Shown here in pieces: positions 1 to 64,000 of a stretch of 64,000 bases of DNA. The notes beneath the pieces were generated by a model that worked only from the letters and a program-made list of their open reading frames with translations, had not been told where the DNA came from and searched no databases. The stretch lies in NCBI GenBank assembly GCA_947497245.1, contig CANMFO010000003.1, forward strand, positions 496,001-560,000, in the 5' to 3' direction. The position numbers and the translations under genes were made by a program. This stretch comes from an uncultured Flavobacteriaceae bacterium. GTDB taxonomy: Bacteria > Bacteroidota > Bacteroidia > Flavobacteriales > Flavobacteriaceae. The number at the start of each line of letters is the position of its first letter. The stretch's first letter is position 1.

Positions 1-110
1 TCGTTTTGATGAATAGCATAAATTCTTGCATGTTTTTGTTCTTAAATGATTAATACAATGGTTTTCAAGGAATAGTCAAATAAAAGACCAACAAAGGGAC
101 ATTGATCTTT

Positions 111-141
111 AAAAAAAATCAATAAGTTTTTAACTTATTGA
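111..141 (-). terminator. Intrinsic terminator overlapping the sigma factor stop codon
   Basis: TCAATAAGTT-TTT-AACTTATTGA (119-141, 10-bp perfect stem), followed on the minus strand by eight T (plus-strand A at 111-118). Confidence 0.75.
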
Positions 142-1390
142 TAATCAATGATCTATAATTCTCATTTATCGGGAGATCCAATGCTTTTTTCAATAGATTC
201 CGCGCAACCTCCGCTTGGTCGTTCAAAAAATGCAATTCGGCCTTTGCCGTGTAGTAGGGTAGGTAGGAAAGCAGAACGGTTTTGTCCTGTATCGCCTCCA
301 ATTCCGCAAGCGCATCCCCAGCGCCTTTTACCTTGGAAACAACAATGGCCCTATTGAGAAGTACAATGGAGGATCTGTCGATTTTGACCAAGTTGTCATA
401 TAGCGACAATATACTTTCCCAATCGGTCGATTTAAAATCTTTGGCGGTGCAATGGTGGGCAGATATGGTGGCCAGAATGTGGTAATTGGACACTTCCCGT
501 TGCGGCATGGAACGTTCTAAATATACGAGCCCCCGGTGCATGAGCGATTTGTCCCATTTCGACCGGTCCTGATGTTCCAGATCAACACTGTTGCCAAATG
601 CATCGGCCCTTGAGGTAAAGCGGGATGCGTTCAAAGACATGAGCGCCAATAGGGCGTGTATCTTGGATTTGTTGACAATGTTGGTGTTTTGGGAAATGAT
701 CTCTGCCAGTCGGATGGCTTCCGCGCAAAGTTCGAAGCGGATAAAACTATTGCCGCTTGAAGCATTGTATCCTTCGTTGAAGAGCAGATAAATGGTTTCC
801 ATGACACTGACCATTCTTTGTCCCAATTCCCTTCCCATGGGAACTTCAAAGGCAATATTGGAATCCCGAATGGTTTTTCTTGCCCGAACAAGCCTTTTGT
901 TGATGCTTTCCTCCGTGCTAAGGAAGGCCTTGGAGATTTCCGGGATACTGAAGCCGCATAATGTTTTGAGGGTAAGTGCAATTTGGGAATCTGTTGAAAT
1001 GGAGGGATGGCAACAGGTGAAGATCATTCGCAATTGGTCATCCTCAATCTCCTTTTCTGTAAAAATGTGGTTCAGTGCGGGTTCAACGGTCCATTCCGAT
1101 TGTAAATACTGTGCCACGACAGAGGAATATTCCCTTTTGTACTTCTCTCGATTGACCAGGTTAACGGCTTTGTACTTGGCCACTTTATAGATCCAGCCGA
1201 CCGGGTTCTGTGGGATGCCCTTATATTCCCATTGCTTTAATGCCTCGAGCATGGCCTCTTGAACCACATCTTCGGCAAGTTCAATGTTGGAAGCTCCAAA
1301 AGTCTTGGTCAGTACCGATACCAGTTTTCCATACTCGTACCTGAACAAGTGGTCTATTTTATCGGAGATACCGGCCTGGCCCTTGGACAT
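119..1390 (-). CDS. ECF-type RNA polymerase sigma factor with C-terminal DUF6596/TPR-like extension (ECF42-like)
   Basis: 423 aa ORF; sigma-70 region 2 (AEDVVQEAMLEALKQW, PQNPVGWIYKVAKYKAVNLVNR), region 4 (TLKTLCGFSIPEISKAFLSTEESINKRLVRARKTIR) and a long C-terminal helical extension typical of ECF42. Confidence 0.9.
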   Translation of the reverse strand: MSKGQAGISDKIDHLFRYEYGKLVSVLTKTFGASNIELAEDVVQEAMLEALKQWEYKGIPQNPVGWIYKVAKYKAVNLVNREKYKREYSSVVAQYLQSEWTVEPALNHIFTEKEIEDDQLRMIFTCCHPSISTDSQIALTLKTLCGFSIPEISKAFLSTEESINKRLVRARKTIRDSNIAFEVPMGRELGQRMVSVMETIYLLFNEGYNASSGNSFIRFELCAEAIRLAEIISQNTNIVNKSKIHALLALMSLNASRFTSRADAFGNSVDLEHQDRSKWDKSLMHRGLVYLERSMPQREVSNYHILATISAHHCTAKDFKSTDWESILSLYDNLVKIDRSSIVLLNRAIVVSKVKGAGDALAELEAIQDKTVLLSYLPYYTAKAELHFLNDQAEVARNLLKKALDLPINENYRSLIINKLKTY

Positions 1391-1621
1391 TTTTTATTCG
1401 GTTTATCGACTCCCTAATGTAAAGGTTTTAACGGAGAAATTGGCCGTAGGACAAAAAGGGGGTGCCGTGCATAGAAGAAATCCATCCATCAGGGGGCTGC
1501 CCGGGGATTTTGAACGGCAGGGGTAAGGAACGGAAATGCAGAGAACGACTCCTTGGAACCTTTTAAGGGCTAAAAGTTTGGGCGTCGCCACGCCCACCGA
1601 TCTGTTTGAATGGGAATCCGA

Positions 1622-3106
1622 TCAGGCCCTGGCCGTCAGGGATTTAAAGAATACAAAGCCAAAACCCAGGAAGAGCATGAAATGAAAGGGGAAGAGCCCA
1701 AAATCGTTCAAGGGAATCGAGCTGTACATGCCAAAAAGGAAGTAAAGCATCAATGCGGCTTCCAAAATCATATTTGGGGACAGTTTCTTAGCGAGATATT
1801 TGTTGCCCTTCCAGCTTTCCGTAAGGCTGCTGATGTTGAACTTGGGCGTCCTTACAAATTCACTTCGTTTGCCCATATGGCCTTCCAGGACCGCTATGGA
1901 ATTGTGCAGGGAAAAGCCAAGGGCGACCGAGAAAAAGGTAAAGAACAGCTTTATATAGTCCACAAAATTGTCAAAACTACTGCCCTGGATGCTTCTATAG
2001 GTGAACCAATAGCACACAAAAAGGATGATGGTACTGATGATAAAGAAATTAAGTAACGAATAGGCCCAATCGAGATGAACGTACATGTTTTTGATAAACA
2101 TGAAGGGAACGCTCAAAAGGGCCACAATAAAGACGCATAGGAACATGCTGCTGTTCAGCAGGTGCATCACACCGTGGAACTTCGTCTTAAATGAAATGTT
2201 CCTGGCACTGATCACGCTCCAAACCGACTTTCTAAAGTTCTCTGCGCCCCCTTTGTTCCATCTAAATTGTTGGGAACGGGCCGCACTGATCACAACGGGA
2301 AGTTCGGCAGGGGTTTCCACATCTTCCAAATATTTGAACTTCCAATCCTTAAGTTGCGCGCGGTAGCTCAGATCTAAATCTTCGGTAAGGGTATCCCCTT
2401 CCCAGTTCCCGGCATCAAGGATACATTCTTTGCGCCAGATTCCCGCCGTTCCGTTGAAGTTGATGAAGTGCCCCTTGGCATTCCTACCAACCTGCTCCAG
2501 GGTAAAATGGGCGTCCAGGGCAAAGGCCTGGATACGGGTCAATACGGAGTAGTCCCTGTTGATGTGCCCCCATCGGGTCTGTACCACCCCGATTTCCGGA
2601 TCTTTGAAATAGATCACGGTCTTTTTTAACCAGTCGCTATCGGGCAGGAAGTCAGCATCAAAAATGGCGACAAATTCCCCCTTGGCAATTTCCAGTCCCT
2701 CCTTTAAGGCACCTGCCTTAAAACCCTGGCGGTTTTCCCGTCGGATATGCTGAATGTCCAGACCGGTCTCCTGAAGGGTCTTGATCTGTTTTGCCGTTTC
2801 AATTACCGTATCATCGGTGGAATCGTCGAGCACTTGGATCTCTAATTTGCTCTTGGGGTATTCAATCTTGGCAATGTTCTCCAGTAGGCGTTCCATTACA
2901 TATTCCTCATTGTATACCGGCAGTTGAATGGTTACCATGGGAATCTCCTTGGGGTCCATTAGGTTGAATTTGGGAGCGTTCTGGTTACGACGCTTGTAGC
3001 CCAGATAATTCACCAACAGGTTCAATTGGGCCAGGCTGTAGAAAAAAATCAACAACAGCGCAATACTGTAGATGGCAAGGATGATGTAAGCGATTGTTAG
3101 TCCCAT
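1622..3106 (-). CDS. Glycosyltransferase family 2, cellulose-synthase-like membrane protein
   Basis: 494 aa; PVYNEEYVMERLLENI, DDSTDDT, FDADFLP, TEDLDLSYRAQLKDWKF, QQFRWNKG plus C-terminal TM segments. Confidence 0.88.
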   Translation of the reverse strand: MGLTIAYIILAIYSIALLLIFFYSLAQLNLLVNYLGYKRRNQNAPKFNLMDPKEIPMVTIQLPVYNEEYVMERLLENIAKIEYPKSKLEIQVLDDSTDDTVIETAKQIKTLQETGLDIQHIRRENRQGFKAGALKEGLEIAKGEFVAIFDADFLPDSDWLKKTVIYFKDPEIGVVQTRWGHINRDYSVLTRIQAFALDAHFTLEQVGRNAKGHFINFNGTAGIWRKECILDAGNWEGDTLTEDLDLSYRAQLKDWKFKYLEDVETPAELPVVISAARSQQFRWNKGGAENFRKSVWSVISARNISFKTKFHGVMHLLNSSMFLCVFIVALLSVPFMFIKNMYVHLDWAYSLLNFFIISTIILFVCYWFTYRSIQGSSFDNFVDYIKLFFTFFSVALGFSLHNSIAVLEGHMGKRSEFVRTPKFNISSLTESWKGNKYLAKKLSPNMILEAALMLYFLFGMYSSIPLNDFGLFPFHFMLFLGFGFVFFKSLTARA

Positions 3107-3107
3107 A

Positions 3108-3797
3108 TTATTTCATACTGTATTTAAAAATCCAGCTTAGAATTTTTATGCCCGCAAATATACTACCTTTTACCGTACCGGACACTTTGGATATGCCAAT
3201 TCTTTTCTTGTAACGCACTGGTACTTCGGTATATGCTAGCTTCTTTCTCAGTGCTTTCAATTGCATTTCCACTGTCCACCCATACGTTTTGTCCTCCATT
3301 TCCAGCGACAGCAACTTGTCATACCGTATAGCTCTAAACGGTCCAAGGTCTGTAAATGTTGCCCCAAAGAACAATTTCATGAGCCGTGTTGCCAACCAAT
3401 TTCCGAAAACCTGCTGCGGGGTCATGGACCCTTCCTCCCGTAGTCGTTTTACACGGGCCCCGACAACAAAATCATAACCATTGTTTAAAATGGGGGCCAC
3501 TACTCTGGAGAGTTCCTCCGGATAATCGGAATAGTCCCCATCGATAAATACGATAATGTCGGGTACTTTGGATTGTCGTGCCACGTAATCCATTCCACAC
3601 AGGCAGGCATATCCGTATCCCCTTTTCTTTTCAGTAAGCACTGTAGCCCCCGCGTTACGGGCGTTTCTTTCCGTTTCGTCCGTGGAGTCGTTGTTAACAA
3701 CTATTATCTCGGAAACTGCTTCGGGCAGTTCCTGGACCACCTTGGCGATCGAATCGGCTTCGTTGAATGCGGGAATGATAACCTTGATTTCGTTCAT
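3108..3797 (-). CDS. Glycosyltransferase family 2 (dolichyl-phosphate/polyprenyl-phosphate type)
   Basis: 229 aa; VIIPAFNEADSIAKVVQELP, VVNNDSTDETERNARNAGA, FIDGDYSDYPEE. Confidence 0.88.
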   Translation of the reverse strand: MNEIKVIIPAFNEADSIAKVVQELPEAVSEIIVVNNDSTDETERNARNAGATVLTEKKRGYGYACLCGMDYVARQSKVPDIIVFIDGDYSDYPEELSRVVAPILNNGYDFVVGARVKRLREEGSMTPQQVFGNWLATRLMKLFFGATFTDLGPFRAIRYDKLLSLEMEDKTYGWTVEMQLKALRKKLAYTEVPVRYKKRIGISKVSGTVKGSIFAGIKILSWIFKYSMK

Positions 3798-4282
3798 TAC
3801 TTCAGATCGGATAAACTATTTTCCTTCCTGAAACTACTAAAACTATACCATTCCTTGACTTTTTTTCCATTGCGATATTTTTCGGCCGATGTCAATCTTT
3901 CATCTTGATATTGAAGGCAGTACCCATTCTTGACACCTGCAGAAAGTTGGCATTTGTGGTTTACTTTTCCGTTGCTATCGTAAAACAACCACCAATTGGC
4001 CTTTTTTCCGTTGACATAGTGTCCCTCTTTCACCACTTTTCCGTTTCGATCGTAAAAATACCAATACTTTTCCCTTTTATCGAAGTGATAGGCCCCCTGT
4101 TCGGAAATTCTTCCATTTTGATGATAATATTTCCAATAGCCCATCTTGAGGGTGTTTTTCAGCCAGCCCTCGGCCTTCACCCTACCCGTTTCGTAAAACT
4201 CCTTATGGTACCGGTTCCCCTTGTCGGATGGATTTCCGAAAGTTAAAAGCACGGCGGCCATAACGAACATTTTGGCAATCAT
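3797..4282 (-). CDS. Secreted MORN-repeat (YwqK-like) protein
   Basis: N-terminal signal; repeated YHKEFYETGRVKAEGW / YYHQNGRISEQGAY / FYDRNGKVVKEGHYVNGKK units. Confidence 0.75.
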   Translation of the reverse strand: MIAKMFVMAAVLLTFGNPSDKGNRYHKEFYETGRVKAEGWLKNTLKMGYWKYYHQNGRISEQGAYHFDKREKYWYFYDRNGKVVKEGHYVNGKKANWWLFYDSNGKVNHKCQLSAGVKNGYCLQYQDERLTSAEKYRNGKKVKEWYSFSSFRKENSLSDLK

Positions 4283-4370
4283 GGGGTAGCTTTTTAGAAT
4301 CTGTCGGATGTATGGGCGCCAACTAACATTATTTTAGAACTTTTGGGGGCATCTTTAAAAACGCCCTGGG

Positions 4371-5954
4371 TTATTTCTTGTTCACCATCTCCATCAGGTC
4401 CACATCGTTGCCCAAAAGGACCTCAGTGGGATTGATACGGCCTTCCAAGGGTCCGTTTTCCAATTTCAGGACCCCACGAGGGCAAACCGCGGAACAGATC
4501 CCACATCCCACGCAACTGGATCGGATGATGTTCTCCCCCTTTTGGGCATAGGCACGAACATCGATTCCCTGTTCGCAATAGGTAGAGCAGTTTCCACAAG
4601 AAATACATTGACCGCCATTGGTCGTGATCCGAAACCTTGATTTAAATCGCTGGACAAAACCGAGGTAGGCCGCTAAGGGGCATCCGAAACGGCACCAGAC
4701 CCTGTTGCCAAAAATAGGATAGAACCCGGTTCCGATCACCCCCGCAAAAACGGCACCGATCATGGTGCTATAGGTATTTTGAACGCCTGAAGTCTTGAGC
4801 CCCAAGACCGTCCCCGTTTCGGAGAAGAAGCTGTACAGCGTCATAAGGGTCATCGCCACCGCAAAGACCAGGACACCATGGATCAACCAGCGTTCCACCT
4901 TCCATGAAAAAAGCGATTTGCTGGAGTGCTGTCGATAGGGGTCGCCCAGGGTTTCGGCCAGTCCCCCGCAACCGCAGACCCAGGAACAGTACCATCTTTT
5001 TCCAAAAAAGTAGACCATTACCGGTACGATCACCAAGGTAAGCACAATGCCCCAAACCAATATGAACAGGCCTATTCCACCACTGTTCGTCAATTCCCTT
5101 AAATTCCACTGGAAGAAGAAATCGTAGTCCAGCGGAAAGGCATTTTTGAAATCATAATAGGGCATTTGTAAACGCACCATGATCTCGGGAATCAAAAATG
5201 CAAAGACGATCTGGAAGAACAGCACCGAGGTCGTACGGACCACCTGGTACACATTGTGACGGTATTTGATATACATCCGGACGGCCATGACGGTCATGAC
5301 CACGCAGTACATGAAACCGTATACGAACCAGTGCCCGGCCGGATTTCCACTGAGGCTTTCGCTTATGGGATCCACCAGATAGGTCCAATTTACGGCATAT
5401 TGCGGGGCAAAATAAAGCACGACATAGAAAGCGACCAAAAAGAAGAAAACCAACCAGGCGATCCAACCCCTATTGGTGGAATTCTCGAGATAGATACCGT
5501 TGTTTTTGATACCCTTCTTGCCCAGCAAGACCACATTGGGCAGAATAAACATCAGGGCACCGACAATGCCCAATCCAAAGGTCAAAAACCACATGAGCCC
5601 CTTGTTGTGGACAATGAAGCCATTACCCGATTTTTTTCCTATCAGCAGGGCCATATCGTTGGGCTTGGTATAGATGATTTTTTTGTACTCCTTGTTCTTC
5701 CGGTATTGGGAATTGGCGGTTTCCAAGGCCGTCGTGACCAGTGGTGACAGGGCGGGCATACCTTCGAATTCCTTTCCCACTACACTGTTTTGCATGGCTT
5801 GGACAAAAAGTTCGCTTTTGGCAAACCCTTGTTCCTCGGCCATTTGCCCAAAGCTCGCACGCTCTACTTTAAAGGTGCCGATTACCGGAAGTGCGGTAAA
5901 TATGGCCAAGCCCACTAAAAAGATGACAAGGCCCGTATTTTTTATTGCTTTCAT
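4371..5954 (-). CDS. 4Fe-4S polyferredoxin-type membrane protein (NosR/NapH/YccM-like)
   Basis: 527 aa; several TM segments; WYCSWVCGCGG, VWCRFGCPLAAY, two ferredoxin motifs CISCGNCSTYCEQG and CVGCGICSAVCPRG. Confidence 0.82.
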   Translation of the reverse strand: MKAIKNTGLVIFLVGLAIFTALPVIGTFKVERASFGQMAEEQGFAKSELFVQAMQNSVVGKEFEGMPALSPLVTTALETANSQYRKNKEYKKIIYTKPNDMALLIGKKSGNGFIVHNKGLMWFLTFGLGIVGALMFILPNVVLLGKKGIKNNGIYLENSTNRGWIAWLVFFFLVAFYVVLYFAPQYAVNWTYLVDPISESLSGNPAGHWFVYGFMYCVVMTVMAVRMYIKYRHNVYQVVRTTSVLFFQIVFAFLIPEIMVRLQMPYYDFKNAFPLDYDFFFQWNLRELTNSGGIGLFILVWGIVLTLVIVPVMVYFFGKRWYCSWVCGCGGLAETLGDPYRQHSSKSLFSWKVERWLIHGVLVFAVAMTLMTLYSFFSETGTVLGLKTSGVQNTYSTMIGAVFAGVIGTGFYPIFGNRVWCRFGCPLAAYLGFVQRFKSRFRITTNGGQCISCGNCSTYCEQGIDVRAYAQKGENIIRSSCVGCGICSAVCPRGVLKLENGPLEGRINPTEVLLGNDVDLMEMVNKK

Positions 5955-6014
5955 TTGATATGCTATAAGGTGACAGGTCTCGGTGTTGCCCGACCTGATG
6001 GTTTTAAACAGTGA

Positions 6015-7364
6015 TTAGGCAGTAGTGAAAATTCGTTTCCAACTTTTTTTCCTGGGGGTGATGTCTCTACCCAATTCGGAATTGAACTTGGCTACAATTT
6101 CAGCTTCGTACTGGGCATAGAACTCCGGGTCGAAATTGGCATCCCTTAGGTGCTCCATAACATGGTCCACACTCCGTTTTTCCGTTAACCACCGATCGAA
6201 GCATCGGTGCCGCATTCGGATTCCAAAGGTATTGATGCCCAAAAACTGGTTGTTCGCGGTATCAAAGGCCACGGTGATACAGATCTTTTCCTTGGCATGC
6301 CGCCAGTGGAAGTGCCGCTCGTTTTCTTTCATGCCCCGCTCGCTGAACACCCAGCCATAGGTCTGGTATTCGATATCCAGGAACTTGGCGGAGTTGAACC
6401 AATGACCGGGACGGTATTCCCTTTTCTTACCGCACAAGGTCTGGGCCAGTGCCTCGCCCATCATTCTTCCGGTATACCAGACCGCTTCTATGGGCCTGCG
6501 ATTTCCAATGGCAGTGTGCTGTTCGGCACAGTCGCCAATAGCATAAATGTCTTCAATATTGGTCTCCAGGTACCGGTTCACTTTCACCCCTCTGCCCAGT
6601 TCAATACCGGAATCCCTTAGGAAATCGATATTGGGTGAGACCCCGGCCGTCAATCCGACCATATCACAGGGGATCTCCTCCCCGGTCTCCTGAACGACCA
6701 CGGCCCGTGCCCGGCCATTTTCATCGGCCAGGATCTCTCCTAGGTTTGCCCCCAATCGAAGATCGATATGGTGCTCCAGGATATGTTCGTTGATCATTTG
6801 GCTCTCCCCACCGGGCAGTACCCCATCCCAAAAACTGTTCTCACGTACCAAAAAAGTGACCGGAATGTCCCTGCTGCGCAACATTTCGGCCAATTCGATC
6901 CCGATGAGCCCGCCTCCGACGATGACGGCACGCTTACAGCTTAGGTTGTTGGGGGCATTGGCTTCCAATTGGTCGAGATCTTGTTTGGAATACATTCCCT
7001 GGACGCCCAGAAGGTCTTGTCCCGGCCAACCAAATTTACTGGGTTTCGAACCCGTGGCAACCACTAGTTTGTCATATGCGATTTCCCTTCCATCCTGTAG
7101 CAGCAATTTTTTATGGGGATGGTCCACTTGGGTGACATAACCTTTCACCAAATCAATACGGTTCTTTTTCCAGAACCAGTTTTCGTAGGGCTGTGTGTGC
7201 TCAAATTTCATATGGCCCATATAAACGTACATTAGGGCCGTGCGGGAAAAGAAATAATCGGTCTCGGTGGAAACGATGGTGATTTTTTTATCGGATAGCT
7301 TTCGGACATGACGGGCGACCGTAACCCCAGATATGCCATTGCCGATAATAACGATATGTTCCAT
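6015..7364 (-). CDS. NAD(P)/FAD-dependent oxidoreductase (pyridine nucleotide-disulfide reductase family)
   Basis: 449 aa; IVIIGNGISGVTVARH, VGGGLIGIELAEML, IYAIGDCAE. Confidence 0.88.
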   Translation of the reverse strand: MEHIVIIGNGISGVTVARHVRKLSDKKITIVSTETDYFFSRTALMYVYMGHMKFEHTQPYENWFWKKNRIDLVKGYVTQVDHPHKKLLLQDGREIAYDKLVVATGSKPSKFGWPGQDLLGVQGMYSKQDLDQLEANAPNNLSCKRAVIVGGGLIGIELAEMLRSRDIPVTFLVRENSFWDGVLPGGESQMINEHILEHHIDLRLGANLGEILADENGRARAVVVQETGEEIPCDMVGLTAGVSPNIDFLRDSGIELGRGVKVNRYLETNIEDIYAIGDCAEQHTAIGNRRPIEAVWYTGRMMGEALAQTLCGKKREYRPGHWFNSAKFLDIEYQTYGWVFSERGMKENERHFHWRHAKEKICITVAFDTANNQFLGINTFGIRMRHRCFDRWLTEKRSVDHVMEHLRDANFDPEFYAQYEAEIVAKFNSELGRDITPRKKSWKRIFTTA

Positions 7365-7544
7365 GTATATGATGTTGGTAGTTGCGAATTGTGTCGTTCC
7401 CCTGGGTGAGAACTTAATTTATGTGTTTAATTTAGAAAGAATTTAAATATGAACCTATTCTGTAAGGTTTGTGCGCCGCTTTCGAACGGCTAAGCCGTTG
7501 ATTTATAAAATCTTAAATAAATCATAAAACTTTATATTGGACTG

Positions 7545-7552
7545 TAGGTTTG
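7545..7552 (+). promoter_or_regulatory. Candidate Bacteroidota -7 box (TAnnTTTG)
   Basis: TAGGTTTG 54 bp upstream of the 7606 start codon in an AT-rich intergenic region. Confidence 0.4.
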
Positions 7553-7605
7553 TAAAAACCATCCCGACCTAGGCGTCATGTTAACAATGGCAAAACCAAG
7601 AAATT

Positions 7606-8328
7606 ATGAAAAAGAGACTGTATATCTTCATGACCCTGTCCATAGGGATTCTTTCTTTTGGGTACGGACAAGGTACTTCCGGGTTTTTTGATCAAACCGA
7701 TGCCTTCCTAAAGGCCCATGTCAAGAATGGACGGGTGGCCTATAAAGATATCAAGGCCGATCCCGAGGAGCTGGACCACCTGTTGGAAATGGCCAAAAGT
7801 ATTTCCGTTTCCAAAGAGGATGCCGCGGAGTACCAGGCCTTTTGGATCAACGGGTACAATCTTTCAGTGATCAAAGGGGTACTGGACCACTACCCCCTGA
7901 AATCGCCCCTGGATGTAGCCGGATTTTTTGATAAGACCAAATACGATATCGGGGGTACCAGCATTACCTTGAACGATATCGAAAACAAGTTGCTGCGGGG
8001 AAACTTTCCCGATGAGCCCCGTTTTCATTTTGTACTGGTATGTGCCGGATTGGGTTGCCCTCCCATTATCGATATGGCCTATAGGCCGGCTACCCTGGAT
8101 GCCCAGTTGGAAAAACAGACCAAAAAGGCCCTGAACGATCCCAATTTCATCCGGACGAACAAGAACCGGGTAAAGATTTCCCAGATTTTCGAATGGTACA
8201 AGGGAGATTTCACCCAAAATGGAAATAGCCTGGTCGATTTTATCAATGGTTACAAAACCGAAAAATTGCCAGAAAAGGCAAAAGTGTCCTATTATCCCTA
8301 CGATTGGACATTGAACGAAATGAAATAA
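7606..8328 (+). CDS. Secreted DUF547 domain protein
   Basis: 240 aa; signal peptide; AFWINGYNLSVIKGVLDHYP, RFHFVLVCAGLGCPP, DYDWTLNE-type end. Confidence 0.88.
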   Translation: MKKRLYIFMTLSIGILSFGYGQGTSGFFDQTDAFLKAHVKNGRVAYKDIKADPEELDHLLEMAKSISVSKEDAAEYQAFWINGYNLSVIKGVLDHYPLKSPLDVAGFFDKTKYDIGGTSITLNDIENKLLRGNFPDEPRFHFVLVCAGLGCPPIIDMAYRPATLDAQLEKQTKKALNDPNFIRTNKNRVKISQIFEWYKGDFTQNGNSLVDFINGYKTEKLPEKAKVSYYPYDWTLNEMK

Positions 8329-8353
8329 TGCACATTACCTAAAAACTAAAATT

Positions 8354-9289
8354 ATGAAATTCATCACAAGAAATATGATGTTGACCGGCATGCTCCTGGC
8401 CTCTGCCCTGACCTATGCCCAAGACGACACCAACGACAAGGAAATGCAGGACGGGCCGCAGCCGTCGAAGAGCAATATCCAACAGTATACCCCATCCAAA
8501 TTGATCGGCAAGGGACAGATAGACCTCAAGTGGTTCAACAACCTGTATACCCAGACCAAGAGTACGTTCAGTGATGGGAAAGAACCCAGACAGACCTTTT
8601 TTACCTCCACATTGGAAGCCTACACGGGCGTGGGCGAAAACAAGAGATGGAACGTCGGGGCGATTTTTGAGTTCCGTTCCAACGTGATCAACGACCGTGG
8701 AGCACTCGACGTGTTCAGTTTTGATGGGGAAGAAGGCACGGCAAGATCCGGACTTACCTCCATAGCACCTTCCATAAAATTCGTTCCCCTGGCATCGGTG
8801 AGCAATTTCAGTATCCAAAGTTCGTTCTTCATTCCCTTGGTCGATCAGGAGACCGACGGAGGGGTGTTCCTCGACCAGGCCGGGTTCATCTGGCAGAACC
8901 GTTTTTTCTATGACCATACCTTTCCTGGCGACAAGTGGCAATTGTTCACCGAATTGAACAGCGAATTCAGTTTTGGCAAGGATGCTGTCAGGGATACCGG
9001 TGGGGACACGGTGGAGGGAAGCTTCGCCAACAACAGCCTTAACCTCACTCCCGGCGTGTTCTTGAGCTATTTCCCAAGTTCGAAATTCACGGTGCTGGGA
9101 TTGGTGCAGCATTCGCAAAGAATTGATTTGGGGAACAATTTCGCCCAGGATTTCACGGCCGTTGGAGGAGGTGTAAAATACCAATTGACCGATGCCCTGA
9201 ACATTGAGGCACTCTACACCAATTTTGTCAGGGGCAGTAATACCGGCCTTGGGCAGACGTTTAACCTCGGATTGCGCGCCATTTTCTAA
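8354..9289 (+). CDS. Outer-membrane beta-barrel / transporter-like protein
   Basis: 311 aa; signal peptide (ALTYAQD), alternating amphipathic strands, C-terminal aromatic residue (LRAIF). Confidence 0.65.
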   Translation: MKFITRNMMLTGMLLASALTYAQDDTNDKEMQDGPQPSKSNIQQYTPSKLIGKGQIDLKWFNNLYTQTKSTFSDGKEPRQTFFTSTLEAYTGVGENKRWNVGAIFEFRSNVINDRGALDVFSFDGEEGTARSGLTSIAPSIKFVPLASVSNFSIQSSFFIPLVDQETDGGVFLDQAGFIWQNRFFYDHTFPGDKWQLFTELNSEFSFGKDAVRDTGGDTVEGSFANNSLNLTPGVFLSYFPSSKFTVLGLVQHSQRIDLGNNFAQDFTAVGGGVKYQLTDALNIEALYTNFVRGSNTGLGQTFNLGLRAIF

Positions 9290-9333
9290 AAACCGGTAAA
9301 TAGCTTAATTTTAAAGTCATCAATCTAAAACGA

Positions 9334-10335
9334 ATGAGGACTCTAGGATTACTATTGCTGTTTTTTTTACAGGTCTCCTGCACCGGTCAGGTGGTAGAGA
9401 AGATCAATGGGGTAAGTTTTGTCGCCTCACGCGACCTAGTGGCGCAGAAACATGTGGCCGAGGTGACCAAGGTGCATGCCAACCACGCCGCGGTAATGCC
9501 ATTTGGTTTTATCAGGGACATTCATTCCCCCGAAATCGTATTCGATACCGAACGGCAATGGTTCGGGGAAACCAAAAAAGGGGCCAAGCAGTATATCGAA
9601 CTTTTGCACAAGAACGGTATCAAGGTGATGCTCAAGCCCCAAATCTGGATTTGGAAGGGCGAGTTTACGGGAACCTTGGCGATGCAATCCGAGAAGGATT
9701 GGAAGGCCCTGGAGGCTTCCTACGACAAATTCATCTGCAGTTATGCCGAGTTGGCGCAGGAGACCCGGACCGACCTGCTCTGTATCGGCACCGAATTGGG
9801 GCAGTTTGTAAAGAACAGACCTGAATTTTGGAAGGGATTGATCAAGAAAATTAAAGGCATTTACAAAGGAAAATTGACCTATGCGGCAAATTGGGACGAA
9901 TACCCGAGGACCACTTTTTGGGAAGATCTGGACTATATCGGGATTGATGCCTATTTCCCCCTGTCCAAAGAAAAAACACCTTCCGTGGAGCAACTGAAAA
10001 GGGGATGGCAACCTTGGAAAAAGAAGATAGCTGCACTTGCAAAGGCCAAGAACAAACCGGTGCTCTTTACCGAATTCGGATACCGGAGTATGGATTATAC
10101 CGCCAAAAAACCCTGGCTGGTAGACAGGAACGAGGAAAAGGTGAACCTGGAGGGCCAGGTGAACGCCAAGAAGGCCATCTTTTCCGAGTTTTGGAGCGAA
10201 GATTGGTTTGCAGGGGGCTATGTCTGGAAATGGTTCATCCATCACGACGAGGCCGGAGGGGCCAACGACAACCGCTTTACGCCCCAGAACAAACCCGCCC
10301 AAGGCATCATAAGGGATTTTTATAAAATGAATTGA
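9334..10335 (+). CDS. Glycoside hydrolase, GH113-like (TIM-barrel)
   Basis: 333 aa; LLCIGTELGQFV, DYIGIDAYFPL, PVLFTEFGYRSMDYTA, GYVWKWF; N-terminal lipoprotein-like signal. Confidence 0.78.
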   Translation: MRTLGLLLLFFLQVSCTGQVVEKINGVSFVASRDLVAQKHVAEVTKVHANHAAVMPFGFIRDIHSPEIVFDTERQWFGETKKGAKQYIELLHKNGIKVMLKPQIWIWKGEFTGTLAMQSEKDWKALEASYDKFICSYAELAQETRTDLLCIGTELGQFVKNRPEFWKGLIKKIKGIYKGKLTYAANWDEYPRTTFWEDLDYIGIDAYFPLSKEKTPSVEQLKRGWQPWKKKIAALAKAKNKPVLFTEFGYRSMDYTAKKPWLVDRNEEKVNLEGQVNAKKAIFSEFWSEDWFAGGYVWKWFIHHDEAGGANDNRFTPQNKPAQGIIRDFYKMN

Positions 10336-10336
10336 G

Positions 10337-11065
10337 ATGCTACGATTTTATTTTGCCCTAATGGCCATTTTGACCGGCCTTGGCTGTTCCACCGACCAAT
10401 TGGACGGTGAAGGAACGCTGAAAGCCATTGTGGACGGGTCGGAAACTGTGCTCGACAATGTGATCGCCTGTGCGGCCAGCAACAAGGACGACAATAGGGT
10501 CAGTGTTTTTTTGTATCCCAGGGACGGTAGCACGAACCTTCGGTATTTTGAAACTGACAATGCCCAAGTGGACAAGAACGATTTTGGAAACTACGTCGAA
10601 AAAACGCCGCCCTTATTGGATGTTTTTAACGGTTTTCTAAAAAAATTCGAGCGGGCCGTTTCCACGGAAAAATGGGTCATCGTTTCTTTTGAGGAGGAGG
10701 GGAAACGGCACCTTTCCAACCCCATTCGATTGAAACAGAACACCAAACCCACCGAATACCTGCCCCAGAATATTTCGATAGACGCTTCCACGGCAACACC
10801 CAGTTTTTCCTGGACCGATGGTGCCCATCAAGGGACCAAAATATACTTTCAGGTCGTATCGGATGCCGAGGGCGACGTTCTCTCCGGGACCTATACCTTT
10901 GAGCGGAATTTCCGGTACTACGAGTTGGACAATGTTGTGTTGAACGTAACCAAAGGCGTTCCGCCGGCACTTAAAAAGGATACCTCGTACACCTTCAGTC
11001 TTTTGGCCGTTAGCGAGGACAATTGGGTAAATCTTTTTTCGGAGGTCAATTTTGATCTGGACTGA
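10337..11065 (+). CDS. Hypothetical lipoprotein
   Basis: 242 aa; lipobox LTGLGC; Ig/Fn-like strand pattern; starts 1 bp after the upstream gene. Confidence 0.6.
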   Translation: MLRFYFALMAILTGLGCSTDQLDGEGTLKAIVDGSETVLDNVIACAASNKDDNRVSVFLYPRDGSTNLRYFETDNAQVDKNDFGNYVEKTPPLLDVFNGFLKKFERAVSTEKWVIVSFEEEGKRHLSNPIRLKQNTKPTEYLPQNISIDASTATPSFSWTDGAHQGTKIYFQVVSDAEGDVLSGTYTFERNFRYYELDNVVLNVTKGVPPALKKDTSYTFSLLAVSEDNWVNLFSEVNFDLD

Positions 11066-11090
11066 TCGGCGACAATCATTTGGGCCGTGA

Positions 11091-11098
11091 TAACTTTG
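11091..11098 (+). promoter_or_regulatory. Candidate -7 box TAACTTTG
   Basis: Matches TAnnTTTG; lies just upstream of the Omp85-like gene and favours the downstream start at 11142. Confidence 0.35.
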
Positions 11099-11141
11099 TT
11101 ATTTGAATGCCGTAGTTTTGGCACCTAAACGTGAAATTTTT

Positions 11142-12407
11142 ATGGCAGCGAAGGTATGCCTGGGTTTTTTTCTTTTTTTGTCCCTTGTCCCCTGTCAGGC
11201 CCAGGAAGGTACCATATCTGACCTTAAGATCCGGGGCAATCAAAGAATCAAGGTCGGGGCCATCAAAAAATTGGTGAAGCTAAGACCAGGTACTCCGCTG
11301 GATTCTCTGGTGATCCAAGAGGACATGGAACGGCTTAAGCGATTGCCCTCGGTATCGCATGCCTATTTTCAGGTTTTTTCCTCAAACAATGGCGGGCACG
11401 ACGTGTTTTACCATATCGAGGAGAATTTCACCCTGATTCCCTTTGCGAACGTTTATACCTCCTCCAATGACGATTTTGCATTTCGGGTAGGGCTGCAGGA
11501 ATTTAATTTTTTGGGACGGAACATTACCCTGGGAGGGTTTTATCAATATGATATCTTCAATTCCTTCGGGATATCGGTGCGTGCGCCTTATCTGTTCAGC
11601 AATAGGCTGGGGTTATCGGTAAACTACAAGGACCTTACGACACAGGAACCGGTGTTTTTCGAAAACACTACAGCGGATTATAAGTATAACAATAAGGGAT
11701 TTGAAGTATTGGGCCTGTACGAGTTTAATTTTAGGAACAGGGTAGAATTGGGGGGAAGCCTGTTCACGGAAGACTACACGTATTTGTCCGGTGCAACGAG
11801 TGCGGAAGTTCCGCAGGCCCTGAATGTGGACAAGCATTTGATCAAACTGATCTATCATTTTGATACGGTCGAGTACTTCTACCATTATTTGGACGGATTC
11901 CGAAGCACGCTCAATTTTCAGTATGTAGGGAGCTCTGATGCCAACCTTCCGGAATTTGTTATTGGCTTCAACGATTTTGCCTACTTCAAGCGTATTGGGG
12001 AACGGGGCAACTGGGCCAATCGTTTGCGTGTAGGGCTGGCCAGTAATGTGGACTCTCCCTTCGCGCCCTTCACGGTGGACAACAATTTGAATATCCGGGG
12101 TGTGGGGAATACCATAGACCGGGGGACCGGAGCCATTGTCTTTAATACGGAATACCGCCATACCTTGGTGGACAAGGATTGGTTCGTGCTACAGAGCAAT
12201 GTTTTTGTGGATGGGGGTTCGTGGCGAAATCCGGGGGGCGACTTCAGTGATTTTGGAGACCATCAGAATATCCGGATCTACCCGGGAGTGGGCCTGCGTT
12301 TCATGCACAAACGTATCTTCAACGCCATTTTTCGAATCGACTTCGGGTATGGGGTCACCAAGGATGCCGATCGGGGCGTGGTGTTTGGAATCGGGCAGTA
12401 CTTCTAA
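11142..12407 (+). CDS. Omp85/BamA-family outer-membrane protein with a single POTRA-like domain
   Basis: ORF 11103..12407 with internal start MAAKVCLGFFLF; POTRA-like ISDLKIRGNQRIKVGAIKKLVKLRPGTPLDSLVIQEDMERLKRLPSVSHAYFQV; C-terminal barrel ending GIGQYF. Confidence 0.75.
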   Translation: MAAKVCLGFFLFLSLVPCQAQEGTISDLKIRGNQRIKVGAIKKLVKLRPGTPLDSLVIQEDMERLKRLPSVSHAYFQVFSSNNGGHDVFYHIEENFTLIPFANVYTSSNDDFAFRVGLQEFNFLGRNITLGGFYQYDIFNSFGISVRAPYLFSNRLGLSVNYKDLTTQEPVFFENTTADYKYNNKGFEVLGLYEFNFRNRVELGGSLFTEDYTYLSGATSAEVPQALNVDKHLIKLIYHFDTVEYFYHYLDGFRSTLNFQYVGSSDANLPEFVIGFNDFAYFKRIGERGNWANRLRVGLASNVDSPFAPFTVDNNLNIRGVGNTIDRGTGAIVFNTEYRHTLVDKDWFVLQSNVFVDGGSWRNPGGDFSDFGDHQNIRIYPGVGLRFMHKRIFNAIFRIDFGYGVTKDADRGVVFGIGQYF

Positions 12408-12576
12408 ATCACATTGAAATGTCGTTGACTGATCCAATGGCCTTGGGCAGATCCGTCTCCCCGAGCATTTCCCGAAGATCGATCTCTATGATCCGGCACA
12501 ACGACAACATCCCTTCTTGGCAAATGTAGGGGGGTTGGATATCCGGCGCCAAAGGCCCATATTCATATTTTTGGCC

Positions 12577-14742
12577 TTAGGTCAGTTTCAAGGGCATCGA
12601 TCTCAGCCGCTGCCCGGTCAACCGAAAAACGGCATTGGCAACAGCCGCTCCGATAGGCCCCAAGGGAGGCTCTCCCACAGCGCCGGGTTTATCATCGTTC
12701 TCCAAAATGACCACTTCTATTTCTTTGGGAGCGTGTTTCATCAATGCCATTTCGTAAGGGCCGTAGATTATTGGCTGCAGTTGTCCGTCCTCGACATACA
12801 TTCGCTCGTGCATGGCCGCGCTCATTCCCATAATGATCGAACCCTCGCACTGTGCACGGATCTGGTCCGGGTTTATGGCAAGCCCCGGATCGATGGCGCA
12901 GGTTACCCTGTGCACCTTGATCTCTTTGCCCTCAACCGATACTTCGGCGATCTGGGCCACCGGGGTACTGGCATCGGTAGATGCGGCAAAGCCCATGGCC
13001 CGACCATCTACGATTTCATCGCTGTAACCGGCTTTTTCCGCAGCCGTCCGGATAACTTCTTTAAGCCGATTACCGGCCTTGTCATCCTGAATTTGATCCA
13101 GTCGAAATTGTACGGGGTCTTTCCCTGCCCTAATGGCCAGTTCGTCCATAAAGCTTTCTATGGCGAAGGTGTTCGCCAATAGCCCGAGACTTCGCCACCA
13201 ACTCGTGGCAAAGGGCAGTTTAACCCGCCAGGAAACCGCCTGGTAGTTGGGAATGCCCCTATATTGTATCATGCCACCGCGCCAGGCACCCAGATCGGCC
13301 CCTAATATGCCATGGACGATTTTGGGTACCAAAGGGGAGCCGAACATCACGTCCCCGCTAGATACCTGGTGCTGTATGGCGGCTATTAGCCCATCGTCCG
13401 CCAACTTGGCCTTTAGGACATGGTGCGTTGGCGGTCGGAAGCTGTCGTTTTGAAATTCTTCCTTTCGGTTTAAAAAACATTTGACCGGCTTCCCAACCGC
13501 TTTGGAGAGTACCGCCGCCTGCATTCCCATCGGGGTATGGAGCCTTCCGCCAAAACCCCCTCCCAAAAAGGTGGGGACAATGTTGACGTCCTCCGCATCG
13601 ATTCCCAAGCGGTCCGCAATCTGGCCCCTGGTAAAACTGATTACCTGGGTAGACATCATAACGGTCGCCTTACCATCTACAACCGAAGCAACGGCCCCAT
13701 TGGGCTCCAATTGCGCATGCGCTCCCAACGGACTTGTAAATTCGGCGGTGATCACCCCTTCCGAACCATCCAAAATACGTTCGGTCTTTCCCTCGGCCTG
13801 AATGATATAGGGCCGGCCAGCACCTACTTGGATCATTTCCTCGATATCCTTGGTCTGCCACACCCTGTCTACCTTCCAATCTACTTTGATGGCATTTTTG
13901 GCATTTTCAGCCTCCATCCGGGAGGCCGCAACCACTCCAATAAAGTCCTCTTCCTTCACAATTTTGACCACTCCGGGCATGGTCGCGGCCCTGGAGGTAT
14001 CGGCACCCAAGAAAGTAGCACCTATGGTATCGGGGCATACGACGGCCGCGTACAACATATCGGGCATAGAGGCGTCCATACCAAAAATGGGCGCTCCGAA
14101 GACCTTGGCATCCAGGTCCACCCGGGGAACGGGTTTCCCAATGAATTTGTAATCTTCGATGGCCTTTAATGTTGGCGTGTCCGGAACCTTCCATTCGGTC
14201 ACCCCTTTTGCGATTTCGGCATAGCTCATTTTGCTGCCCCCTCCCGATACAATTCCATCGGCTATGGTCAGGGACGATACCTCCATCCCCAATTTTTTGC
14301 CCCCCTCGGTTCTGAGCATTTCCCGCATGGTGGCCGCCAATTCGCGTAAAGGCAGCCATAGACTGGAAATGGAGGTGCTGCCCCCTGTGGAAAACCCATC
14401 GATATTCCCGGAACCCGTCTGCGCATGTACCACTTGTATTTGACCCATGTGTATTTCCAGCTCGTCCGCGGCCATTTGGGCCAAACCGGTGAACGTCCCT
14501 TGGCCCATTTCCACTTTGGGGCTGTGGAACAGTACCTTGTTGTCTTCGGTAATTTCGAACCAGATGATCGGGGTGTCCGTGTTTCCAATATAGGGGGCTT
14601 CCCCGGTATTGGCCATTTCGGCAATTTTTCTTCGAATGGGGTTGCGGAACAAATAGGTCCCTACCGCCAGTACCCCAACCGTACCCAATCCTCCACGGAC
14701 CAAAAACCTGCGACGCGATATTCTCTTTTTTTCCTTAGCCAT
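12577..14742 (-). CDS. Xanthine dehydrogenase-family molybdopterin-binding subunit (isoquinoline 1-oxidoreductase beta-like)
   Basis: 721 aa; Tat-like signal SRRRFLVRGG; VEMGQGTFTGLAQMAADEL, GGGFGGRLHTPMGMQAAVLSKAVGKPVK, GEPPLGPIGAAVANAVFRLTG. Confidence 0.92.
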   Translation of the reverse strand: MAKEKKRISRRRFLVRGGLGTVGVLAVGTYLFRNPIRRKIAEMANTGEAPYIGNTDTPIIWFEITEDNKVLFHSPKVEMGQGTFTGLAQMAADELEIHMGQIQVVHAQTGSGNIDGFSTGGSTSISSLWLPLRELAATMREMLRTEGGKKLGMEVSSLTIADGIVSGGGSKMSYAEIAKGVTEWKVPDTPTLKAIEDYKFIGKPVPRVDLDAKVFGAPIFGMDASMPDMLYAAVVCPDTIGATFLGADTSRAATMPGVVKIVKEEDFIGVVAASRMEAENAKNAIKVDWKVDRVWQTKDIEEMIQVGAGRPYIIQAEGKTERILDGSEGVITAEFTSPLGAHAQLEPNGAVASVVDGKATVMMSTQVISFTRGQIADRLGIDAEDVNIVPTFLGGGFGGRLHTPMGMQAAVLSKAVGKPVKCFLNRKEEFQNDSFRPPTHHVLKAKLADDGLIAAIQHQVSSGDVMFGSPLVPKIVHGILGADLGAWRGGMIQYRGIPNYQAVSWRVKLPFATSWWRSLGLLANTFAIESFMDELAIRAGKDPVQFRLDQIQDDKAGNRLKEVIRTAAEKAGYSDEIVDGRAMGFAASTDASTPVAQIAEVSVEGKEIKVHRVTCAIDPGLAINPDQIRAQCEGSIIMGMSAAMHERMYVEDGQLQPIIYGPYEMALMKHAPKEIEVVILENDDKPGAVGEPPLGPIGAAVANAVFRLTGQRLRSMPLKLT

Positions 14743-15224
14743 TATTCCTCGGTTTTGGGGGTGTTCTCCTTTTGGATTTCCGCTGCACGATGGATGGCCT
14801 TTCGCATTCTATAATAGGTGGCGCACCGACATACATTACTAATGGTATTGTCAATATCCTCATCCGTGGGATTGGGGTTCTTGTCCAACAGGGCCGCGGT
14901 CGCCATCATGAATCCCGGTTGACAGTAGCCGCACTGGGGCACAATTTCCTCGACCCAGGCCTGTTGGACGGGATGGGGGCCCTCCTCCTTGCCCAGGCCT
15001 TCAATAGTGGTGACTTCCTTTCCCTCTACAAATTTAACTGGGTAGGAGCAGGAACGAACAGCTTCTCTGTCGACGTGAAGGGTGCAGGCCCCACAGGCAG
15101 CCTTTCCACAACCGAATTTTGTTCCCTTAAGGTCAAGGACGTCCCTGACGACCCATAACAAGGGGGTATTGCCCTCGATCTCCACGCTTTCGGGTCGACC
15201 GTTTATTTTAAATGCTATCTTCAT
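14742..15224 (-). CDS. (2Fe-2S)-binding subunit of molybdenum hydroxylase (IorA-like)
   Basis: 160 aa; TKFGCGKAACGACTLHVD, PQCGYCQPGFMMATAALL, NVCRCATYYRMRKAIHRAA. Confidence 0.93.
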   Translation of the reverse strand: MKIAFKINGRPESVEIEGNTPLLWVVRDVLDLKGTKFGCGKAACGACTLHVDREAVRSCSYPVKFVEGKEVTTIEGLGKEEGPHPVQQAWVEEIVPQCGYCQPGFMMATAALLDKNPNPTDEDIDNTISNVCRCATYYRMRKAIHRAAEIQKENTPKTEE

Positions 15225-15466
15225 GATGATGGACTTAACCCAGTATATTGTTGTACCATTGATCTTTCGTAAAGATAAGGCACATCTTTATTGTTTTAAC
15301 GCCAAGTGGTTTTTGGCGGTAAGGATGTCCTATCGAACAAATTCTGAACTAAATTGTCCGTTCAGTTTCTCTATTTGTCCCGGTTATTTAATTTTGTTCT
15401 GGAGAACGGGCCGGTTTGGGCACTGTTTTTGTTTTAATATGGGAAATGGATAGCATAGTTGTAGGA

Positions 15467-16504
15467 ATGTATCGGTTTGGGACATACGGGTTTTTTATGG
15501 CCTTCACCCTGTTGGGAATGTCATCCTATGCCCAGGATTCGTTGGTAACGGTGACCGCCGAAAAAGGCGATGGTATTCTTTCCCTGCTAAGGAAACAAGG
15601 AGCCAATCCTTATGAAATGTATGACGATTTCATTGCCATGAACATGGACAACCTTCGGGACAGTGTGCATTTGTACGAAGGCAGGACGTACAAGATCCCC
15701 CCTTTTAAATTGGATTCGGTACCCCTAGTGGATTCCCTGGAAAGACAATCCACCAGAATCAAGAAAATTGAGGGAAGGGAATTTCCCATCTTTGGAAGGA
15801 AACATTCCACCGTGCTTTCCAAAAGCGAGCGGTTGAAGGGGACCGTTTATTATTTGGTCTCCGGTCATGGCGGGCCCGATCCCGGTGCCATGGCGAACTA
15901 CGCAGGCCAGTCGATTGCCGAGGATGAGTATGCCTATGATATTACGTTGCGGCTGGGAAAGGAACTGCTCTCACATGGGGCAACGGTCTACATCATTATT
16001 CGTGATGATGACGGCATCCGGGACGATCGTATCTTGAAAATCGATAGGGACGAAAAAGCCTACCCCGACAAAACCATCCCCTTGAACCAAGTGGCCCGTC
16101 TAAGACAGCGTGCAGAAATTGTAAACGGCCTCTACAAAAAGAATAGGGGGAAGTACCAACGGTTGATAGTCACCCATGTGGACAGCCGGAGCAAGGGCCA
16201 AAACATCGATGTGTTCTTTTACCACCACAAGAAGAGCAGGAACGGAAAGAAACTGGCCGAGAACATTCACCGGACTTTTCAGAAAAAGTACAAAAAGTAC
16301 CAGCCCAACCGAAGCTATTCGGGTACTTTTGGGGATCGGACCTCGCTTTATATGGTAAAGATGACCCATCCGGCCATGGCGTATATCGAAATTGGGAATA
16401 TCCGGAACAAAAAGGACCAAAAGCGTATTTTGGACCCCGATAACCGCCAAGCCCTTGCCAAGTGGATATCGGAAGGGGTCCTGTTGGATTATGAAGGGAA
16501 ATGA
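15467..16504 (+). CDS. N-acetylmuramoyl-L-alanine amidase (Amidase_3), secreted
   Basis: ORF 15416..16504 with likely start MYRFGTYGFF; LVSGHGGPDPGA, DEYAYDITLRLGKELLSHGATVYI, THVDSR, AYIEIGNIRNKKDQ. Confidence 0.82.
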   Translation: MYRFGTYGFFMAFTLLGMSSYAQDSLVTVTAEKGDGILSLLRKQGANPYEMYDDFIAMNMDNLRDSVHLYEGRTYKIPPFKLDSVPLVDSLERQSTRIKKIEGREFPIFGRKHSTVLSKSERLKGTVYYLVSGHGGPDPGAMANYAGQSIAEDEYAYDITLRLGKELLSHGATVYIIIRDDDGIRDDRILKIDRDEKAYPDKTIPLNQVARLRQRAEIVNGLYKKNRGKYQRLIVTHVDSRSKGQNIDVFFYHHKKSRNGKKLAENIHRTFQKKYKKYQPNRSYSGTFGDRTSLYMVKMTHPAMAYIEIGNIRNKKDQKRILDPDNRQALAKWISEGVLLDYEGK

Positions 16505-16540
16505 CCGCTTTCGGGCCCGCTATCCGGTCCAAACGGGTCT

Positions 16541-17320
16541 CTAGTTCAAGGGTTTTTCGAACATCGTCTGGTCCACGTCCGTATTGAATTGGATGTTGGT
16601 CCAGTTCGTGGTCGTCCATTGATTTCCTTTGATGTTGCCCTTCCAGTCGGCGGGGATGTATTTGCGCTTGCTACCTATTTTAATACCGTCGACCGTCTCG
16701 TAGTCCAGCACCATCATTTGGGGCTCTGCCATCTGGAAACTCATTACGGTGAAGAGGAACCGATCCACCAACTTTGTTTTCTTGTTGATGTACAGGACAT
16801 AGGTGTCCTGGGCATCGCCAACATTTTCACCAAAGCTTACCCTTACCACATTGTACGCCGCTTCGTCGACGGTTTTGACCCCCATGAATTCATGCTGTAC
16901 CCCCTCGTCCAACAGTTTGAAGAACATGGAGAACCAGTAGTAATTGGTCTTTCTCATAAATCGTGCAAAACCATTGGGCTGTTCCGCAGGAGTAAGGGTA
17001 CCGTCTATGGATACCCAGGCATCGGTTCCATTAAAGCCCTCCACCACCGTTCCTCCTTTTGGGGCGGTAACGCTGTGCTCTACATATTCTGCATGGGACT
17101 TTTCGCCATGGAAGCTGTACGTCTCATGGCTCATGAAGGTCATGGATGCTTTGGGATTGCGGTATTCGTAATCGTAGTTTACATTTTTAAGCTTGTAAAA
17201 GTTCGACTTGCCGCCAACGGCCTCGATCATTTCGGCCACCAATTGTTTTCCGTCCTGCGCGGTCGCCACAGGGGTTGAAATCGTTAAGAGCAGGAGGGTA
17301 AAAATCAATTTTGTTCTCAT
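16541..17320 (-). CDS. Secreted hypothetical protein (outer-membrane lipoprotein-sorting-like fold)
   Basis: 259 aa; signal peptide PVATAQD; LVAEMIEAVGGKSNFYKLKNVNYDYEYRNPKASMTF pattern. Confidence 0.6.
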   Translation of the reverse strand: MRTKLIFTLLLLTISTPVATAQDGKQLVAEMIEAVGGKSNFYKLKNVNYDYEYRNPKASMTFMSHETYSFHGEKSHAEYVEHSVTAPKGGTVVEGFNGTDAWVSIDGTLTPAEQPNGFARFMRKTNYYWFSMFFKLLDEGVQHEFMGVKTVDEAAYNVVRVSFGENVGDAQDTYVLYINKKTKLVDRFLFTVMSFQMAEPQMMVLDYETVDGIKIGSKRKYIPADWKGNIKGNQWTTTNWTNIQFNTDVDQTMFEKPLN

Positions 17321-17353
17321 CTTTTTGGGTTTTAAAACGCATTTTGACCGATG

Positions 17354-17831
17354 ATGTCGGACAAATTTTCTACAACAGTCGTAAAAGATAGGGAAATCTT
17401 GCTCCCATCGCCTTTTTGTTTGCGGAGAACAAGGTTTTCCAGTTTAGGGATGGCATTTGTTTGAAGGCAGGGGCTCAGGTACCGGGGGATATTCCTATCT
17501 TTAGAAGGCCAATAAGCTGCCGTGTCACCGCTTCGTTGGCAAAAGCAAAGAAACAATGGATGCCCACATAAGCATGATACAGCTCGCTATTTCGGACCGT
17601 CACGTATTGGCACTGGCCTATCTTTCGGCGAATGGCAGCAGATCCGAACGCAAGGTAGAACCCTTAGCGCTATATTTTACACAAGACCGTTGGATGATGA
17701 TTGCCCATTGCCGCCTTCGAAAGGAGCCAAGGGAATTTAGGTTGGACAGCATCCTTGAAATTCAAAGGACCCCCGATACCTTCCCGCCCAATCAGTTTGG
17801 GCTTTCGGACTATTTTGCGAAGGGAAATTGA
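17354..17831 (+). pseudogene. Decayed YafY-type HTH-WYL transcriptional regulator; WYL half still open (ORF 17556..17831)
   Basis: WYL-like HISMIQLAISDRHVLALAYLSANGSRSERKVEPLALYFTQDRWMMIAHCRLRKEPREFRLDSI; upstream same-frame relic FEGRGSGTGGYSYL*KANKLPCHRF with stops; no HTH-length ORF. Confidence 0.65.
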
Positions 17832-17856
17832 ACTTTTGCCGGAGCCTTTTTGGGGC

Positions 17857-18561
17857 TCAGGACACTATTTTCCTCCTGTAATAGTCGTACAACTGCTCTG
17901 GCCCGGCCCCCAAGTAGTTTTTTAAGTGGATCATTCCAAAATGATATTGCAATACCACTTCCCCGCGCTCCTCATACCTTCTGGCCGAGGTCTTCACATG
18001 TCTGGGCAATATTTTAAAAGGTTCCATTTCGTACAATCGCCCTATAAACTCGTTATCCTCATAGACCACGTAGTCCTCGTTGAAGCCCCCGGATTTTTCA
18101 AAGAGCAACTTGGTAATGAACAAAGACTGGTCCCCGCCCCGGCAGAGTTTGATGTTGATCCGGGTGAACCAGGCGAAGAAACCCAGGAAACGGCTGTCGC
18201 TATCAAATTTCATCTGAAAACATCCTACCTTGTCCCCATTGTATATCGCGTCCATAATGCTGCGGTCAAAATGTTTTGGGGGGAGGGTGTCCACGTGCAG
18301 AAAATAAATTACTTCACCCTGTGCATGCCTTGCGCCATGGTTCAGTTGTTTGGCACGGCCCCTTGGGGAAGAGGTGACCTTTGCGCCATGCGCCAATGCC
18401 GTTTGCACAGTTTTGTCCGAGCTACCGCCATCGACCACCAACACTTCCCTGATGTTATTTAAGGAGCTGTTCTTTTTCAAGTAATCCAGTGTACGGCCTA
18501 TACAGATCTCCTCGTTCAATACGGGAATAACGATACTTATTTGTGGACTACTTTGCTTCAT
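17857..18561 (-). CDS. TIGR04283-type (arsenosugar-associated) family 2 glycosyltransferase
   Basis: True start likely MKQSSPQISIVIPVLNEE; VVDGGSSDKTVQTA, RGRAKQLNHGARHAQGEVIYFLHVDTLPP, GGDQSLFITKLLFEKSGGFNE. Confidence 0.85.
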   Translation of the reverse strand: MKQSSPQISIVIPVLNEEICIGRTLDYLKKNSSLNNIREVLVVDGGSSDKTVQTALAHGAKVTSSPRGRAKQLNHGARHAQGEVIYFLHVDTLPPKHFDRSIMDAIYNGDKVGCFQMKFDSDSRFLGFFAWFTRINIKLCRGGDQSLFITKLLFEKSGGFNEDYVVYEDNEFIGRLYEMEPFKILPRHVKTSARRYEERGEVVLQYHFGMIHLKNYLGAGPEQLYDYYRRKIVS

Positions 18562-19273
18562 TGAGGCTCCAATCATAGTCGAGATAGTTGATTTTCGCTT
18601 TTTTGTCGATATCGGTTTCCGAGTACCTGTTGAGATAATCGACCAAAGATCCTCTTTTGGTAAAATCCTTTTTGAACCATTTGAAGATTTCCGAAACCTG
18701 CACTTTTTGCGACAAAATTTTGTTCCTTTTGGGGTCATTCACAAATTCGCGGGCCGCCTTTTCCAGTTGCGTTTCCAACTGCGATGCCGTAAAGGCCCTG
18801 TTCCACAATCGGGGACAGGAATAGGAGGCACAGTTGATGGCAAAATGAATGCGGGGCTCATCCATCCGCCTTAAAATTTTATGTTCGATATCACCAAGTG
18901 AATAGGTGTCTTTCCCAATGGTGATCCATTCCTTTCCCCAAGGCCGGAAGATGTTCTTGATGCTGGTGAGGGGATAGTTGTCCAAGATCAATTTTACCGT
19001 ACCCGCATTGTACAGATTGATATAATATGCCAGTTTCTCGTTCTTATCGGCATCGTTGGCAATGGGATTCTCGGCCAGGGCCTTTAGATAACCATCCAAT
19101 AGGGCCGTATCGCTGGCGAAGTTTTTGTAGTCCACATTTCCCTCCGTGTCCACGTGCTTTTTTAATAGGTGGTCCCAGGTAGTATGGTCTACCCTTGCTA
19201 CGGCCAGATCACTTTGTATCTGCAGTGGAGCGGAACAACCAAGGAATAGGGAGAACAACAAGGCGTAATGCAT
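18548..19273 (-). CDS. DUF547 domain lipoprotein
   Basis: Likely start MHYALLFSLFLGCSAP (lipobox); YYINLYNAGTVKLILDNYPLTSIKNI, RIHFAINCASYSCP, LDYDWSLNEAK; overlaps the downstream gene by 14 bp. Confidence 0.85.
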   Translation of the reverse strand: MHYALLFSLFLGCSAPLQIQSDLAVARVDHTTWDHLLKKHVDTEGNVDYKNFASDTALLDGYLKALAENPIANDADKNEKLAYYINLYNAGTVKLILDNYPLTSIKNIFRPWGKEWITIGKDTYSLGDIEHKILRRMDEPRIHFAINCASYSCPRLWNRAFTASQLETQLEKAAREFVNDPKRNKILSQKVQVSEIFKWFKKDFTKRGSLVDYLNRYSETDIDKKAKINYLDYDWSLNEAK

Positions 19274-19460
19274 AAGGCTATGATGGACTAACGGGAAAGT
19301 AGTAGCGGATTTGGGACGAACCTTACAAAATAGCCCCATTTTTAGGGATAAGGGCCAACGCTGTGGCTCCGATATTTTGATTCGGCTATGTGGCACCTGG
19401 CCCCGTTACAAGCTCAGGTTTCGGCGGCGGATGGTCCAGGGCGCAAGGGGTTTTGGCTTT

Positions 19461-20276
19461 TCAAATTTCCCTCATCAATTCCTTGAACAGCCGGATCATC
19501 TTGGGCTCTGTTTTTCCTGCCACTTCAATTATTTCCTTGATATCAACGGGCTCCAGATTATCCGGATCGCATTCATCCGTCAAAACGGAGACGGCCACAA
19601 TGGGCAATCGCAAATGGTTCGCTACGATAACCTCCGGAACCGTGCTCATTCCGACGGCATCGGCGCCCAAAATTTTCAGCATACGGTATTCCGCCCTGGT
19701 TTCGAGCTGCGGCCCCACAACGGAAGCATAGACCCCTTGGTGCATGGAAATGCCCTCCCGAGCCGCAATCGCCACCAGTTTTTGTCGCATTCCCGGATCA
19801 TAGGGTTCGCTCATGTCGGCGAAACGATCGCCGAATTCCGCAACGTTCCTGAAGGCGAGGGGCGAACCGCCCTGCAGATTGATATGGTCCCCGATCAACA
19901 TCATGTCCCCTTTTTTAAAGTTGAGATTGATGGCCCCGGCAGCATTTGAGATGAACAATTTTTGTATGCCCAATTCGCGCATGACCCGGATCGGATAGGT
20001 AACGTCCAAAAAATCGTACCCTTCGTACAAATGAAACCGGCCCTGCATCACCACTACCTTCTTTCCTTCGATGCTGCCATAGATCAATTTTCCGGAATGG
20101 AATTCCACCGTGGCCAACGGAAAGAAAGGGATATGATTGTAATGAGCCTCGATCGGACGCTCTATTTCGTCGACCAGTTGGCCCAGTCCGGTGCCCAGGA
20201 CGATGCCAATTTCCGGATGGTCAAATCCTTTGTTTTTGAGATAGGCAACCGATTCGTCCAATTGCTTTTTAGTCAT
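19461..20276 (-). CDS. Purine-nucleoside phosphorylase
   Basis: 271 aa; IGIVLGTGLGQLVDEI, MQGRFHLYEGY, FISNAAGAINLNFKKGDMMLIGDHIN, GVYASVVGPQLETRAEYRML, GADAVGMSTVPEVI. Confidence 0.95.
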   Translation of the reverse strand: MTKKQLDESVAYLKNKGFDHPEIGIVLGTGLGQLVDEIERPIEAHYNHIPFFPLATVEFHSGKLIYGSIEGKKVVVMQGRFHLYEGYDFLDVTYPIRVMRELGIQKLFISNAAGAINLNFKKGDMMLIGDHINLQGGSPLAFRNVAEFGDRFADMSEPYDPGMRQKLVAIAAREGISMHQGVYASVVGPQLETRAEYRMLKILGADAVGMSTVPEVIVANHLRLPIVAVSVLTDECDPDNLEPVDIKEIIEVAGKTEPKMIRLFKELMREI

Positions 20277-20892
20277 GCTTCAGGTGTTTTAGAAAGGGGT
20301 GGAAGGCTTCCACATCCTTGATGTCATCATAGATATCCACATCATTTCGAGTGGGCAGTACGTGTACCTTTTCCTTTTTTAGGTCGGCCAGGGTTCTTTC
20401 CAAAACCGTTTCCCCGCCCCAGGCCTTGTCTTTGAAAACTTGGGGAACCCACTTTTTCATTCCCAAAAGATAGTAGCCACCATCGTCCGCAGGACCTATC
20501 ACAAAATCATTTTGGTCCAAATGCAGAAAGGCCTTTTCGATATCGGTCCGGCTTAGATCGAACAGATCGCTTCCAATGATACAGATTTTTTCGAAACCGG
20601 CCTCAAACCCTTCCTGGAAAGCATTTTCCATGCGTTTTCCCAAATCCGGGCCCGCTTGTATTTTTTTGTCAAAAATGCTCTCGGCCCATACGTCGTCCTT
20701 CCAGATCATTTCCGAATACCAGACCTGCTTCGACATCGTGAGATCTTTGGTGATTTCTACGGTATGTTGTAGCAAAAACCGGTAGATATCAAGGGCGATT
20801 TCATCACCGACAGTGGTTGCCAACCGGGTCTTGCACTTCCCCAATACGGGATTCCTTGTAAAAATCAACAAAAGGTTTTTGTTGTCAATCAT
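20269..20892 (-). CDS. TIGR04282-type (arsenosugar-associated, DUF2064) glycosyltransferase
   Basis: 207 aa; LLIFTRNPVLGKCKTRLATTVGDEIAL, CIIGSDLFDLS, VIGPADDGGYYLLGM. Confidence 0.9.
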   Translation of the reverse strand: MIDNKNLLLIFTRNPVLGKCKTRLATTVGDEIALDIYRFLLQHTVEITKDLTMSKQVWYSEMIWKDDVWAESIFDKKIQAGPDLGKRMENAFQEGFEAGFEKICIIGSDLFDLSRTDIEKAFLHLDQNDFVIGPADDGGYYLLGMKKWVPQVFKDKAWGGETVLERTLADLKKEKVHVLPTRNDVDIYDDIKDVEAFHPFLKHLKHD

Positions 20893-20968
20893 TTGATAGT
20901 GGACGTTTTTTTGTCGAACGTTTTTTTATGGTTTGAAATGATACCCAAAACGTAAGTTCGTTGACCGA

Positions 20969-21490
20969 TCACCGGTTCTTTTTCCTTTCCGCGTTTATGC
21001 CATACACTTTTTCACCCTTTGTCAACAACTTTCCCCATACCTTATCGAAGGCATGTACTTTTTCGGTTTCGTTCCCTTCCGCGTCAAAAACGGCATTTCC
21101 CTTATTCTTCCATTCGAAGATTCCGCCATACAGGTTCGTTACATTGGTGTATCCCATGGCCATCAACTTTTCTCCAATATCTTCCGAGCGCACCCCAATG
21201 CTGCAATACACCACAATGGGGGCGTTTTTATCCGCAATTTTCATCAGGACTGCATCCGATCGGAAGGCTTCATGTCCGACCCAAAGGGCATTTTTAAGAT
21301 GGCTTACATCGAATTCGTGCTTCGCCCTGGTATCCAATAGTATGGAATTTTCGATGGTCGCCCGTTTTTCAACATGGACATAGGGCACACTTTCGTTGTT
21401 CCATTTTTTAAGGGTGTCGCCTATGTCCTTCTGTCCCAAAACCGAGGAGGTTCCAATGAAAAAAAGGCTTATGTACAATAAATTTCCCAT
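20969..21490 (-). CDS. Secreted rhodanese-like domain protein
   Basis: Likely start MGNLLYISLFFIGTSSVLGQ; ILLDTRAKHEFDVSHLKNA, VVYCSIGVRSEDIGEKLMAMGYTNVTNLYGGIFEWKNKG. Confidence 0.87.
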   Translation of the reverse strand: MGNLLYISLFFIGTSSVLGQKDIGDTLKKWNNESVPYVHVEKRATIENSILLDTRAKHEFDVSHLKNALWVGHEAFRSDAVLMKIADKNAPIVVYCSIGVRSEDIGEKLMAMGYTNVTNLYGGIFEWKNKGNAVFDAEGNETEKVHAFDKVWGKLLTKGEKVYGINAERKKNR

Positions 21491-21511
21491 GGTTAAATTT
21501 AAAAAGCGATG

Positions 21512-21519
21512 CAAAGATA
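21512..21519 (-). promoter_or_regulatory. Candidate -7 box TATCTTTG
   Basis: Plus-strand CAAAGATA, minus TATCTTTG, 21 bp upstream of the rhodanese start at 21490. Confidence 0.4.
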
Positions 21520-21573
21520 GTATTTTAGAGGTGCTCGGTTGCGGTATGTGATCGGATGTCTTAAAACAAAGCC

Positions 21574-23145
21574 ATGTCTGTGATAGAAAAAATAGTCCCC
21601 CTTGTTATTGTTTTGATAGTTGCGGTTTCTTGCAAAAACAGGGAACGGGCACCGATGTCCAATGTGGAAGTAGCCAGCTCCGGATATTATTCAGAGCCTT
21701 TCAGGCCGCAATTTCATTTCTCCCCGGAGGAAAAATGGATGAACGATCCCAACGGGATGGTTTTCCACAAGGGCATTTACCATCTTTTTTACCAGTACCA
21801 TCCAGACGATATTAAATGGGGGCCTATGCATTGGGGGCACGCCACCAGCACCGACCTCATCCACTGGCGGCACCGGCCAATTGCCCTCTATCCAGACAAT
21901 CTGGGCTATATATTTTCGGGAAGCGCCGTATTGGACGTAAACAACAGCTCGGGCTTGGGTACAGTTGAAAACCCGCCCTTGGTGGCGATTTTTACGTATC
22001 ACGATATGGCCGGCCAGCGCGCGGGCAAGGAAAACTATGAGACCCAGGGTATTGCGTACAGCTTGGACAATGGGGAGAGCTGGACAAAGTATGCCGGGAA
22101 TCCCGTAATCGAAAATCGGGGCATGAAGGATTTTAGGGACCCCAAGGTTTTTTGGCATACCGGGTCCAATAGTTGGATACTCACCTTGGTAGCGGGCGAC
22201 CATGCCCAGTTTTATCGATCCAAGAACCTTAAGGAATGGACCAAGGTAGGGGAGTTCGGGCACGACCGGGGAGCGCATGGCGGGGTTTGGGAATGCCCGG
22301 ACCTGTTTCCAATGCAGGTGGAAGGCGTTGATGAGGAAAAATTTGTGCTGTTCATCAGTATAAACCCTGGGGCGCCCAATGGAGGCAGCGGGACACAATA
22401 TTTTGTGGGTGATTTTGATGGAAACACTTTTAGCACGAACCAAAAGGAACCGCAATGGATAGACTGGGGCACGGATAATTATGCGGGGGTCACCTACAGC
22501 AATGCTCCCAACGACGAACGGATTTTTATCGGATGGATGAGCAATTGGGCCTATGCCCAGGATACCCCGACCGAGAAATGGCGCAGTGCCATGACCCTTC
22601 CGAGAAAGCTCACCCTGCACAAAAAATTTGGACGCTATGAACTCGCCAGCTATCCCGTGGAAGGCCTGGAACGTATTGTGGAAAGGGCCGAAAAGAAATC
22701 CATTCGCCTGCGTGAAGGTGCCAAGGAAACCATGGCATTCGAAAATTTCAACCAGGCCGAAACCCGGTTTGTAACCACTTCCAGGAATTTTACGCTGAGG
22801 TTTAAAAACGATTTGGACGAAGCATTGGTACTGAACATGGACGGTACCCGAAAACAATTTCTGCTAGACCGTGCCGTTTCGGGAAAGACCCGTTTTAAAG
22901 AGGCTTTTACGGCCAGGACCCAACGGATGCCCCTTGCCCACCTGCCGGAAGGCGAAGTTGAGGTACGGGTCTTGATGGATCGGTCCTCGGTGGAAGTTTT
23001 TATCAATGGCGGGCTATACGTAATGACCGCACAGTTATTTCCGAATGCCGCGTACAACCAATTGGAGGTGGAAAACAATTCCCAGGAGGTATTGGAATTT
23101 AAGGAGTTGGAAATCGCCGGGATCAGGGGAATTTGGTCCCGCTGA
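21574..23145 (+). CDS. Glycoside hydrolase family 32 lipoprotein (levanase/invertase type)
   Basis: 523 aa; WMNDPNGMVFHKGIYHLFYQYHP, FRDPKVFWH, WECPDLFPM; lipobox VAVSC. Confidence 0.95.
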   Translation: MSVIEKIVPLVIVLIVAVSCKNRERAPMSNVEVASSGYYSEPFRPQFHFSPEEKWMNDPNGMVFHKGIYHLFYQYHPDDIKWGPMHWGHATSTDLIHWRHRPIALYPDNLGYIFSGSAVLDVNNSSGLGTVENPPLVAIFTYHDMAGQRAGKENYETQGIAYSLDNGESWTKYAGNPVIENRGMKDFRDPKVFWHTGSNSWILTLVAGDHAQFYRSKNLKEWTKVGEFGHDRGAHGGVWECPDLFPMQVEGVDEEKFVLFISINPGAPNGGSGTQYFVGDFDGNTFSTNQKEPQWIDWGTDNYAGVTYSNAPNDERIFIGWMSNWAYAQDTPTEKWRSAMTLPRKLTLHKKFGRYELASYPVEGLERIVERAEKKSIRLREGAKETMAFENFNQAETRFVTTSRNFTLRFKNDLDEALVLNMDGTRKQFLLDRAVSGKTRFKEAFTARTQRMPLAHLPEGEVEVRVLMDRSSVEVFINGGLYVMTAQLFPNAAYNQLEVENNSQEVLEFKELEIAGIRGIWSR

Positions 23146-24447
23146 TCAGGAACGGGGCACCTTGGTCACAAGTTCTTTGGCCAATGCTTCCAAATCAATG
23201 CCCAGCACCTCTTTGTTCACTTTTAAGACTTCTTCCCTTAGATCTTCGGGAAGGCGGGCATACCCGTCCTTGGCGCCCAGGATCATTCCCGCAATGGCAG
23301 CAACCGTGTCATTATCACGGCCGTAGTTTACGATAAACTGTAGGGTTTCCACAAAATCGCCCTGCCCAAATTCAAGGGCCGTTATCAATATCTGCCAAAT
23401 CTCCCCGGCATGGAAGGCAATGGCTTTTTTGTCCTTTTCCAGGAATTGGAAGGCCATTTCCTGGCGTACCCAGTTATGATAGGAGCCTGGAAAACCTTCG
23501 GGCATTTTGTACATCAGGGAGTCTTTCTGCAACAAAGAATCAATGAGGACATGTTCTTTGATCGCCAATACGCTTTTGATGGAGGCGTCCGCCACGGAAT
23601 AGGGAATGCGTCCCACCAGTCGGCTGTCTTGATATCCATGGGGGTCCACAAAGGTGCTGATATTGAGGATCGAATCCATGTTCCGGGTCTGCATTGCCAT
23701 CTGGGTCATGGCGGAGACCAGCCCGGAGATGTCTTTGGCATATCCAAGATCGAACAGCGCATGTTCGTACCCGATAAGATAGGCTTCCTCCGCGTTTGGG
23801 GCAATCAAACCGAACATTGGGGTGTACAGTTGTCCCGCGCAGGACATTTCGCCTCCATAGAATCGATTGAGGGCCCCTTGATATGCCTTTGGGCTCTCCT
23901 GATAGGCCAAAGCTACCCTTGCCCATTCCTTGATCCAATCCAATTTTTCAACCTTGTCATCGAATGCCGATGTATCGGTCAATAGGTCCCGTTCCGCAAA
24001 GGTTTTGGCGACCGATTGATAGTAATCGGTAATGAACTGGGCGAAGTTTTGTGCGTTTGCTTCCTTTGGGTGGTCGACAAAATACTTGACCATCAAAAGT
24101 TTCCATCTCGTGTCATCGGTGGTGGCACCTGCAATCATGTTATGTCCCCAAGTGCCCTCGGGAGACTGTTCGCGGACGGCGGGCGTGAGCCCTGTGATGT
24201 AACCGTATTTCAGTTGGATGGACTTTCTGTGCCACATTTCGGTAGAAGCTCCCATGGCATCCCCTATGGCCGATCCCACCAGGGCCCCGAGCACTTTGTC
24301 ATGGTAAACTTCTTGGGAAAGGGGCAGGGCATGGGTCCCATAGGCCACTTTTACCGGTGAGGGAATGGCCACTTTGGACTTGGGCCGTTTGCAGGAAACC
24401 CCCAAAAGGAAAGCGGCGAGAATCAGGAAAGGGATATACTTTTTCAA
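23146..24447 (-). CDS. ADP-ribosylglycohydrolase family lipoprotein
   Basis: 433 aa; lipobox LLGVSC; VLGALVGSAIGDAMGASTE, GATTDDTRW, NYGRDNDTVAAIAGMILGA. Confidence 0.9.
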   Translation of the reverse strand: MKKYIPFLILAAFLLGVSCKRPKSKVAIPSPVKVAYGTHALPLSQEVYHDKVLGALVGSAIGDAMGASTEMWHRKSIQLKYGYITGLTPAVREQSPEGTWGHNMIAGATTDDTRWKLLMVKYFVDHPKEANAQNFAQFITDYYQSVAKTFAERDLLTDTSAFDDKVEKLDWIKEWARVALAYQESPKAYQGALNRFYGGEMSCAGQLYTPMFGLIAPNAEEAYLIGYEHALFDLGYAKDISGLVSAMTQMAMQTRNMDSILNISTFVDPHGYQDSRLVGRIPYSVADASIKSVLAIKEHVLIDSLLQKDSLMYKMPEGFPGSYHNWVRQEMAFQFLEKDKKAIAFHAGEIWQILITALEFGQGDFVETLQFIVNYGRDNDTVAAIAGMILGAKDGYARLPEDLREEVLKVNKEVLGIDLEALAKELVTKVPRS

Positions 24448-24459
24448 CTTAGGTGCTTT

Positions 24460-25443
24460 TTAGGTATCGGTTTGTCCCATAATCATTTTACGGGCCGTCC
24501 GCAAAAGATAGTCTTTTTCGCTGATAGTGCGTTCCAAAGGAAGTTGGGCCAATCCGATCAATCTGCGCATGATCTCGATCCCTGCCACCTGTCCCATCAG
24601 TTTCTGATCGATGCTTCCCGGATATTCCCGTTCGATGGTATGCAGGTATCTTTCATCCGCGGTGGATATGATCAAGTGTGCGGCCATGACCCCAAGATCA
24701 AATTCCGCAAAACCCACAAACCCAAATTCGGGGTCGATCACGTAGATGTTGTCATGTTCGGTCATCCAGCTTCCCGGATAGTAGTCCCCATGTAGGAGGG
24801 TGTCTCCCGGAGATAGATATTTATTGCCTACCCCATCGACCACCGTCTTGAGCGCGGAATCGTTTTTGTAGGGAAGTGATAGCTCTTGCAGTCCGGCCTG
24901 TACATCATCCAATTGAAAACCATTGTCCGGCATAAAGGGCAGTACAAAAATGTGTTGGTGGTTCAGCCGGCGCATCCCTAGGTTTTCTGGAAAGTCTTCG
25001 GGCGCTTCCTTTTGGTGGATCAGACCGAGGATAAAAATCAAGCGCTCGAGTTGGCCTTGGTCTATTTTCCTGTTTCGGTAGATGGCGACCATGTCCTCGC
25101 ATTGCCCCAGGTCCTCGAGCATCAATAGATGGTCGGCAGCCTCGTACCCATAAATGTTCGGGACATGGGCGGCCAGCGCATCCCCTTCGATGACACCGTA
25201 AAAGTTGTACTCCACTGCAATTCGGTGCAGGGGGGCTTCGATCTGTTGGTATTTTTGGACATAGGGCCGCGATTGTTTCAGGATAAACGAGCGTTTGTCC
25301 GTCCGTATTCGCAGGACGACGTTCATGTTGCCCTCTCCAGGCTTTTCAATCGCCACAATTTGTTCACCTTCGGGCATCCAACCTTTGGCCTTCAAAAAAG
25401 TCTGTAGTTCGGGGATAGGGGTATGGGTGTCGAACGTATTCAA
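24460..25443 (-). CDS. APH-fold phosphotransferase, 5-methylthioribose-kinase-like
   Basis: 327 aa; NMNVVLRIRTDKRSFILKQSRPYV, LLHGDYYPGSW, VIDPEFGFVGFAEFDLGVMAAHL. Confidence 0.82.
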   Translation of the reverse strand: MNTFDTHTPIPELQTFLKAKGWMPEGEQIVAIEKPGEGNMNVVLRIRTDKRSFILKQSRPYVQKYQQIEAPLHRIAVEYNFYGVIEGDALAAHVPNIYGYEAADHLLMLEDLGQCEDMVAIYRNRKIDQGQLERLIFILGLIHQKEAPEDFPENLGMRRLNHQHIFVLPFMPDNGFQLDDVQAGLQELSLPYKNDSALKTVVDGVGNKYLSPGDTLLHGDYYPGSWMTEHDNIYVIDPEFGFVGFAEFDLGVMAAHLIISTADERYLHTIEREYPGSIDQKLMGQVAGIEIMRRLIGLAQLPLERTISEKDYLLRTARKMIMGQTDT

Positions 25444-25444
25444 A

Positions 25445-25912
25445 TTAGTTTGTTTTAGGTTTAAAATCGAGCAATCTCCTGTGGTAGTTGATCTGTCCCA
25501 GATGATAGGTCAAATGAGTCGCCAAGTGCCATAAAAAATAACCAGTGGTAGCGTTTTCCTTAAAGACCGGTAGGGGGTATTCCTTGTCCATGTCAGCTTC
25601 GTCCAATACTGATAAGGTATGGTCCGCCATGGCCATGGTTGCCTCTATTTGCTGCAGGAGCTCGGTTTTGGGAACATCCTTAAGGGAGAATTCCAACTCC
25701 CGTTGCCTGATATATCCGGTTTCGCCCAATTCGGCACCAATAAAAGTATTTAAATTACCAATGAGGTGCAAGCAGAGGTTCCCTCCTGAATTGGCAATAC
25801 CATTTTGGACCTTCCAGAGGTTCGACTCGCTCTGGTAGGCCCCTATTTCGGACTTTAATTTGGCAAGGTCCCTATTGATCAAGGTTCTTAAGGCGGCAAG
25901 TGTGTTGTTCAT
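25445..25912 (-). CDS. DinB family protein
   Basis: Likely start MNNTLAALRTLINRD; MADHTLSVLDEADMDKEYPLP, GYFLWHLATHLTYHLGQINYHRRLL. Confidence 0.85.
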   Translation of the reverse strand: MNNTLAALRTLINRDLAKLKSEIGAYQSESNLWKVQNGIANSGGNLCLHLIGNLNTFIGAELGETGYIRQRELEFSLKDVPKTELLQQIEATMAMADHTLSVLDEADMDKEYPLPVFKENATTGYFLWHLATHLTYHLGQINYHRRLLDFKPKTN

Positions 25913-26838
25913 TTGGCGACGGGTTTCCAGTTTTTCCAAAAGTCGGCGGTCATTTTTTTTACATTGATGGATGTGTAAATACCTATTTGTCGGTCGGTGT
26001 TTTCCTTTGGAGTGGCGAATTTACTTTTTTTGGCCATTTTGGGATGTATCAAGGCCTCAATAATGGCAAGGTCCCACATGATCCAATGCCTTTTTTCCGG
26101 ATCCTTCTTGGTCCACCATCGATCATAGGCTTCCCATCGGCTTACCAGATAGTCCGCTATTCCGCCCTTGCCCTTAAGATGACGGTCCGTCTGTCGCTTG
26201 TCGAAGACCAGACGTTGGCAGGTGGTCGCGGTCATCACATCCAGATCGAGGCCTTCACTGTTCAGCAATACCTCCACGGCCAAGGGATCATTTCTGGAAT
26301 TGAACTCTTTCTTGTCGTAGGCATTCGTTTTGGGATCGTGCCAAAATCCGATATAGGACACCTTGATTTTGGGGAGGATACTGGGGTCTTGCAGCAGGGC
26401 GGAAGCGACATTGGTACAGGGCCCCAAAATTACAAGATGCAATTTTTGGCCTTCCGGCATCTGGTGGGCCGACTTGATCATAAAATGGGAAGCGGCCGAT
26501 GGCGCCGGCGTTTGCATGTCCGGTAAAGGTATGTTGCTGCCCAAGGGCAATGGGATATCTTTTCTATGCATCAGATCAACGAGTTCCTCGTTGATTTTTT
26601 GGCTTTCCCAAACGGTACTGTCCGAGGCCAGCGGAGAGGTATGGAACTGTGCGGATGAAATGCCAAGAAGCCTAAAGTTGGGGGTATTGATGGCCCTGAC
26701 CAAAGCAAAGAGGTCATCTACCTCATTGGCCGTATCGGCATCTATAATGATCGGTATCCGCAAGGGTTCTTGGCCAAGCACAGGCTGGGTACCAAGGAAA
26801 AACAGAAGCAGGACGCTGAAGTACGGGACCAATTTCAT
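25909..26838 (-). CDS. Secreted nucleoside hydrolase
   Basis: Likely start MKLVPYFSVLLLFFLG (signal peptide); PIIIDADTANEVDDLFALVRAINTP, LVILGPCTNVASALLQDP. Confidence 0.9.
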   Translation of the reverse strand: MKLVPYFSVLLLFFLGTQPVLGQEPLRIPIIIDADTANEVDDLFALVRAINTPNFRLLGISSAQFHTSPLASDSTVWESQKINEELVDLMHRKDIPLPLGSNIPLPDMQTPAPSAASHFMIKSAHQMPEGQKLHLVILGPCTNVASALLQDPSILPKIKVSYIGFWHDPKTNAYDKKEFNSRNDPLAVEVLLNSEGLDLDVMTATTCQRLVFDKRQTDRHLKGKGGIADYLVSRWEAYDRWWTKKDPEKRHWIMWDLAIIEALIHPKMAKKSKFATPKENTDRQIGIYTSINVKKMTADFWKNWKPVAK

Positions 26839-26905
26839 GGGTTGTAAAAGATACAATGGCTTTGCTAAAGTAAGCATCTTTTGCTTCTGGGGCATTTATG
26901 ATATA

Positions 26906-26920
26906 CGGGGAGCATCCCCG
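26906..26920. repeat. Short perfect inverted repeat upstream of nucleoside hydrolase
   Basis: CGGGGA-GCA-TCCCCG. Confidence 0.5.
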
Positions 26921-26936
26921 CAATCCGATCCCAAAC

Positions 26937-26963
26937 AAAAAAACAGCCCGTACGGGCTGTTTT
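26937..26963 (-). terminator. Intrinsic terminator (bidirectional palindrome) downstream of a small ORF
   Basis: 22-bp palindrome AAACAGCCCGTACGGGCTGTTT (26941-26962) with a T-rich tract on the minus strand. Confidence 0.7.
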
Positions 26964-26992
26964 CAATTACATGGTATAGCTATTCTTTCTAG

Positions 26993-27100
26993 CTAGTTTA
27001 TGGATTTAAAGACGACAAACAGCAATAGTGATAAAAATAGACATACCGTTGCGATGGCCAACTCCGATAACAGATGGCGAATTGTTGACTTTGGTCCCAT
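26993..27100 (-). CDS. Small single-TM protein, 35 aa (not in ORF track)
   Basis: Hand translation MGPKSTIRHLLSELAIATVCLFLSLLLFVVFKSIN*; followed by an intrinsic terminator. Confidence 0.5.
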   Translation of the reverse strand: MGPKSTIRHLLSELAIATVCLFLSLLLFVVFKSIN

Positions 27101-27123
27101 TGTTATAAATTTAAATCATTGGT

Positions 27124-27294
27124 TCAATCAAAGGCAAAACCGGTGGATAACCTAAAAATAAAGGCATAGAGTACCACCAAGAACATGAAGAAACTAAACC
27201 AGGCAAAGGCTTTGAAATACCTTTTTACGATAAAATTTCCCAGGTTCTTAAAACCGTCCATGTAGATTTCTCGAATAAGTAAAATTGTTTTCAT
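27124..27294 (-). CDS. Small membrane protein, 56 aa, resembling DUF6747-type Flavobacteriaceae proteins (not in ORF track)
   Basis: Hand translation MKTILLIREIYMDGFKNLGNFIVKRYFKAFAWFSFFMFLVVLYAFIFRLSTGFAFD*. Confidence 0.65.
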   Translation of the reverse strand: MKTILLIREIYMDGFKNLGNFIVKRYFKAFAWFSFFMFLVVLYAFIFRLSTGFAFD

Positions 27295-27737
27295 AGATTA
27301 AGTATTTAAGGTTGGCAACAAAGGTCCAAACCTGGTCCGATGAAGGGAAATTTACTGGTCTAAGGGGACATTTAATCGATAACACTAAGGGAGATGGGAT
27401 ATGAAGGGTGTTTTCCGCGATTAACGGTTTGGGCGTTTGTTTTCCAAATCAGGAAGAAGATGCGGTTCATCGATTGTATACCATGAACACGGGATATCAA
27501 GGGTCGTTTGCAAATGGGGAAGGCTTTCCGTGCACCGTCGAAGATGTCCTCGGAAGTTTGCTTTTGCCGCATGTCAAATGAAGATCTTTCCTTCTCGGCC
27601 CGGAAACCCCTATTTAAAACAAGTGGCAGGCCAGCGGGATACTGCTGGGAAAATATGGACAGCAAATCCGGGCATGCCTCCTGCTGCCGGGGTTACCGGT
27701 CCCGAGGGTCTATGGGAAACCCGATTCCCCATCCCCC

Positions 27738-27770
27738 TGAAAACAAAAAACCCGCTCAAAGGAACGGGTC
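27738..27770 (-). terminator. Intrinsic terminator downstream of tRNA-Phe
   Basis: Minus-strand ACCCGTTCCTTTGAGCGGGTTTTTTGTTTT: ACCCG/CGGGT stem plus T tract. Confidence 0.7.
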
Positions 27771-27782
27771 TTGTGCTTGATG

Positions 27783-27855
<73 letters not shown>

Positions 27856-27864
27856 AGTAAAAAG

Positions 27865-27913
27865 CGGAGGGCTGCGCCCTCCGTAGCTACACCACAGGTG
27901 TGGCGTAGGAGGG
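27865..27913 (-). promoter_or_regulatory. Alternative hairpins 5' of tRNA-Phe, terminator/antiterminator-like
   Basis: CGGAGGGC-TGC-GCCCTCCG (27865-27883) followed on the minus strand by CTTTTTA; a competing CCCTC/GAGGG plus CTACaCCAC/GTGGcGTAG pairing lies upstream of it. Confidence 0.5.
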
Positions 27914-27998
27914 TGCAAATATAATTTCAAATTTACGATATACAAACAAAAATGTAAAAAAAGCCCTAGGGTTGTTCTCCTTTTATGATCTTTGTAGT

Positions 27999-28727
27999 AT
28001 GAACTTGGTTTTAGATGCTGGGAACACCTTGGTAAAGTTTGCGGTGTTCGATACTGGGGTGATGGTGTTCCGTAAGGAAACCTCGCTGGAAAAGGCCGTC
28101 CTGACCGCCAAGGAAGTCTGTGATCTTTTCCCAAAAATAAGCCGCACCATCGTTTCCTCGGTCAATAATCTGGACCCCAAGATCATCGCGGTACTTTCCA
28201 TATTCAGCAAAGTGCATCGACTGGACCATAGCTCCAAGGTACCCTTTAAAAACTCATATGCCACGCCCCGTTCGTTGGGGGTGGACCGTATTGCTTTGGC
28301 CACTGCGGCCTTTTACCACAATCCCAAGGGCAATACCCTGGTGATCGACGCGGGGACATGCATTACATACGACATGGTCAACGATTATGGCGAGTATCTG
28401 GGCGGGGCCATTTCCCCGGGCTTGAACATGCGCTATAGGGCACTTCATGAACAGACTGCCAAGCTGCCCTTGTTGAAGCCCGATGAGCTGCTCGACTTCA
28501 TCGGAAATGCTACGGAAAGCAGCATTCACAGTGGTGTGGTCAATGGTTTGAGGCACGAATTGGACGGGTGCATTGAGCAATATCGTTCGCGTTTTACAGA
28601 TTTAACAGTTATTTTAACAGGTGGGGATGCCCAATTTTTGTCAAAACGATTAAAAAATACCATATTTGCGGATTCCAATTTTCTCCTACTGGGGTTGAAC
28701 TATTTACTGGAATACAACAAGCATTAA
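27999..28727 (+). CDS. coaX: Type III pantothenate kinase
   Basis: Likely start MNLVLDAGNTLVKFAVFD; TPRSLGVDRIALATAA, LVIDAGTCITYDMV, GGAISPGLNMRYRALHEQTAKLPLL, LTGGDA. Confidence 0.95.
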   Translation: MNLVLDAGNTLVKFAVFDTGVMVFRKETSLEKAVLTAKEVCDLFPKISRTIVSSVNNLDPKIIAVLSIFSKVHRLDHSSKVPFKNSYATPRSLGVDRIALATAAFYHNPKGNTLVIDAGTCITYDMVNDYGEYLGGAISPGLNMRYRALHEQTAKLPLLKPDELLDFIGNATESSIHSGVVNGLRHELDGCIEQYRSRFTDLTVILTGGDAQFLSKRLKNTIFADSNFLLLGLNYLLEYNKH

Positions 28728-30017
28728 ATGGTAAAGAATTTTATTATTGCTGTGGTTTGCCTTGCAGCTTCAAGTCTGTACGCTCAAAATGGCACGACTT
28801 CCCCTTACTCGTATTTTGGCATCGGAGAGGCAAGGACCCTGGGTACGGTGGAAAATCAAATGATGGGGGGCATCGCAGTATATGGGGATAGCATTCACCT
28901 GAACCTGAGGAACCCCGCCGCCTATGGTAAATTGGGGGTCCCCTTCAATGAGGATTTCGGAACAACGGTCTATACCGCTGGGATATCGCACAAGGAACTA
29001 CGACTCGAAAGCTTTACCGAACAAGAGAGCAGCCAGGTGACCAATTTGGATTATCTCTCCTTGGGCTTTACCTTGCGAAAAGGCCTGGGAATCGGTTTTG
29101 GCCTCATGCCCTACACCTCTGTCGGGTATAATTTGGTATCGGAAAGCACCAATGACAGTGGGTCCGCGGTGATCAATCGTTTCACGGGTGCGGGAGGCCT
29201 TAACAGGGTATACCTGTCAATAGGCTATGAGGTTTTCGAAGATTTCAATATTGGCGTAACGGGGAACTTCAATTTTGGCAACCTGGAAAGCCAAAGGGTT
29301 CAGAGTGTGGAGGACGTGCAGTTCGGCACCAAGGACCTCCGGACTTCCAAGGTGAACGGCACGGATTTCAACTATTCCCTTCTCTATACACCGGCCATAA
29401 AGGACAAATATACCTTGTTTGCCTCCGCCCGGATCAATACCCAGGCCAACCTGACGTCCAAGAACACCAGGGCACTGGGCTCTTTTTTGATATCCGAAAA
29501 TCAAGACATCGAGACAATCGATGTGGATCTCGATGCACAAGGTCTCCGAAACACCGAATTAAAAGTGCCCACGACGACCAGCATTGGACTCGGATTTGGC
29601 GAGGACATGAAGTGGTTTATAGGAGCGGAATATAGTTTTCAGGGCCTTGGCTCCTTCTCCAACGATTTTCTAAGTGCCGATAACCTGGTATATGAGGATG
29701 CCAGTAGCTATGCCCTGGGGGGGTATTGGGTGCCCAACCGCTCCTCCTTTCAAAGTTATTTGAAGCGGGTCACCTATAGGGCGGGAATGCGCCTGGACAA
29801 TACCGGGATGCTCGTCAACGATAAGGAGATCAGTAATTTTGGCATAACTTTTGGAGTTGGGTTACCACTTGGCAGAACGTATTCCAATTTGAACGTTGGT
29901 TTTGAGGTGGGAAGAAGGGGTACCACATCCGCCGATTTGATAGAGGAAAATTACTTCAAGATCAACTTGGGACTGTCATTTAACGATCTTTGGTTCCTTA
30001 AAAGGAAGATAAATTAA
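28728..30017 (+). CDS. Outer-membrane beta-barrel protein (FadL/OmpP1-like)
   Basis: 429 aa; signal peptide; SPYSYFGIGEARTLGTVENQMMGGIAV; repeated beta strands; ATG abuts the coaX stop. Confidence 0.75.
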   Translation: MVKNFIIAVVCLAASSLYAQNGTTSPYSYFGIGEARTLGTVENQMMGGIAVYGDSIHLNLRNPAAYGKLGVPFNEDFGTTVYTAGISHKELRLESFTEQESSQVTNLDYLSLGFTLRKGLGIGFGLMPYTSVGYNLVSESTNDSGSAVINRFTGAGGLNRVYLSIGYEVFEDFNIGVTGNFNFGNLESQRVQSVEDVQFGTKDLRTSKVNGTDFNYSLLYTPAIKDKYTLFASARINTQANLTSKNTRALGSFLISENQDIETIDVDLDAQGLRNTELKVPTTTSIGLGFGEDMKWFIGAEYSFQGLGSFSNDFLSADNLVYEDASSYALGGYWVPNRSSFQSYLKRVTYRAGMRLDNTGMLVNDKEISNFGITFGVGLPLGRTYSNLNVGFEVGRRGTTSADLIEENYFKINLGLSFNDLWFLKRKIN

Positions 30018-30057
30018 TAAAAATTAGTACTTTAACCACTCTAAAAACACTGAACAA

Positions 30058-31428
30058 ATGAAAACGAAACTCTACTTCACGGCAATTTTGCTTTTAGGGT
30101 TTATGGGAATAAGCAATGCACAGGCCCAAAATCCTGAATGTACCACCAACCTTTCCATATATGTGGAACACGCCAAGGTTAAGAACTATGACGCAGCCTA
30201 TACCCCATGGAAAATGGTGTACGATCAATGCCCGGATTTGAACCGTGCCACCTTTGTTTACGGGGAAAGGATCTTGAAGGATAAGATCAAAAAATCGAAC
30301 GGTACGGAGAAAGATGGTTTTATAGGCGATCTTTTGGTGTTGTATGACAACAGCATGAAATACTTTCCGGCTAAGACCAAGATGGCCGATATGGAAATCA
30401 AAAAGGTGTTGATGAAATATGACAACAAAATGATTTCCAACGATGAAATCTACAGCAATCTACAAAAGGCATTTACCGAGGATAGGGACAATTTCAAAAA
30501 CGCAAAAGCACTTTATCTATATTTTTCGAGTTTGGTCGATTTGAATGCGGCCGGCAAAAAAGACCTTCAGGAAGTTTTCGATGTGTACGATGACGTTACC
30601 GAGAAAATTGAGGAGGAAAACAAGAAATTGACCGCCACCATCACCAAATTATTGCCCAAGGAGGAAAAGGATGAATTGACCTCTAAGGAGAAAAAAGTGC
30701 TGAAGGCGGCAAATACAAACTCCGTGTCCTTTGGTAAGATCGCGGGAAGCATCGATTCCAAGCTGGGTAAATTGGCCGATTGCGGCAACCTGATCCCCTT
30801 GTACCAAAAAAGTTTTGATGCCAAAAAGGGCGATGTGAAGTGGGTAAAACGTGCGGTGGGAAGAATGTTCAACAAGGAATGTACCGACGACCCGATGTTC
30901 AAAAAACTGTTCGAGGCCCAATTGGCACTTGATCCATCGGCCGATGCCTATGTGTACGGAGGTACCCTAAAGCAAAAAGCGGGGGACACCAACGGTGCCG
31001 TTGCCGATTTCAACAAGGCACTGGAACTCGAAACCGATTCGTATAAAAAGTCGAACATCGCATACAAAGTGGCCACCATCTATCGAAGGGGAAGCAAATC
31101 GACGGCCAGAAACTATGCCCAAAAGGCGATCAATGCCAATTCTGCCAATGGGAAAGCGTATTTGTTGATCGCAAGTCTTTACGCAAGCAGTGCCAATGCA
31201 TGTGGCAAGACCACTTTCGAAAAAAGGGCCATTTATTGGAAGGCTGCGGATATGGCGCGCAAAGCGGGCCGCGTGGATCCCTCTTTGAGCTCAAGGGCCA
31301 ACAAGGCGGCAGCCAGCTATTCGGCAAAAGCGCCGACCAAGGAAATGATCTTTACCGAGGGAATGCAGGGTAAGACGGTTACATTCAGTTGTTGGGTCGG
31401 CGGCAGTGTGAAGGTTCCCAACTTGTAA
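30058..31428 (+). CDS. Tetratricopeptide repeat protein (secreted)
   Basis: 456 aa; signal peptide; AGDTNGAVADFNKALELETDSYKKSNIAYKVATIY, YAQKAINANSANGKAYLLIASLY. Confidence 0.78.
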   Translation: MKTKLYFTAILLLGFMGISNAQAQNPECTTNLSIYVEHAKVKNYDAAYTPWKMVYDQCPDLNRATFVYGERILKDKIKKSNGTEKDGFIGDLLVLYDNSMKYFPAKTKMADMEIKKVLMKYDNKMISNDEIYSNLQKAFTEDRDNFKNAKALYLYFSSLVDLNAAGKKDLQEVFDVYDDVTEKIEEENKKLTATITKLLPKEEKDELTSKEKKVLKAANTNSVSFGKIAGSIDSKLGKLADCGNLIPLYQKSFDAKKGDVKWVKRAVGRMFNKECTDDPMFKKLFEAQLALDPSADAYVYGGTLKQKAGDTNGAVADFNKALELETDSYKKSNIAYKVATIYRRGSKSTARNYAQKAINANSANGKAYLLIASLYASSANACGKTTFEKRAIYWKAADMARKAGRVDPSLSSRANKAAASYSAKAPTKEMIFTEGMQGKTVTFSCWVGGSVKVPNL

Positions 31429-31429
31429 T

Positions 31430-32035
31430 ATGACCCCAAAAAAAGTACATTATTTTAAGGGCATTGCCATCTTTTCGATGGCAATGCTTTTTTTTTCATG
31501 TAAGGACGGTTATAAAAGGGTAGGGGAGGAAGCGATCCCAAAAATATACCCACAGGGAATAGCGGAAAACTTCGAGCTTACCTATACCAAGATCTCCGAA
31601 AACCTGGAGTCCGATGATACGGGGGAGTCCAAGGTTATTGCCGTACTCACAAGCCCCCTGAGCAACAATTTCGACAATCTGAAGTTTCCCCATAAGACCT
31701 TTCCCGAAGGGCTCGAGGTGGACTTGTTCGATGAACAGGGAAATAAGAGCGTCATCACTGCCGATTACGGAATTATTTATTCCGCCACCAATTTAATAGA
31801 TTTACAGGGAAATGTGGTGGTGCGGCTTCATGATGGCAAAAAGTTGGAAGCGCCGCAATTGTACTACGACCAGGACAACGAATGGATCTTTACCCAGGAA
31901 AAGTTTAAGTTCACCAATCCGGAGGATGGCACCGTAATGGACGGCGAGGGAATGGATTTTAACAGGGATATCAGCAATTTATACGCACATAAGGTCTACG
32001 GCATAATGACCATAAAAGAAGAAAAAGATGATTAA
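31430..32035 (+). CDS. lptC: LPS export periplasmic lipoprotein LptC-like
   Basis: 201 aa; lipobox AMLFFSC; DYGIIYSATNLIDLQGNVVVRLHDGKKLEAPQLYYDQDNEWIFTQEKFKFT. Confidence 0.75.
   Translation: MTPKKVHYFKGIAIFSMAMLFFSCKDGYKRVGEEAIPKIYPQGIAENFELTYTKISENLESDDTGESKVIAVLTSPLSNNFDNLKFPHKTFPEGLEVDLFDEQGNKSVITADYGIIYSATNLIDLQGNVVVRLHDGKKLEAPQLYYDQDNEWIFTQEKFKFTNPEDGTVMDGEGMDFNRDISNLYAHKVYGIMTIKEEKDD
31461..31496 (+). terminator. Intragenic intrinsic-terminator structure inside the lptC signal-peptide coding region
   Basis: GCATTGCCATC-TTTTC-GATGGCAATGC (perfect 11-bp stem) directly followed by nine T. Confidence 0.75.
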
Positions 32036-32231
32036 GATTTTGAGGTATACCGAATACGTGTATTTGATCGTTGCCCTGTTTTCCTGCTATAGGATCTACA
32101 CGGACTGGAACATGGACCGTCAAAACGCTTATTTATTTGTTTTTTTTGCCATTGTTTCCATAGGGATGTTTCTTTTCAGGAGGAACTACAGGCGAAAATT
32201 CGAACAACGAAAACGGGATAACCAACAATAG
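32028..32231 (+). CDS. Small hypothetical membrane protein
   Basis: 67 aa with two hydrophobic stretches; overlaps the lptC end by 8 bp. Confidence 0.65.
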   Translation: MIKILRYTEYVYLIVALFSCYRIYTDWNMDRQNAYLFVFFAIVSIGMFLFRRNYRRKFEQRKRDNQQ

Positions 32232-32233
32232 TT

Positions 32234-33523
32234 GTGGAAACGTCAATTGTGATCATTGTACTTTCATTGATTTTTTCGGCCTTTTTTTCCGGCATGGAAA
32301 TCGCCTTTGTGTCCGCCAACAAAATCCATATTGAAATAGAGAAGAAACAAGAAGGTTTTTTGGCCAACGTGCTTACCCGACTTACCAGAAAACCCTCGAA
32401 GTTTATTGCGACCATGCTTATCGGCAACAACATTGCCCTGGTGGTCTATGGGTTTTTTATGGGGGAGCTCCTTATGGATTGGTTTCGGGAAATGGGGCCT
32501 TCCGCAAGCACTTTTATTGATTTGTTGCGTACCGACTTCAGTCTGTTGACACAAACCATTATCTCCACCCTGGTCATTTTGTTGACCGCTGAGTTTCTCC
32601 CCAAGGTGCTGTTCCAGATCTATTCGAACACCCTTTTAAAAGTTCTGGCCGTGCCCGCTTATCTTTTTTATGTGCTGTTTTCGCTGATATCGGATTTTGT
32701 CATTAAGATTTCGGACGTTATTTTGAAGGCCTTTTTCAGGACGGATGGCGACGAGGTACAGTTGGCCTTCAGCAAAATAGAATTGGGGGATTACATCACG
32801 GAACAAATGGAGACGGTCGAGGAGGAGGATGAGGTGGATTCTGAAATACAAATATTTCAGAACGCCCTCGAATTTGCCGAGGTCAAGGCAAGGGAAGTTA
32901 TGGTACCCAGGACGGAAATAACCGCGGTGGAACTGCATGAAACACCAAAAACCCTTGCCAAATTGTTCACGGAAACCGGCTATTCAAAAATTTTGATCTA
33001 TAAGGGCACCATCGACAATATCATAGGATACGTGCATTCTTATGAGCTTTTTAAAAAACCGAAGACGGTCAAAAGTATTCTGCTACCGGTCGAATTTGTA
33101 CCGGAGACAATGCTGATCCAGGACATTTTGAACGTCCTTACCAAAAAAAGGAAGAGCATTGCCGTGGTACTGGACGAATACGGCGGCACCGCGGGCATTA
33201 TGACCGTGGAGGACATAATCGAGGAACTTTTTGGCGAAATCGAGGATGAACACGATACCACCGACCTGATCGAGGAACGGTTGGGCGAAAGCACCTATAA
33301 GCTGTCCGCACGTCTGGAGGTGGACTATCTCAACGAAGCCTACCGATGGGAATTGCCCAAGGGGGATGAATATGAAACCTTGGGAGGTTTGATAGTTAAC
33401 GAAACGGGGGAGATACCCGAACAGGATTCCGAGATCAGGGTAGAAAACTTCAAATTTGTCATTTTGGAGGTCTCCAGTACCAAAATCGATTTGGTATCAC
33501 TTGAAATCCTTGAAAAAGAATAA
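32234..33523 (+). CDS. CNNM/CBS-pair hemolysin-family membrane protein (HlyC/CorC-like)
   Basis: 429 aa; FSGMEIAFVSANK, EVMVPRTEITAVE, VLDEYGGTAGIMTVEDIIEELFGEIEDE; GTG start. Confidence 0.92.
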   Translation: METSIVIIVLSLIFSAFFSGMEIAFVSANKIHIEIEKKQEGFLANVLTRLTRKPSKFIATMLIGNNIALVVYGFFMGELLMDWFREMGPSASTFIDLLRTDFSLLTQTIISTLVILLTAEFLPKVLFQIYSNTLLKVLAVPAYLFYVLFSLISDFVIKISDVILKAFFRTDGDEVQLAFSKIELGDYITEQMETVEEEDEVDSEIQIFQNALEFAEVKAREVMVPRTEITAVELHETPKTLAKLFTETGYSKILIYKGTIDNIIGYVHSYELFKKPKTVKSILLPVEFVPETMLIQDILNVLTKKRKSIAVVLDEYGGTAGIMTVEDIIEELFGEIEDEHDTTDLIEERLGESTYKLSARLEVDYLNEAYRWELPKGDEYETLGGLIVNETGEIPEQDSEIRVENFKFVILEVSSTKIDLVSLEILEKE

Positions 33524-33643
33524 GCTCCACCGTTTGGTACAAGTCCGTACGACCCCGGACAGATCGATCAAACTTACTGTATTACTTTTTAATAAGTGAA
33601 AAGAAAATGGTAATTTCGCCAACTGATTTTAAAGATACATAGC

Positions 33644-35764
33644 ATGGCAATTTTAGAGAATATTAGAAAACGTACCACCATTTTGATCCTGATCATCGGG
33701 ATGGCCCTGTTCGCTTTTGTAATATCCGGAGTCTTTACCAGCGGAACCCTGGGGGGGGGAGGAAAGATCGGATCTACCATAGCGGAGATCAACGGTGAGG
33801 AGATTGCCATAGATGAGTTCCGTCAGAAGGTGGAAAACGCTCAGCGGAACTCCCCCCCGGCGACCTCTACCATTCAAATTGTGAACCAGGTTTGGGACCA
33901 ACAGCTTCGCAGCAGTATATTGGGCCAGCAGTTCGAAGAACTGGGCGTGGACATAGAACAAGATCAGATCATCAATTTCCTCAAAACCTCGGGCTATGCC
34001 CAAAGCCCGGAATTTCACAATGCGGATGGCATTTTCGATGAGACGGTATTCAGGAATGCCGTGGCGAATTGGAGGGAAACCGATGCGCTCCGGTACGACA
34101 GTTGGTTGCAGACTGAAAAGGCCATTATCCAACTGGCCAAGGAACAAACCTATTTTAACCTGATCAAGGCCGGTGTCGGGGCCACCTTGAAAGAGGGGGA
34201 GCTCGATTACCGTTTGGCCAACGAGAAAATGGACGTGAGCTATGTGCGGGTGCCCTTCAGTTCGATACCGGATAGCAGCATCACCATTACCAAAAGTGAG
34301 ATCGCGACGTTCATCAACGACCATAAAGAGGATTTCCAACAGGACGAGGCACGGGATATCCAGTTTGTCTATTTTGAGGAAAAACCCTCGGAGACCGATG
34401 TCAAGGGCGTGGAAGATGCCATCACTAAACTCATGGACGATTCTGTGGAATACAATGAATTGACGGATAAAAACGATACGATACAAGGGTTTCGCAACAC
34501 TTCGGATATTGCCGCCTTCCTGGACCGGAATTCGGATCTGAAGTTCGATACCATTTACAGGGCCAAAAAAGAATTGTCGCCCATATTCGCGGATACCCTG
34601 ATGACCCTGCAAGTTGGCGGCGTTTACGGGCCCTATCGCGATGGGGACTATTTCAAGGTGACCAGAATGGTGGGCAGAAGATCAAATGGTTCCGTAAAGG
34701 CCAGCCACATACTGATTGCCTATGAAGGTGCCCAACGGGCCAATCCGGAAGTAAAACGCACCAAGGAGGAAGCGGAAAAGAAAGCAAATGAATTGTTGCG
34801 GGAAGCCAAAAAATCCGGATCCGTTTTTGCGGAACTGGCGCGGGACAATTCAGATGGACCTTCGGCACCCAATGGAGGTGACCTGGGTTACTTCCAAAGG
34901 GGGGTCATGGTGCCCAAATTCAACGACTTTGCTTTTGGAAACCCTACGGGAACGATCGGCCTGGTGGAAACTGATTTTGGATACCACGTCATCAAGATAG
35001 ATGATAAACAGGACATCGTACAGATTGCCGAACTGGCCAGGGAAGTAGAACCCTCCGAAGAAACAATCAACGGACTCTTTACGGATGCCACCAATTTCGA
35101 GTTGGATGCCATTGCGACCGATATCGCATTTTCGGATTTTGCAAAGGAAAAGGAATACCTTATCCGTCCGGTAAACAGGATCAAGGCCATGGATGAGAAC
35201 CTGCCCGGTCTGGGTGCACAGCGGGCCATTGTGCAATGGGCCTTCAACGGAGAGACCACACCCGGGGAGATCAAAAGATTCAACATTAACAATGGCTATG
35301 CGGTGGTACAGCTCACCGGCAAATACGATACGGGCCTGATGTCAGTGGAGGACGCCTCCGCCACCGTACTTCCAAAGATCAGGAAAGAGCGCAAAGCGGC
35401 CCAGATCATTGGGGCGAACAAAGGAAAGACAATGGAAGACCTGGCGAAGGACAACAATGTAAGTGTTTCCAATGCCACTGCCCTGACCGTTAAATCGCCT
35501 ACTATTCCGGGAGCGGGCTCCGAACCTACGGTAGTGGGAACCGCCTTCGCCATGACCGAGGGCGAAACCTCTGGATTGATCGAGGGAAACTCCGGAATCT
35601 TTATGGTCACCGTGACCAAAAAACAAGAGCCCGTAAAGCTCGAGAATTACAGCACCTATGCCAGTACCTTGAAAACGGCCAATGCCGGAAAAGTGAATAC
35701 GGCCGTTTTGGAAGCCTTAAAGAAAAAAGCGGAGATCGAGGACAAAAGGAACATCTTTTTCTAA
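33644..35764 (+). CDS. Peptidylprolyl isomerase, PpiD/SurA-like
   Basis: 706 aa; N-terminal TM; AEINGEEIAIDEFRQKVE; parvulin domain SHILIAYEGAQ...GDLGYFQRGVMVPKFNDFAF...GYHVIKI. Confidence 0.92.
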   Translation: MAILENIRKRTTILILIIGMALFAFVISGVFTSGTLGGGGKIGSTIAEINGEEIAIDEFRQKVENAQRNSPPATSTIQIVNQVWDQQLRSSILGQQFEELGVDIEQDQIINFLKTSGYAQSPEFHNADGIFDETVFRNAVANWRETDALRYDSWLQTEKAIIQLAKEQTYFNLIKAGVGATLKEGELDYRLANEKMDVSYVRVPFSSIPDSSITITKSEIATFINDHKEDFQQDEARDIQFVYFEEKPSETDVKGVEDAITKLMDDSVEYNELTDKNDTIQGFRNTSDIAAFLDRNSDLKFDTIYRAKKELSPIFADTLMTLQVGGVYGPYRDGDYFKVTRMVGRRSNGSVKASHILIAYEGAQRANPEVKRTKEEAEKKANELLREAKKSGSVFAELARDNSDGPSAPNGGDLGYFQRGVMVPKFNDFAFGNPTGTIGLVETDFGYHVIKIDDKQDIVQIAELAREVEPSEETINGLFTDATNFELDAIATDIAFSDFAKEKEYLIRPVNRIKAMDENLPGLGAQRAIVQWAFNGETTPGEIKRFNINNGYAVVQLTGKYDTGLMSVEDASATVLPKIRKERKAAQIIGANKGKTMEDLAKDNNVSVSNATALTVKSPTIPGAGSEPTVVGTAFAMTEGETSGLIEGNSGIFMVTVTKKQEPVKLENYSTYASTLKTANAGKVNTAVLEALKKKAEIEDKRNIFF

Positions 35765-35784
35765 GACGGAAAGGTTTTCCGATC

Positions 35785-36699
35785 TTACAAAATCATCTGG
35801 GAATAGGGTATGACGGTGTCGTACCCTTTTTCTTTGAAATATCGGGGAGTTTCCGCCCCCCCGGTCGCCAAAACGAAGTCGCCGCCCCAGGCACCGAGAC
35901 TTTTAACGCTCCCCCCAAAATCCGGAAAGATCGATTTCTTGACCGTGTCCATTCCCAAAACCCCGGAAAGCACGTCTTCATGCTCGGTAAGCAAAGCTTC
36001 AAATTCCAACAAGGTGTTACAATGGACAACTTTTTCAGTAATTTGGGAAATTGCCCCGACAAGTTCGATACGGTCAAAATTTCGATTTCTATATTGGGCG
36101 ATTCCCTCCCTGCTATCCTGTTTTTTATTGAGATGGACAAAAAACAACTGGTCCCTGAAGGGCGGTTCAAACCGGATCGGCTCCACTTTTGGGACCCCGT
36201 TCTCCAGCTGGTACAGGAGGGCGGAATCGTTTTGGGCGCAGGCAATGTCATAACCGCTTCCCGAAAATGCATTCCACAACAATCGATAGGCATCGACCTG
36301 GGCCCACTGGGCAATGTTGTTGATCAAGGTGGAAGAGGACCCCAGGCCCCAGTCGCGGGGAAAACCCAATCGGGTCTCCACCCGATACCCCACATTACCA
36401 TGTAAAAACTTGGGATTCATCCGACGGGCCTCCATCAATATCCTGGAAAGCGTTTCGGCTACGGGAGGCACGGTTGCCCTTTTGTGCTGGAAGAGGGGTT
36501 GCCCCAAATTGAAGGTGGTCTCGAACCAAATACGATCATTTTGGTCAAAACTGGTCCATTTGAGCTGCTGTGATTCGATGGCAGTTGCCGTTAAGGATTG
36601 CCCATGGCGGGTAGGGAGGGCGAGGGCCCGCGCACCATCGAGCACGGCATATTCACCGGTGATCAGAAGTTTGCCATTGCTATGGAAGGGTCCGGTCAT
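35785..36699 (-). CDS. GHMP kinase (GYDIA family)
   Basis: 304 aa; SNGKLLITGEYAVLDGARALALPT, FPRDWGLGSSSTLINNIA, SGYDIACAQNDSALLY. Confidence 0.9.
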   Translation of the reverse strand: MTGPFHSNGKLLITGEYAVLDGARALALPTRHGQSLTATAIESQQLKWTSFDQNDRIWFETTFNLGQPLFQHKRATVPPVAETLSRILMEARRMNPKFLHGNVGYRVETRLGFPRDWGLGSSSTLINNIAQWAQVDAYRLLWNAFSGSGYDIACAQNDSALLYQLENGVPKVEPIRFEPPFRDQLFFVHLNKKQDSREGIAQYRNRNFDRIELVGAISQITEKVVHCNTLLEFEALLTEHEDVLSGVLGMDTVKKSIFPDFGGSVKSLGAWGGDFVLATGGAETPRYFKEKGYDTVIPYSQMIL

Positions 36700-38018
36700 T
36701 TCCGATTTCTTAAATGTTCAAAGGCGTCCACCACGGCGCTATGGGTGGCGGTATTCCCTTTAAAATGGTCGGTCAGTGCTTTCTTCTCGTCCGGGGTCGC
36801 CCCCAACTGGTTGAGAATGTTGAGCAGGTGCATCTTCATATGGCCTTCCTGTATGCCCGTGGTGACCAAAGAACTTACCGCGGCAAAGTTTTGTGCCAGT
36901 CCCGCCACCGCTGCGATCTGCATCAATTCACGGGCGGTGGGCTTCCCTAGGATTTCCATAGCCAGTTTTACCAAGGGGTGCAAGTTGGTAAGTCCCCCGA
37001 CCGTGCCCAGGGCCAGCGGCACTTCGATCCAAAATGAAAAAATACCGTTTGCCAGTTCGGCATGGGTCAGGCTGGTATAGGTCCCTTCACGGGAGGCATA
37101 TGCATGCACTCCAGCTTCTACCGCCCGGAAATCGTTCCCTGTGGCCAGGACAACGGCGTCTATACCGTTCATAATACCTTTGTTATGGGTTACCGCCCTG
37201 TGGGGCTCCACCTTGGCGATGGCCAGTGCCCGGACCACTCTTTGGGCAAACTCTTCCGGCGCCATGGCGTCCCCTATGTCCAATTTTTCGACGGGGCAGT
37301 TCACCTCCGCCCTGACCAAACATTTCGGGACATAGTTGGAAAGGATGCTCATGACCACTTCGATATTTTCCCCTGCCTCAACAAAGGGCCCAAAGTGCCG
37401 TGCTTCCCGTTCAAGGGTTTGGGCAAACTGCTCCAGGCAGGAATTGATGAAGTTGGCGCCCATGGCATCGAGGGTCTCGAAAGTACAGTGCAATTGATAG
37501 TAGTGCGGCAGTGCCGCTGTCTTGTCGCGCAGTTCAATATTGGAAATCCCGCCTCCCCGTTTCTCCATGTTTTTCGTAATGGGGCCGGCATCGCTTATCA
37601 GCTTGCTTTTGATCTGGATAAAAAACGTTTCCAACCGGGCGGCATCGCCATGGAACATAAAATGTACCTGGCCTATTTTTTCAGTGCCCAGGACCGTGGT
37701 CTTGAAACCTCCCCGTTCCAACCAAAATTTGGCCGCCCTGCTGGCCGCGGCCACTACGGAACTTTCCTCAATGGCCATGGGAATGGCATACAAGGTACGG
37801 TTGATCAAAAAATTGGGCGCGATCCCAAAGGGGAGATAGTAGTTTGTAAGGGTGTTCTCTATGAACTCATCGTGCAGCCGTTGTAACTTGGGATCCGAAT
37901 GCCAATACCGTTTCAACAACGCTCTGGTCGTTTCTGGATCATCAGTGTAGTTTTTCGCGATCCAATCGATTTTCTCCTCCTTGCTCAATTTGGAAAATCC
38001 TTCAACGGGCTTGGTCAT
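36696..38018 (-). CDS. mvaA: Hydroxymethylglutaryl-CoA reductase, degradative type
   Basis: Likely start MTKPVEGFSKLS; AIPMAIEESSVVAAASRAAKFW, GDAMGANFIN-type motif, HNKGIMNGIDAVVLATGND; 4-bp ATGA overlap with the GHMP kinase. Confidence 0.93.
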   Translation of the reverse strand: MTKPVEGFSKLSKEEKIDWIAKNYTDDPETTRALLKRYWHSDPKLQRLHDEFIENTLTNYYLPFGIAPNFLINRTLYAIPMAIEESSVVAAASRAAKFWLERGGFKTTVLGTEKIGQVHFMFHGDAARLETFFIQIKSKLISDAGPITKNMEKRGGGISNIELRDKTAALPHYYQLHCTFETLDAMGANFINSCLEQFAQTLEREARHFGPFVEAGENIEVVMSILSNYVPKCLVRAEVNCPVEKLDIGDAMAPEEFAQRVVRALAIAKVEPHRAVTHNKGIMNGIDAVVLATGNDFRAVEAGVHAYASREGTYTSLTHAELANGIFSFWIEVPLALGTVGGLTNLHPLVKLAMEILGKPTARELMQIAAVAGLAQNFAAVSSLVTTGIQEGHMKMHLLNILNQLGATPDEKKALTDHFKGNTATHSAVVDAFEHLRNRK

Positions 38019-38170
38019 AGGTGGTGGTTTTCGGTGGATAAAGATAATCATTAAGGCAATAGAGAACAGAAGGCCCCCAGAGGTTAAATCTTACCGGTTT
38101 TTATCAGGAAAGTTATATTATTCGTAAAATTATCACTAAACTTGACAGATTTAACCAATTTTGTCCGTCA

Positions 38171-40336
38171 ATGCACAGAATATCTTTTTTGCTCCTGCTA
38201 TTGGTAGGTTTTTCCCTTTCCACTTTTGCCCAAAAAAAACAAATTACAGTTGAAGAAATCTACAGGGGCGCGTTTCGTACCCATGGCCTGGATGTCCTTC
38301 ACTCCTTAAAAAACGGCAAACAGTATACCACTCTGAATCGCAACGGTTCGAATGCCGGGAGCTCCATCGACACCTACGACTATGAAACCCGTCAAAAAGT
38401 GGGGACCGTGGTTTCCTCTGCGGATTTGACCGGGATCAAAAGCTTTACTTCGTATACCTTCAGCAATGACGAATCGAAACTGTTGCTGGCCACGGAGGTA
38501 GAACCTATATTCAGACGATCTACCTTGGGTATTTTCTACGTATACGACATCGCCTCCAAAAAGGTGACCAAGGTTTCGGATGACAAAATCCAAGAACCAA
38601 CCTTGTCCCCCGATGGAAAACAGTTGGCCTATGTATCCGGTAACAATCTCCACCTCTTTGACGTGGCCTCCGGACGGACCAAACAGATCACATCCGATGG
38701 GGTAAGGAACAAGATCATCAACGGCGTTACCGATTGGGTCTATGAAGAGGAATTTGCCTTTGTTCGCGCGTTTGAGTGGAATGCCAACGGAACCAAGATC
38801 GCCTTTCTGCGATTCGACGAGACCGAGGTGCCCGAATTTTCCATGGATGTCTATGGGACCGCACTCTACCCCAGTCCCCATGTTTTCAAATATCCCAAGG
38901 CCGGGGAGAAAAATGCACTTGTCAGCTTGCACCTTTACGATCTGGCGTCCGAAACCGTTTCGAAAGTGGATTTGGAAGAAGCGTATTATATTCCCCGTAT
39001 CAAATGGATGAACCGTCCCGACTATTTGAGTGTACAGACGATCAACCGCCACCAGAACCATTTAAAGCTTCAGGCGGTCAATGTAAGCGACAACAGCATC
39101 GCCCTGTTGCTGGAAGAGCGGGACGATGCCTATGTGGATATTACCGACGACCTTACTTTTCTGGAGGATGACGGTTTCATCTGGACGAGCGAGAAGGATG
39201 GGTACAACCACATTTATCTGTATGACAAGACCGGCAAATTGAAGAACCAGATTACGAGCGGCGCCTGGGAGGTGACCGACTATTATGGGTATGACGAAAA
39301 AAAGAATAGGGTGTACTACCAATCTACGGAAAACGGCTCCATCAACCGGGGAGTGTACGGAATTGGCAGCAATGGAAAGAAAAAAAAGGCCCTAGCAGTG
39401 AAAGCCGGAGTCAATAGTGCTGCTTTCAGTGCGGACTTCAGCTACTTCATCAATACGTTCTCCAGCGCCAGCACTCCCTATACCTATACCTTGCACGGAG
39501 CATTGAATGGCAAAAAAGTGGCTGATATCAAGGACAATGCCGATCTGCTCAAAAAGTTGGAGGGCTATCAGATGGGCAGCAAGGAATTCTCCACGATTTC
39601 GATCCATGGCAACGATCTGAACATGTACATGATCAAGCCCAAAGATTTCGATGCTTCAAAAAAATATCCCCTGTTAATGTACCAATACAGTGGCCCGGGG
39701 TCCCAAAGTGTATCGAACCAATGGATGGGCGCCAACGATTATTGGCATCAGATGTTGGCTTCCGAAGGTTATATTGTGGCTTGTGTGGATGGTCGGGGGA
39801 CCGGACTGAAGGGGAGGGACTTTAAAAAGGTGACCTATTTGAACTTGGTGAAATACGAGACCGAGGACCAGATCGCCGCAGCCCAAAAACTGAGCGCGCT
39901 GCCCTATGTCGACGAGGCACGTACCGGCATTTGGGGCTGGAGTTTTGGAGGGCACATGGCCACCAACTGCCTTTTAAAGGGCAACGATGTCTTTGAGACC
40001 GCGATCGCTGTGGCCCCGGTGACCAGCTGGCGGTTTTACGATACCATTTATACGGAGCGTTTTATGCGGACCCCTGCCGAGAACCCCGGCGGTTACGATG
40101 ACAATTCGCCCTTCAACTATCCCGAACTGCTCAAGGGAAAGTACCTCTTGATCCACGGGTCGGGAGACGATAATGTGCATGTGCAGAACAGTATGCGGAT
40201 GATCGAGGCCTTGATCCAAGCCAACAAACAGTTCGATTGGGCCATATATCCCGACAAAAACCACGGAATTTACGGTGGGAATACGCGAACCCAGTTGTTC
40301 ACCAAAATGACCAATTTTATCAAAGAAAACCTATAA
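38171..40336 (+). CDS. S9 family peptidase (dipeptidyl peptidase IV-like)
   Basis: 721 aa; signal peptide; CVDGRGTGLKGRDFKK, GIWGWSFGGHMATN, LIHGSGDDNVHVQNS. Confidence 0.95.
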   Translation: MHRISFLLLLLVGFSLSTFAQKKQITVEEIYRGAFRTHGLDVLHSLKNGKQYTTLNRNGSNAGSSIDTYDYETRQKVGTVVSSADLTGIKSFTSYTFSNDESKLLLATEVEPIFRRSTLGIFYVYDIASKKVTKVSDDKIQEPTLSPDGKQLAYVSGNNLHLFDVASGRTKQITSDGVRNKIINGVTDWVYEEEFAFVRAFEWNANGTKIAFLRFDETEVPEFSMDVYGTALYPSPHVFKYPKAGEKNALVSLHLYDLASETVSKVDLEEAYYIPRIKWMNRPDYLSVQTINRHQNHLKLQAVNVSDNSIALLLEERDDAYVDITDDLTFLEDDGFIWTSEKDGYNHIYLYDKTGKLKNQITSGAWEVTDYYGYDEKKNRVYYQSTENGSINRGVYGIGSNGKKKKALAVKAGVNSAAFSADFSYFINTFSSASTPYTYTLHGALNGKKVADIKDNADLLKKLEGYQMGSKEFSTISIHGNDLNMYMIKPKDFDASKKYPLLMYQYSGPGSQSVSNQWMGANDYWHQMLASEGYIVACVDGRGTGLKGRDFKKVTYLNLVKYETEDQIAAAQKLSALPYVDEARTGIWGWSFGGHMATNCLLKGNDVFETAIAVAPVTSWRFYDTIYTERFMRTPAENPGGYDDNSPFNYPELLKGKYLLIHGSGDDNVHVQNSMRMIEALIQANKQFDWAIYPDKNHGIYGGNTRTQLFTKMTNFIKENL

Positions 40337-40352
40337 AACCAAACCCAAGACC

Positions 40353-41882
40353 ATGGAGACCAAAACTGAGCGTACAGAACCACAAATGTTCGGACATCCA
40401 AAGGGATTGTTCTATCTTTTTTTCGCTGAGCTCTGGGAGCGTTTTAGCTTTTATGGCATGCGGGCGTTGCTCACCCTCTATATGGTCAACGTTATCTTTG
40501 AAGCACTTTCGACGCGAGATTATGCCGCAGCCGCAGTGTATGCCTCCTATGGTTCGCTGGTATATGCCTCGACCGTAATAGGGGGAAAGATTTCCGACTC
40601 CATTTTGGGGATGCGCCAATCGATTTTTCTAGGAGGTGTTTTAATGGCCTTGGGCCATTTCGTGCTGGCCATAGAAAACGATATGGCCTTCTTTTTGGCC
40701 TTGGCCTTTATCATCGTTGGAAATGGGTTTTTTAAACCCAATATTTCAACCTTCGTTGGAACCCTGTACAAAGATGGTGATACGCGAAAGGACTCCGGCT
40801 TTACGATTTTTTATATGGGGATCAATATTGGCGGGGCGATCGCTCCATTGCTCTGTGGGTGGTTGGGTGCCACATACGGATGGCACTATGGTTTTGGTTT
40901 GGCCGGGATAGGAATGTTAACGGGATTACTTTGCTTTTGGAGCGGGATCAAAAAGAATGTTTTTGGGGAAGGTGGCAAGCCGCCTAGTATGGAGGTCTAT
41001 GAAAAAAAAGTTCTGGGGCTCCCACAAAAAACGTTGATTCCCCTGCTTGCCTTCTTATCGGCTCCGCTAATCGCCTTTCTCCTGTACTCTTATAAATCGC
41101 TTGGTGAGGAAGGTACCGCCTTCGAGGATACCAACATTGTCAATCTACTGTTCTATCTTATTGGTATTGCGGTAATAGCTTATATGGCCAATATTATGAT
41201 CAAGGCAGCACCGGATGAGCGGAAGAAGCTTTTTATGGCCGTGTTGATCACCTTTTTCATGACCATTTTTTGGGGCTTTCACGAACTACATGGTAGCGTA
41301 ATTACCCTGTTTGCGGCACGCAATGTCAACTTGTCCATTATAAACGCAAGTCAAACCAATGCGCTGAACTCCATTTTTATTGTGATCTTGTCGATTCCGA
41401 TATCCATCATGTGGACGTACCTGGCAAAAAAGAGACTCAACCCAAGAACACCCTATAAGTTTGGTATGGGATTGGTTTTTGCGGGAATAAGCTTCTATAT
41501 TCTTTCCCTGAGTGGTGCAAGTGCCGATGAAAATGGCATGGTGCCCTTTTCGTATTTGCTAATGCTGTATTTTTTGATTTCGGTAGGTGAATTGTTTATG
41601 TCCCCGGTGGGCCTTTCAAAAATCACTGACTTGTCCCCAAAGAGAATCGTGGCTTTTATGATGGGGGTATGGTTCTTGTCTTCCGCCTATGCCTTCCAAA
41701 TTGTAGGGTTTATATCAAAACAACTGGCCATTGAAAGCACCGACAGCGACGTGGGCGGTCTGGATACCCTGTATATCTATCTGGACGGCTTTGCTTTGAT
41801 CGCCAAATACGCTTTGGTGGCGGGTGTTGTGGTTTTAATTTTCGGCCCGCTGATGAAACGTCTGATGGGCAACGTGCATTAA
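40353..41882 (+). CDS. POT-family peptide MFS transporter
   Basis: 509 aa; LFYLFFAELWERFSFYGMRALLTLYMV, GGKISDSILGMRQSIFLGG, GFTIFYMGINIGGAIAPLLCGWLG. Confidence 0.95.
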   Translation: METKTERTEPQMFGHPKGLFYLFFAELWERFSFYGMRALLTLYMVNVIFEALSTRDYAAAAVYASYGSLVYASTVIGGKISDSILGMRQSIFLGGVLMALGHFVLAIENDMAFFLALAFIIVGNGFFKPNISTFVGTLYKDGDTRKDSGFTIFYMGINIGGAIAPLLCGWLGATYGWHYGFGLAGIGMLTGLLCFWSGIKKNVFGEGGKPPSMEVYEKKVLGLPQKTLIPLLAFLSAPLIAFLLYSYKSLGEEGTAFEDTNIVNLLFYLIGIAVIAYMANIMIKAAPDERKKLFMAVLITFFMTIFWGFHELHGSVITLFAARNVNLSIINASQTNALNSIFIVILSIPISIMWTYLAKKRLNPRTPYKFGMGLVFAGISFYILSLSGASADENGMVPFSYLLMLYFLISVGELFMSPVGLSKITDLSPKRIVAFMMGVWFLSSAYAFQIVGFISKQLAIESTDSDVGGLDTLYIYLDGFALIAKYALVAGVVVLIFGPLMKRLMGNVH

Positions 41883-43909
41883 TTGCCGTCCGATTCAAAA
41901 TAAAAGGCCCCCTTTTCGCCGGTATGGTGGAAGGGGATTTCTTTTTCGGCACAACTCCGCTGCCAACGCTCCACGGTACCTCGGTAATTGCTCCCATCGG
42001 CTATTATGGCCTTGGGCCCAAGGGAATCGATCAACCGATCTAGGTTGATTTTTGGGGATTGGGTCAGCAATAGGTAATCCGGACTTGCCCCACTGCGCGG
42101 GTACACGCCCAGACTATCGATGACCAACAGTTTTTTGCCCTTCCAGAAATAGCTGTTCTGTATCGGTTGGTAACGGACCGTGCTGATGCGCTGGGCCACC
42201 TGGTAATCCGCTGCCATTTTGGCCGTTCGCAACGGAATGTCGGTATAGATGGAAAGATTGCGGCCCTTTTGGTTCAACAGTACGGAGTTTTTGGACTGAT
42301 GGGCGACCCATAAAACCTCTTTTTTGTCCGTTCGATGGGAAGTGTGGAACAACCACAGTTGAAACCCTATAAGGGTCACCAATAATGCGGCCACCCGCCT
42401 AAAGGTCGCCTTGGAGGCTACCCATACCGAACAGATGATGATGCCATAGACAAGGACCAACTGCGTTCCATCAAAGGAAATATTCTTAAAGATAAACGAT
42501 TCCTGTTGGGCCACCCAGCCGATGATCGTGTTCATCCATCGAATTAAGGTATCGTAGGCGAAGACCAGAAAATGGGGCAAGAGGTTCAAGCTTGCCAGGG
42601 CAATGACCAAAATACCCAGTCCCAAGATCAATCCCAAAAAGGGAACCACCAAGAGATTGGAAATGAAGAACAGTCCGGGGAATTGATGGAAATGGAACAG
42701 GCTGATGGGTAGGACCCCGAGTTGGGCGGCCACGCTCACCGAGAGCAGTTGCCAGACCTTGCGGACAAGCTTGTTCCCGGGCCACCAGAATTTTTGAAGG
42801 ATCGGGTAGATCCAAACGATGGCAAAAACCGCGGCATAGCTCATTTGGAACCCAACTTGGAACAATAGCTTGGGATCGAAGGCCAAAAGGATAAAAAACA
42901 TGCTCAAAGCTAGGATGTTGAAGGTATTGCCCGGCCGGTTCAAATGAAGCGCATAGGCCACAAAGGTGAACATGGTCACTGCACGGACCACAGAAGGGGA
43001 CAGTCCGGCTAAAAAGGCAAAACCCCACAACAGCACCACAATGACGACAAGTTTTAAGGTCTTTCCTTTTGGCAGTAGTTCGACGGGCTTTAGAAGAAAT
43101 TCCAAAAGCAACAACAGAATACCAATGTGCAGGCCCGATACCGCAAGGATATGTACCGCGCCCGCATTTTTATAATCATTGTACGTTTCCTGGGGGATGT
43201 CATTGCGTTGCCCCAGGAGCAGGGCCTGAATGATACCGAACTGCTTTTCCCCAAAACCCTTGGTCTTGAGCTTTGCGATAATGTTGTTCCGCGCCGAAGC
43301 GGCCCTGCCATAAATGGTTTTGGACGGATCCGCTTGCACGAGGTAATCCTGGGTCCCCAATGTCATTTGATGATCGATGCCCCGTCGGGCCATATGCTTT
43401 CGGTAATCGAACTGGTGTGGATTCATGGGTGGGCGTATGACCGTGGCCCGGGCCCGGACAATCAGTTCATCGTCGACCTCAAGCCTCGCGCCACTGGGGT
43501 CGATGGGCAGGTTGAGCAACAGTTTCCCTGTTGCGGTATGGTGGTCCAGCGATGCGATACGCGCTATATAGCGTTCGGAAAAAGGAGTGGTTTTCAAGAC
43601 CTCGGCTATTTTTACCTTCCAGATACTTTTTCCGTCAAAACCAAGGTTCGAATAGTGATAGGGAAGGTTCTTTGGATTGGAAAGCGATACCGTCAAAATA
43701 CCCAGGCCCAGGGTGGTAGTGAAAGCGATAAAGCCGAAAAGGGTCGAAACCCTATTTTTCCATTTAAATGCAAGAAACCCCAGGAACCCCAGAGACGGTA
43801 GGATGATTCCTAAGGACAGTGCAATGCTGAAATCGTGAAAACTGCCCAACAGGATGCCCAAAACCAGGAACAAGGTCAGTTTTATGGGAATAAAGCGAAG
43901 CAACCGCAT
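41879..43909 (-). CDS. comEC: ComEC/Rec2-family DNA uptake channel protein
   Basis: Likely start MRLLRFIPIKL; HILAVSGLHIGILLLLLEFLL, WGFAFLAGLSPSVVRAVTMFTFVAYAL. Confidence 0.9.
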   Translation of the reverse strand: MRLLRFIPIKLTLFLVLGILLGSFHDFSIALSLGIILPSLGFLGFLAFKWKNRVSTLFGFIAFTTTLGLGILTVSLSNPKNLPYHYSNLGFDGKSIWKVKIAEVLKTTPFSERYIARIASLDHHTATGKLLLNLPIDPSGARLEVDDELIVRARATVIRPPMNPHQFDYRKHMARRGIDHQMTLGTQDYLVQADPSKTIYGRAASARNNIIAKLKTKGFGEKQFGIIQALLLGQRNDIPQETYNDYKNAGAVHILAVSGLHIGILLLLLEFLLKPVELLPKGKTLKLVVIVVLLWGFAFLAGLSPSVVRAVTMFTFVAYALHLNRPGNTFNILALSMFFILLAFDPKLLFQVGFQMSYAAVFAIVWIYPILQKFWWPGNKLVRKVWQLLSVSVAAQLGVLPISLFHFHQFPGLFFISNLLVVPFLGLILGLGILVIALASLNLLPHFLVFAYDTLIRWMNTIIGWVAQQESFIFKNISFDGTQLVLVYGIIICSVWVASKATFRRVAALLVTLIGFQLWLFHTSHRTDKKEVLWVAHQSKNSVLLNQKGRNLSIYTDIPLRTAKMAADYQVAQRISTVRYQPIQNSYFWKGKKLLVIDSLGVYPRSGASPDYLLLTQSPKINLDRLIDSLGPKAIIADGSNYRGTVERWQRSCAEKEIPFHHTGEKGAFYFESDGN

Positions 43910-43920
43910 ATCGGGTGGTA

Positions 43921-44475
43921 TTACAATATCCTGGTGGCCTTGACAAAAGCGTGGTTCCAAAAACCCTCGCGCAAGGAGGAGACGATGACCCCGCGCGATG
44001 AGGAGGCGTGGATAAACTTTATCTCATCATCTTCAATGGATACGACCATTCCCACATGGTTGATTCTTTTGGCCCGTCTACTGGTCCTAAAAAAGAGGAG
44101 ATCTCCCTTGACCACGTTCTTGATTTTCACCCGCCTGCCTTCCTCAGCCATATGGTACGAGGTCCTGGGCAGTTTTACATCGTGTTCCCCAAAGGATACA
44201 TAGAGCAGTCCGGAACAGTCCATCCCCTTTTTGGTTGTCCCTCCGAACCTGTAGCGCACACCTGAGAACTGGAGCGCGGTGTTGATGATATGGTCCGCTT
44301 TGGTAATGGCCTTTGGGGGTTCCACGGGGATTTCCGCTTCCTTTTTGGAACCGATCTCCTTTTCCGGGGAAGCGGCTACCGAGACCTTTCGGGTCTTGCT
44401 GTAGGTGGTCTTCTTTTTTACCGCGCCACAGCCAACCACCAAAAACACTACAAAAATATGGAAGATCTTACGCAT
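43921..44475 (-). CDS. C40 (NlpC/P60) family peptidase lipoprotein
   Basis: Likely start MRKIFHIFVVFLVVGCG; YRFGGTTKKGMDCSGLLYVSF, LLFFRTSRRAKRINHVGMVVS, FIHASSSRGVIVSSL. Confidence 0.9.
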   Translation of the reverse strand: MRKIFHIFVVFLVVGCGAVKKKTTYSKTRKVSVAASPEKEIGSKKEAEIPVEPPKAITKADHIINTALQFSGVRYRFGGTTKKGMDCSGLLYVSFGEHDVKLPRTSYHMAEEGRRVKIKNVVKGDLLFFRTSRRAKRINHVGMVVSIEDDEIKFIHASSSRGVIVSSLREGFWNHAFVKATRIL

Positions 44476-44566
44476 GCCTATGGAATAATCCCGACAACGA
44501 CCGGGACTTTGGCTATCAAAATTAAATAAATAATTTGAAAGTAAGGCCCATGGGAAATACGTGGGT

Positions 44567-45679
44567 CTACAGACTACCGGTAATAAGGCGGGCCGTTTTC
44601 TCGCTGGCCCCTTTACCGCCAAGCTTGTTTTCGAGCTCGGCATAGGCCTCCAATTGTGCTGTTCTAGGGGGTCCGTGGAGTATCTTGGAAAGTTCGGTCT
44701 TTAAGTTCGCGGTATTGAGCCCGGTCTGGATCAGTTCCTTGACCACTTCCCGTCCCATGATCAGGTTGACCAGGGAGATATAGTCCAGCGTAATGATCCG
44801 TTTGGCAATTTGATAGGAAATCCAATTGGCCCTGTAGCAGACTACTTGGGGGACTTTGAGGAGGGCGGTCTCCAAAGTGGCGGTACCGCTGGTGACCAGA
44901 GCGGCGTGGGAAAGGCTCAGCAGGTCATAGGTTCTGTTGGATACAAAGCCCACATTGGGGTTGCCCAAAAAGGGGCCGTAGAAATCCCGTTCCAGGGCCG
45001 GGGCCCCTGCAATCACAAATTGATACTGGGGAAAATCATGGATGACCGATAGCATGAGCTGTAACATTTTTTGTACCTCCTGTTTCCGGCTTCCGGGCAA
45101 TAGTGCGATGATGGGTTTCTCGGTATCGAGAAGGTGCTCCTCCCGAAATTGCCACGGATCGACAGGGATCCGCTCTTCGAGGGCATCGATCAGCGGATGT
45201 CCCACAAAATGTACGGGGAAACCGTGCTTGCCTTCATAAAAGTCCTTTTCAAAGGGCAGGATAACGTACATCGCATCGATGTCCCGCTTTATCTTTTCGA
45301 TGCGTTTTTCCCTCGATGCCCAAATTTGCGGGGAGATGTAGTAGTTGGTTCGGTATCCTTTCTCCTTCGCCCATTGGGCGATGCGCAGGTTGAAGCCCGA
45401 ATAGTCGATAAAGATAAGCACGTCTGGTCCAAATTCTTCAATATCCTCTTTGCAGGTCTTGATGTTCTTGAATATCGTACCCAGGTTGAAAAGCACTTCC
45501 AAAAAGCCCATAAAGGCCATTTCCCTATAGTGTTTCACCAAATCGCCCCCGGCCTCCCGCATCAGGTCCCCGCCCCAACAACGAATGTCGGCTCCCGTAT
45601 CTTCTGCCTTTAGGGCCTTAATGAGGTTGGACCCGTGCAGATCTCCCGATGCTTCTCCTGCGATGATGTAGTACTTCAT
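44567..45679 (-). CDS. lpxB: Lipid-A-disaccharide synthase
   Basis: 370 aa; MKYYIIAGEASGDLHGSNLIKAL, FGPDVLIFIDYSGFNLRIA, ALLPGSRKQEVQKML, SHAALVTSGTATLETAL. Confidence 0.96.
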   Translation of the reverse strand: MKYYIIAGEASGDLHGSNLIKALKAEDTGADIRCWGGDLMREAGGDLVKHYREMAFMGFLEVLFNLGTIFKNIKTCKEDIEEFGPDVLIFIDYSGFNLRIAQWAKEKGYRTNYYISPQIWASREKRIEKIKRDIDAMYVILPFEKDFYEGKHGFPVHFVGHPLIDALEERIPVDPWQFREEHLLDTEKPIIALLPGSRKQEVQKMLQLMLSVIHDFPQYQFVIAGAPALERDFYGPFLGNPNVGFVSNRTYDLLSLSHAALVTSGTATLETALLKVPQVVCYRANWISYQIAKRIITLDYISLVNLIMGREVVKELIQTGLNTANLKTELSKILHGPPRTAQLEAYAELENKLGGKGASEKTARLITGSL

Positions 45680-45742
45680 GGGCTGTCAAGTTCAGGTATA
45701 GATGTCAGGGACAAGTTCAAGTTTCAAAAATGAAAGGGTTCG

Positions 45743-45778
45743 AGGGTGATCGACCTTGGGTTCAATGGTCGTCACCCT
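45743..45778 (-). promoter_or_regulatory. Bulged hairpin in the lpxB leader
   Basis: AGGGTGA(T)CGACC / GGTCGTCACCCT, 12-bp stem with one bulge, immediately downstream of a minus-strand -7 box. Confidence 0.45.
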
Positions 45779-45780
45779 TG

Positions 45781-45788
45781 CAAAAATA
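45781..45788 (-). promoter_or_regulatory. Candidate -7 box TATTTTTG for lpxB
   Basis: Plus-strand CAAAAATA. Confidence 0.4.
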
Positions 45789-45899
45789 TGGGATATTTTA
45801 CTTGGTTTGGAAAACGCTTGGCCCATATTACCGGTCATATTTTGTTCTGCACTTTCAAGCCTGGTCCTGGCCTTCCGCATGCCTTATCGTTCAAACGCG

Positions 45900-46181
45900 T
45901 TAAAAGACCTTATAATATAAAATGACCATAGCGGTCAGCAAGGTGGCAATGAGGACCCCTTTGGCCCGTTGGTCCCTTTTGATCCTCAAAAACCCGAAAA
46001 AGGCGACCAGGTTCAAAATGGCGCCCAGGGCGAGCAAACTGCCCATATGTCCCTGTTGTACGGCCGCCCTTAAGGTTTCCGTGATCCCAAATTCCGAAAA
46101 CAACAGTATGTAGAGGAGCGTGCCCAAGGTATTGGCGATAAGGCCTACGGCCACCCCTATGACGATTTCTTTTTTATTCAT
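45900..46181 (-). CDS. Small hypothetical membrane protein
   Basis: Likely start MNKKEIVIGVAVGLIANTLGTLLYILLF; three hydrophobic segments; overlaps the surE end. Confidence 0.7.
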   Translation of the reverse strand: MNKKEIVIGVAVGLIANTLGTLLYILLFSEFGITETLRAAVQQGHMGSLLALGAILNLVAFFGFLRIKRDQRAKGVLIATLLTAMVILYYKVF

Positions 46182-46953
46182 GTAAGTTCCACGTATTGAT
46201 TTGTTGAATGCTATGGTGCGCCGTAAGGTCGAACTGGGTGGGCACAACGGAGATATAGCCGTGTGCCAAGGCCCATTCATCGGTGTCCTCACCTTTGTCC
46301 AATAGTTCGAACTCCCCAGTGAGCCAATAGTAGTCCCTACCTGTCGGACTGGTGCGTTTATCGAATTTTTCCTTCCAATTGGCCCTAGCCTGTCGACATA
46401 CCTTGATTCCTTTCAAACGGTCCTGTGGCAGCTTGGGGATGTTCACATTGAGCACCACGCCCTGTGGAATGCCATTTTTTAGGGCTTCACGGACGATTTT
46501 TTGTACAAAATCCCTGGCCGTGCCAAAATTGGCTTTCCAGCTGTAATCGCACAGGGAAAAACCGATGGCCGGAATCCCCTCTATTCCTGCCTCTATGGCA
46601 GCACTCATGGTGCCCGAATAGATTACGTTGATGGAAGAATTTGATCCATGGTTGATGCCGCTCACGCAGATATCGGGTTTGCGCCCCAGGAGCTCCTGAA
46701 GTGCCAATTTTACACAATCGGCAGGGGTACCGCTACAGCTGTACTCTTCCTTGGCCCCATCCTCCAAACTGATGGTCATTTTTTTGGAATACAGAGTGTT
46801 GTCAATGGTAATGGCATGGCCCATGCCCGATTGTGGACTGTCCGGGGCCACCACCACCACTTCTCCGATTTCACTCATATAACGAACAAGGGCACGAAGA
46901 CCAGGGGCGGTTATACCATCATCGTTAGTGACCAAAATCAAAGGTTTTTCCAT
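46174..46953 (-). CDS. surE: 5'/3'-nucleotidase SurE
   Basis: Likely start MEKPLILVTNDDGITAPGLRAL; VVVAPDSPQSGMGHAITI, CSGTPADCVKLAL, VSGINHGSNSSINVIYSGTMSAAIEAG. Confidence 0.96.
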   Translation of the reverse strand: MEKPLILVTNDDGITAPGLRALVRYMSEIGEVVVVAPDSPQSGMGHAITIDNTLYSKKMTISLEDGAKEEYSCSGTPADCVKLALQELLGRKPDICVSGINHGSNSSINVIYSGTMSAAIEAGIEGIPAIGFSLCDYSWKANFGTARDFVQKIVREALKNGIPQGVVLNVNIPKLPQDRLKGIKVCRQARANWKEKFDKRTSPTGRDYYWLTGEFELLDKGEDTDEWALAHGYISVVPTQFDLTAHHSIQQINTWNLHE

Positions 46954-46971
46954 CCCACATAATTTACTGGG

Positions 46972-46979
46972 CAAAAATA
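46972..46979 (-). promoter_or_regulatory. Candidate -7 box TATTTTTG for surE
   Basis: Plus-strand CAAAAATA 19 bp upstream of the surE start. Confidence 0.4.
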
Positions 46980-47133
46980 CGTTTTTAAAAAGGATATGAC
47001 CTTGATGCCGTTTAACAAAAAATTAATGCCCCGGTCTTAGCGTGGCATGGTTTTTTCAGTATCTTAGGGAATTGGTTGTTAAATTATGAGCCCTTTAAAC
47101 TTGAAAACGAAGGGTGGATAAAAAAAGAAATAG

Positions 47134-49329
47134 ATGAAAAGGAACCTCACCTATGCATTGTTTGTGACGCTCATTGCCGTAGCATCATGCAGCTTTACCA
47201 ACAAAAATTCTGAAAGTTTTGTAACCAATGACAAAGACAAACTTTTGTTGGATCTTATTACGTACGTACTTGAAAAGGGACATTATGAGCCGAAGGATAT
47301 CGATGACGATTTTTCGGTAAGTGTTTTCGAGGATTTCATCGATGTGATCGATCCTACCAAACGATATTTTCTCGAATCTGACATCAAGGAATTCGAACAG
47401 TACAAATTTCAGATTGATGATCAGATCAAGAATACCGAGATTACCTTCTTCAATATGGTCTACGATCGTCTGATGGAGCGCATGGAGGACGCAAAAGCCA
47501 TTTACAAAGAGGTACTGGCGAACGCCTTTGATTATAATCGCGACGAATCCATTGATATCGAATACGGGGAAATGGCTTTTGCAGCCTCCAGGGCGGATTT
47601 GGAAGAACGCTGGAGAAAACAGCTGAAGTACGCCACTTTGGGCACCTTTGACTCCAAAATGACGATGAACAAAAATGGGTCGGGAATGTCGGGCACTGAT
47701 GATGCCTTGGTGGAGGCTTCGGTGAGCAAGCTCCCCGAAAATACGGTAACCAATATCCCTTTGCTGACTTCAGAGGAAGCGGAAATAGCGGCCAGGGAAT
47801 CCACACAAAAGACCTTGGACGAATTTTTCGACTTTGTAAACGACATGGAGCGCAAGGATTGGTTCGTCCAATACATCAATACCATTGTGGACGAGTTCGA
47901 TCCGCATACCTTCTATTTCGCACCGGACGATAAGGAAAAATTCGATATGAGCATGTCGGGCAAATTCGAGGGAATCGGGGCCCGTTTGCAAAAGAAGCCC
48001 GAGGGAGCCAAAATTGTGGAGATTATCTCCGGGGGTCCCGTATGGCGAGATCAACGGTTGGAAGTTGGCGACGAGATCATCAAAGTGGGCCAAAATGGGG
48101 AAGAGCCCATCGATATTGTGGGGATGCGATTGGATGACGCCATAAAAATGATCAAGGGGCCAGAAGGTACCATCGTCGATCTTACCGTAAGAAAGGTCGA
48201 TGGCTCCTTGGAGACCATATCGTTGACCCGAGACGTGGTTGAATTGGAGGAATCATTTGCAAAATCGGCAAATATCATCAAGGAAAACCAAAGGTTCGGC
48301 TTGATCAACCTTCCAAAATTCTATGTCGATTTTGAGGATTATAGCGAGCGCAACGCGGCCACCGATGTTGCCAAAGAAGTGGAACGTCTTAAGCAGGAAG
48401 GTGCCGAAGGGCTTATTCTGGATCTACGGGACAATGGCGGTGGATCATTGAAGACCGTTGTCGAGATGGCGGGATTGTTCATCAAAGACGGCCCCATTGT
48501 TCAAGTGCAGTCCTCCGGAAAGAAAAAGGAAGTCTATGACGATAAGGACGAACGTATCCAATGGGACGGACCCTTGGTCATATTGGTCAACGAGCTTTCC
48601 GCTTCCGCCTCGGAAATTTTGGCGGCGGCCATGCAGGATTACAAAAGAGCGGTGGTCATCGGAAGCCGACAGACCTTTGGAAAGGGCACCGTGCAAAATG
48701 TGATCCCTTTGGACAATATTGTGCGAAGCAACGAACATGGGGATTTGGGGGCCATCAAATTGACCACTCAAAAATTCTATAGGATCAATGGCGGATCCAC
48801 CCAGCTCGAAGGAGTAAAGAGCGATGTTGTGGTGCCGGACAGATACAGCTATATCGATTTGGGAGAGCGCGATCAATCGAATCCGTTGAAATGGGACAAG
48901 ATTTCCCCGGCCGATTACGATCTATGGGAAGGTTATATCGACTATGAGCAGACCGTGGCGAACAGTACAAAACGTATGGCCAACAATGCCCAGATCAAGA
49001 TGATCGAGGAAAACGCCAAATGGTTGAAGGCAGAGCAGGACGAGACAAAAATTTCCTTGAACTATAAAGTATATAAGGCGGAAGAAAGCAAGGACAGGGA
49101 AAAATCGGAATATTTCAAAAAACTCGCCGACTATGATTCCAAACTGACCTTTACCTCCCTGAAGTATGAGCGGGAACTCTTCACCAAGGATTCTGTTTTA
49201 CGGGAAAAGCGAGATCGTTGGCACAAGAACCTGGCCAAGGATGTTTATGTCGAAGAAGCGGTAAACGTTTTGCAAGACTTGAAGATGAACAATATCAAAC
49301 AGGGCAAGTTGGCCAGTGTGAAGGGCTAA
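47134..49329 (+). CDS. Carboxy-terminal processing peptidase (Tsp/Prc type, S41)
   Basis: 731 aa; PDZ GGPVWRDQRLEVGDEIIKVGQ, LILDLRDNGGGSLKTVVEMAGLFI, VILVNELSASASEILAAAMQDYKRAVVIGSRQTFGKGTVQ. Confidence 0.95.
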   Translation: MKRNLTYALFVTLIAVASCSFTNKNSESFVTNDKDKLLLDLITYVLEKGHYEPKDIDDDFSVSVFEDFIDVIDPTKRYFLESDIKEFEQYKFQIDDQIKNTEITFFNMVYDRLMERMEDAKAIYKEVLANAFDYNRDESIDIEYGEMAFAASRADLEERWRKQLKYATLGTFDSKMTMNKNGSGMSGTDDALVEASVSKLPENTVTNIPLLTSEEAEIAARESTQKTLDEFFDFVNDMERKDWFVQYINTIVDEFDPHTFYFAPDDKEKFDMSMSGKFEGIGARLQKKPEGAKIVEIISGGPVWRDQRLEVGDEIIKVGQNGEEPIDIVGMRLDDAIKMIKGPEGTIVDLTVRKVDGSLETISLTRDVVELEESFAKSANIIKENQRFGLINLPKFYVDFEDYSERNAATDVAKEVERLKQEGAEGLILDLRDNGGGSLKTVVEMAGLFIKDGPIVQVQSSGKKKEVYDDKDERIQWDGPLVILVNELSASASEILAAAMQDYKRAVVIGSRQTFGKGTVQNVIPLDNIVRSNEHGDLGAIKLTTQKFYRINGGSTQLEGVKSDVVVPDRYSYIDLGERDQSNPLKWDKISPADYDLWEGYIDYEQTVANSTKRMANNAQIKMIEENAKWLKAEQDETKISLNYKVYKAEESKDREKSEYFKKLADYDSKLTFTSLKYERELFTKDSVLREKRDRWHKNLAKDVYVEEAVNVLQDLKMNNIKQGKLASVKG

Positions 49330-49358
49330 GCGCCCTGACCGGTAGAAGAAATATTGAA

Positions 49359-49392
49359 CCCCTGATGTAAGTAGGCATCAGGGGTTTTCTTT
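49359..49392 (+). terminator. Intrinsic terminator after Tsp-like peptidase
   Basis: CCCCTGATG-TAAGTAGG-CATCAGGGG followed by TTTTCTTT. Confidence 0.9.
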
Positions 49393-49411
49393 ATTCCTCC
49401 ATTAGTGCGGT

Positions 49412-49966
49412 TCAAGACTTGACCGCTCCCTTCAATTTATCGGCATGCACCTTCCGTAATTTGCCCAGTTTGGGTGTAATCACGGCATTGCAATATCCTT
49501 GGGAGCTGTTGTTCCGATAGTAGTCCTGATGGTAGTCCTCCGCCTCGTAAAAAGGGCCAAGAACCGTAATTTCGGTAATAATGGGCCGATCGTAGTAACC
49601 GGCCATTTCACGGACCACCTGCTCCGCTATCGCCTGCTGTCCTTCATCTTGGTAATAGATTACGGAGCGGTATTGCGTTCCCATGTCGGCTCCCTGTCTG
49701 TTCAAGGTGGTGGGGTCATGTGTGGTCATAAAGATGTCCAGTATATCCTTAAAGGAGATCGTATGTGCATCAAAAGTGATCTGGACTACTTCGGCATGGC
49801 CCGTTAGGCCCGAGCAGACCTCCCGATAAGTGGGTTTGCCAGGTGCATTGCCACCGGTATAGCCGGATACCACTTTTTCTACGCCCCGGACTTCCTGAAA
49901 AATGGCTTCCGTACACCAAAAGCATCCACCGCCAACGGTTGCCGTCTCTAACTTTTTGTTACTCAT
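49412..49966 (-). CDS. msrA: Peptide-methionine (S)-S-oxide reductase
   Basis: Likely start MSNKKLETATVGGGCFWCTEAIFQEVRGV; YREVCSGLTGHAEVVQI, THDPTTLNRQGADMGTQYRS. Confidence 0.96.
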   Translation of the reverse strand: MSNKKLETATVGGGCFWCTEAIFQEVRGVEKVVSGYTGGNAPGKPTYREVCSGLTGHAEVVQITFDAHTISFKDILDIFMTTHDPTTLNRQGADMGTQYRSVIYYQDEGQQAIAEQVVREMAGYYDRPIITEITVLGPFYEAEDYHQDYYRNNSSQGYCNAVITPKLGKLRKVHADKLKGAVKS

Positions 49967-50417
49967 TCGCTTGTTTTTTTTGAAGTTGCATCGAAGCCGA
50001 ATTGATACAATACCGCAGCCCGCTCGGGTCCGGACCATCCGGGAATACGTGCCCCAAATGCGCATCACAGGTATTGCACATCACTTCGACGCGAACCATG
50101 CCAAAAGCAGTGTCCCTTTCATATTTGATGGCATTTAGCTGGATGGGCTGGGTAAAACTGGGCCATCCCGTACCGGATTCAAACTTAATGGTCGAGTCGA
50201 ACAACGGGGCATTGCAGCAGATACAATTGTATCTTCCCGCTTCGTGAATACCACATAACGCACCCGTATGGGGCGCTTCGGTCCCTTTTTTGCGTGTGAC
50301 CCGGAACTGTTCCGGGGTCAATAGTTCCTGCCACTCCGCTTCCGTTTTCTTTACACGACGGTCGGGTTTGGGGTTTCCATTGAGGCTGAAACTGATGATG
50401 TCCTTCCAAGTGAGCAT
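49959..50417 (-). CDS. msrB: Peptide-methionine (R)-S-oxide reductase
   Basis: GTGWPSFTQPI, VEVMCNTCDAHLGHVFPDGP, RYCINSASMQL; overlaps msrA by 8 bp. Confidence 0.95.
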   Translation of the reverse strand: MLTWKDIISFSLNGNPKPDRRVKKTEAEWQELLTPEQFRVTRKKGTEAPHTGALCGIHEAGRYNCICCNAPLFDSTIKFESGTGWPSFTQPIQLNAIKYERDTAFGMVRVEVMCNTCDAHLGHVFPDGPDPSGLRYCINSASMQLQKKQANE

Positions 50418-50556
50418 GGTTTTTGTTTAGGTTGTTTTGTACTGCAAGTTACCTATTTGATTTGGTACACAATGGCTTGCCCCTATTGGTCGAAGTTTTA
50501 TCAAAAACATACAGCCCGTTTTAAGGACCCCTGCTTGAATTCGTTACATTTGACGT

Positions 50557-51375
50557 ATGCTGAACCCAAGGTCTCCCGAAAATAGAAGGCTTGTTTACGC
50601 CATACTAATGGTACTCTGCCTAGTCGGCTATTGGCTTTTCGACCATCTATATGTTCCCGACACCTATGGTCCGGCAGAGGGCGATGCGATCAAAACGACC
50701 ATCCCGACCTATTTTTTGCCGGAATCGACCACTGGGGCGATCGTGGTCCATGAACATTATACCTTGTCCTATAGCGAATCCCATGAGCAGGCGGAATGGG
50801 TGGCCTATATGCTTAAAAAATCACATCTTACCGATGATGACAGGGAAAGGCCGTTCTTTATTGGGGACCCCAAGGTAAAGACCAAATCCGCTGATTGGCG
50901 CAATTACAAGAGGTCGGGCTACGACCGGGGACATCTGTGCCCTGCAGGAGATCGTAGGTTTTCGAAACAGGCATATAACGAGACCTTCTATACCAGCAAT
51001 ATCAGCCCTCAGGACCCCGCATTCAATGCGGGGGTGTGGAACCGATTGGAAATGCAGGTGCGTCGATGGGTCAGGAAATACGGCACGACGTTTGTTGTCA
51101 CGGGAGGTGTTCTTAAAACGGGCCTAGAGGAAATCGGTGATGAAGATGTTGATGTGCCGGAGCATTATTACAAAATCTTGGCCCGCGGAACGGAGAGGGA
51201 GATGAAGGTGCTCGCTTTTCTGGTGCCGGGCAAAGAAAGCAAGAAGCCCCTGAGAGAATTTACGGTTTCGGTGGATACCATTGAAAAATTGACGGGAATC
51301 GATTTTTTTGAAGGACTGGGCAATATTGGGGAAGCGCTTGAAAAAAAGGTAGTGGTGGACGGTTGGGATTTTTAG
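50557..51375 (+). CDS. DNA/RNA non-specific endonuclease (NUC1 family)
   Basis: 272 aa; YDRGHLCPAGDRRF, FYTSNISPQDPAFNAGVWNRLE, VVTGGVL; N-terminal TM. Confidence 0.92.
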   Translation: MLNPRSPENRRLVYAILMVLCLVGYWLFDHLYVPDTYGPAEGDAIKTTIPTYFLPESTTGAIVVHEHYTLSYSESHEQAEWVAYMLKKSHLTDDDRERPFFIGDPKVKTKSADWRNYKRSGYDRGHLCPAGDRRFSKQAYNETFYTSNISPQDPAFNAGVWNRLEMQVRRWVRKYGTTFVVTGGVLKTGLEEIGDEDVDVPEHYYKILARGTEREMKVLAFLVPGKESKKPLREFTVSVDTIEKLTGIDFFEGLGNIGEALEKKVVVDGWDF

Positions 51376-51450
51376 CCGGACCGAAAAGAGACCTAACTAA
51401 GAAAAGATGGTGGAGACGGGGGATGTGATCGACGCTTGGAACCCCTTTGA

Positions 51451-52734
51451 TCAGATTCCTTCCTTCAATCGGTTTGTATCCAGTTTCAGGAAAATAAAGA
51501 GCAAGAGCGTAAAGAACAGCAGGCCGGAGCCCCCATAACTAAAAAAGGGTAGCGGAATACCGATGGTGGGGAGTACTCCGATAACCATACCGATATTGAT
51601 GAAATAGTGGATCAGTAATATCGAAATGACCCCGTAGCCATACATTCTACTAAAGGCATTTTTCTGCCTTTCCGCCAGATATACCAATCGCAGCAACAGC
51701 AGGGTGAACAGGATGACGACCGTGGCGGTGCCCACGAACCCCCATTCCTCTCCAACGGTACTGAAAATATAATCCGTATGCTGTTCGGGTACAAAGTCAC
51801 CCTTGGTACGGGTGCCCTCCAAAAATCCTTTTCCAAAAAATCCCCCAGATTCGATGGCCTTTTCAGATTGATAGGTATTGTAACCGATGGTCTTTCGTAT
51901 TTGTTCCAACTTCTCAGGGTCTTTTTCCAATCGGAGCCAAAGGCTGAAGCGATCGCGATGGCGTTGCTCAAAGACATTGTTGAATACAAAGTTTACCGAA
52001 AGGGAGAAGAGTACCGCCAGGATCGCAAAGCTGACCACGGGCAGGACCGGCAACTTGAACGATTTCTTTTTCAAAAGAAAGAAAAGGACGATCAGTAATG
52101 CCAGTGCAATGCCCACCCAAATAGTGCCGAACATCAAAGTAGCGACAAAGACCGATACCAACAGGAACCCGATGCCCAGGTAATACAGGGGCAGGCCTTC
52201 CCTGAAGATGACAAAGACCAATGCAAAAAACACCAGGGCACTTCCAGGATCGGGCTGTGGGACGATAAGTATCGTCGGAATGAGAATGATCAGAAAGGCA
52301 TACAGTTGATCCTTTCTTCGTTTGATGTCGGTTTGAATGTCACTCAAATACTTGGCCAGGGCAAGTGCGGTCGTCGCTTTTGCCAATTCGGACGGCTGTA
52401 GGTTAAAAAAACCAAGATCGTACCAGGAAGTGGCGCCCGCCACCGTCTTTCCAAAAACAAACAGCCCAAGGAGCAATACCATGGAAACAATGTACAGGAC
52501 ACTGGAAAAGCGTTCAAAAAAATTGGTCTCCAGGGCAAGGATGATAACGATCGAAACGGCACTGGCCCCGATAAAGAACAGCTGTTTACCGTGAAGGGTC
52601 GAGAAATTGAAAATAGAGGGCTCCGCTTCCGTAAAGGTGCTGGAATAGATGTTCACCCAACCAATGGCCACGAGAAGGATATAGAACAAAACGGTAAGCC
52701 AGTCGATACGTTTTAAGACACTCCTACCAGACAT
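51451..52734 (-). CDS. rodA: Rod shape-determining protein RodA
   Basis: 427 aa SEDS protein; GFFLNLQPSELAK-type motif, IPQPDPGSALVFFALVFVIF, EQHTDYIFSTVGEEWGFVG, GIPLPFFSYGGSGLL. Confidence 0.95.
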   Translation of the reverse strand: MSGRSVLKRIDWLTVLFYILLVAIGWVNIYSSTFTEAEPSIFNFSTLHGKQLFFIGASAVSIVIILALETNFFERFSSVLYIVSMVLLLGLFVFGKTVAGATSWYDLGFFNLQPSELAKATTALALAKYLSDIQTDIKRRKDQLYAFLIILIPTILIVPQPDPGSALVFFALVFVIFREGLPLYYLGIGFLLVSVFVATLMFGTIWVGIALALLIVLFFLLKKKSFKLPVLPVVSFAILAVLFSLSVNFVFNNVFEQRHRDRFSLWLRLEKDPEKLEQIRKTIGYNTYQSEKAIESGGFFGKGFLEGTRTKGDFVPEQHTDYIFSTVGEEWGFVGTATVVILFTLLLLRLVYLAERQKNAFSRMYGYGVISILLIHYFINIGMVIGVLPTIGIPLPFFSYGGSGLLFFTLLLFIFLKLDTNRLKEGI

Positions 52735-54592
52735 ACTCGTTTATCTTGAACTCTTCCCCACTATAGGGTTTTGCGTATTCGTGTTCCAGTGTTTTTTCCA
52801 ACATGCGCTTCTCCAGGTCTTTGCGGGTGATTTCCCCTTTGAGGTACTTTTCGATCATCAGGGAAGCGATATGTCCGGCATATCTCGAACCGTAGTATCC
52901 GTTTTCGATATAGACGGCTATGGCAATTTTAGGCTTATCCACCGGTGCGAAAGCAACGAACACCGAATGGTCGGTAAGCTGGGTCTTTACACTGTCAATA
53001 ACGGTGTAGTTCTCGACCGTACCGGTCTTTCCGGCAATTTCGATGTCCGGTATCTGGACCCAACGGCCCGTACCATAGTTGTACACGTCCGCCATGCCCT
53101 TGATCACCGGTTCAAAATGTTCTTTGTCTATTGTGGTGTGTTTAGGTTTTACGAATTCTGGATTGGAAATGTCCTCCCCATCGACTTTCTTCAATAGGTG
53201 CGGGGTGAAAAAATGCCCACGATTGGCTATGGCCGCGGTCATATTGGCCAATTGAATGGGAGTGGCCGCAACCTCACCCTGCCCAATGGAATTTGAAATA
53301 ATATAGGACGACGACCATCGGTTGTCCCCATACCATTTGTCATAATACTTTTTGGAAGGGATAAGGCCGGGGCGCCCCGTATGGAGATCGGACCCGAGAT
53401 AACCGCCAAGCCCAAAACTTCGCATGTGTTTTTCCCATGCATCCTGTGCCTCATCGGTGGTAGGGAACTTCTCATAGATTTTTCTAAAGGTACCCGCGAA
53501 ATAGGCATTGCACGACTTATAAATACCGACGTTCAGGTTGCGTGTACCGCCACCGCAATGGCATCCCCTTTTCGTTCTTCCCACATAAAAACCGTTATAG
53601 CAACTGAAGGTGGTGCCCGTGGTAATGACGCCTTCCTGAAGCGCTACCAATGCATTTAAGGTTTTGAACGGGGACCCTGGAGAGCCTTCTGCCGAGATCG
53701 ACCGATCAAAAAGCGGTTTGGAAATGGAATCGTAGTGCAGTTTGCTGTAGTTTGCGGAACGTTCCCTGCCCACCAAAAGGGAGGGGTCATAAGTGGGGCC
53801 GGAAATCATCGATAATATTTCGCCGGTAGCGGGCTCCAAGGCCACAATGCCCCCCCGTTTGCCGTACATCAATCGCTCCCCGTATTCCTGGAGCTGCTTG
53901 TCTATGGTAATGTGTATTTCCTTTCCCTGTTCCGGAAGGGTATCCAGGATCCCATCTTTGTAGGGGCCGATATCGCGATTGAACCGATCTTTTTGAAGGT
54001 ATTGCACGCCCTTTCGCCCTCTTAGAATGTCCTCATATACCTTTTCCACTCCCGAGCGTCCCGTGAGTTCGCCTTGTACATAGTAGGGGTTCTTGGCCAG
54101 ATCCCTTTCGTTCACCTCGCTGATATAGCCCAATACGTTCGCCGCACTGGGGGTGTCGTAATAGCGCAGGGAGCGTTTTTGTATGTAAAAGCCCTGATAG
54201 TGCCGCATTTTTTCCTGTAAGCGGGCATAATCTTCCTTGGAGAGCTGGGGCACCAATACAGAGGGGAGCCTTGGGGAATAGATCCGTGCTTTCCGCAATT
54301 CCTTGATAAATTTTTCCTTCCCGACCCCCAGCAGGTTGCAGAATTCCAAGGTGTCGAGTGCCCTGACTTCCCGCGGAATGACCATGACGTCATAGGCCGG
54401 ATCGTTACCGACCAATAACTTTCCATTGCGATCATAGATGTAACCACGTTCGGGATAATCGTAGATTCTTTTGATAGCGGGATCTTCCAAGGCCTGATCA
54501 GGAGAAAAACTGAAGATCTGCAAATAGCCGAGTCTGCCGAGAAAAGTGATCCCGATAATGATAATGATCGACGACAGTAGAATTTTTCTCAT
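52724..54592 (-). CDS. mrdA: Penicillin-binding protein 2
   Basis: 622 aa; PERGYIYDRNGKLLVGNDPAYDVMVIPRE, transpeptidase motifs, IAGKTGTVENY, VAFAPVDKPKIAIAVYIEN. Confidence 0.95.
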   Translation of the reverse strand: MRKILLSSIIIIIGITFLGRLGYLQIFSFSPDQALEDPAIKRIYDYPERGYIYDRNGKLLVGNDPAYDVMVIPREVRALDTLEFCNLLGVGKEKFIKELRKARIYSPRLPSVLVPQLSKEDYARLQEKMRHYQGFYIQKRSLRYYDTPSAANVLGYISEVNERDLAKNPYYVQGELTGRSGVEKVYEDILRGRKGVQYLQKDRFNRDIGPYKDGILDTLPEQGKEIHITIDKQLQEYGERLMYGKRGGIVALEPATGEILSMISGPTYDPSLLVGRERSANYSKLHYDSISKPLFDRSISAEGSPGSPFKTLNALVALQEGVITTGTTFSCYNGFYVGRTKRGCHCGGGTRNLNVGIYKSCNAYFAGTFRKIYEKFPTTDEAQDAWEKHMRSFGLGGYLGSDLHTGRPGLIPSKKYYDKWYGDNRWSSSYIISNSIGQGEVAATPIQLANMTAAIANRGHFFTPHLLKKVDGEDISNPEFVKPKHTTIDKEHFEPVIKGMADVYNYGTGRWVQIPDIEIAGKTGTVENYTVIDSVKTQLTDHSVFVAFAPVDKPKIAIAVYIENGYYGSRYAGHIASLMIEKYLKGEITRKDLEKRMLEKTLEHEYAKPYSGEEFKINEYVW

Positions 54593-55095
54593 TCTTTTCT
54601 TACGCTAAAAAGTGAACTGAACAACAGGCAAAGCACCAAAGAGGCAGAGCCGATTGCGAGTACTTTCTTGATGATGACCAGCACATTGGCCAGGCTAAAT
54701 ATCTCCAGTGTAAAGTACACCAGGTGGTGCACTACTATTAATAACGCTAAAAACGTAATTTGTTGTGCCCTGGTACTGTTACTGAGCCTAAAACTCTGAA
54801 ATTCGATGTTTACCCCAAAAACAAAGCGCATGATCGCCGGTCGAATATAGGCAATGGTCACGGTGGAAGCTGCATGGATGGCCATGGTATCGGAAAAGAA
54901 ATCGATGGCCAGGCCGAGCAAAAAACTGAGCCCGATAAAGACGGCACGGTTCTCCTTGATCGGAAACCAATATAAAAACAGAATATACACCATGGGATTG
55001 ATGAACCCGAAAAAGTTGAGGCGGTTGAAGACCAATACCTGCACCAGGATAAGGAGCCCAAAACGGATGGTATTTATAAAATAGTTATTGTTCAT
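54589..55095 (-). CDS. mreD: Rod shape-determining protein MreD
   Basis: 168 aa multi-TM; position between mreC and mrdA; PMVYILFLYWFPIKENRAVFIGLSFLLGLAIDFFSDTMAIHAAS. Confidence 0.92.
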   Translation of the reverse strand: MNNNYFINTIRFGLLILVQVLVFNRLNFFGFINPMVYILFLYWFPIKENRAVFIGLSFLLGLAIDFFSDTMAIHAASTVTIAYIRPAIMRFVFGVNIEFQSFRLSNSTRAQQITFLALLIVVHHLVYFTLEIFSLANVLVIIKKVLAIGSASLVLCLLFSSLFSVRKE

Positions 55096-55903
55096 TTAGG
55101 GTTTCTGTTTCCAGTTCCAATATTTCCCTTCGATCCATATTGTTTACAATGTACACGTTCTTAATGTTGGTCATATCGTTGAAAAGGGAAACATCGATGC
55201 GATAAAAACTTTGGGAGTGGTCCAAATCAAATTTTTGGATCGTACCAATGGGAATGTTCTCCGGAAAAATGCTGCTCATGGCACCTGTCACGATGGTGTC
55301 GCCAATGGTCAACGGCACCAATCGGGGAATGTCTACCAATTGTACCACATTATAGCGTTTGGTGTCCCAGACCAGGGACCCAAAGTGATTGGTGTTCTTT
55401 ATTTTGGCATTGATGTTCGATCTTTCGTTCAGGATACTCTGGACCGTGGCATACTTGCCGGAAGTATTTTCTACAATACCCAAGATCCCCTCTGCGGTAA
55501 TGACCCCCATATCGGGTTTCACGCTGTCCTGTGCCCCTTTGTTTATGGTAATATAATTACGGGGCCGGGAGTAACTGTTGTTGATGACCCGTCCTGCGGT
55601 AACCGTGTGGATAAGCCAGGTGGAGTCTATTAGGACCGAATCCCGGGGTACTCCATTGAACAGCAGTTTTCGTAGATGTTCGTTCTCGTCGACCAGCCTT
55701 TTGTTTTCTTCCGATAGTTTGAAGTACGATGAAATGCTGTGGGAAGCGGCATAAATGTTACCTGTGACCCAACTGGAGGAATTGAAAAAGCGCGATTGGT
55801 GGTACGAATGGGACTGGATGGTGAATCCTAGGGAAACCATCAACAAAAATAGGTAGAGCAGGAAGTTCTTATACCGTATTACAAAATTGATGATCTGTTG
55901 CAT
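55085..55903 (-). CDS. mreC: Rod shape-determining protein MreC
   Basis: 272 aa; N-terminal TM, coiled-coil, GVITAEGILGIVENTSGKYATVQSILNERSNINAKIKNT. Confidence 0.93.
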   Translation of the reverse strand: MQQIINFVIRYKNFLLYLFLLMVSLGFTIQSHSYHQSRFFNSSSWVTGNIYAASHSISSYFKLSEENKRLVDENEHLRKLLFNGVPRDSVLIDSTWLIHTVTAGRVINNSYSRPRNYITINKGAQDSVKPDMGVITAEGILGIVENTSGKYATVQSILNERSNINAKIKNTNHFGSLVWDTKRYNVVQLVDIPRLVPLTIGDTIVTGAMSSIFPENIPIGTIQKFDLDHSQSFYRIDVSLFNDMTNIKNVYIVNNMDRREILELETETLNEQ

Positions 55904-56012
55904 TCACTACTAGTTTTAGCCATATCCGACGACCGGAAAAAGGAGCGATGGAGACCAAAGGATCATGCGTGCGGTCTTCCAAATGACATGGGCCTTCCCG
56001 GCTCCCGAAGGC

Positions 56013-57041
56013 CTATTTGATAAGGATGCTCTTGTAACGCTCCAGGTTTTTCAATGCAATTCCGGTGCCCCGGACAACCGCCCTGAGCGGATCTTCCGCA
56101 ATATAGACCGGGAGGTCCGTTTTTTGCGACAATCTTCTGTCCAATCCCCGTAACATAGATCCCCCACCGGCCAAATAGATGCCCGTATTGTAGATATCCG
56201 CTGCCAATTCCGGAGGTGTTTGGGACAAGGTTTCCATTACCGCATCCTCGACACGAAGAATGGATTTGTCCAAGGCCTTGGCAATTTCCCGGTACGAAAT
56301 CTGTACCTGTTTGGGTTTTCCGGTCAACAAATCCCGGCCTTGAACGGATTTTTCTTCTGGAGGGTTCTGCAAATCCTCCGTAGCCGAACCAATTTCAATT
56401 TTTATGTTCTCAGCGGTACTTTCCCCCACATACAGGTTATGTTGGGTGCGCATATAATAAATAATGTCGTTGGTAAAGACATCGCCCGCAATCTTTACCG
56501 ATTTGTCGCATACAATACCACCCAATGCGATTACAGCGATTTCGGTGGTACCCCCACCAATATCAACGATCATGTTTCCTTTGGGCTGCATAATGTCCAA
56601 TCCGATACCTATCGCGGCCGCCATGGGCTCATGGATGAGATATACCTCTTTTCCATTCACGCGTTCCGCCGATTCCTTTACCGCCCGCATTTCCACTTCG
56701 GTAATCCCCGATGGAATGCAGATGACCATCCGCAGGGCGGGTGGGAACCACTTTTTCTTCAATGCAGGGATGTTCTTGATGAACATATTGATCATCTTTT
56801 CGGAAGCATCGAAATCTGCGATTACCCCATCCTTTAAAGGTCGTATGGTCTTGATATTTTCGTGGGTCTTGCCCTGCATCATATTGGCCTCTTTGCCAAC
56901 GGCGATGATCTTACCGGTAATGCGGTCCCTGGCTACTATCGAAGGACTGTCAACGACCACTTTGTCCATGTGGATGATGAGGGTATTTGCCGTTCCTAAA
57001 TCAATGGCAATTTCCTCGGTCAAGAAATCAAAAAATCCCAT
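56013..57041 (-). CDS. mreB: Rod shape-determining protein MreB
   Basis: 342 aa; EIAIDLGTANTLI, GNMIVDIGGGTTEIAVIALGGIV, GIYLAGGGSMLRGLDRRL. Confidence 0.97.
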   Translation of the reverse strand: MGFFDFLTEEIAIDLGTANTLIIHMDKVVVDSPSIVARDRITGKIIAVGKEANMMQGKTHENIKTIRPLKDGVIADFDASEKMINMFIKNIPALKKKWFPPALRMVICIPSGITEVEMRAVKESAERVNGKEVYLIHEPMAAAIGIGLDIMQPKGNMIVDIGGGTTEIAVIALGGIVCDKSVKIAGDVFTNDIIYYMRTQHNLYVGESTAENIKIEIGSATEDLQNPPEEKSVQGRDLLTGKPKQVQISYREIAKALDKSILRVEDAVMETLSQTPPELAADIYNTGIYLAGGGSMLRGLDRRLSQKTDLPVYIAEDPLRAVVRGTGIALKNLERYKSILIK

Positions 57042-57092
57042 TTTTACTTCGTTTGGTTATGTTACTAGTTAGGGTGGGGTGTATTTCATCGA

Positions 57093-57100
57093 CAAAAGTA
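57093..57100 (-). promoter_or_regulatory. Candidate -7 box TACTTTTG upstream of mreB
   Basis: Plus-strand CAAAAGTA, 52 bp upstream of the mreB start. Confidence 0.35.
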
Positions 57101-57106
57101 GTGAAA

Positions 57107-58636
57107 TTAATGCTTAAAATGACGGGTGCCCGTCATTACCATGGCCACACCATTTTCATTGCAATAGTCGATACTCAACTGGTCTTTAATGGACCCGCCC
57201 GGCTGTATAACGCTCGTAATGCCGCTTTTATGCGAAATTTCCACACAATCCGGAAAGGGAAAAAATGCATCACTGGCCATAACGGCCCCCTCGAGGTCGA
57301 AATGGAACGATTTGGCCTTGTGAATGGCTTGGTTCAAGGCATCCACCCGCGAGGTCTGCCCGGTTCCACTGGCGCACAATTGTTTGTTTTTGGCAAGGAC
57401 TATGGTATTCGATTTGGTGTGTTTGCAAAGTTTGGAGGCGAAGATCAGGTCCTCCAACTCTCTTTTTGAAGGTTCTTTCGAGGTAACATAACGCAGTTCG
57501 GCAACGGTATCGGTCTTGTGGTCCTTGTCCTGGACCAGAAGACCGTTCAGACAGGTCCGTACCACCGTATCCGGGAGGGCGACCTCATTTTGGATCAGGA
57601 TGATCCGGTTTTTCTTTCCCTTTAGAACTTCCAGGGCATCATCGGAATAACTGGGCGCTATGACCACCTCGCAGAACAATTGATGTATCTCATCTGCCGT
57701 GGGCTTGTCGATTTCCACATTGCTGATCAAGATGCCCCCAAAGGCAGAAACGGGGTCTCCGGCCAGGGCATCCACATAGGCGCGGTGTATGGTCTCCCGT
57801 GTGGCCAGCCCACAGGCATTGTTGTGCTTCAGGATGGCAAAGGTGGGGTCGTCCTTTCTGAACTCGTTCATCAAAAGTACAGCGGCATCCACATCCAGCA
57901 AATTGTTATAGGAAAGCTCCTTTCCGTGCAATTTGGTGAACATGGCTTCAAAATCGCCAAAGAAATAGCCTTTTTGATGTGGGTTTTCACCGTAGCGGAG
58001 CGTCCGACCCTTGGACTCACTTATTTTCAGCACGGCCTCTTGGCGGTCTTGGTTGAAGTAATTGAAAATTGCGGTGTCATAGTGGGAGGAAACATTGAAC
58101 GATTTTGCGGCAAAACGCTTGCGGTCCTCCAAAGTGGTATTTCCGTTTCCGGAAGTGATCAACTCCAAAAATTCACCGTAATCCTCCATCGAGGACACGC
58201 AGAGCACATCTTTGTAGTTCTTGGCGGCCGCACGTATCAGGGAAATGCCCCCAATATCGATTTTTTCAATAATGTCCTGCTCCGAAGCAACACTTGCCAC
58301 TGTTTTTTCAAAAGGATAGAGATCCACGATTACAAGGTCCAATTGGGGAATTTCGAATTCTTCCAATTGGGCTACGTCACCCGCGTTGTCCTGACGGTTC
58401 AAAATGCCGCCGAACACCTTGGGGTGCAAAGTTTTTACCCGTCCCCCCAAAATGGAGGGATAACTGGTCACTTCCTCCACGGGAACAACATCGATTCCCA
58501 GATCTCTGATGAATTTTTCGGTACCCCCCGTGGAATAGATGGTAATGCCGAGTTCCTGGAACTTTCGGACAATAGGTTCAAGACCGTCTTTATGGAAAAC
58601 GGAAATTAAGGCTGAGGAAGCTTTTTTGGTACTCAT
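57107..58636 (-). CDS. purH: Bifunctional AICAR formyltransferase / IMP cyclohydrolase
   Basis: 509 aa; ALISVFHKDGLEPIVRKFQELGITIYSTGGT, LGGRVKTLHPKVFGGIL, LRYGENPHQKGYF, KHNNACGLA. Confidence 0.97.
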   Translation of the reverse strand: MSTKKASSALISVFHKDGLEPIVRKFQELGITIYSTGGTEKFIRDLGIDVVPVEEVTSYPSILGGRVKTLHPKVFGGILNRQDNAGDVAQLEEFEIPQLDLVIVDLYPFEKTVASVASEQDIIEKIDIGGISLIRAAAKNYKDVLCVSSMEDYGEFLELITSGNGNTTLEDRKRFAAKSFNVSSHYDTAIFNYFNQDRQEAVLKISESKGRTLRYGENPHQKGYFFGDFEAMFTKLHGKELSYNNLLDVDAAVLLMNEFRKDDPTFAILKHNNACGLATRETIHRAYVDALAGDPVSAFGGILISNVEIDKPTADEIHQLFCEVVIAPSYSDDALEVLKGKKNRIILIQNEVALPDTVVRTCLNGLLVQDKDHKTDTVAELRYVTSKEPSKRELEDLIFASKLCKHTKSNTIVLAKNKQLCASGTGQTSRVDALNQAIHKAKSFHFDLEGAVMASDAFFPFPDCVEISHKSGITSVIQPGGSIKDQLSIDYCNENGVAMVMTGTRHFKH

Positions 58637-58728
58637 TTTACGAGCTAAAGATTAACGGTTTAAGCCCGTAAATGTACTTTTTTTACGGCGAAAAAAAAGG
58701 TCAGGTTATCAACAAAAATGATAAAGTT

Positions 58729-59235
58729 TTAAAGAATTTCCGCCACTTTCTGGTTCACGAATTCCAAAAAAAGCTCATCGGCCCCGGTGAACGGATCAGG
58801 GGTATTGCTATCGATATCGATCTGCCCTATATTTTCCCCGTTTACGAACAGGGGAACTACGATTTCGGCCTTTACCGTAATGCTACAGGCAATGTAGTTG
58901 TCTTGTGCCCTAACATCGGGGACCACAAAATTTTTGCCGGAGACCGCCACTTGTCCGCAGATGCCCTTTCCAAACGGGATGATGGTGTGGTCGGTGGGCG
59001 CTCCCGCATAGGGCCCCAGTTTCAGTTCCTCCCGCTCGCCGTTCCTAAAGTAGAAACCTACCCAGTCGTAATAGGGGATGTCCGCCTTGAGAAGTTTGCA
59101 AATATCCTGAAGACGGCTTTCTACGGAGGCTTCTTGGTCGATTATGGAAATTATCCTTGGTTTGAGGGCTTCCAGCATGGGAGGTTTTCTTTTAAGGTAC
59201 AGTTCAAAAGTCGATTTTTCGTAGGGAACTGACAA
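58729..59235 (-). CDS. GAF domain-containing protein (fRMsr-like)
   Basis: 168 aa; YYDWVGFYFRNGEREELKLGPYAG, IPFGKGICGQVAVSGKNFVVPDV, EIVVPLFVNGENIGQIDIDS. Confidence 0.85.
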   Translation of the reverse strand: MSVPYEKSTFELYLKRKPPMLEALKPRIISIIDQEASVESRLQDICKLLKADIPYYDWVGFYFRNGEREELKLGPYAGAPTDHTIIPFGKGICGQVAVSGKNFVVPDVRAQDNYIACSITVKAEIVVPLFVNGENIGQIDIDSNTPDPFTGADELFLEFVNQKVAEIL

Positions 59236-59298
59236 TACGAAAGCACATAAAAATTCGTTAATGTGTTTACAGAAGGATTCGGCAAACCAATGATTTTG

Positions 59299-59306
59299 TA
59301 TTTTTG
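59299..59306 (+). promoter_or_regulatory. Candidate -7 box TATTTTTG for the metal-related cluster
   Basis: TATTTTTG just upstream of the HYC_CC_PP gene. Confidence 0.35.
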
Positions 59307-59311
59307 TGATT

Positions 59312-59722
59312 ATGTACGCTGTTTTTCATAAAATGACCGCGCTTGCCATGGCACTCCTGCTTTTGGCTTCCACGACTTCTTGGAAAGTGGAAAAGCACTA
59401 TTGCATGGGACACTTGGTCGATGTTGCCTTCTTTGCCGAGGCCCTGGGCTGTGGCATGGATTTGACCGGTACGGTCGGGGACGCTTCGGAGGAAATGATG
59501 TCCTGCTGCGATGAAGTGGTCATCGTCATTGATGGTCTGGATGATCTAAAGCTTTCTTTTGATGACATTTCCTTGGATCAGCAACTGTTTTTGGTTGCCT
59601 TTTCCCATGCCTACAGCAATCTTTTTGAAGATTTGGGGGAACATCTGGTTCCCCACGCAAAATATCCGCCCCCTATCTTGGTCCGGGACATCCATGTACT
59701 CGACCAGGTCTTCCTCATATGA
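59312..59722 (+). CDS. HYC_CC_PP-type secreted protein
   Basis: ORF 59306..59722; signal-like N-terminus; motifs EKHYCMGHLVDVAFF, MMSCCDE, C-terminal YPPPILVRDIHVLDQVFLI. Start could also be 59333. Confidence 0.75.
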   Translation: MYAVFHKMTALAMALLLLASTTSWKVEKHYCMGHLVDVAFFAEALGCGMDLTGTVGDASEEMMSCCDEVVIVIDGLDDLKLSFDDISLDQQLFLVAFSHAYSNLFEDLGEHLVPHAKYPPPILVRDIHVLDQVFLI

Positions 59723-59732
59723 TTTTATTTTC

Positions 59733-59752
59733 ATTCCCGCCCGGGCGGGAAT
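59733..59752. repeat. Perfect 20-bp palindrome of ATTCCC-N8-GGGAAT type
   Basis: ATTCCCGCCCGGGCGGGAAT. Confidence 0.8.
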
Positions 59753-59858
59753 CCGTTCATCTTTGGTTCTAAAGTGAACCGGGGATGGTCCGTGTACCCA
59801 AGAGGGTACCCTTTAGATTTCCCGATGTAGGGAAGTGAACATAAAATTAAAATTCATC

Positions 59859-60584
59859 ATGAAACACACTTATACAATTACCGGGATGCAGTGCGAGACC
59901 TGCGCGGGGTCCATCAGGGAACGATTGTCCGAAATCCCACAGGTCTCCCGGGTCGATGTCGACCTGGAGAGTTCAAGGGCGGAAATTTCCATGCAGGAGC
60001 ATGTCCCCCTACCTATTTTACAAACGGCCTTGCCCAATAAATATACCATTGCCGAAATGAGTGGCCAAAACAACGGCTCCGTACAGGGCGAAGCAACGGA
60101 AAAATCCAAACTACGACAATTGGGCCCACTATTTCTGATATTCTTCTATCTCTTGGCCGCTTGCTTCCTATTGAACTATTCCGATTGGGACAGCAAGGAG
60201 GCCATGCTTGATTTTATGGGGCTCTTCTATATCGTGTTCAGTTTTTTTAAGCTGCTCGACTTAAAGGGTTTTCCCGATAGTTTTCGGATGTACGATCCCT
60301 TGGCAAAGGCCATACCGGCCTACGGATGGGCATATCCGTTCTTGGAGGTGGTACTGGGGCTGCTGTTGTTGATGCGCTTTCAGGTTGCTGTTGCACTTGT
60401 TGCCACGGTCGTGATCTTGGGGATCACCACTTTCGGAGTGACCAAGACCCTACTGGATAAGAAGAGCATCCGCTGCGCCTGTTTGGGAACGGCCCTTAAA
60501 CTTCCCATGACGGAGGCTACCTTTATTGAAAACGCCATTATGCTCGTCATGGCACTGATCATGTTGGCCCAACATTATTTTTAG
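59859..60584 (+). CDS. HMA (heavy-metal-associated) domain fused to MauE/DoxX-like membrane domain
   Basis: Likely start MKHTYTITGMQCETCAGSIRERL (GMxCxxC); four or so TM segments; KKSIRCACLGTALKLPMTEATFIENAIMLVMALIML typical of MauE-like proteins. Confidence 0.85.
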   Translation: MKHTYTITGMQCETCAGSIRERLSEIPQVSRVDVDLESSRAEISMQEHVPLPILQTALPNKYTIAEMSGQNNGSVQGEATEKSKLRQLGPLFLIFFYLLAACFLLNYSDWDSKEAMLDFMGLFYIVFSFFKLLDLKGFPDSFRMYDPLAKAIPAYGWAYPFLEVVLGLLLLMRFQVAVALVATVVILGITTFGVTKTLLDKKSIRCACLGTALKLPMTEATFIENAIMLVMALIMLAQHYF

Positions 60585-60595
60585 AAAAGGAAAGG

Positions 60596-62836
60596 ATGAA
60601 AAAGTATACAATAATTGCCCAAATGGTACTATTGCCACTACTTTCCTTTTCACAGGAAAAGGTGGAGGGGATGGTCATGGAGGCGAATAGCACAAACAAA
60701 CATATTGGCCTGGCCGGCGCGAACGTGTATTGGATGGATTCCCAAATCGGGACCGTGACGAACGAAGAAGGATTGTTCAGCATTCCCTATTCGACGGAAT
60801 ACGATAAACTGATCATTAGTTTTGTGGGATTTCAGTCGGACACTTTGGAGGTCAACGGCCCCAAAATGCTGCACCACAGCCTGAAACCTTCCAATGAACT
60901 GGATGAAGTGGTCGTGGAGAAAAGACGGGACGCCGTCCAAAAGGCCTATTTCAGCTCGCGGAACGTCATTACGGTGAACAGCGCGGAACTTTTAAAGGCG
61001 GCCTGTTGCAATCTCTCGGAAAGTTTTGAGACCAACCCTGCCATCGATGTCAATTTTTCGGATGCCCTTACCGGTACCAAGCAAATTCAAATGTTGGGCC
61101 TTACCAGCCCGTATTTGCTCATCACCCAGGAAAATATCCCCATGGTACGCGGGGCTTCCCAAGCTTATGGATTGACCTTTACCCCCGGTACTTGGGTGGA
61201 GAGTATCCAAATCACCAAGGGAGCCGGGAGCGTGGTCAACGGATATGAGAGCATTTCCGGACAGATCAATACCGAACTGGTAAAGCCCTTGACCGATAAG
61301 ACGCTCTTTGTCAACGGATATGCCAATAGAAATGGTCGGTTGGAACTGAACACCCATTTCAACCGAAAGCTGACGGACAAACTTAGTACGGGACTTTACA
61401 TCCACGGAAACCGCAGGGACGCCAAGGAGGAAAGGAACGATGACGGTTTTTTGGATGCCCCTTTGGCGAATCAAATCAATATTATGAACCGTTGGCAGTA
61501 CCAAAACCCTGAATCGGGATGGGTAAGCTTTGTCAATGTGCGTTTTCTGAACGATGAAAAACAGGTGGGCCAAAGCAATTTTGATCCCACCCTTGATAGG
61601 TTGACCACCAATAGCTGGGGAAGCGAGATAGCCACCCGTAGGTTCGATTCCTCTGTCAAACTGGGGTATGTGTTTCCGGAAATGCCCTTTCAGAGCTTTG
61701 GATTTCAAGCGTCGTACAGCAATCACAAACAGGATTCCTACTACGGATTTAACCGATATGACATAGACCACCAAAGTGTGTATTCCAATCTTATTTTCAA
61801 TTCGATCATCGGAAATACCCAAAACAAGTTCAAAACGGGTATAACCCTGGCGCATGATGGCTATAAAGAAGGGGTCAATGCGATGGATTATGGGAGGACC
61901 GACAATTCTTTGGGGGCTTTTTTTGAGTATAGCTACGACGATTTGGAAAAAGTGAGCCTCACGGCCGGCCTGCGGGTGGACACGCACAATCGCTTGGGCA
62001 CTTTTATGACCCCAAGATTGCACATACGTTATTCCCCTTGGGAAAGAACGAGCCTTAGGGGCTCTTTGGGCCGGGGAAGGCGCGCGGCCAACATTTTTGC
62101 CGAGAACCAACAACTTTTCGGATCTTCCAGGGAAATTCTTTTGTCCGATGCGGGCGGACCGATATATGGCCTGGAACCAGAGGATGCCTGGAACTATGGG
62201 CTCAGCTTTTTGCAGGGATTCACACTTTTTGAAAGGCCGGGAAATGTAACGGTGGATTTTTATAGGACCGATTTTAAGAACCAGATCGTAGTGGATTGGG
62301 AGACCCCCGGGGCAGTGGCCTTCTACAATTTGGACGGACAAAGCTTTGCCAACAGCTTCCAATTGGAGGTGAACCATGAGATTCTGCAAAATTTGGAGCT
62401 TCGAACGGCCTATAAATTTTACGATGTCCGCACCGATTTCAAAAAGGGCCGGTTGCAAAAGCCATTGCAGGCAAAGCATCGCTTCTTTGCCAACTTGGGA
62501 TACGAAACAAAGATTCGGGAGAATGGCGGTCAATGGCGTTTCGATTATACCCTACATACCTTAGGGCGGCAACGCCTGCCCGATACCTCGACCAATCCGG
62601 AGGCATTTCAATTGCCCCGGAACTCCCCTTCCTATAGTCTGATGAACGCCCAGGTGACCAAGGTTTTCTCCAAGGCTGTTGAAGTATACGTGGGTGGGGA
62701 AAATTTGACTAATTTTACACAAAACAGCCCCGTTTTGGCATCGGAAGACCCCTTTGGTCCGTATTTTGATACCAGTATCGTATACGCCCCGATCATGGGC
62801 AGGATGTTTTATGGCGGATTTAGATATAAAATGTAA
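60596..62836 (+). CDS. TonB-dependent receptor with N-terminal carboxypeptidase-regulatory-like domain
   Basis: 746 aa; VEGMVMEANSTNKHIGLAGANVYW, plug ESFETNPAIDVNFSDALTGTKQIQMLGLTSPYLLITQENIP, KGAGSVVNGYESISGQINTELVKP, C-terminal FYGGFRYKM. Confidence 0.93.
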   Translation: MKKYTIIAQMVLLPLLSFSQEKVEGMVMEANSTNKHIGLAGANVYWMDSQIGTVTNEEGLFSIPYSTEYDKLIISFVGFQSDTLEVNGPKMLHHSLKPSNELDEVVVEKRRDAVQKAYFSSRNVITVNSAELLKAACCNLSESFETNPAIDVNFSDALTGTKQIQMLGLTSPYLLITQENIPMVRGASQAYGLTFTPGTWVESIQITKGAGSVVNGYESISGQINTELVKPLTDKTLFVNGYANRNGRLELNTHFNRKLTDKLSTGLYIHGNRRDAKEERNDDGFLDAPLANQINIMNRWQYQNPESGWVSFVNVRFLNDEKQVGQSNFDPTLDRLTTNSWGSEIATRRFDSSVKLGYVFPEMPFQSFGFQASYSNHKQDSYYGFNRYDIDHQSVYSNLIFNSIIGNTQNKFKTGITLAHDGYKEGVNAMDYGRTDNSLGAFFEYSYDDLEKVSLTAGLRVDTHNRLGTFMTPRLHIRYSPWERTSLRGSLGRGRRAANIFAENQQLFGSSREILLSDAGGPIYGLEPEDAWNYGLSFLQGFTLFERPGNVTVDFYRTDFKNQIVVDWETPGAVAFYNLDGQSFANSFQLEVNHEILQNLELRTAYKFYDVRTDFKKGRLQKPLQAKHRFFANLGYETKIRENGGQWRFDYTLHTLGRQRLPDTSTNPEAFQLPRNSPSYSLMNAQVTKVFSKAVEVYVGGENLTNFTQNSPVLASEDPFGPYFDTSIVYAPIMGRMFYGGFRYKM

Positions 62837-62850
62837 ACCACTAAAATAAG

Positions 62851-63210
62851 ATGATGAAAAGAACAATGTTGGCACTGACCCTTTTATTGTGTTCCACGGT
62901 GATTTTTGCCCAGGAAAAGAATAAGAAAATGAATTTTGAGGTAGATGGCAAATGCGAAATGTGCAAGAAGCGCATAGAAAAAGCGGCCTTGGGCGTACCC
63001 GGGGTGAAATATGCCCTATGGGACATTCCCACGCACCAGCTGTCGCTGATCGTTGATGAAAGAAAAACAGATCCCATGAAGATAAAGACGGCTTTAGTGA
63101 CCGTGGGACACGATACCAAGGAACTGAAAGCCTCCGATGAGGCATATGCCAGTGTGCACCCCTGTTGTAAGTATCGGGAAGACGATACCGACGATAGCGA
63201 AAAGCACTAG
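62851..63210 (+). CDS. Secreted heavy-metal-associated domain protein
   Basis: 119 aa; signal peptide (VIFAQE); FEVDGKCEMCKKRIEKAALGVPGVKYALWD; tail HPCCKYREDDTDDSEKH. Confidence 0.85.
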   Translation: MMKRTMLALTLLLCSTVIFAQEKNKKMNFEVDGKCEMCKKRIEKAALGVPGVKYALWDIPTHQLSLIVDERKTDPMKIKTALVTVGHDTKELKASDEAYASVHPCCKYREDDTDDSEKH

Positions 63211-63230
63211 GGCAGGTCCCAAGAGTTTTA

Positions 63231-63263
63231 AACCCGCTTCCATGTTTGGATGCGGGTTTTTTT
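63231..63263 (+). terminator. Intrinsic terminator after the HMA protein
   Basis: AACCCGC-TTCCATGTTTGGAT-GCGGGTT followed by a seven-T run; nested TCCA/TGGA. Confidence 0.85.
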
Positions 63264-63360
63264 ATGGTGATAGATATACCAAGAGTCTTTAACTTGCGAT
63301 TTCTATTAGCAATAACCCTATATGGTCGATGCGGACCTTTAGGGACAATTCAGATGACCA

Positions 63361-64000
63361 ATGGTAAAAATTAAAACCGCTCTGAAAATTAGGAGGGCCC
63401 ATCGATATCTCGGACTTTTCCTGGGCATTCAGTTCGTGCTGTGGACCGCAAGTGGACTTTACTTCAGTTGGACGGATATCGATGAAATCCATGGAGATCA
63501 ATTTCGGAATACGGAAGCAATGCCAATGTCCTTTCAGGATTTGACCATTCCCCTGTTGGATGGCAAGGCGGGAATTACTTCCCTGGAGTTAAGGGAAATT
63601 GCAGGGGAACCTTATTACTGGATCAACGGATCTCAAATGGTGCATGCCCAAAGCGGGGTGCCCAAAAAGGGAATTACTGAAATGGAAGCCCTGGAGATTG
63701 CGCAAAGGAACGTATTGCCCGGACTGAAGGTGCAGGATGTACAGCGTATAGAAAAAGTTGGAAAGCACCACGAATACAGGGGCAGGTCCTTACCGGTCTA
63801 TGCCATTTCGTATGCATCGCCCGAAAACATCAAGGCCTATGTTTCGGCCACCGATGGTTCCTTCCAGACCCTGAGGCATCGCGACTGGCGGTGGTTCGAT
63901 TTTCTATGGATGACCCATACCATGGACTACCAGGGGAGAGACGATTTCAACACCACGGTCTTGCGCGCGTTTTCCCTTTTGGGACTGCTGACCGTTTTAA
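63361..64000 (+). CDS. PepSY-domain membrane protein, truncated by window end
   Basis: Hand translation from ATG 63361: MVKIKTALKIRRAHRYLGLFLGIQFVLWTASGLYFSWTDIDEIHGDQF...; open to 64000. Confidence 0.85.
   Translation, partial: MVKIKTALKIRRAHRYLGLFLGIQFVLWTASGLYFSWTDIDEIHGDQFRNTEAMPMSFQDLTIPLLDGKAGITSLELREIAGEPYYWINGSQMVHAQSGVPKKGITEMEALEIAQRNVLPGLKVQDVQRIEKVGKHHEYRGRSLPVYAISYASPENIKAYVSATDGSFQTLRHRDWRWFDFLWMTHTMDYQGRDDFNTTVLRAFSLLGLLTVL

Follow-up and report, generated by a model that had tools for sequence, protein, structure and literature searches.

The lptC gene of an uncultured Flavobacteriaceae bacterium carries, within the codons of its lipoprotein signal, a perfect hairpin followed immediately by a T tract, and both the pairing and the tract are under selection at the nucleotide level. 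The element, which lies in a window of 64,000 nucleotides (the whole stretch of DNA that was analyzed), probably represents an intrinsic (Rho-independent) terminator that overprints the codons of the signal peptide; it would end most coaX-bamG-TPR transcripts and act as a partial terminator for lptC. From its structure, position and conservation, we infer that transcription is terminated at this site, with an efficiency that may be modulated by lptC translation. The element would represent a natural, deeply conserved terminator written inside protein-coding sequence.

The genes around the element are all oriented in one direction on the forward strand. The gene coaX for type III pantothenate kinase (27972–28727) is followed by bamG (28728–30017; NCBIfam NF053685), by a gene for a TPR-repeat protein directly 5' of lptC (30058–31428) and by lptC itself (31430–32035), which encodes a lipoprotein of 201 aa (TIGR04409, 2e-15; PF06835, 4e-9). 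On the 3' side of lptC, an ORF for a 67-aa membrane protein overlaps the lptC stop codon (32028–32231) and precedes a CNNM/CorC-GldE-like gene (32234–33523) and a gene for a SurA/PpiD-type peptidyl-prolyl isomerase (33644–35764). lptC is an outer-membrane assembly gene, and its ATG at 31430 is positioned one nucleotide past the stop codon of the TPR gene (TAA, 31426–31428). The Bacteroidota promoter motif TAnnTTTG was matched once between 28500 and 32300, at 29834 inside bamG, and not near lptC.

The hairpin (31461–31487, forward strand; lptC codons 11–20) starts at the 33rd nucleotide past the TPR stop codon. Its 11-bp perfect stem is formed by the 5' arm GCATTGCCATC (31461–31471) and the 3' arm GATGGCAATGC (31477–31487), separated by the 5-nt loop TTTTC (31472–31476). 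The T9 tract (31488–31496), which provides codons for L-F-F/S, follows directly on the forward strand; the AAGG preceding the 5' arm (31457–31460) can pair with the first T's, and with this AAGG/CTTT extension the stem comprises 15 pairs, G-U included. A G+C-containing hairpin with a U tract immediately 3', as in intrinsic terminators, was thus found. Translation in frame from the ATG at 31430 across the element yielded G-I-A-I-F-S-M-A-M-L-F-F-S-C, i.e., the lipoprotein signal of LptC. An earlier note, made from the letters alone, had described the hairpin with its T9 tract at 31461–31496 and its overlap with the signal codons; the former was present exactly as given, and the latter agreed with the translation.

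Using our own cut-offs for terminator calls, a perfect stem of ≥11 bp with ≥7 T in the following nine positions was found twice in the 64 kb window, as compared to 0.0 times per window in 100 dinucleotide-shuffled windows. Thus, the hairpin and T tract of lptC are not due to chance. The other perfect stem of at least 11 bp with a T-rich tail (ATCAATAAGTT/AACTTATTGAT) was located on the reverse strand, at about 118–142 in forward coordinates (63883 of the reverse complement). A loose generic terminator scan of the window returned 13 matches, with 14.7 expected, so weak terminator-like matches are meaningless by themselves.

Conservation was analyzed in 80 unselected lptC loci of close relatives (Maribacter, Zobellia, Eudoraea, Arenibacter, Muricauda and others), with the lipobox cysteine as the anchor. 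Nearly all of them form the same hairpin and T run. Counting the window, 71 of 81 close loci passed the strict terminator rule, and the remaining 10 passed with a relaxed tail rule. Across the loop, the stem nucleotides changed in pairs, and so did the encoded amino acids: besides ATG..ATG (M..M), the combinations ACG..GTG (T..V), GTG..ACG (V..T, locus L030), CTG..GGG (L..G, L050 and L079) and GCA..GTG (A..V, L049) were observed. The earlier note had reasoned that relatives keeping the amino acids and losing the pairing would speak against its proposal; the reverse was found, with the amino acids changing and the pairing staying. RNA pairing drives paired amino-acid changes in the LptC signal peptide, so that one sequence carries two messages.

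This pattern extended across the order, for which 398 Flavobacteriales genomes were searched and 100 neighborhoods were fetched. The hairpin recurred in several families and in many genera, and its stem varied considerably (L095, L102, L107, L129, L138). In an alignment of 53 sequences chosen for having hairpins, 13 of 16 pairs varied on both sides, with 113 double-changed cells compared to 33 ± 6 after shuffling. A further set of 181 Flavobacteriales lptC loci was taken regardless of the hairpin and evaluated by simple parsimony on a tree built from the BamG and TPR proteins. Here, 61 compensatory double changes were mapped to tree branches, as compared to 6–14 for pairings slid by 1–3 columns, and 83% of the cells were paired (37–53% for slid pairings); a few of the 181 loci seem to be one genome sampled twice (e.g., L007 and L082, whose contigs have equal lengths), which added no tree changes. 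A strong terminator at the start of lptC was present in 147 of the 181 loci. Losses were seen in L093, L134, L135, L141, L200 and some genomes without the TPR gene. Covariation thus places the hairpin under selection and bears out the proposal of the earlier note that coding sequence and a terminator-type hairpin share the same bases.

In order to separate this selection from that on the protein, codons were swapped synonymously with local codon usage in 155 loci, with 300 trials per locus. An equally strong hairpin was never reached (0/300) in 101 of the 155 loci and was reached in at most 1% of the trials in 136; for the lptC of the window, 2 of 300 recodings matched the observed strength. 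Control coding windows of 140 nt inside upstream genes contained strong terminators in 20 of 1989 cases. It could be argued that the hairpin is a by-product of a constrained signal peptide that is palindromic by chance encoding, and the peptide itself does favor one, as about 12% of the synonymous recodings still yielded a strong hairpin. However, recoding rarely attains the observed hairpin strength, paired amino-acid changes leave the pairing intact, and the covariation in both the 53-sequence alignment and the 181-locus tree contradicts this explanation, which is very improbable.

The T tract was examined by its codon usage, again anchored on the lipobox cysteine. Phenylalanine was encoded by TTT rather than TTC at a ratio of 112:4 within the tract, as compared to 475:137 further downstream, and CTT accounted for 64 of 80 leucine codons in the tract, but only for 120 of 763 downstream. 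Thus, TTT and CTT are strongly favored in the relatives at this position. An earlier version of this test was discarded since its loci had been picked on T content, which introduces bias. As in an intrinsic terminator, stem and U tract are both selected at the nucleotide level, and this combination points to termination rather than to a bare hairpin. A structural mRNA element that does not terminate transcription, protecting the 3' end of a processed TPR mRNA or tuning the translation start or signal-peptide elongation of lptC, is therefore unlikely. A hairpin 30 nt past the start codon could influence either process, and a few lineages have retained the stem better than the tail, e.g., Muricauda-like loci with tails such as ATCCTTTTTATA. 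However, the selection on the T tract exceeds the amino-acid needs, stem and tract are tightly adjacent, and other orders have non-homologous stem-plus-T elements at this junction, in intergenic position if a spacer exists.

The position of the element is also in line with termination. In Flavobacteriales with the TPR gene 5' of lptC, the stem started at a median of 32 nt past the TPR stop codon and 31 nt past the lptC ATG. In E. coli, terminators evade the terminating ribosome only if they are more than 27 nt past the stop codon, and translation reduced the efficiency of a terminator 30 bp past an AUG by only about 10% (Li et al., PMC4824070). The natural lptC element satisfies both of these E. 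coli limits. Being mostly 27–35 nt past the upstream stop codon, it would be just clear of a ribosome held at the TPR stop codon, and at about 31 nt past the lptC ATG it would come too early for a new lptC ribosome to often catch the RNA polymerase. The coaX-bamG-TPR transcripts would then mostly end at about 31490–31496. Since the lptC start codon lies 5' of the hairpin, every LptC-encoding transcript, from any promoter, must read through, and the expression of lptC, and possibly of the downstream genes, may be set below that of the upstream genes. The overprinted terminator would come at a cost, which counts against it, as terminated RNAs would carry the lptC start without a stop codon and ribosome rescue would be expected.

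The earlier note had gone further and proposed an attenuator gated by translation, which refines the terminator explanation rather than opposing it. Termination would be the default; a prompt lptC ribosome would cover the 5' arm and melt the hairpin, RNA polymerase would continue, and lptC and the distal genes would be transcribed in proportion to lptC translation. Such gating is quite possible, but short of probable. As in ribosome-mediated attenuators of the pyrBI/trp type, the reading frame overlaps the hairpin, and it is open through the hairpin in nearly all loci. The distance between ATG and hairpin is fixed (median 31 nt) even with the upstream stop codon 79 nt away; however, a hairpin locked in codons holds its distance to the ATG regardless. 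The loss of only about 10% efficiency 30 bp after an AUG in E. coli (PMC4824070) also argues against gating. From 150 nt 5' to 150 nt 3' of the TPR stop codon, no conserved anti-terminator was found, and near the junction only the terminator hairpin was conserved. A competing anti-terminator is required for the trp type, not for the pyrBI type. The lack of a conserved competing structure supports the terminator, and any regulation must be exerted by a ribosome or a protein. The one other helix predicted to be conserved in this span, at 31393–31425 within the 3' end of the TPR gene (codons of CWVGGSVKVPNL), had no contact with the terminator and is probably the result of protein conservation.

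The occurrence of the terminator was compared with gene order in 40 regions outside Flavobacteriales. Of the 16 lineages with the TPR gene 5' of lptC, 9 had a strong terminator at the junction, as compared to 0 of the 24 lineages without this gene there (Fisher p = 4e-5). The stems of these nine were mutually unlike, i.e., non-homologous, and eight of the nine seem to lie inside the lptC frame (the start codon of L156 being uncertain). In L117 (247 nt spacer) and L152, where lptC is detached, a terminator is located between the genes instead, and none is present in lptC. The function thus seems to be tied to the junction that follows the TPR gene. The recurrence and the intergenic placement indirectly support the claim of the earlier note that the upstream operon is terminated here; the coding sequence seems to host the terminator where a spacer is absent. 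The absence of a recognizable terminator at 7 of the 16 TPR-lptC junctions outside the order counts against this terminator reading.

In one genus (g2, Flavobacterium-like; L092, L097, L098, L100, L120, L121, L182–L211), lptC follows bamG without an intervening TPR gene in many genomes, and their hairpin is partly decayed. Among loci without the TPR gene, in which bamG is the immediate 5' neighbor and a spacer of about 50 nt is frequent, the hairpin was kept in 26 of 36 at a median of 31 nt past the ATG. Pairing was reduced to 68%, and double changes were barely above the slid controls. The idea that the hairpin merely follows the TPR gene was rejected as a full account, since these genomes often keep it, though decayed. 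The partial decay upon loss of the TPR gene supports the overprinted terminator, while the retention of the hairpin despite a free spacer speaks against it and fits a role linked to lptC or inheritance equally well.

When 864 kb of the genome that contains the window were scanned with a strict rule, start-proximal terminators inside long genes proved to be rare. A second case, which strengthens the terminator reading of lptC, was found in rnc, encoding RNase III, directly after fabF (L226:13312-14049, G000:C3:189312; fabF was named by its C-terminal GFGGHN motif, judged by eye). Of the 30 rnc loci of the order (L242–L271), 27 carried a hairpin and T tract near +25 of rnc; L266 and L268 had no hairpin, and the weak call in L269 was a different element. 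The rnc stems differ between genera, and synonymous recoding matched them in at most 1 of 200 trials. RNase III itself could cut the rnc hairpin. An 8-bp hairpin followed by TTTT was also observed 22 nt past the ATG, in the signal peptide of a 1641-codon ORF (G000:C2:8531, L282:8531).

It is conceivable, but doubtful, that Bacteroidota share a general device, in which spacer-less junctions place a terminator within the initial ~25 codons of the gene that follows, shaping its N-terminus, with read-through set by its translation. This device would separate the strongly expressed bamG-TPR and fabF from the weakly expressed lptC and rnc, the difference in expression being an assumption. If true, LPS export and RNase III levels would be tied to translation initiation. 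The lptC junction offers a ready test of coupling between RNA polymerase and ribosome in an understudied phylum, and annotation tools that seek terminators solely between genes would miss real ones.

No Rfam family matched the site, where only a sub-threshold match to mir-5681 was obtained (21.9 bits; gathering threshold 88), and among open-licence papers none on lptC terminators in flavobacteria was found. A close natural parallel is provided by the pyrBI attenuator of E. coli, in which a ribosome near behind RNA polymerase can prevent formation of the terminator hairpin. As in pyrBI, an intrinsic terminator would lie in a translated frame and a close ribosome may block it, but the pyrBI frame encodes the leader peptide pyrL, whereas the lptC element occupies codons of a functional protein, with no pause site or nucleotide sensing identified. 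The frd terminator of E. coli doubles as the ampC attenuator, one terminator ending the upstream operon and attenuating the next gene; it precedes the start codon, within the ampC leader, whereas the lptC element lies after the start codon, in the gene. Premature termination early in a transcription unit would be shared with the attenuators screened by Naville and Gautheret (PMC2965389), whose screen discarded terminators closer to the upstream than to the downstream gene and whose text mentions neither lptC nor Bacteroidetes. 3' ends inside ORFs were described by Adams et al. (PMC7815308), albeit for E. coli, and a Flavobacterium psychrophilum transcriptome paper recognizes partial termination as a class (PMC9723704). 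The same geometry is found in the artificial tR2 terminator of plasmid W48 (Li et al., PMC4824070, where pyrBI is also mentioned), about 30 nt past a start codon and more than 27 nt past an upstream stop codon. While tR2 in W48 was engineered and studied in E. coli, the lptC element is natural and conserved across an order.
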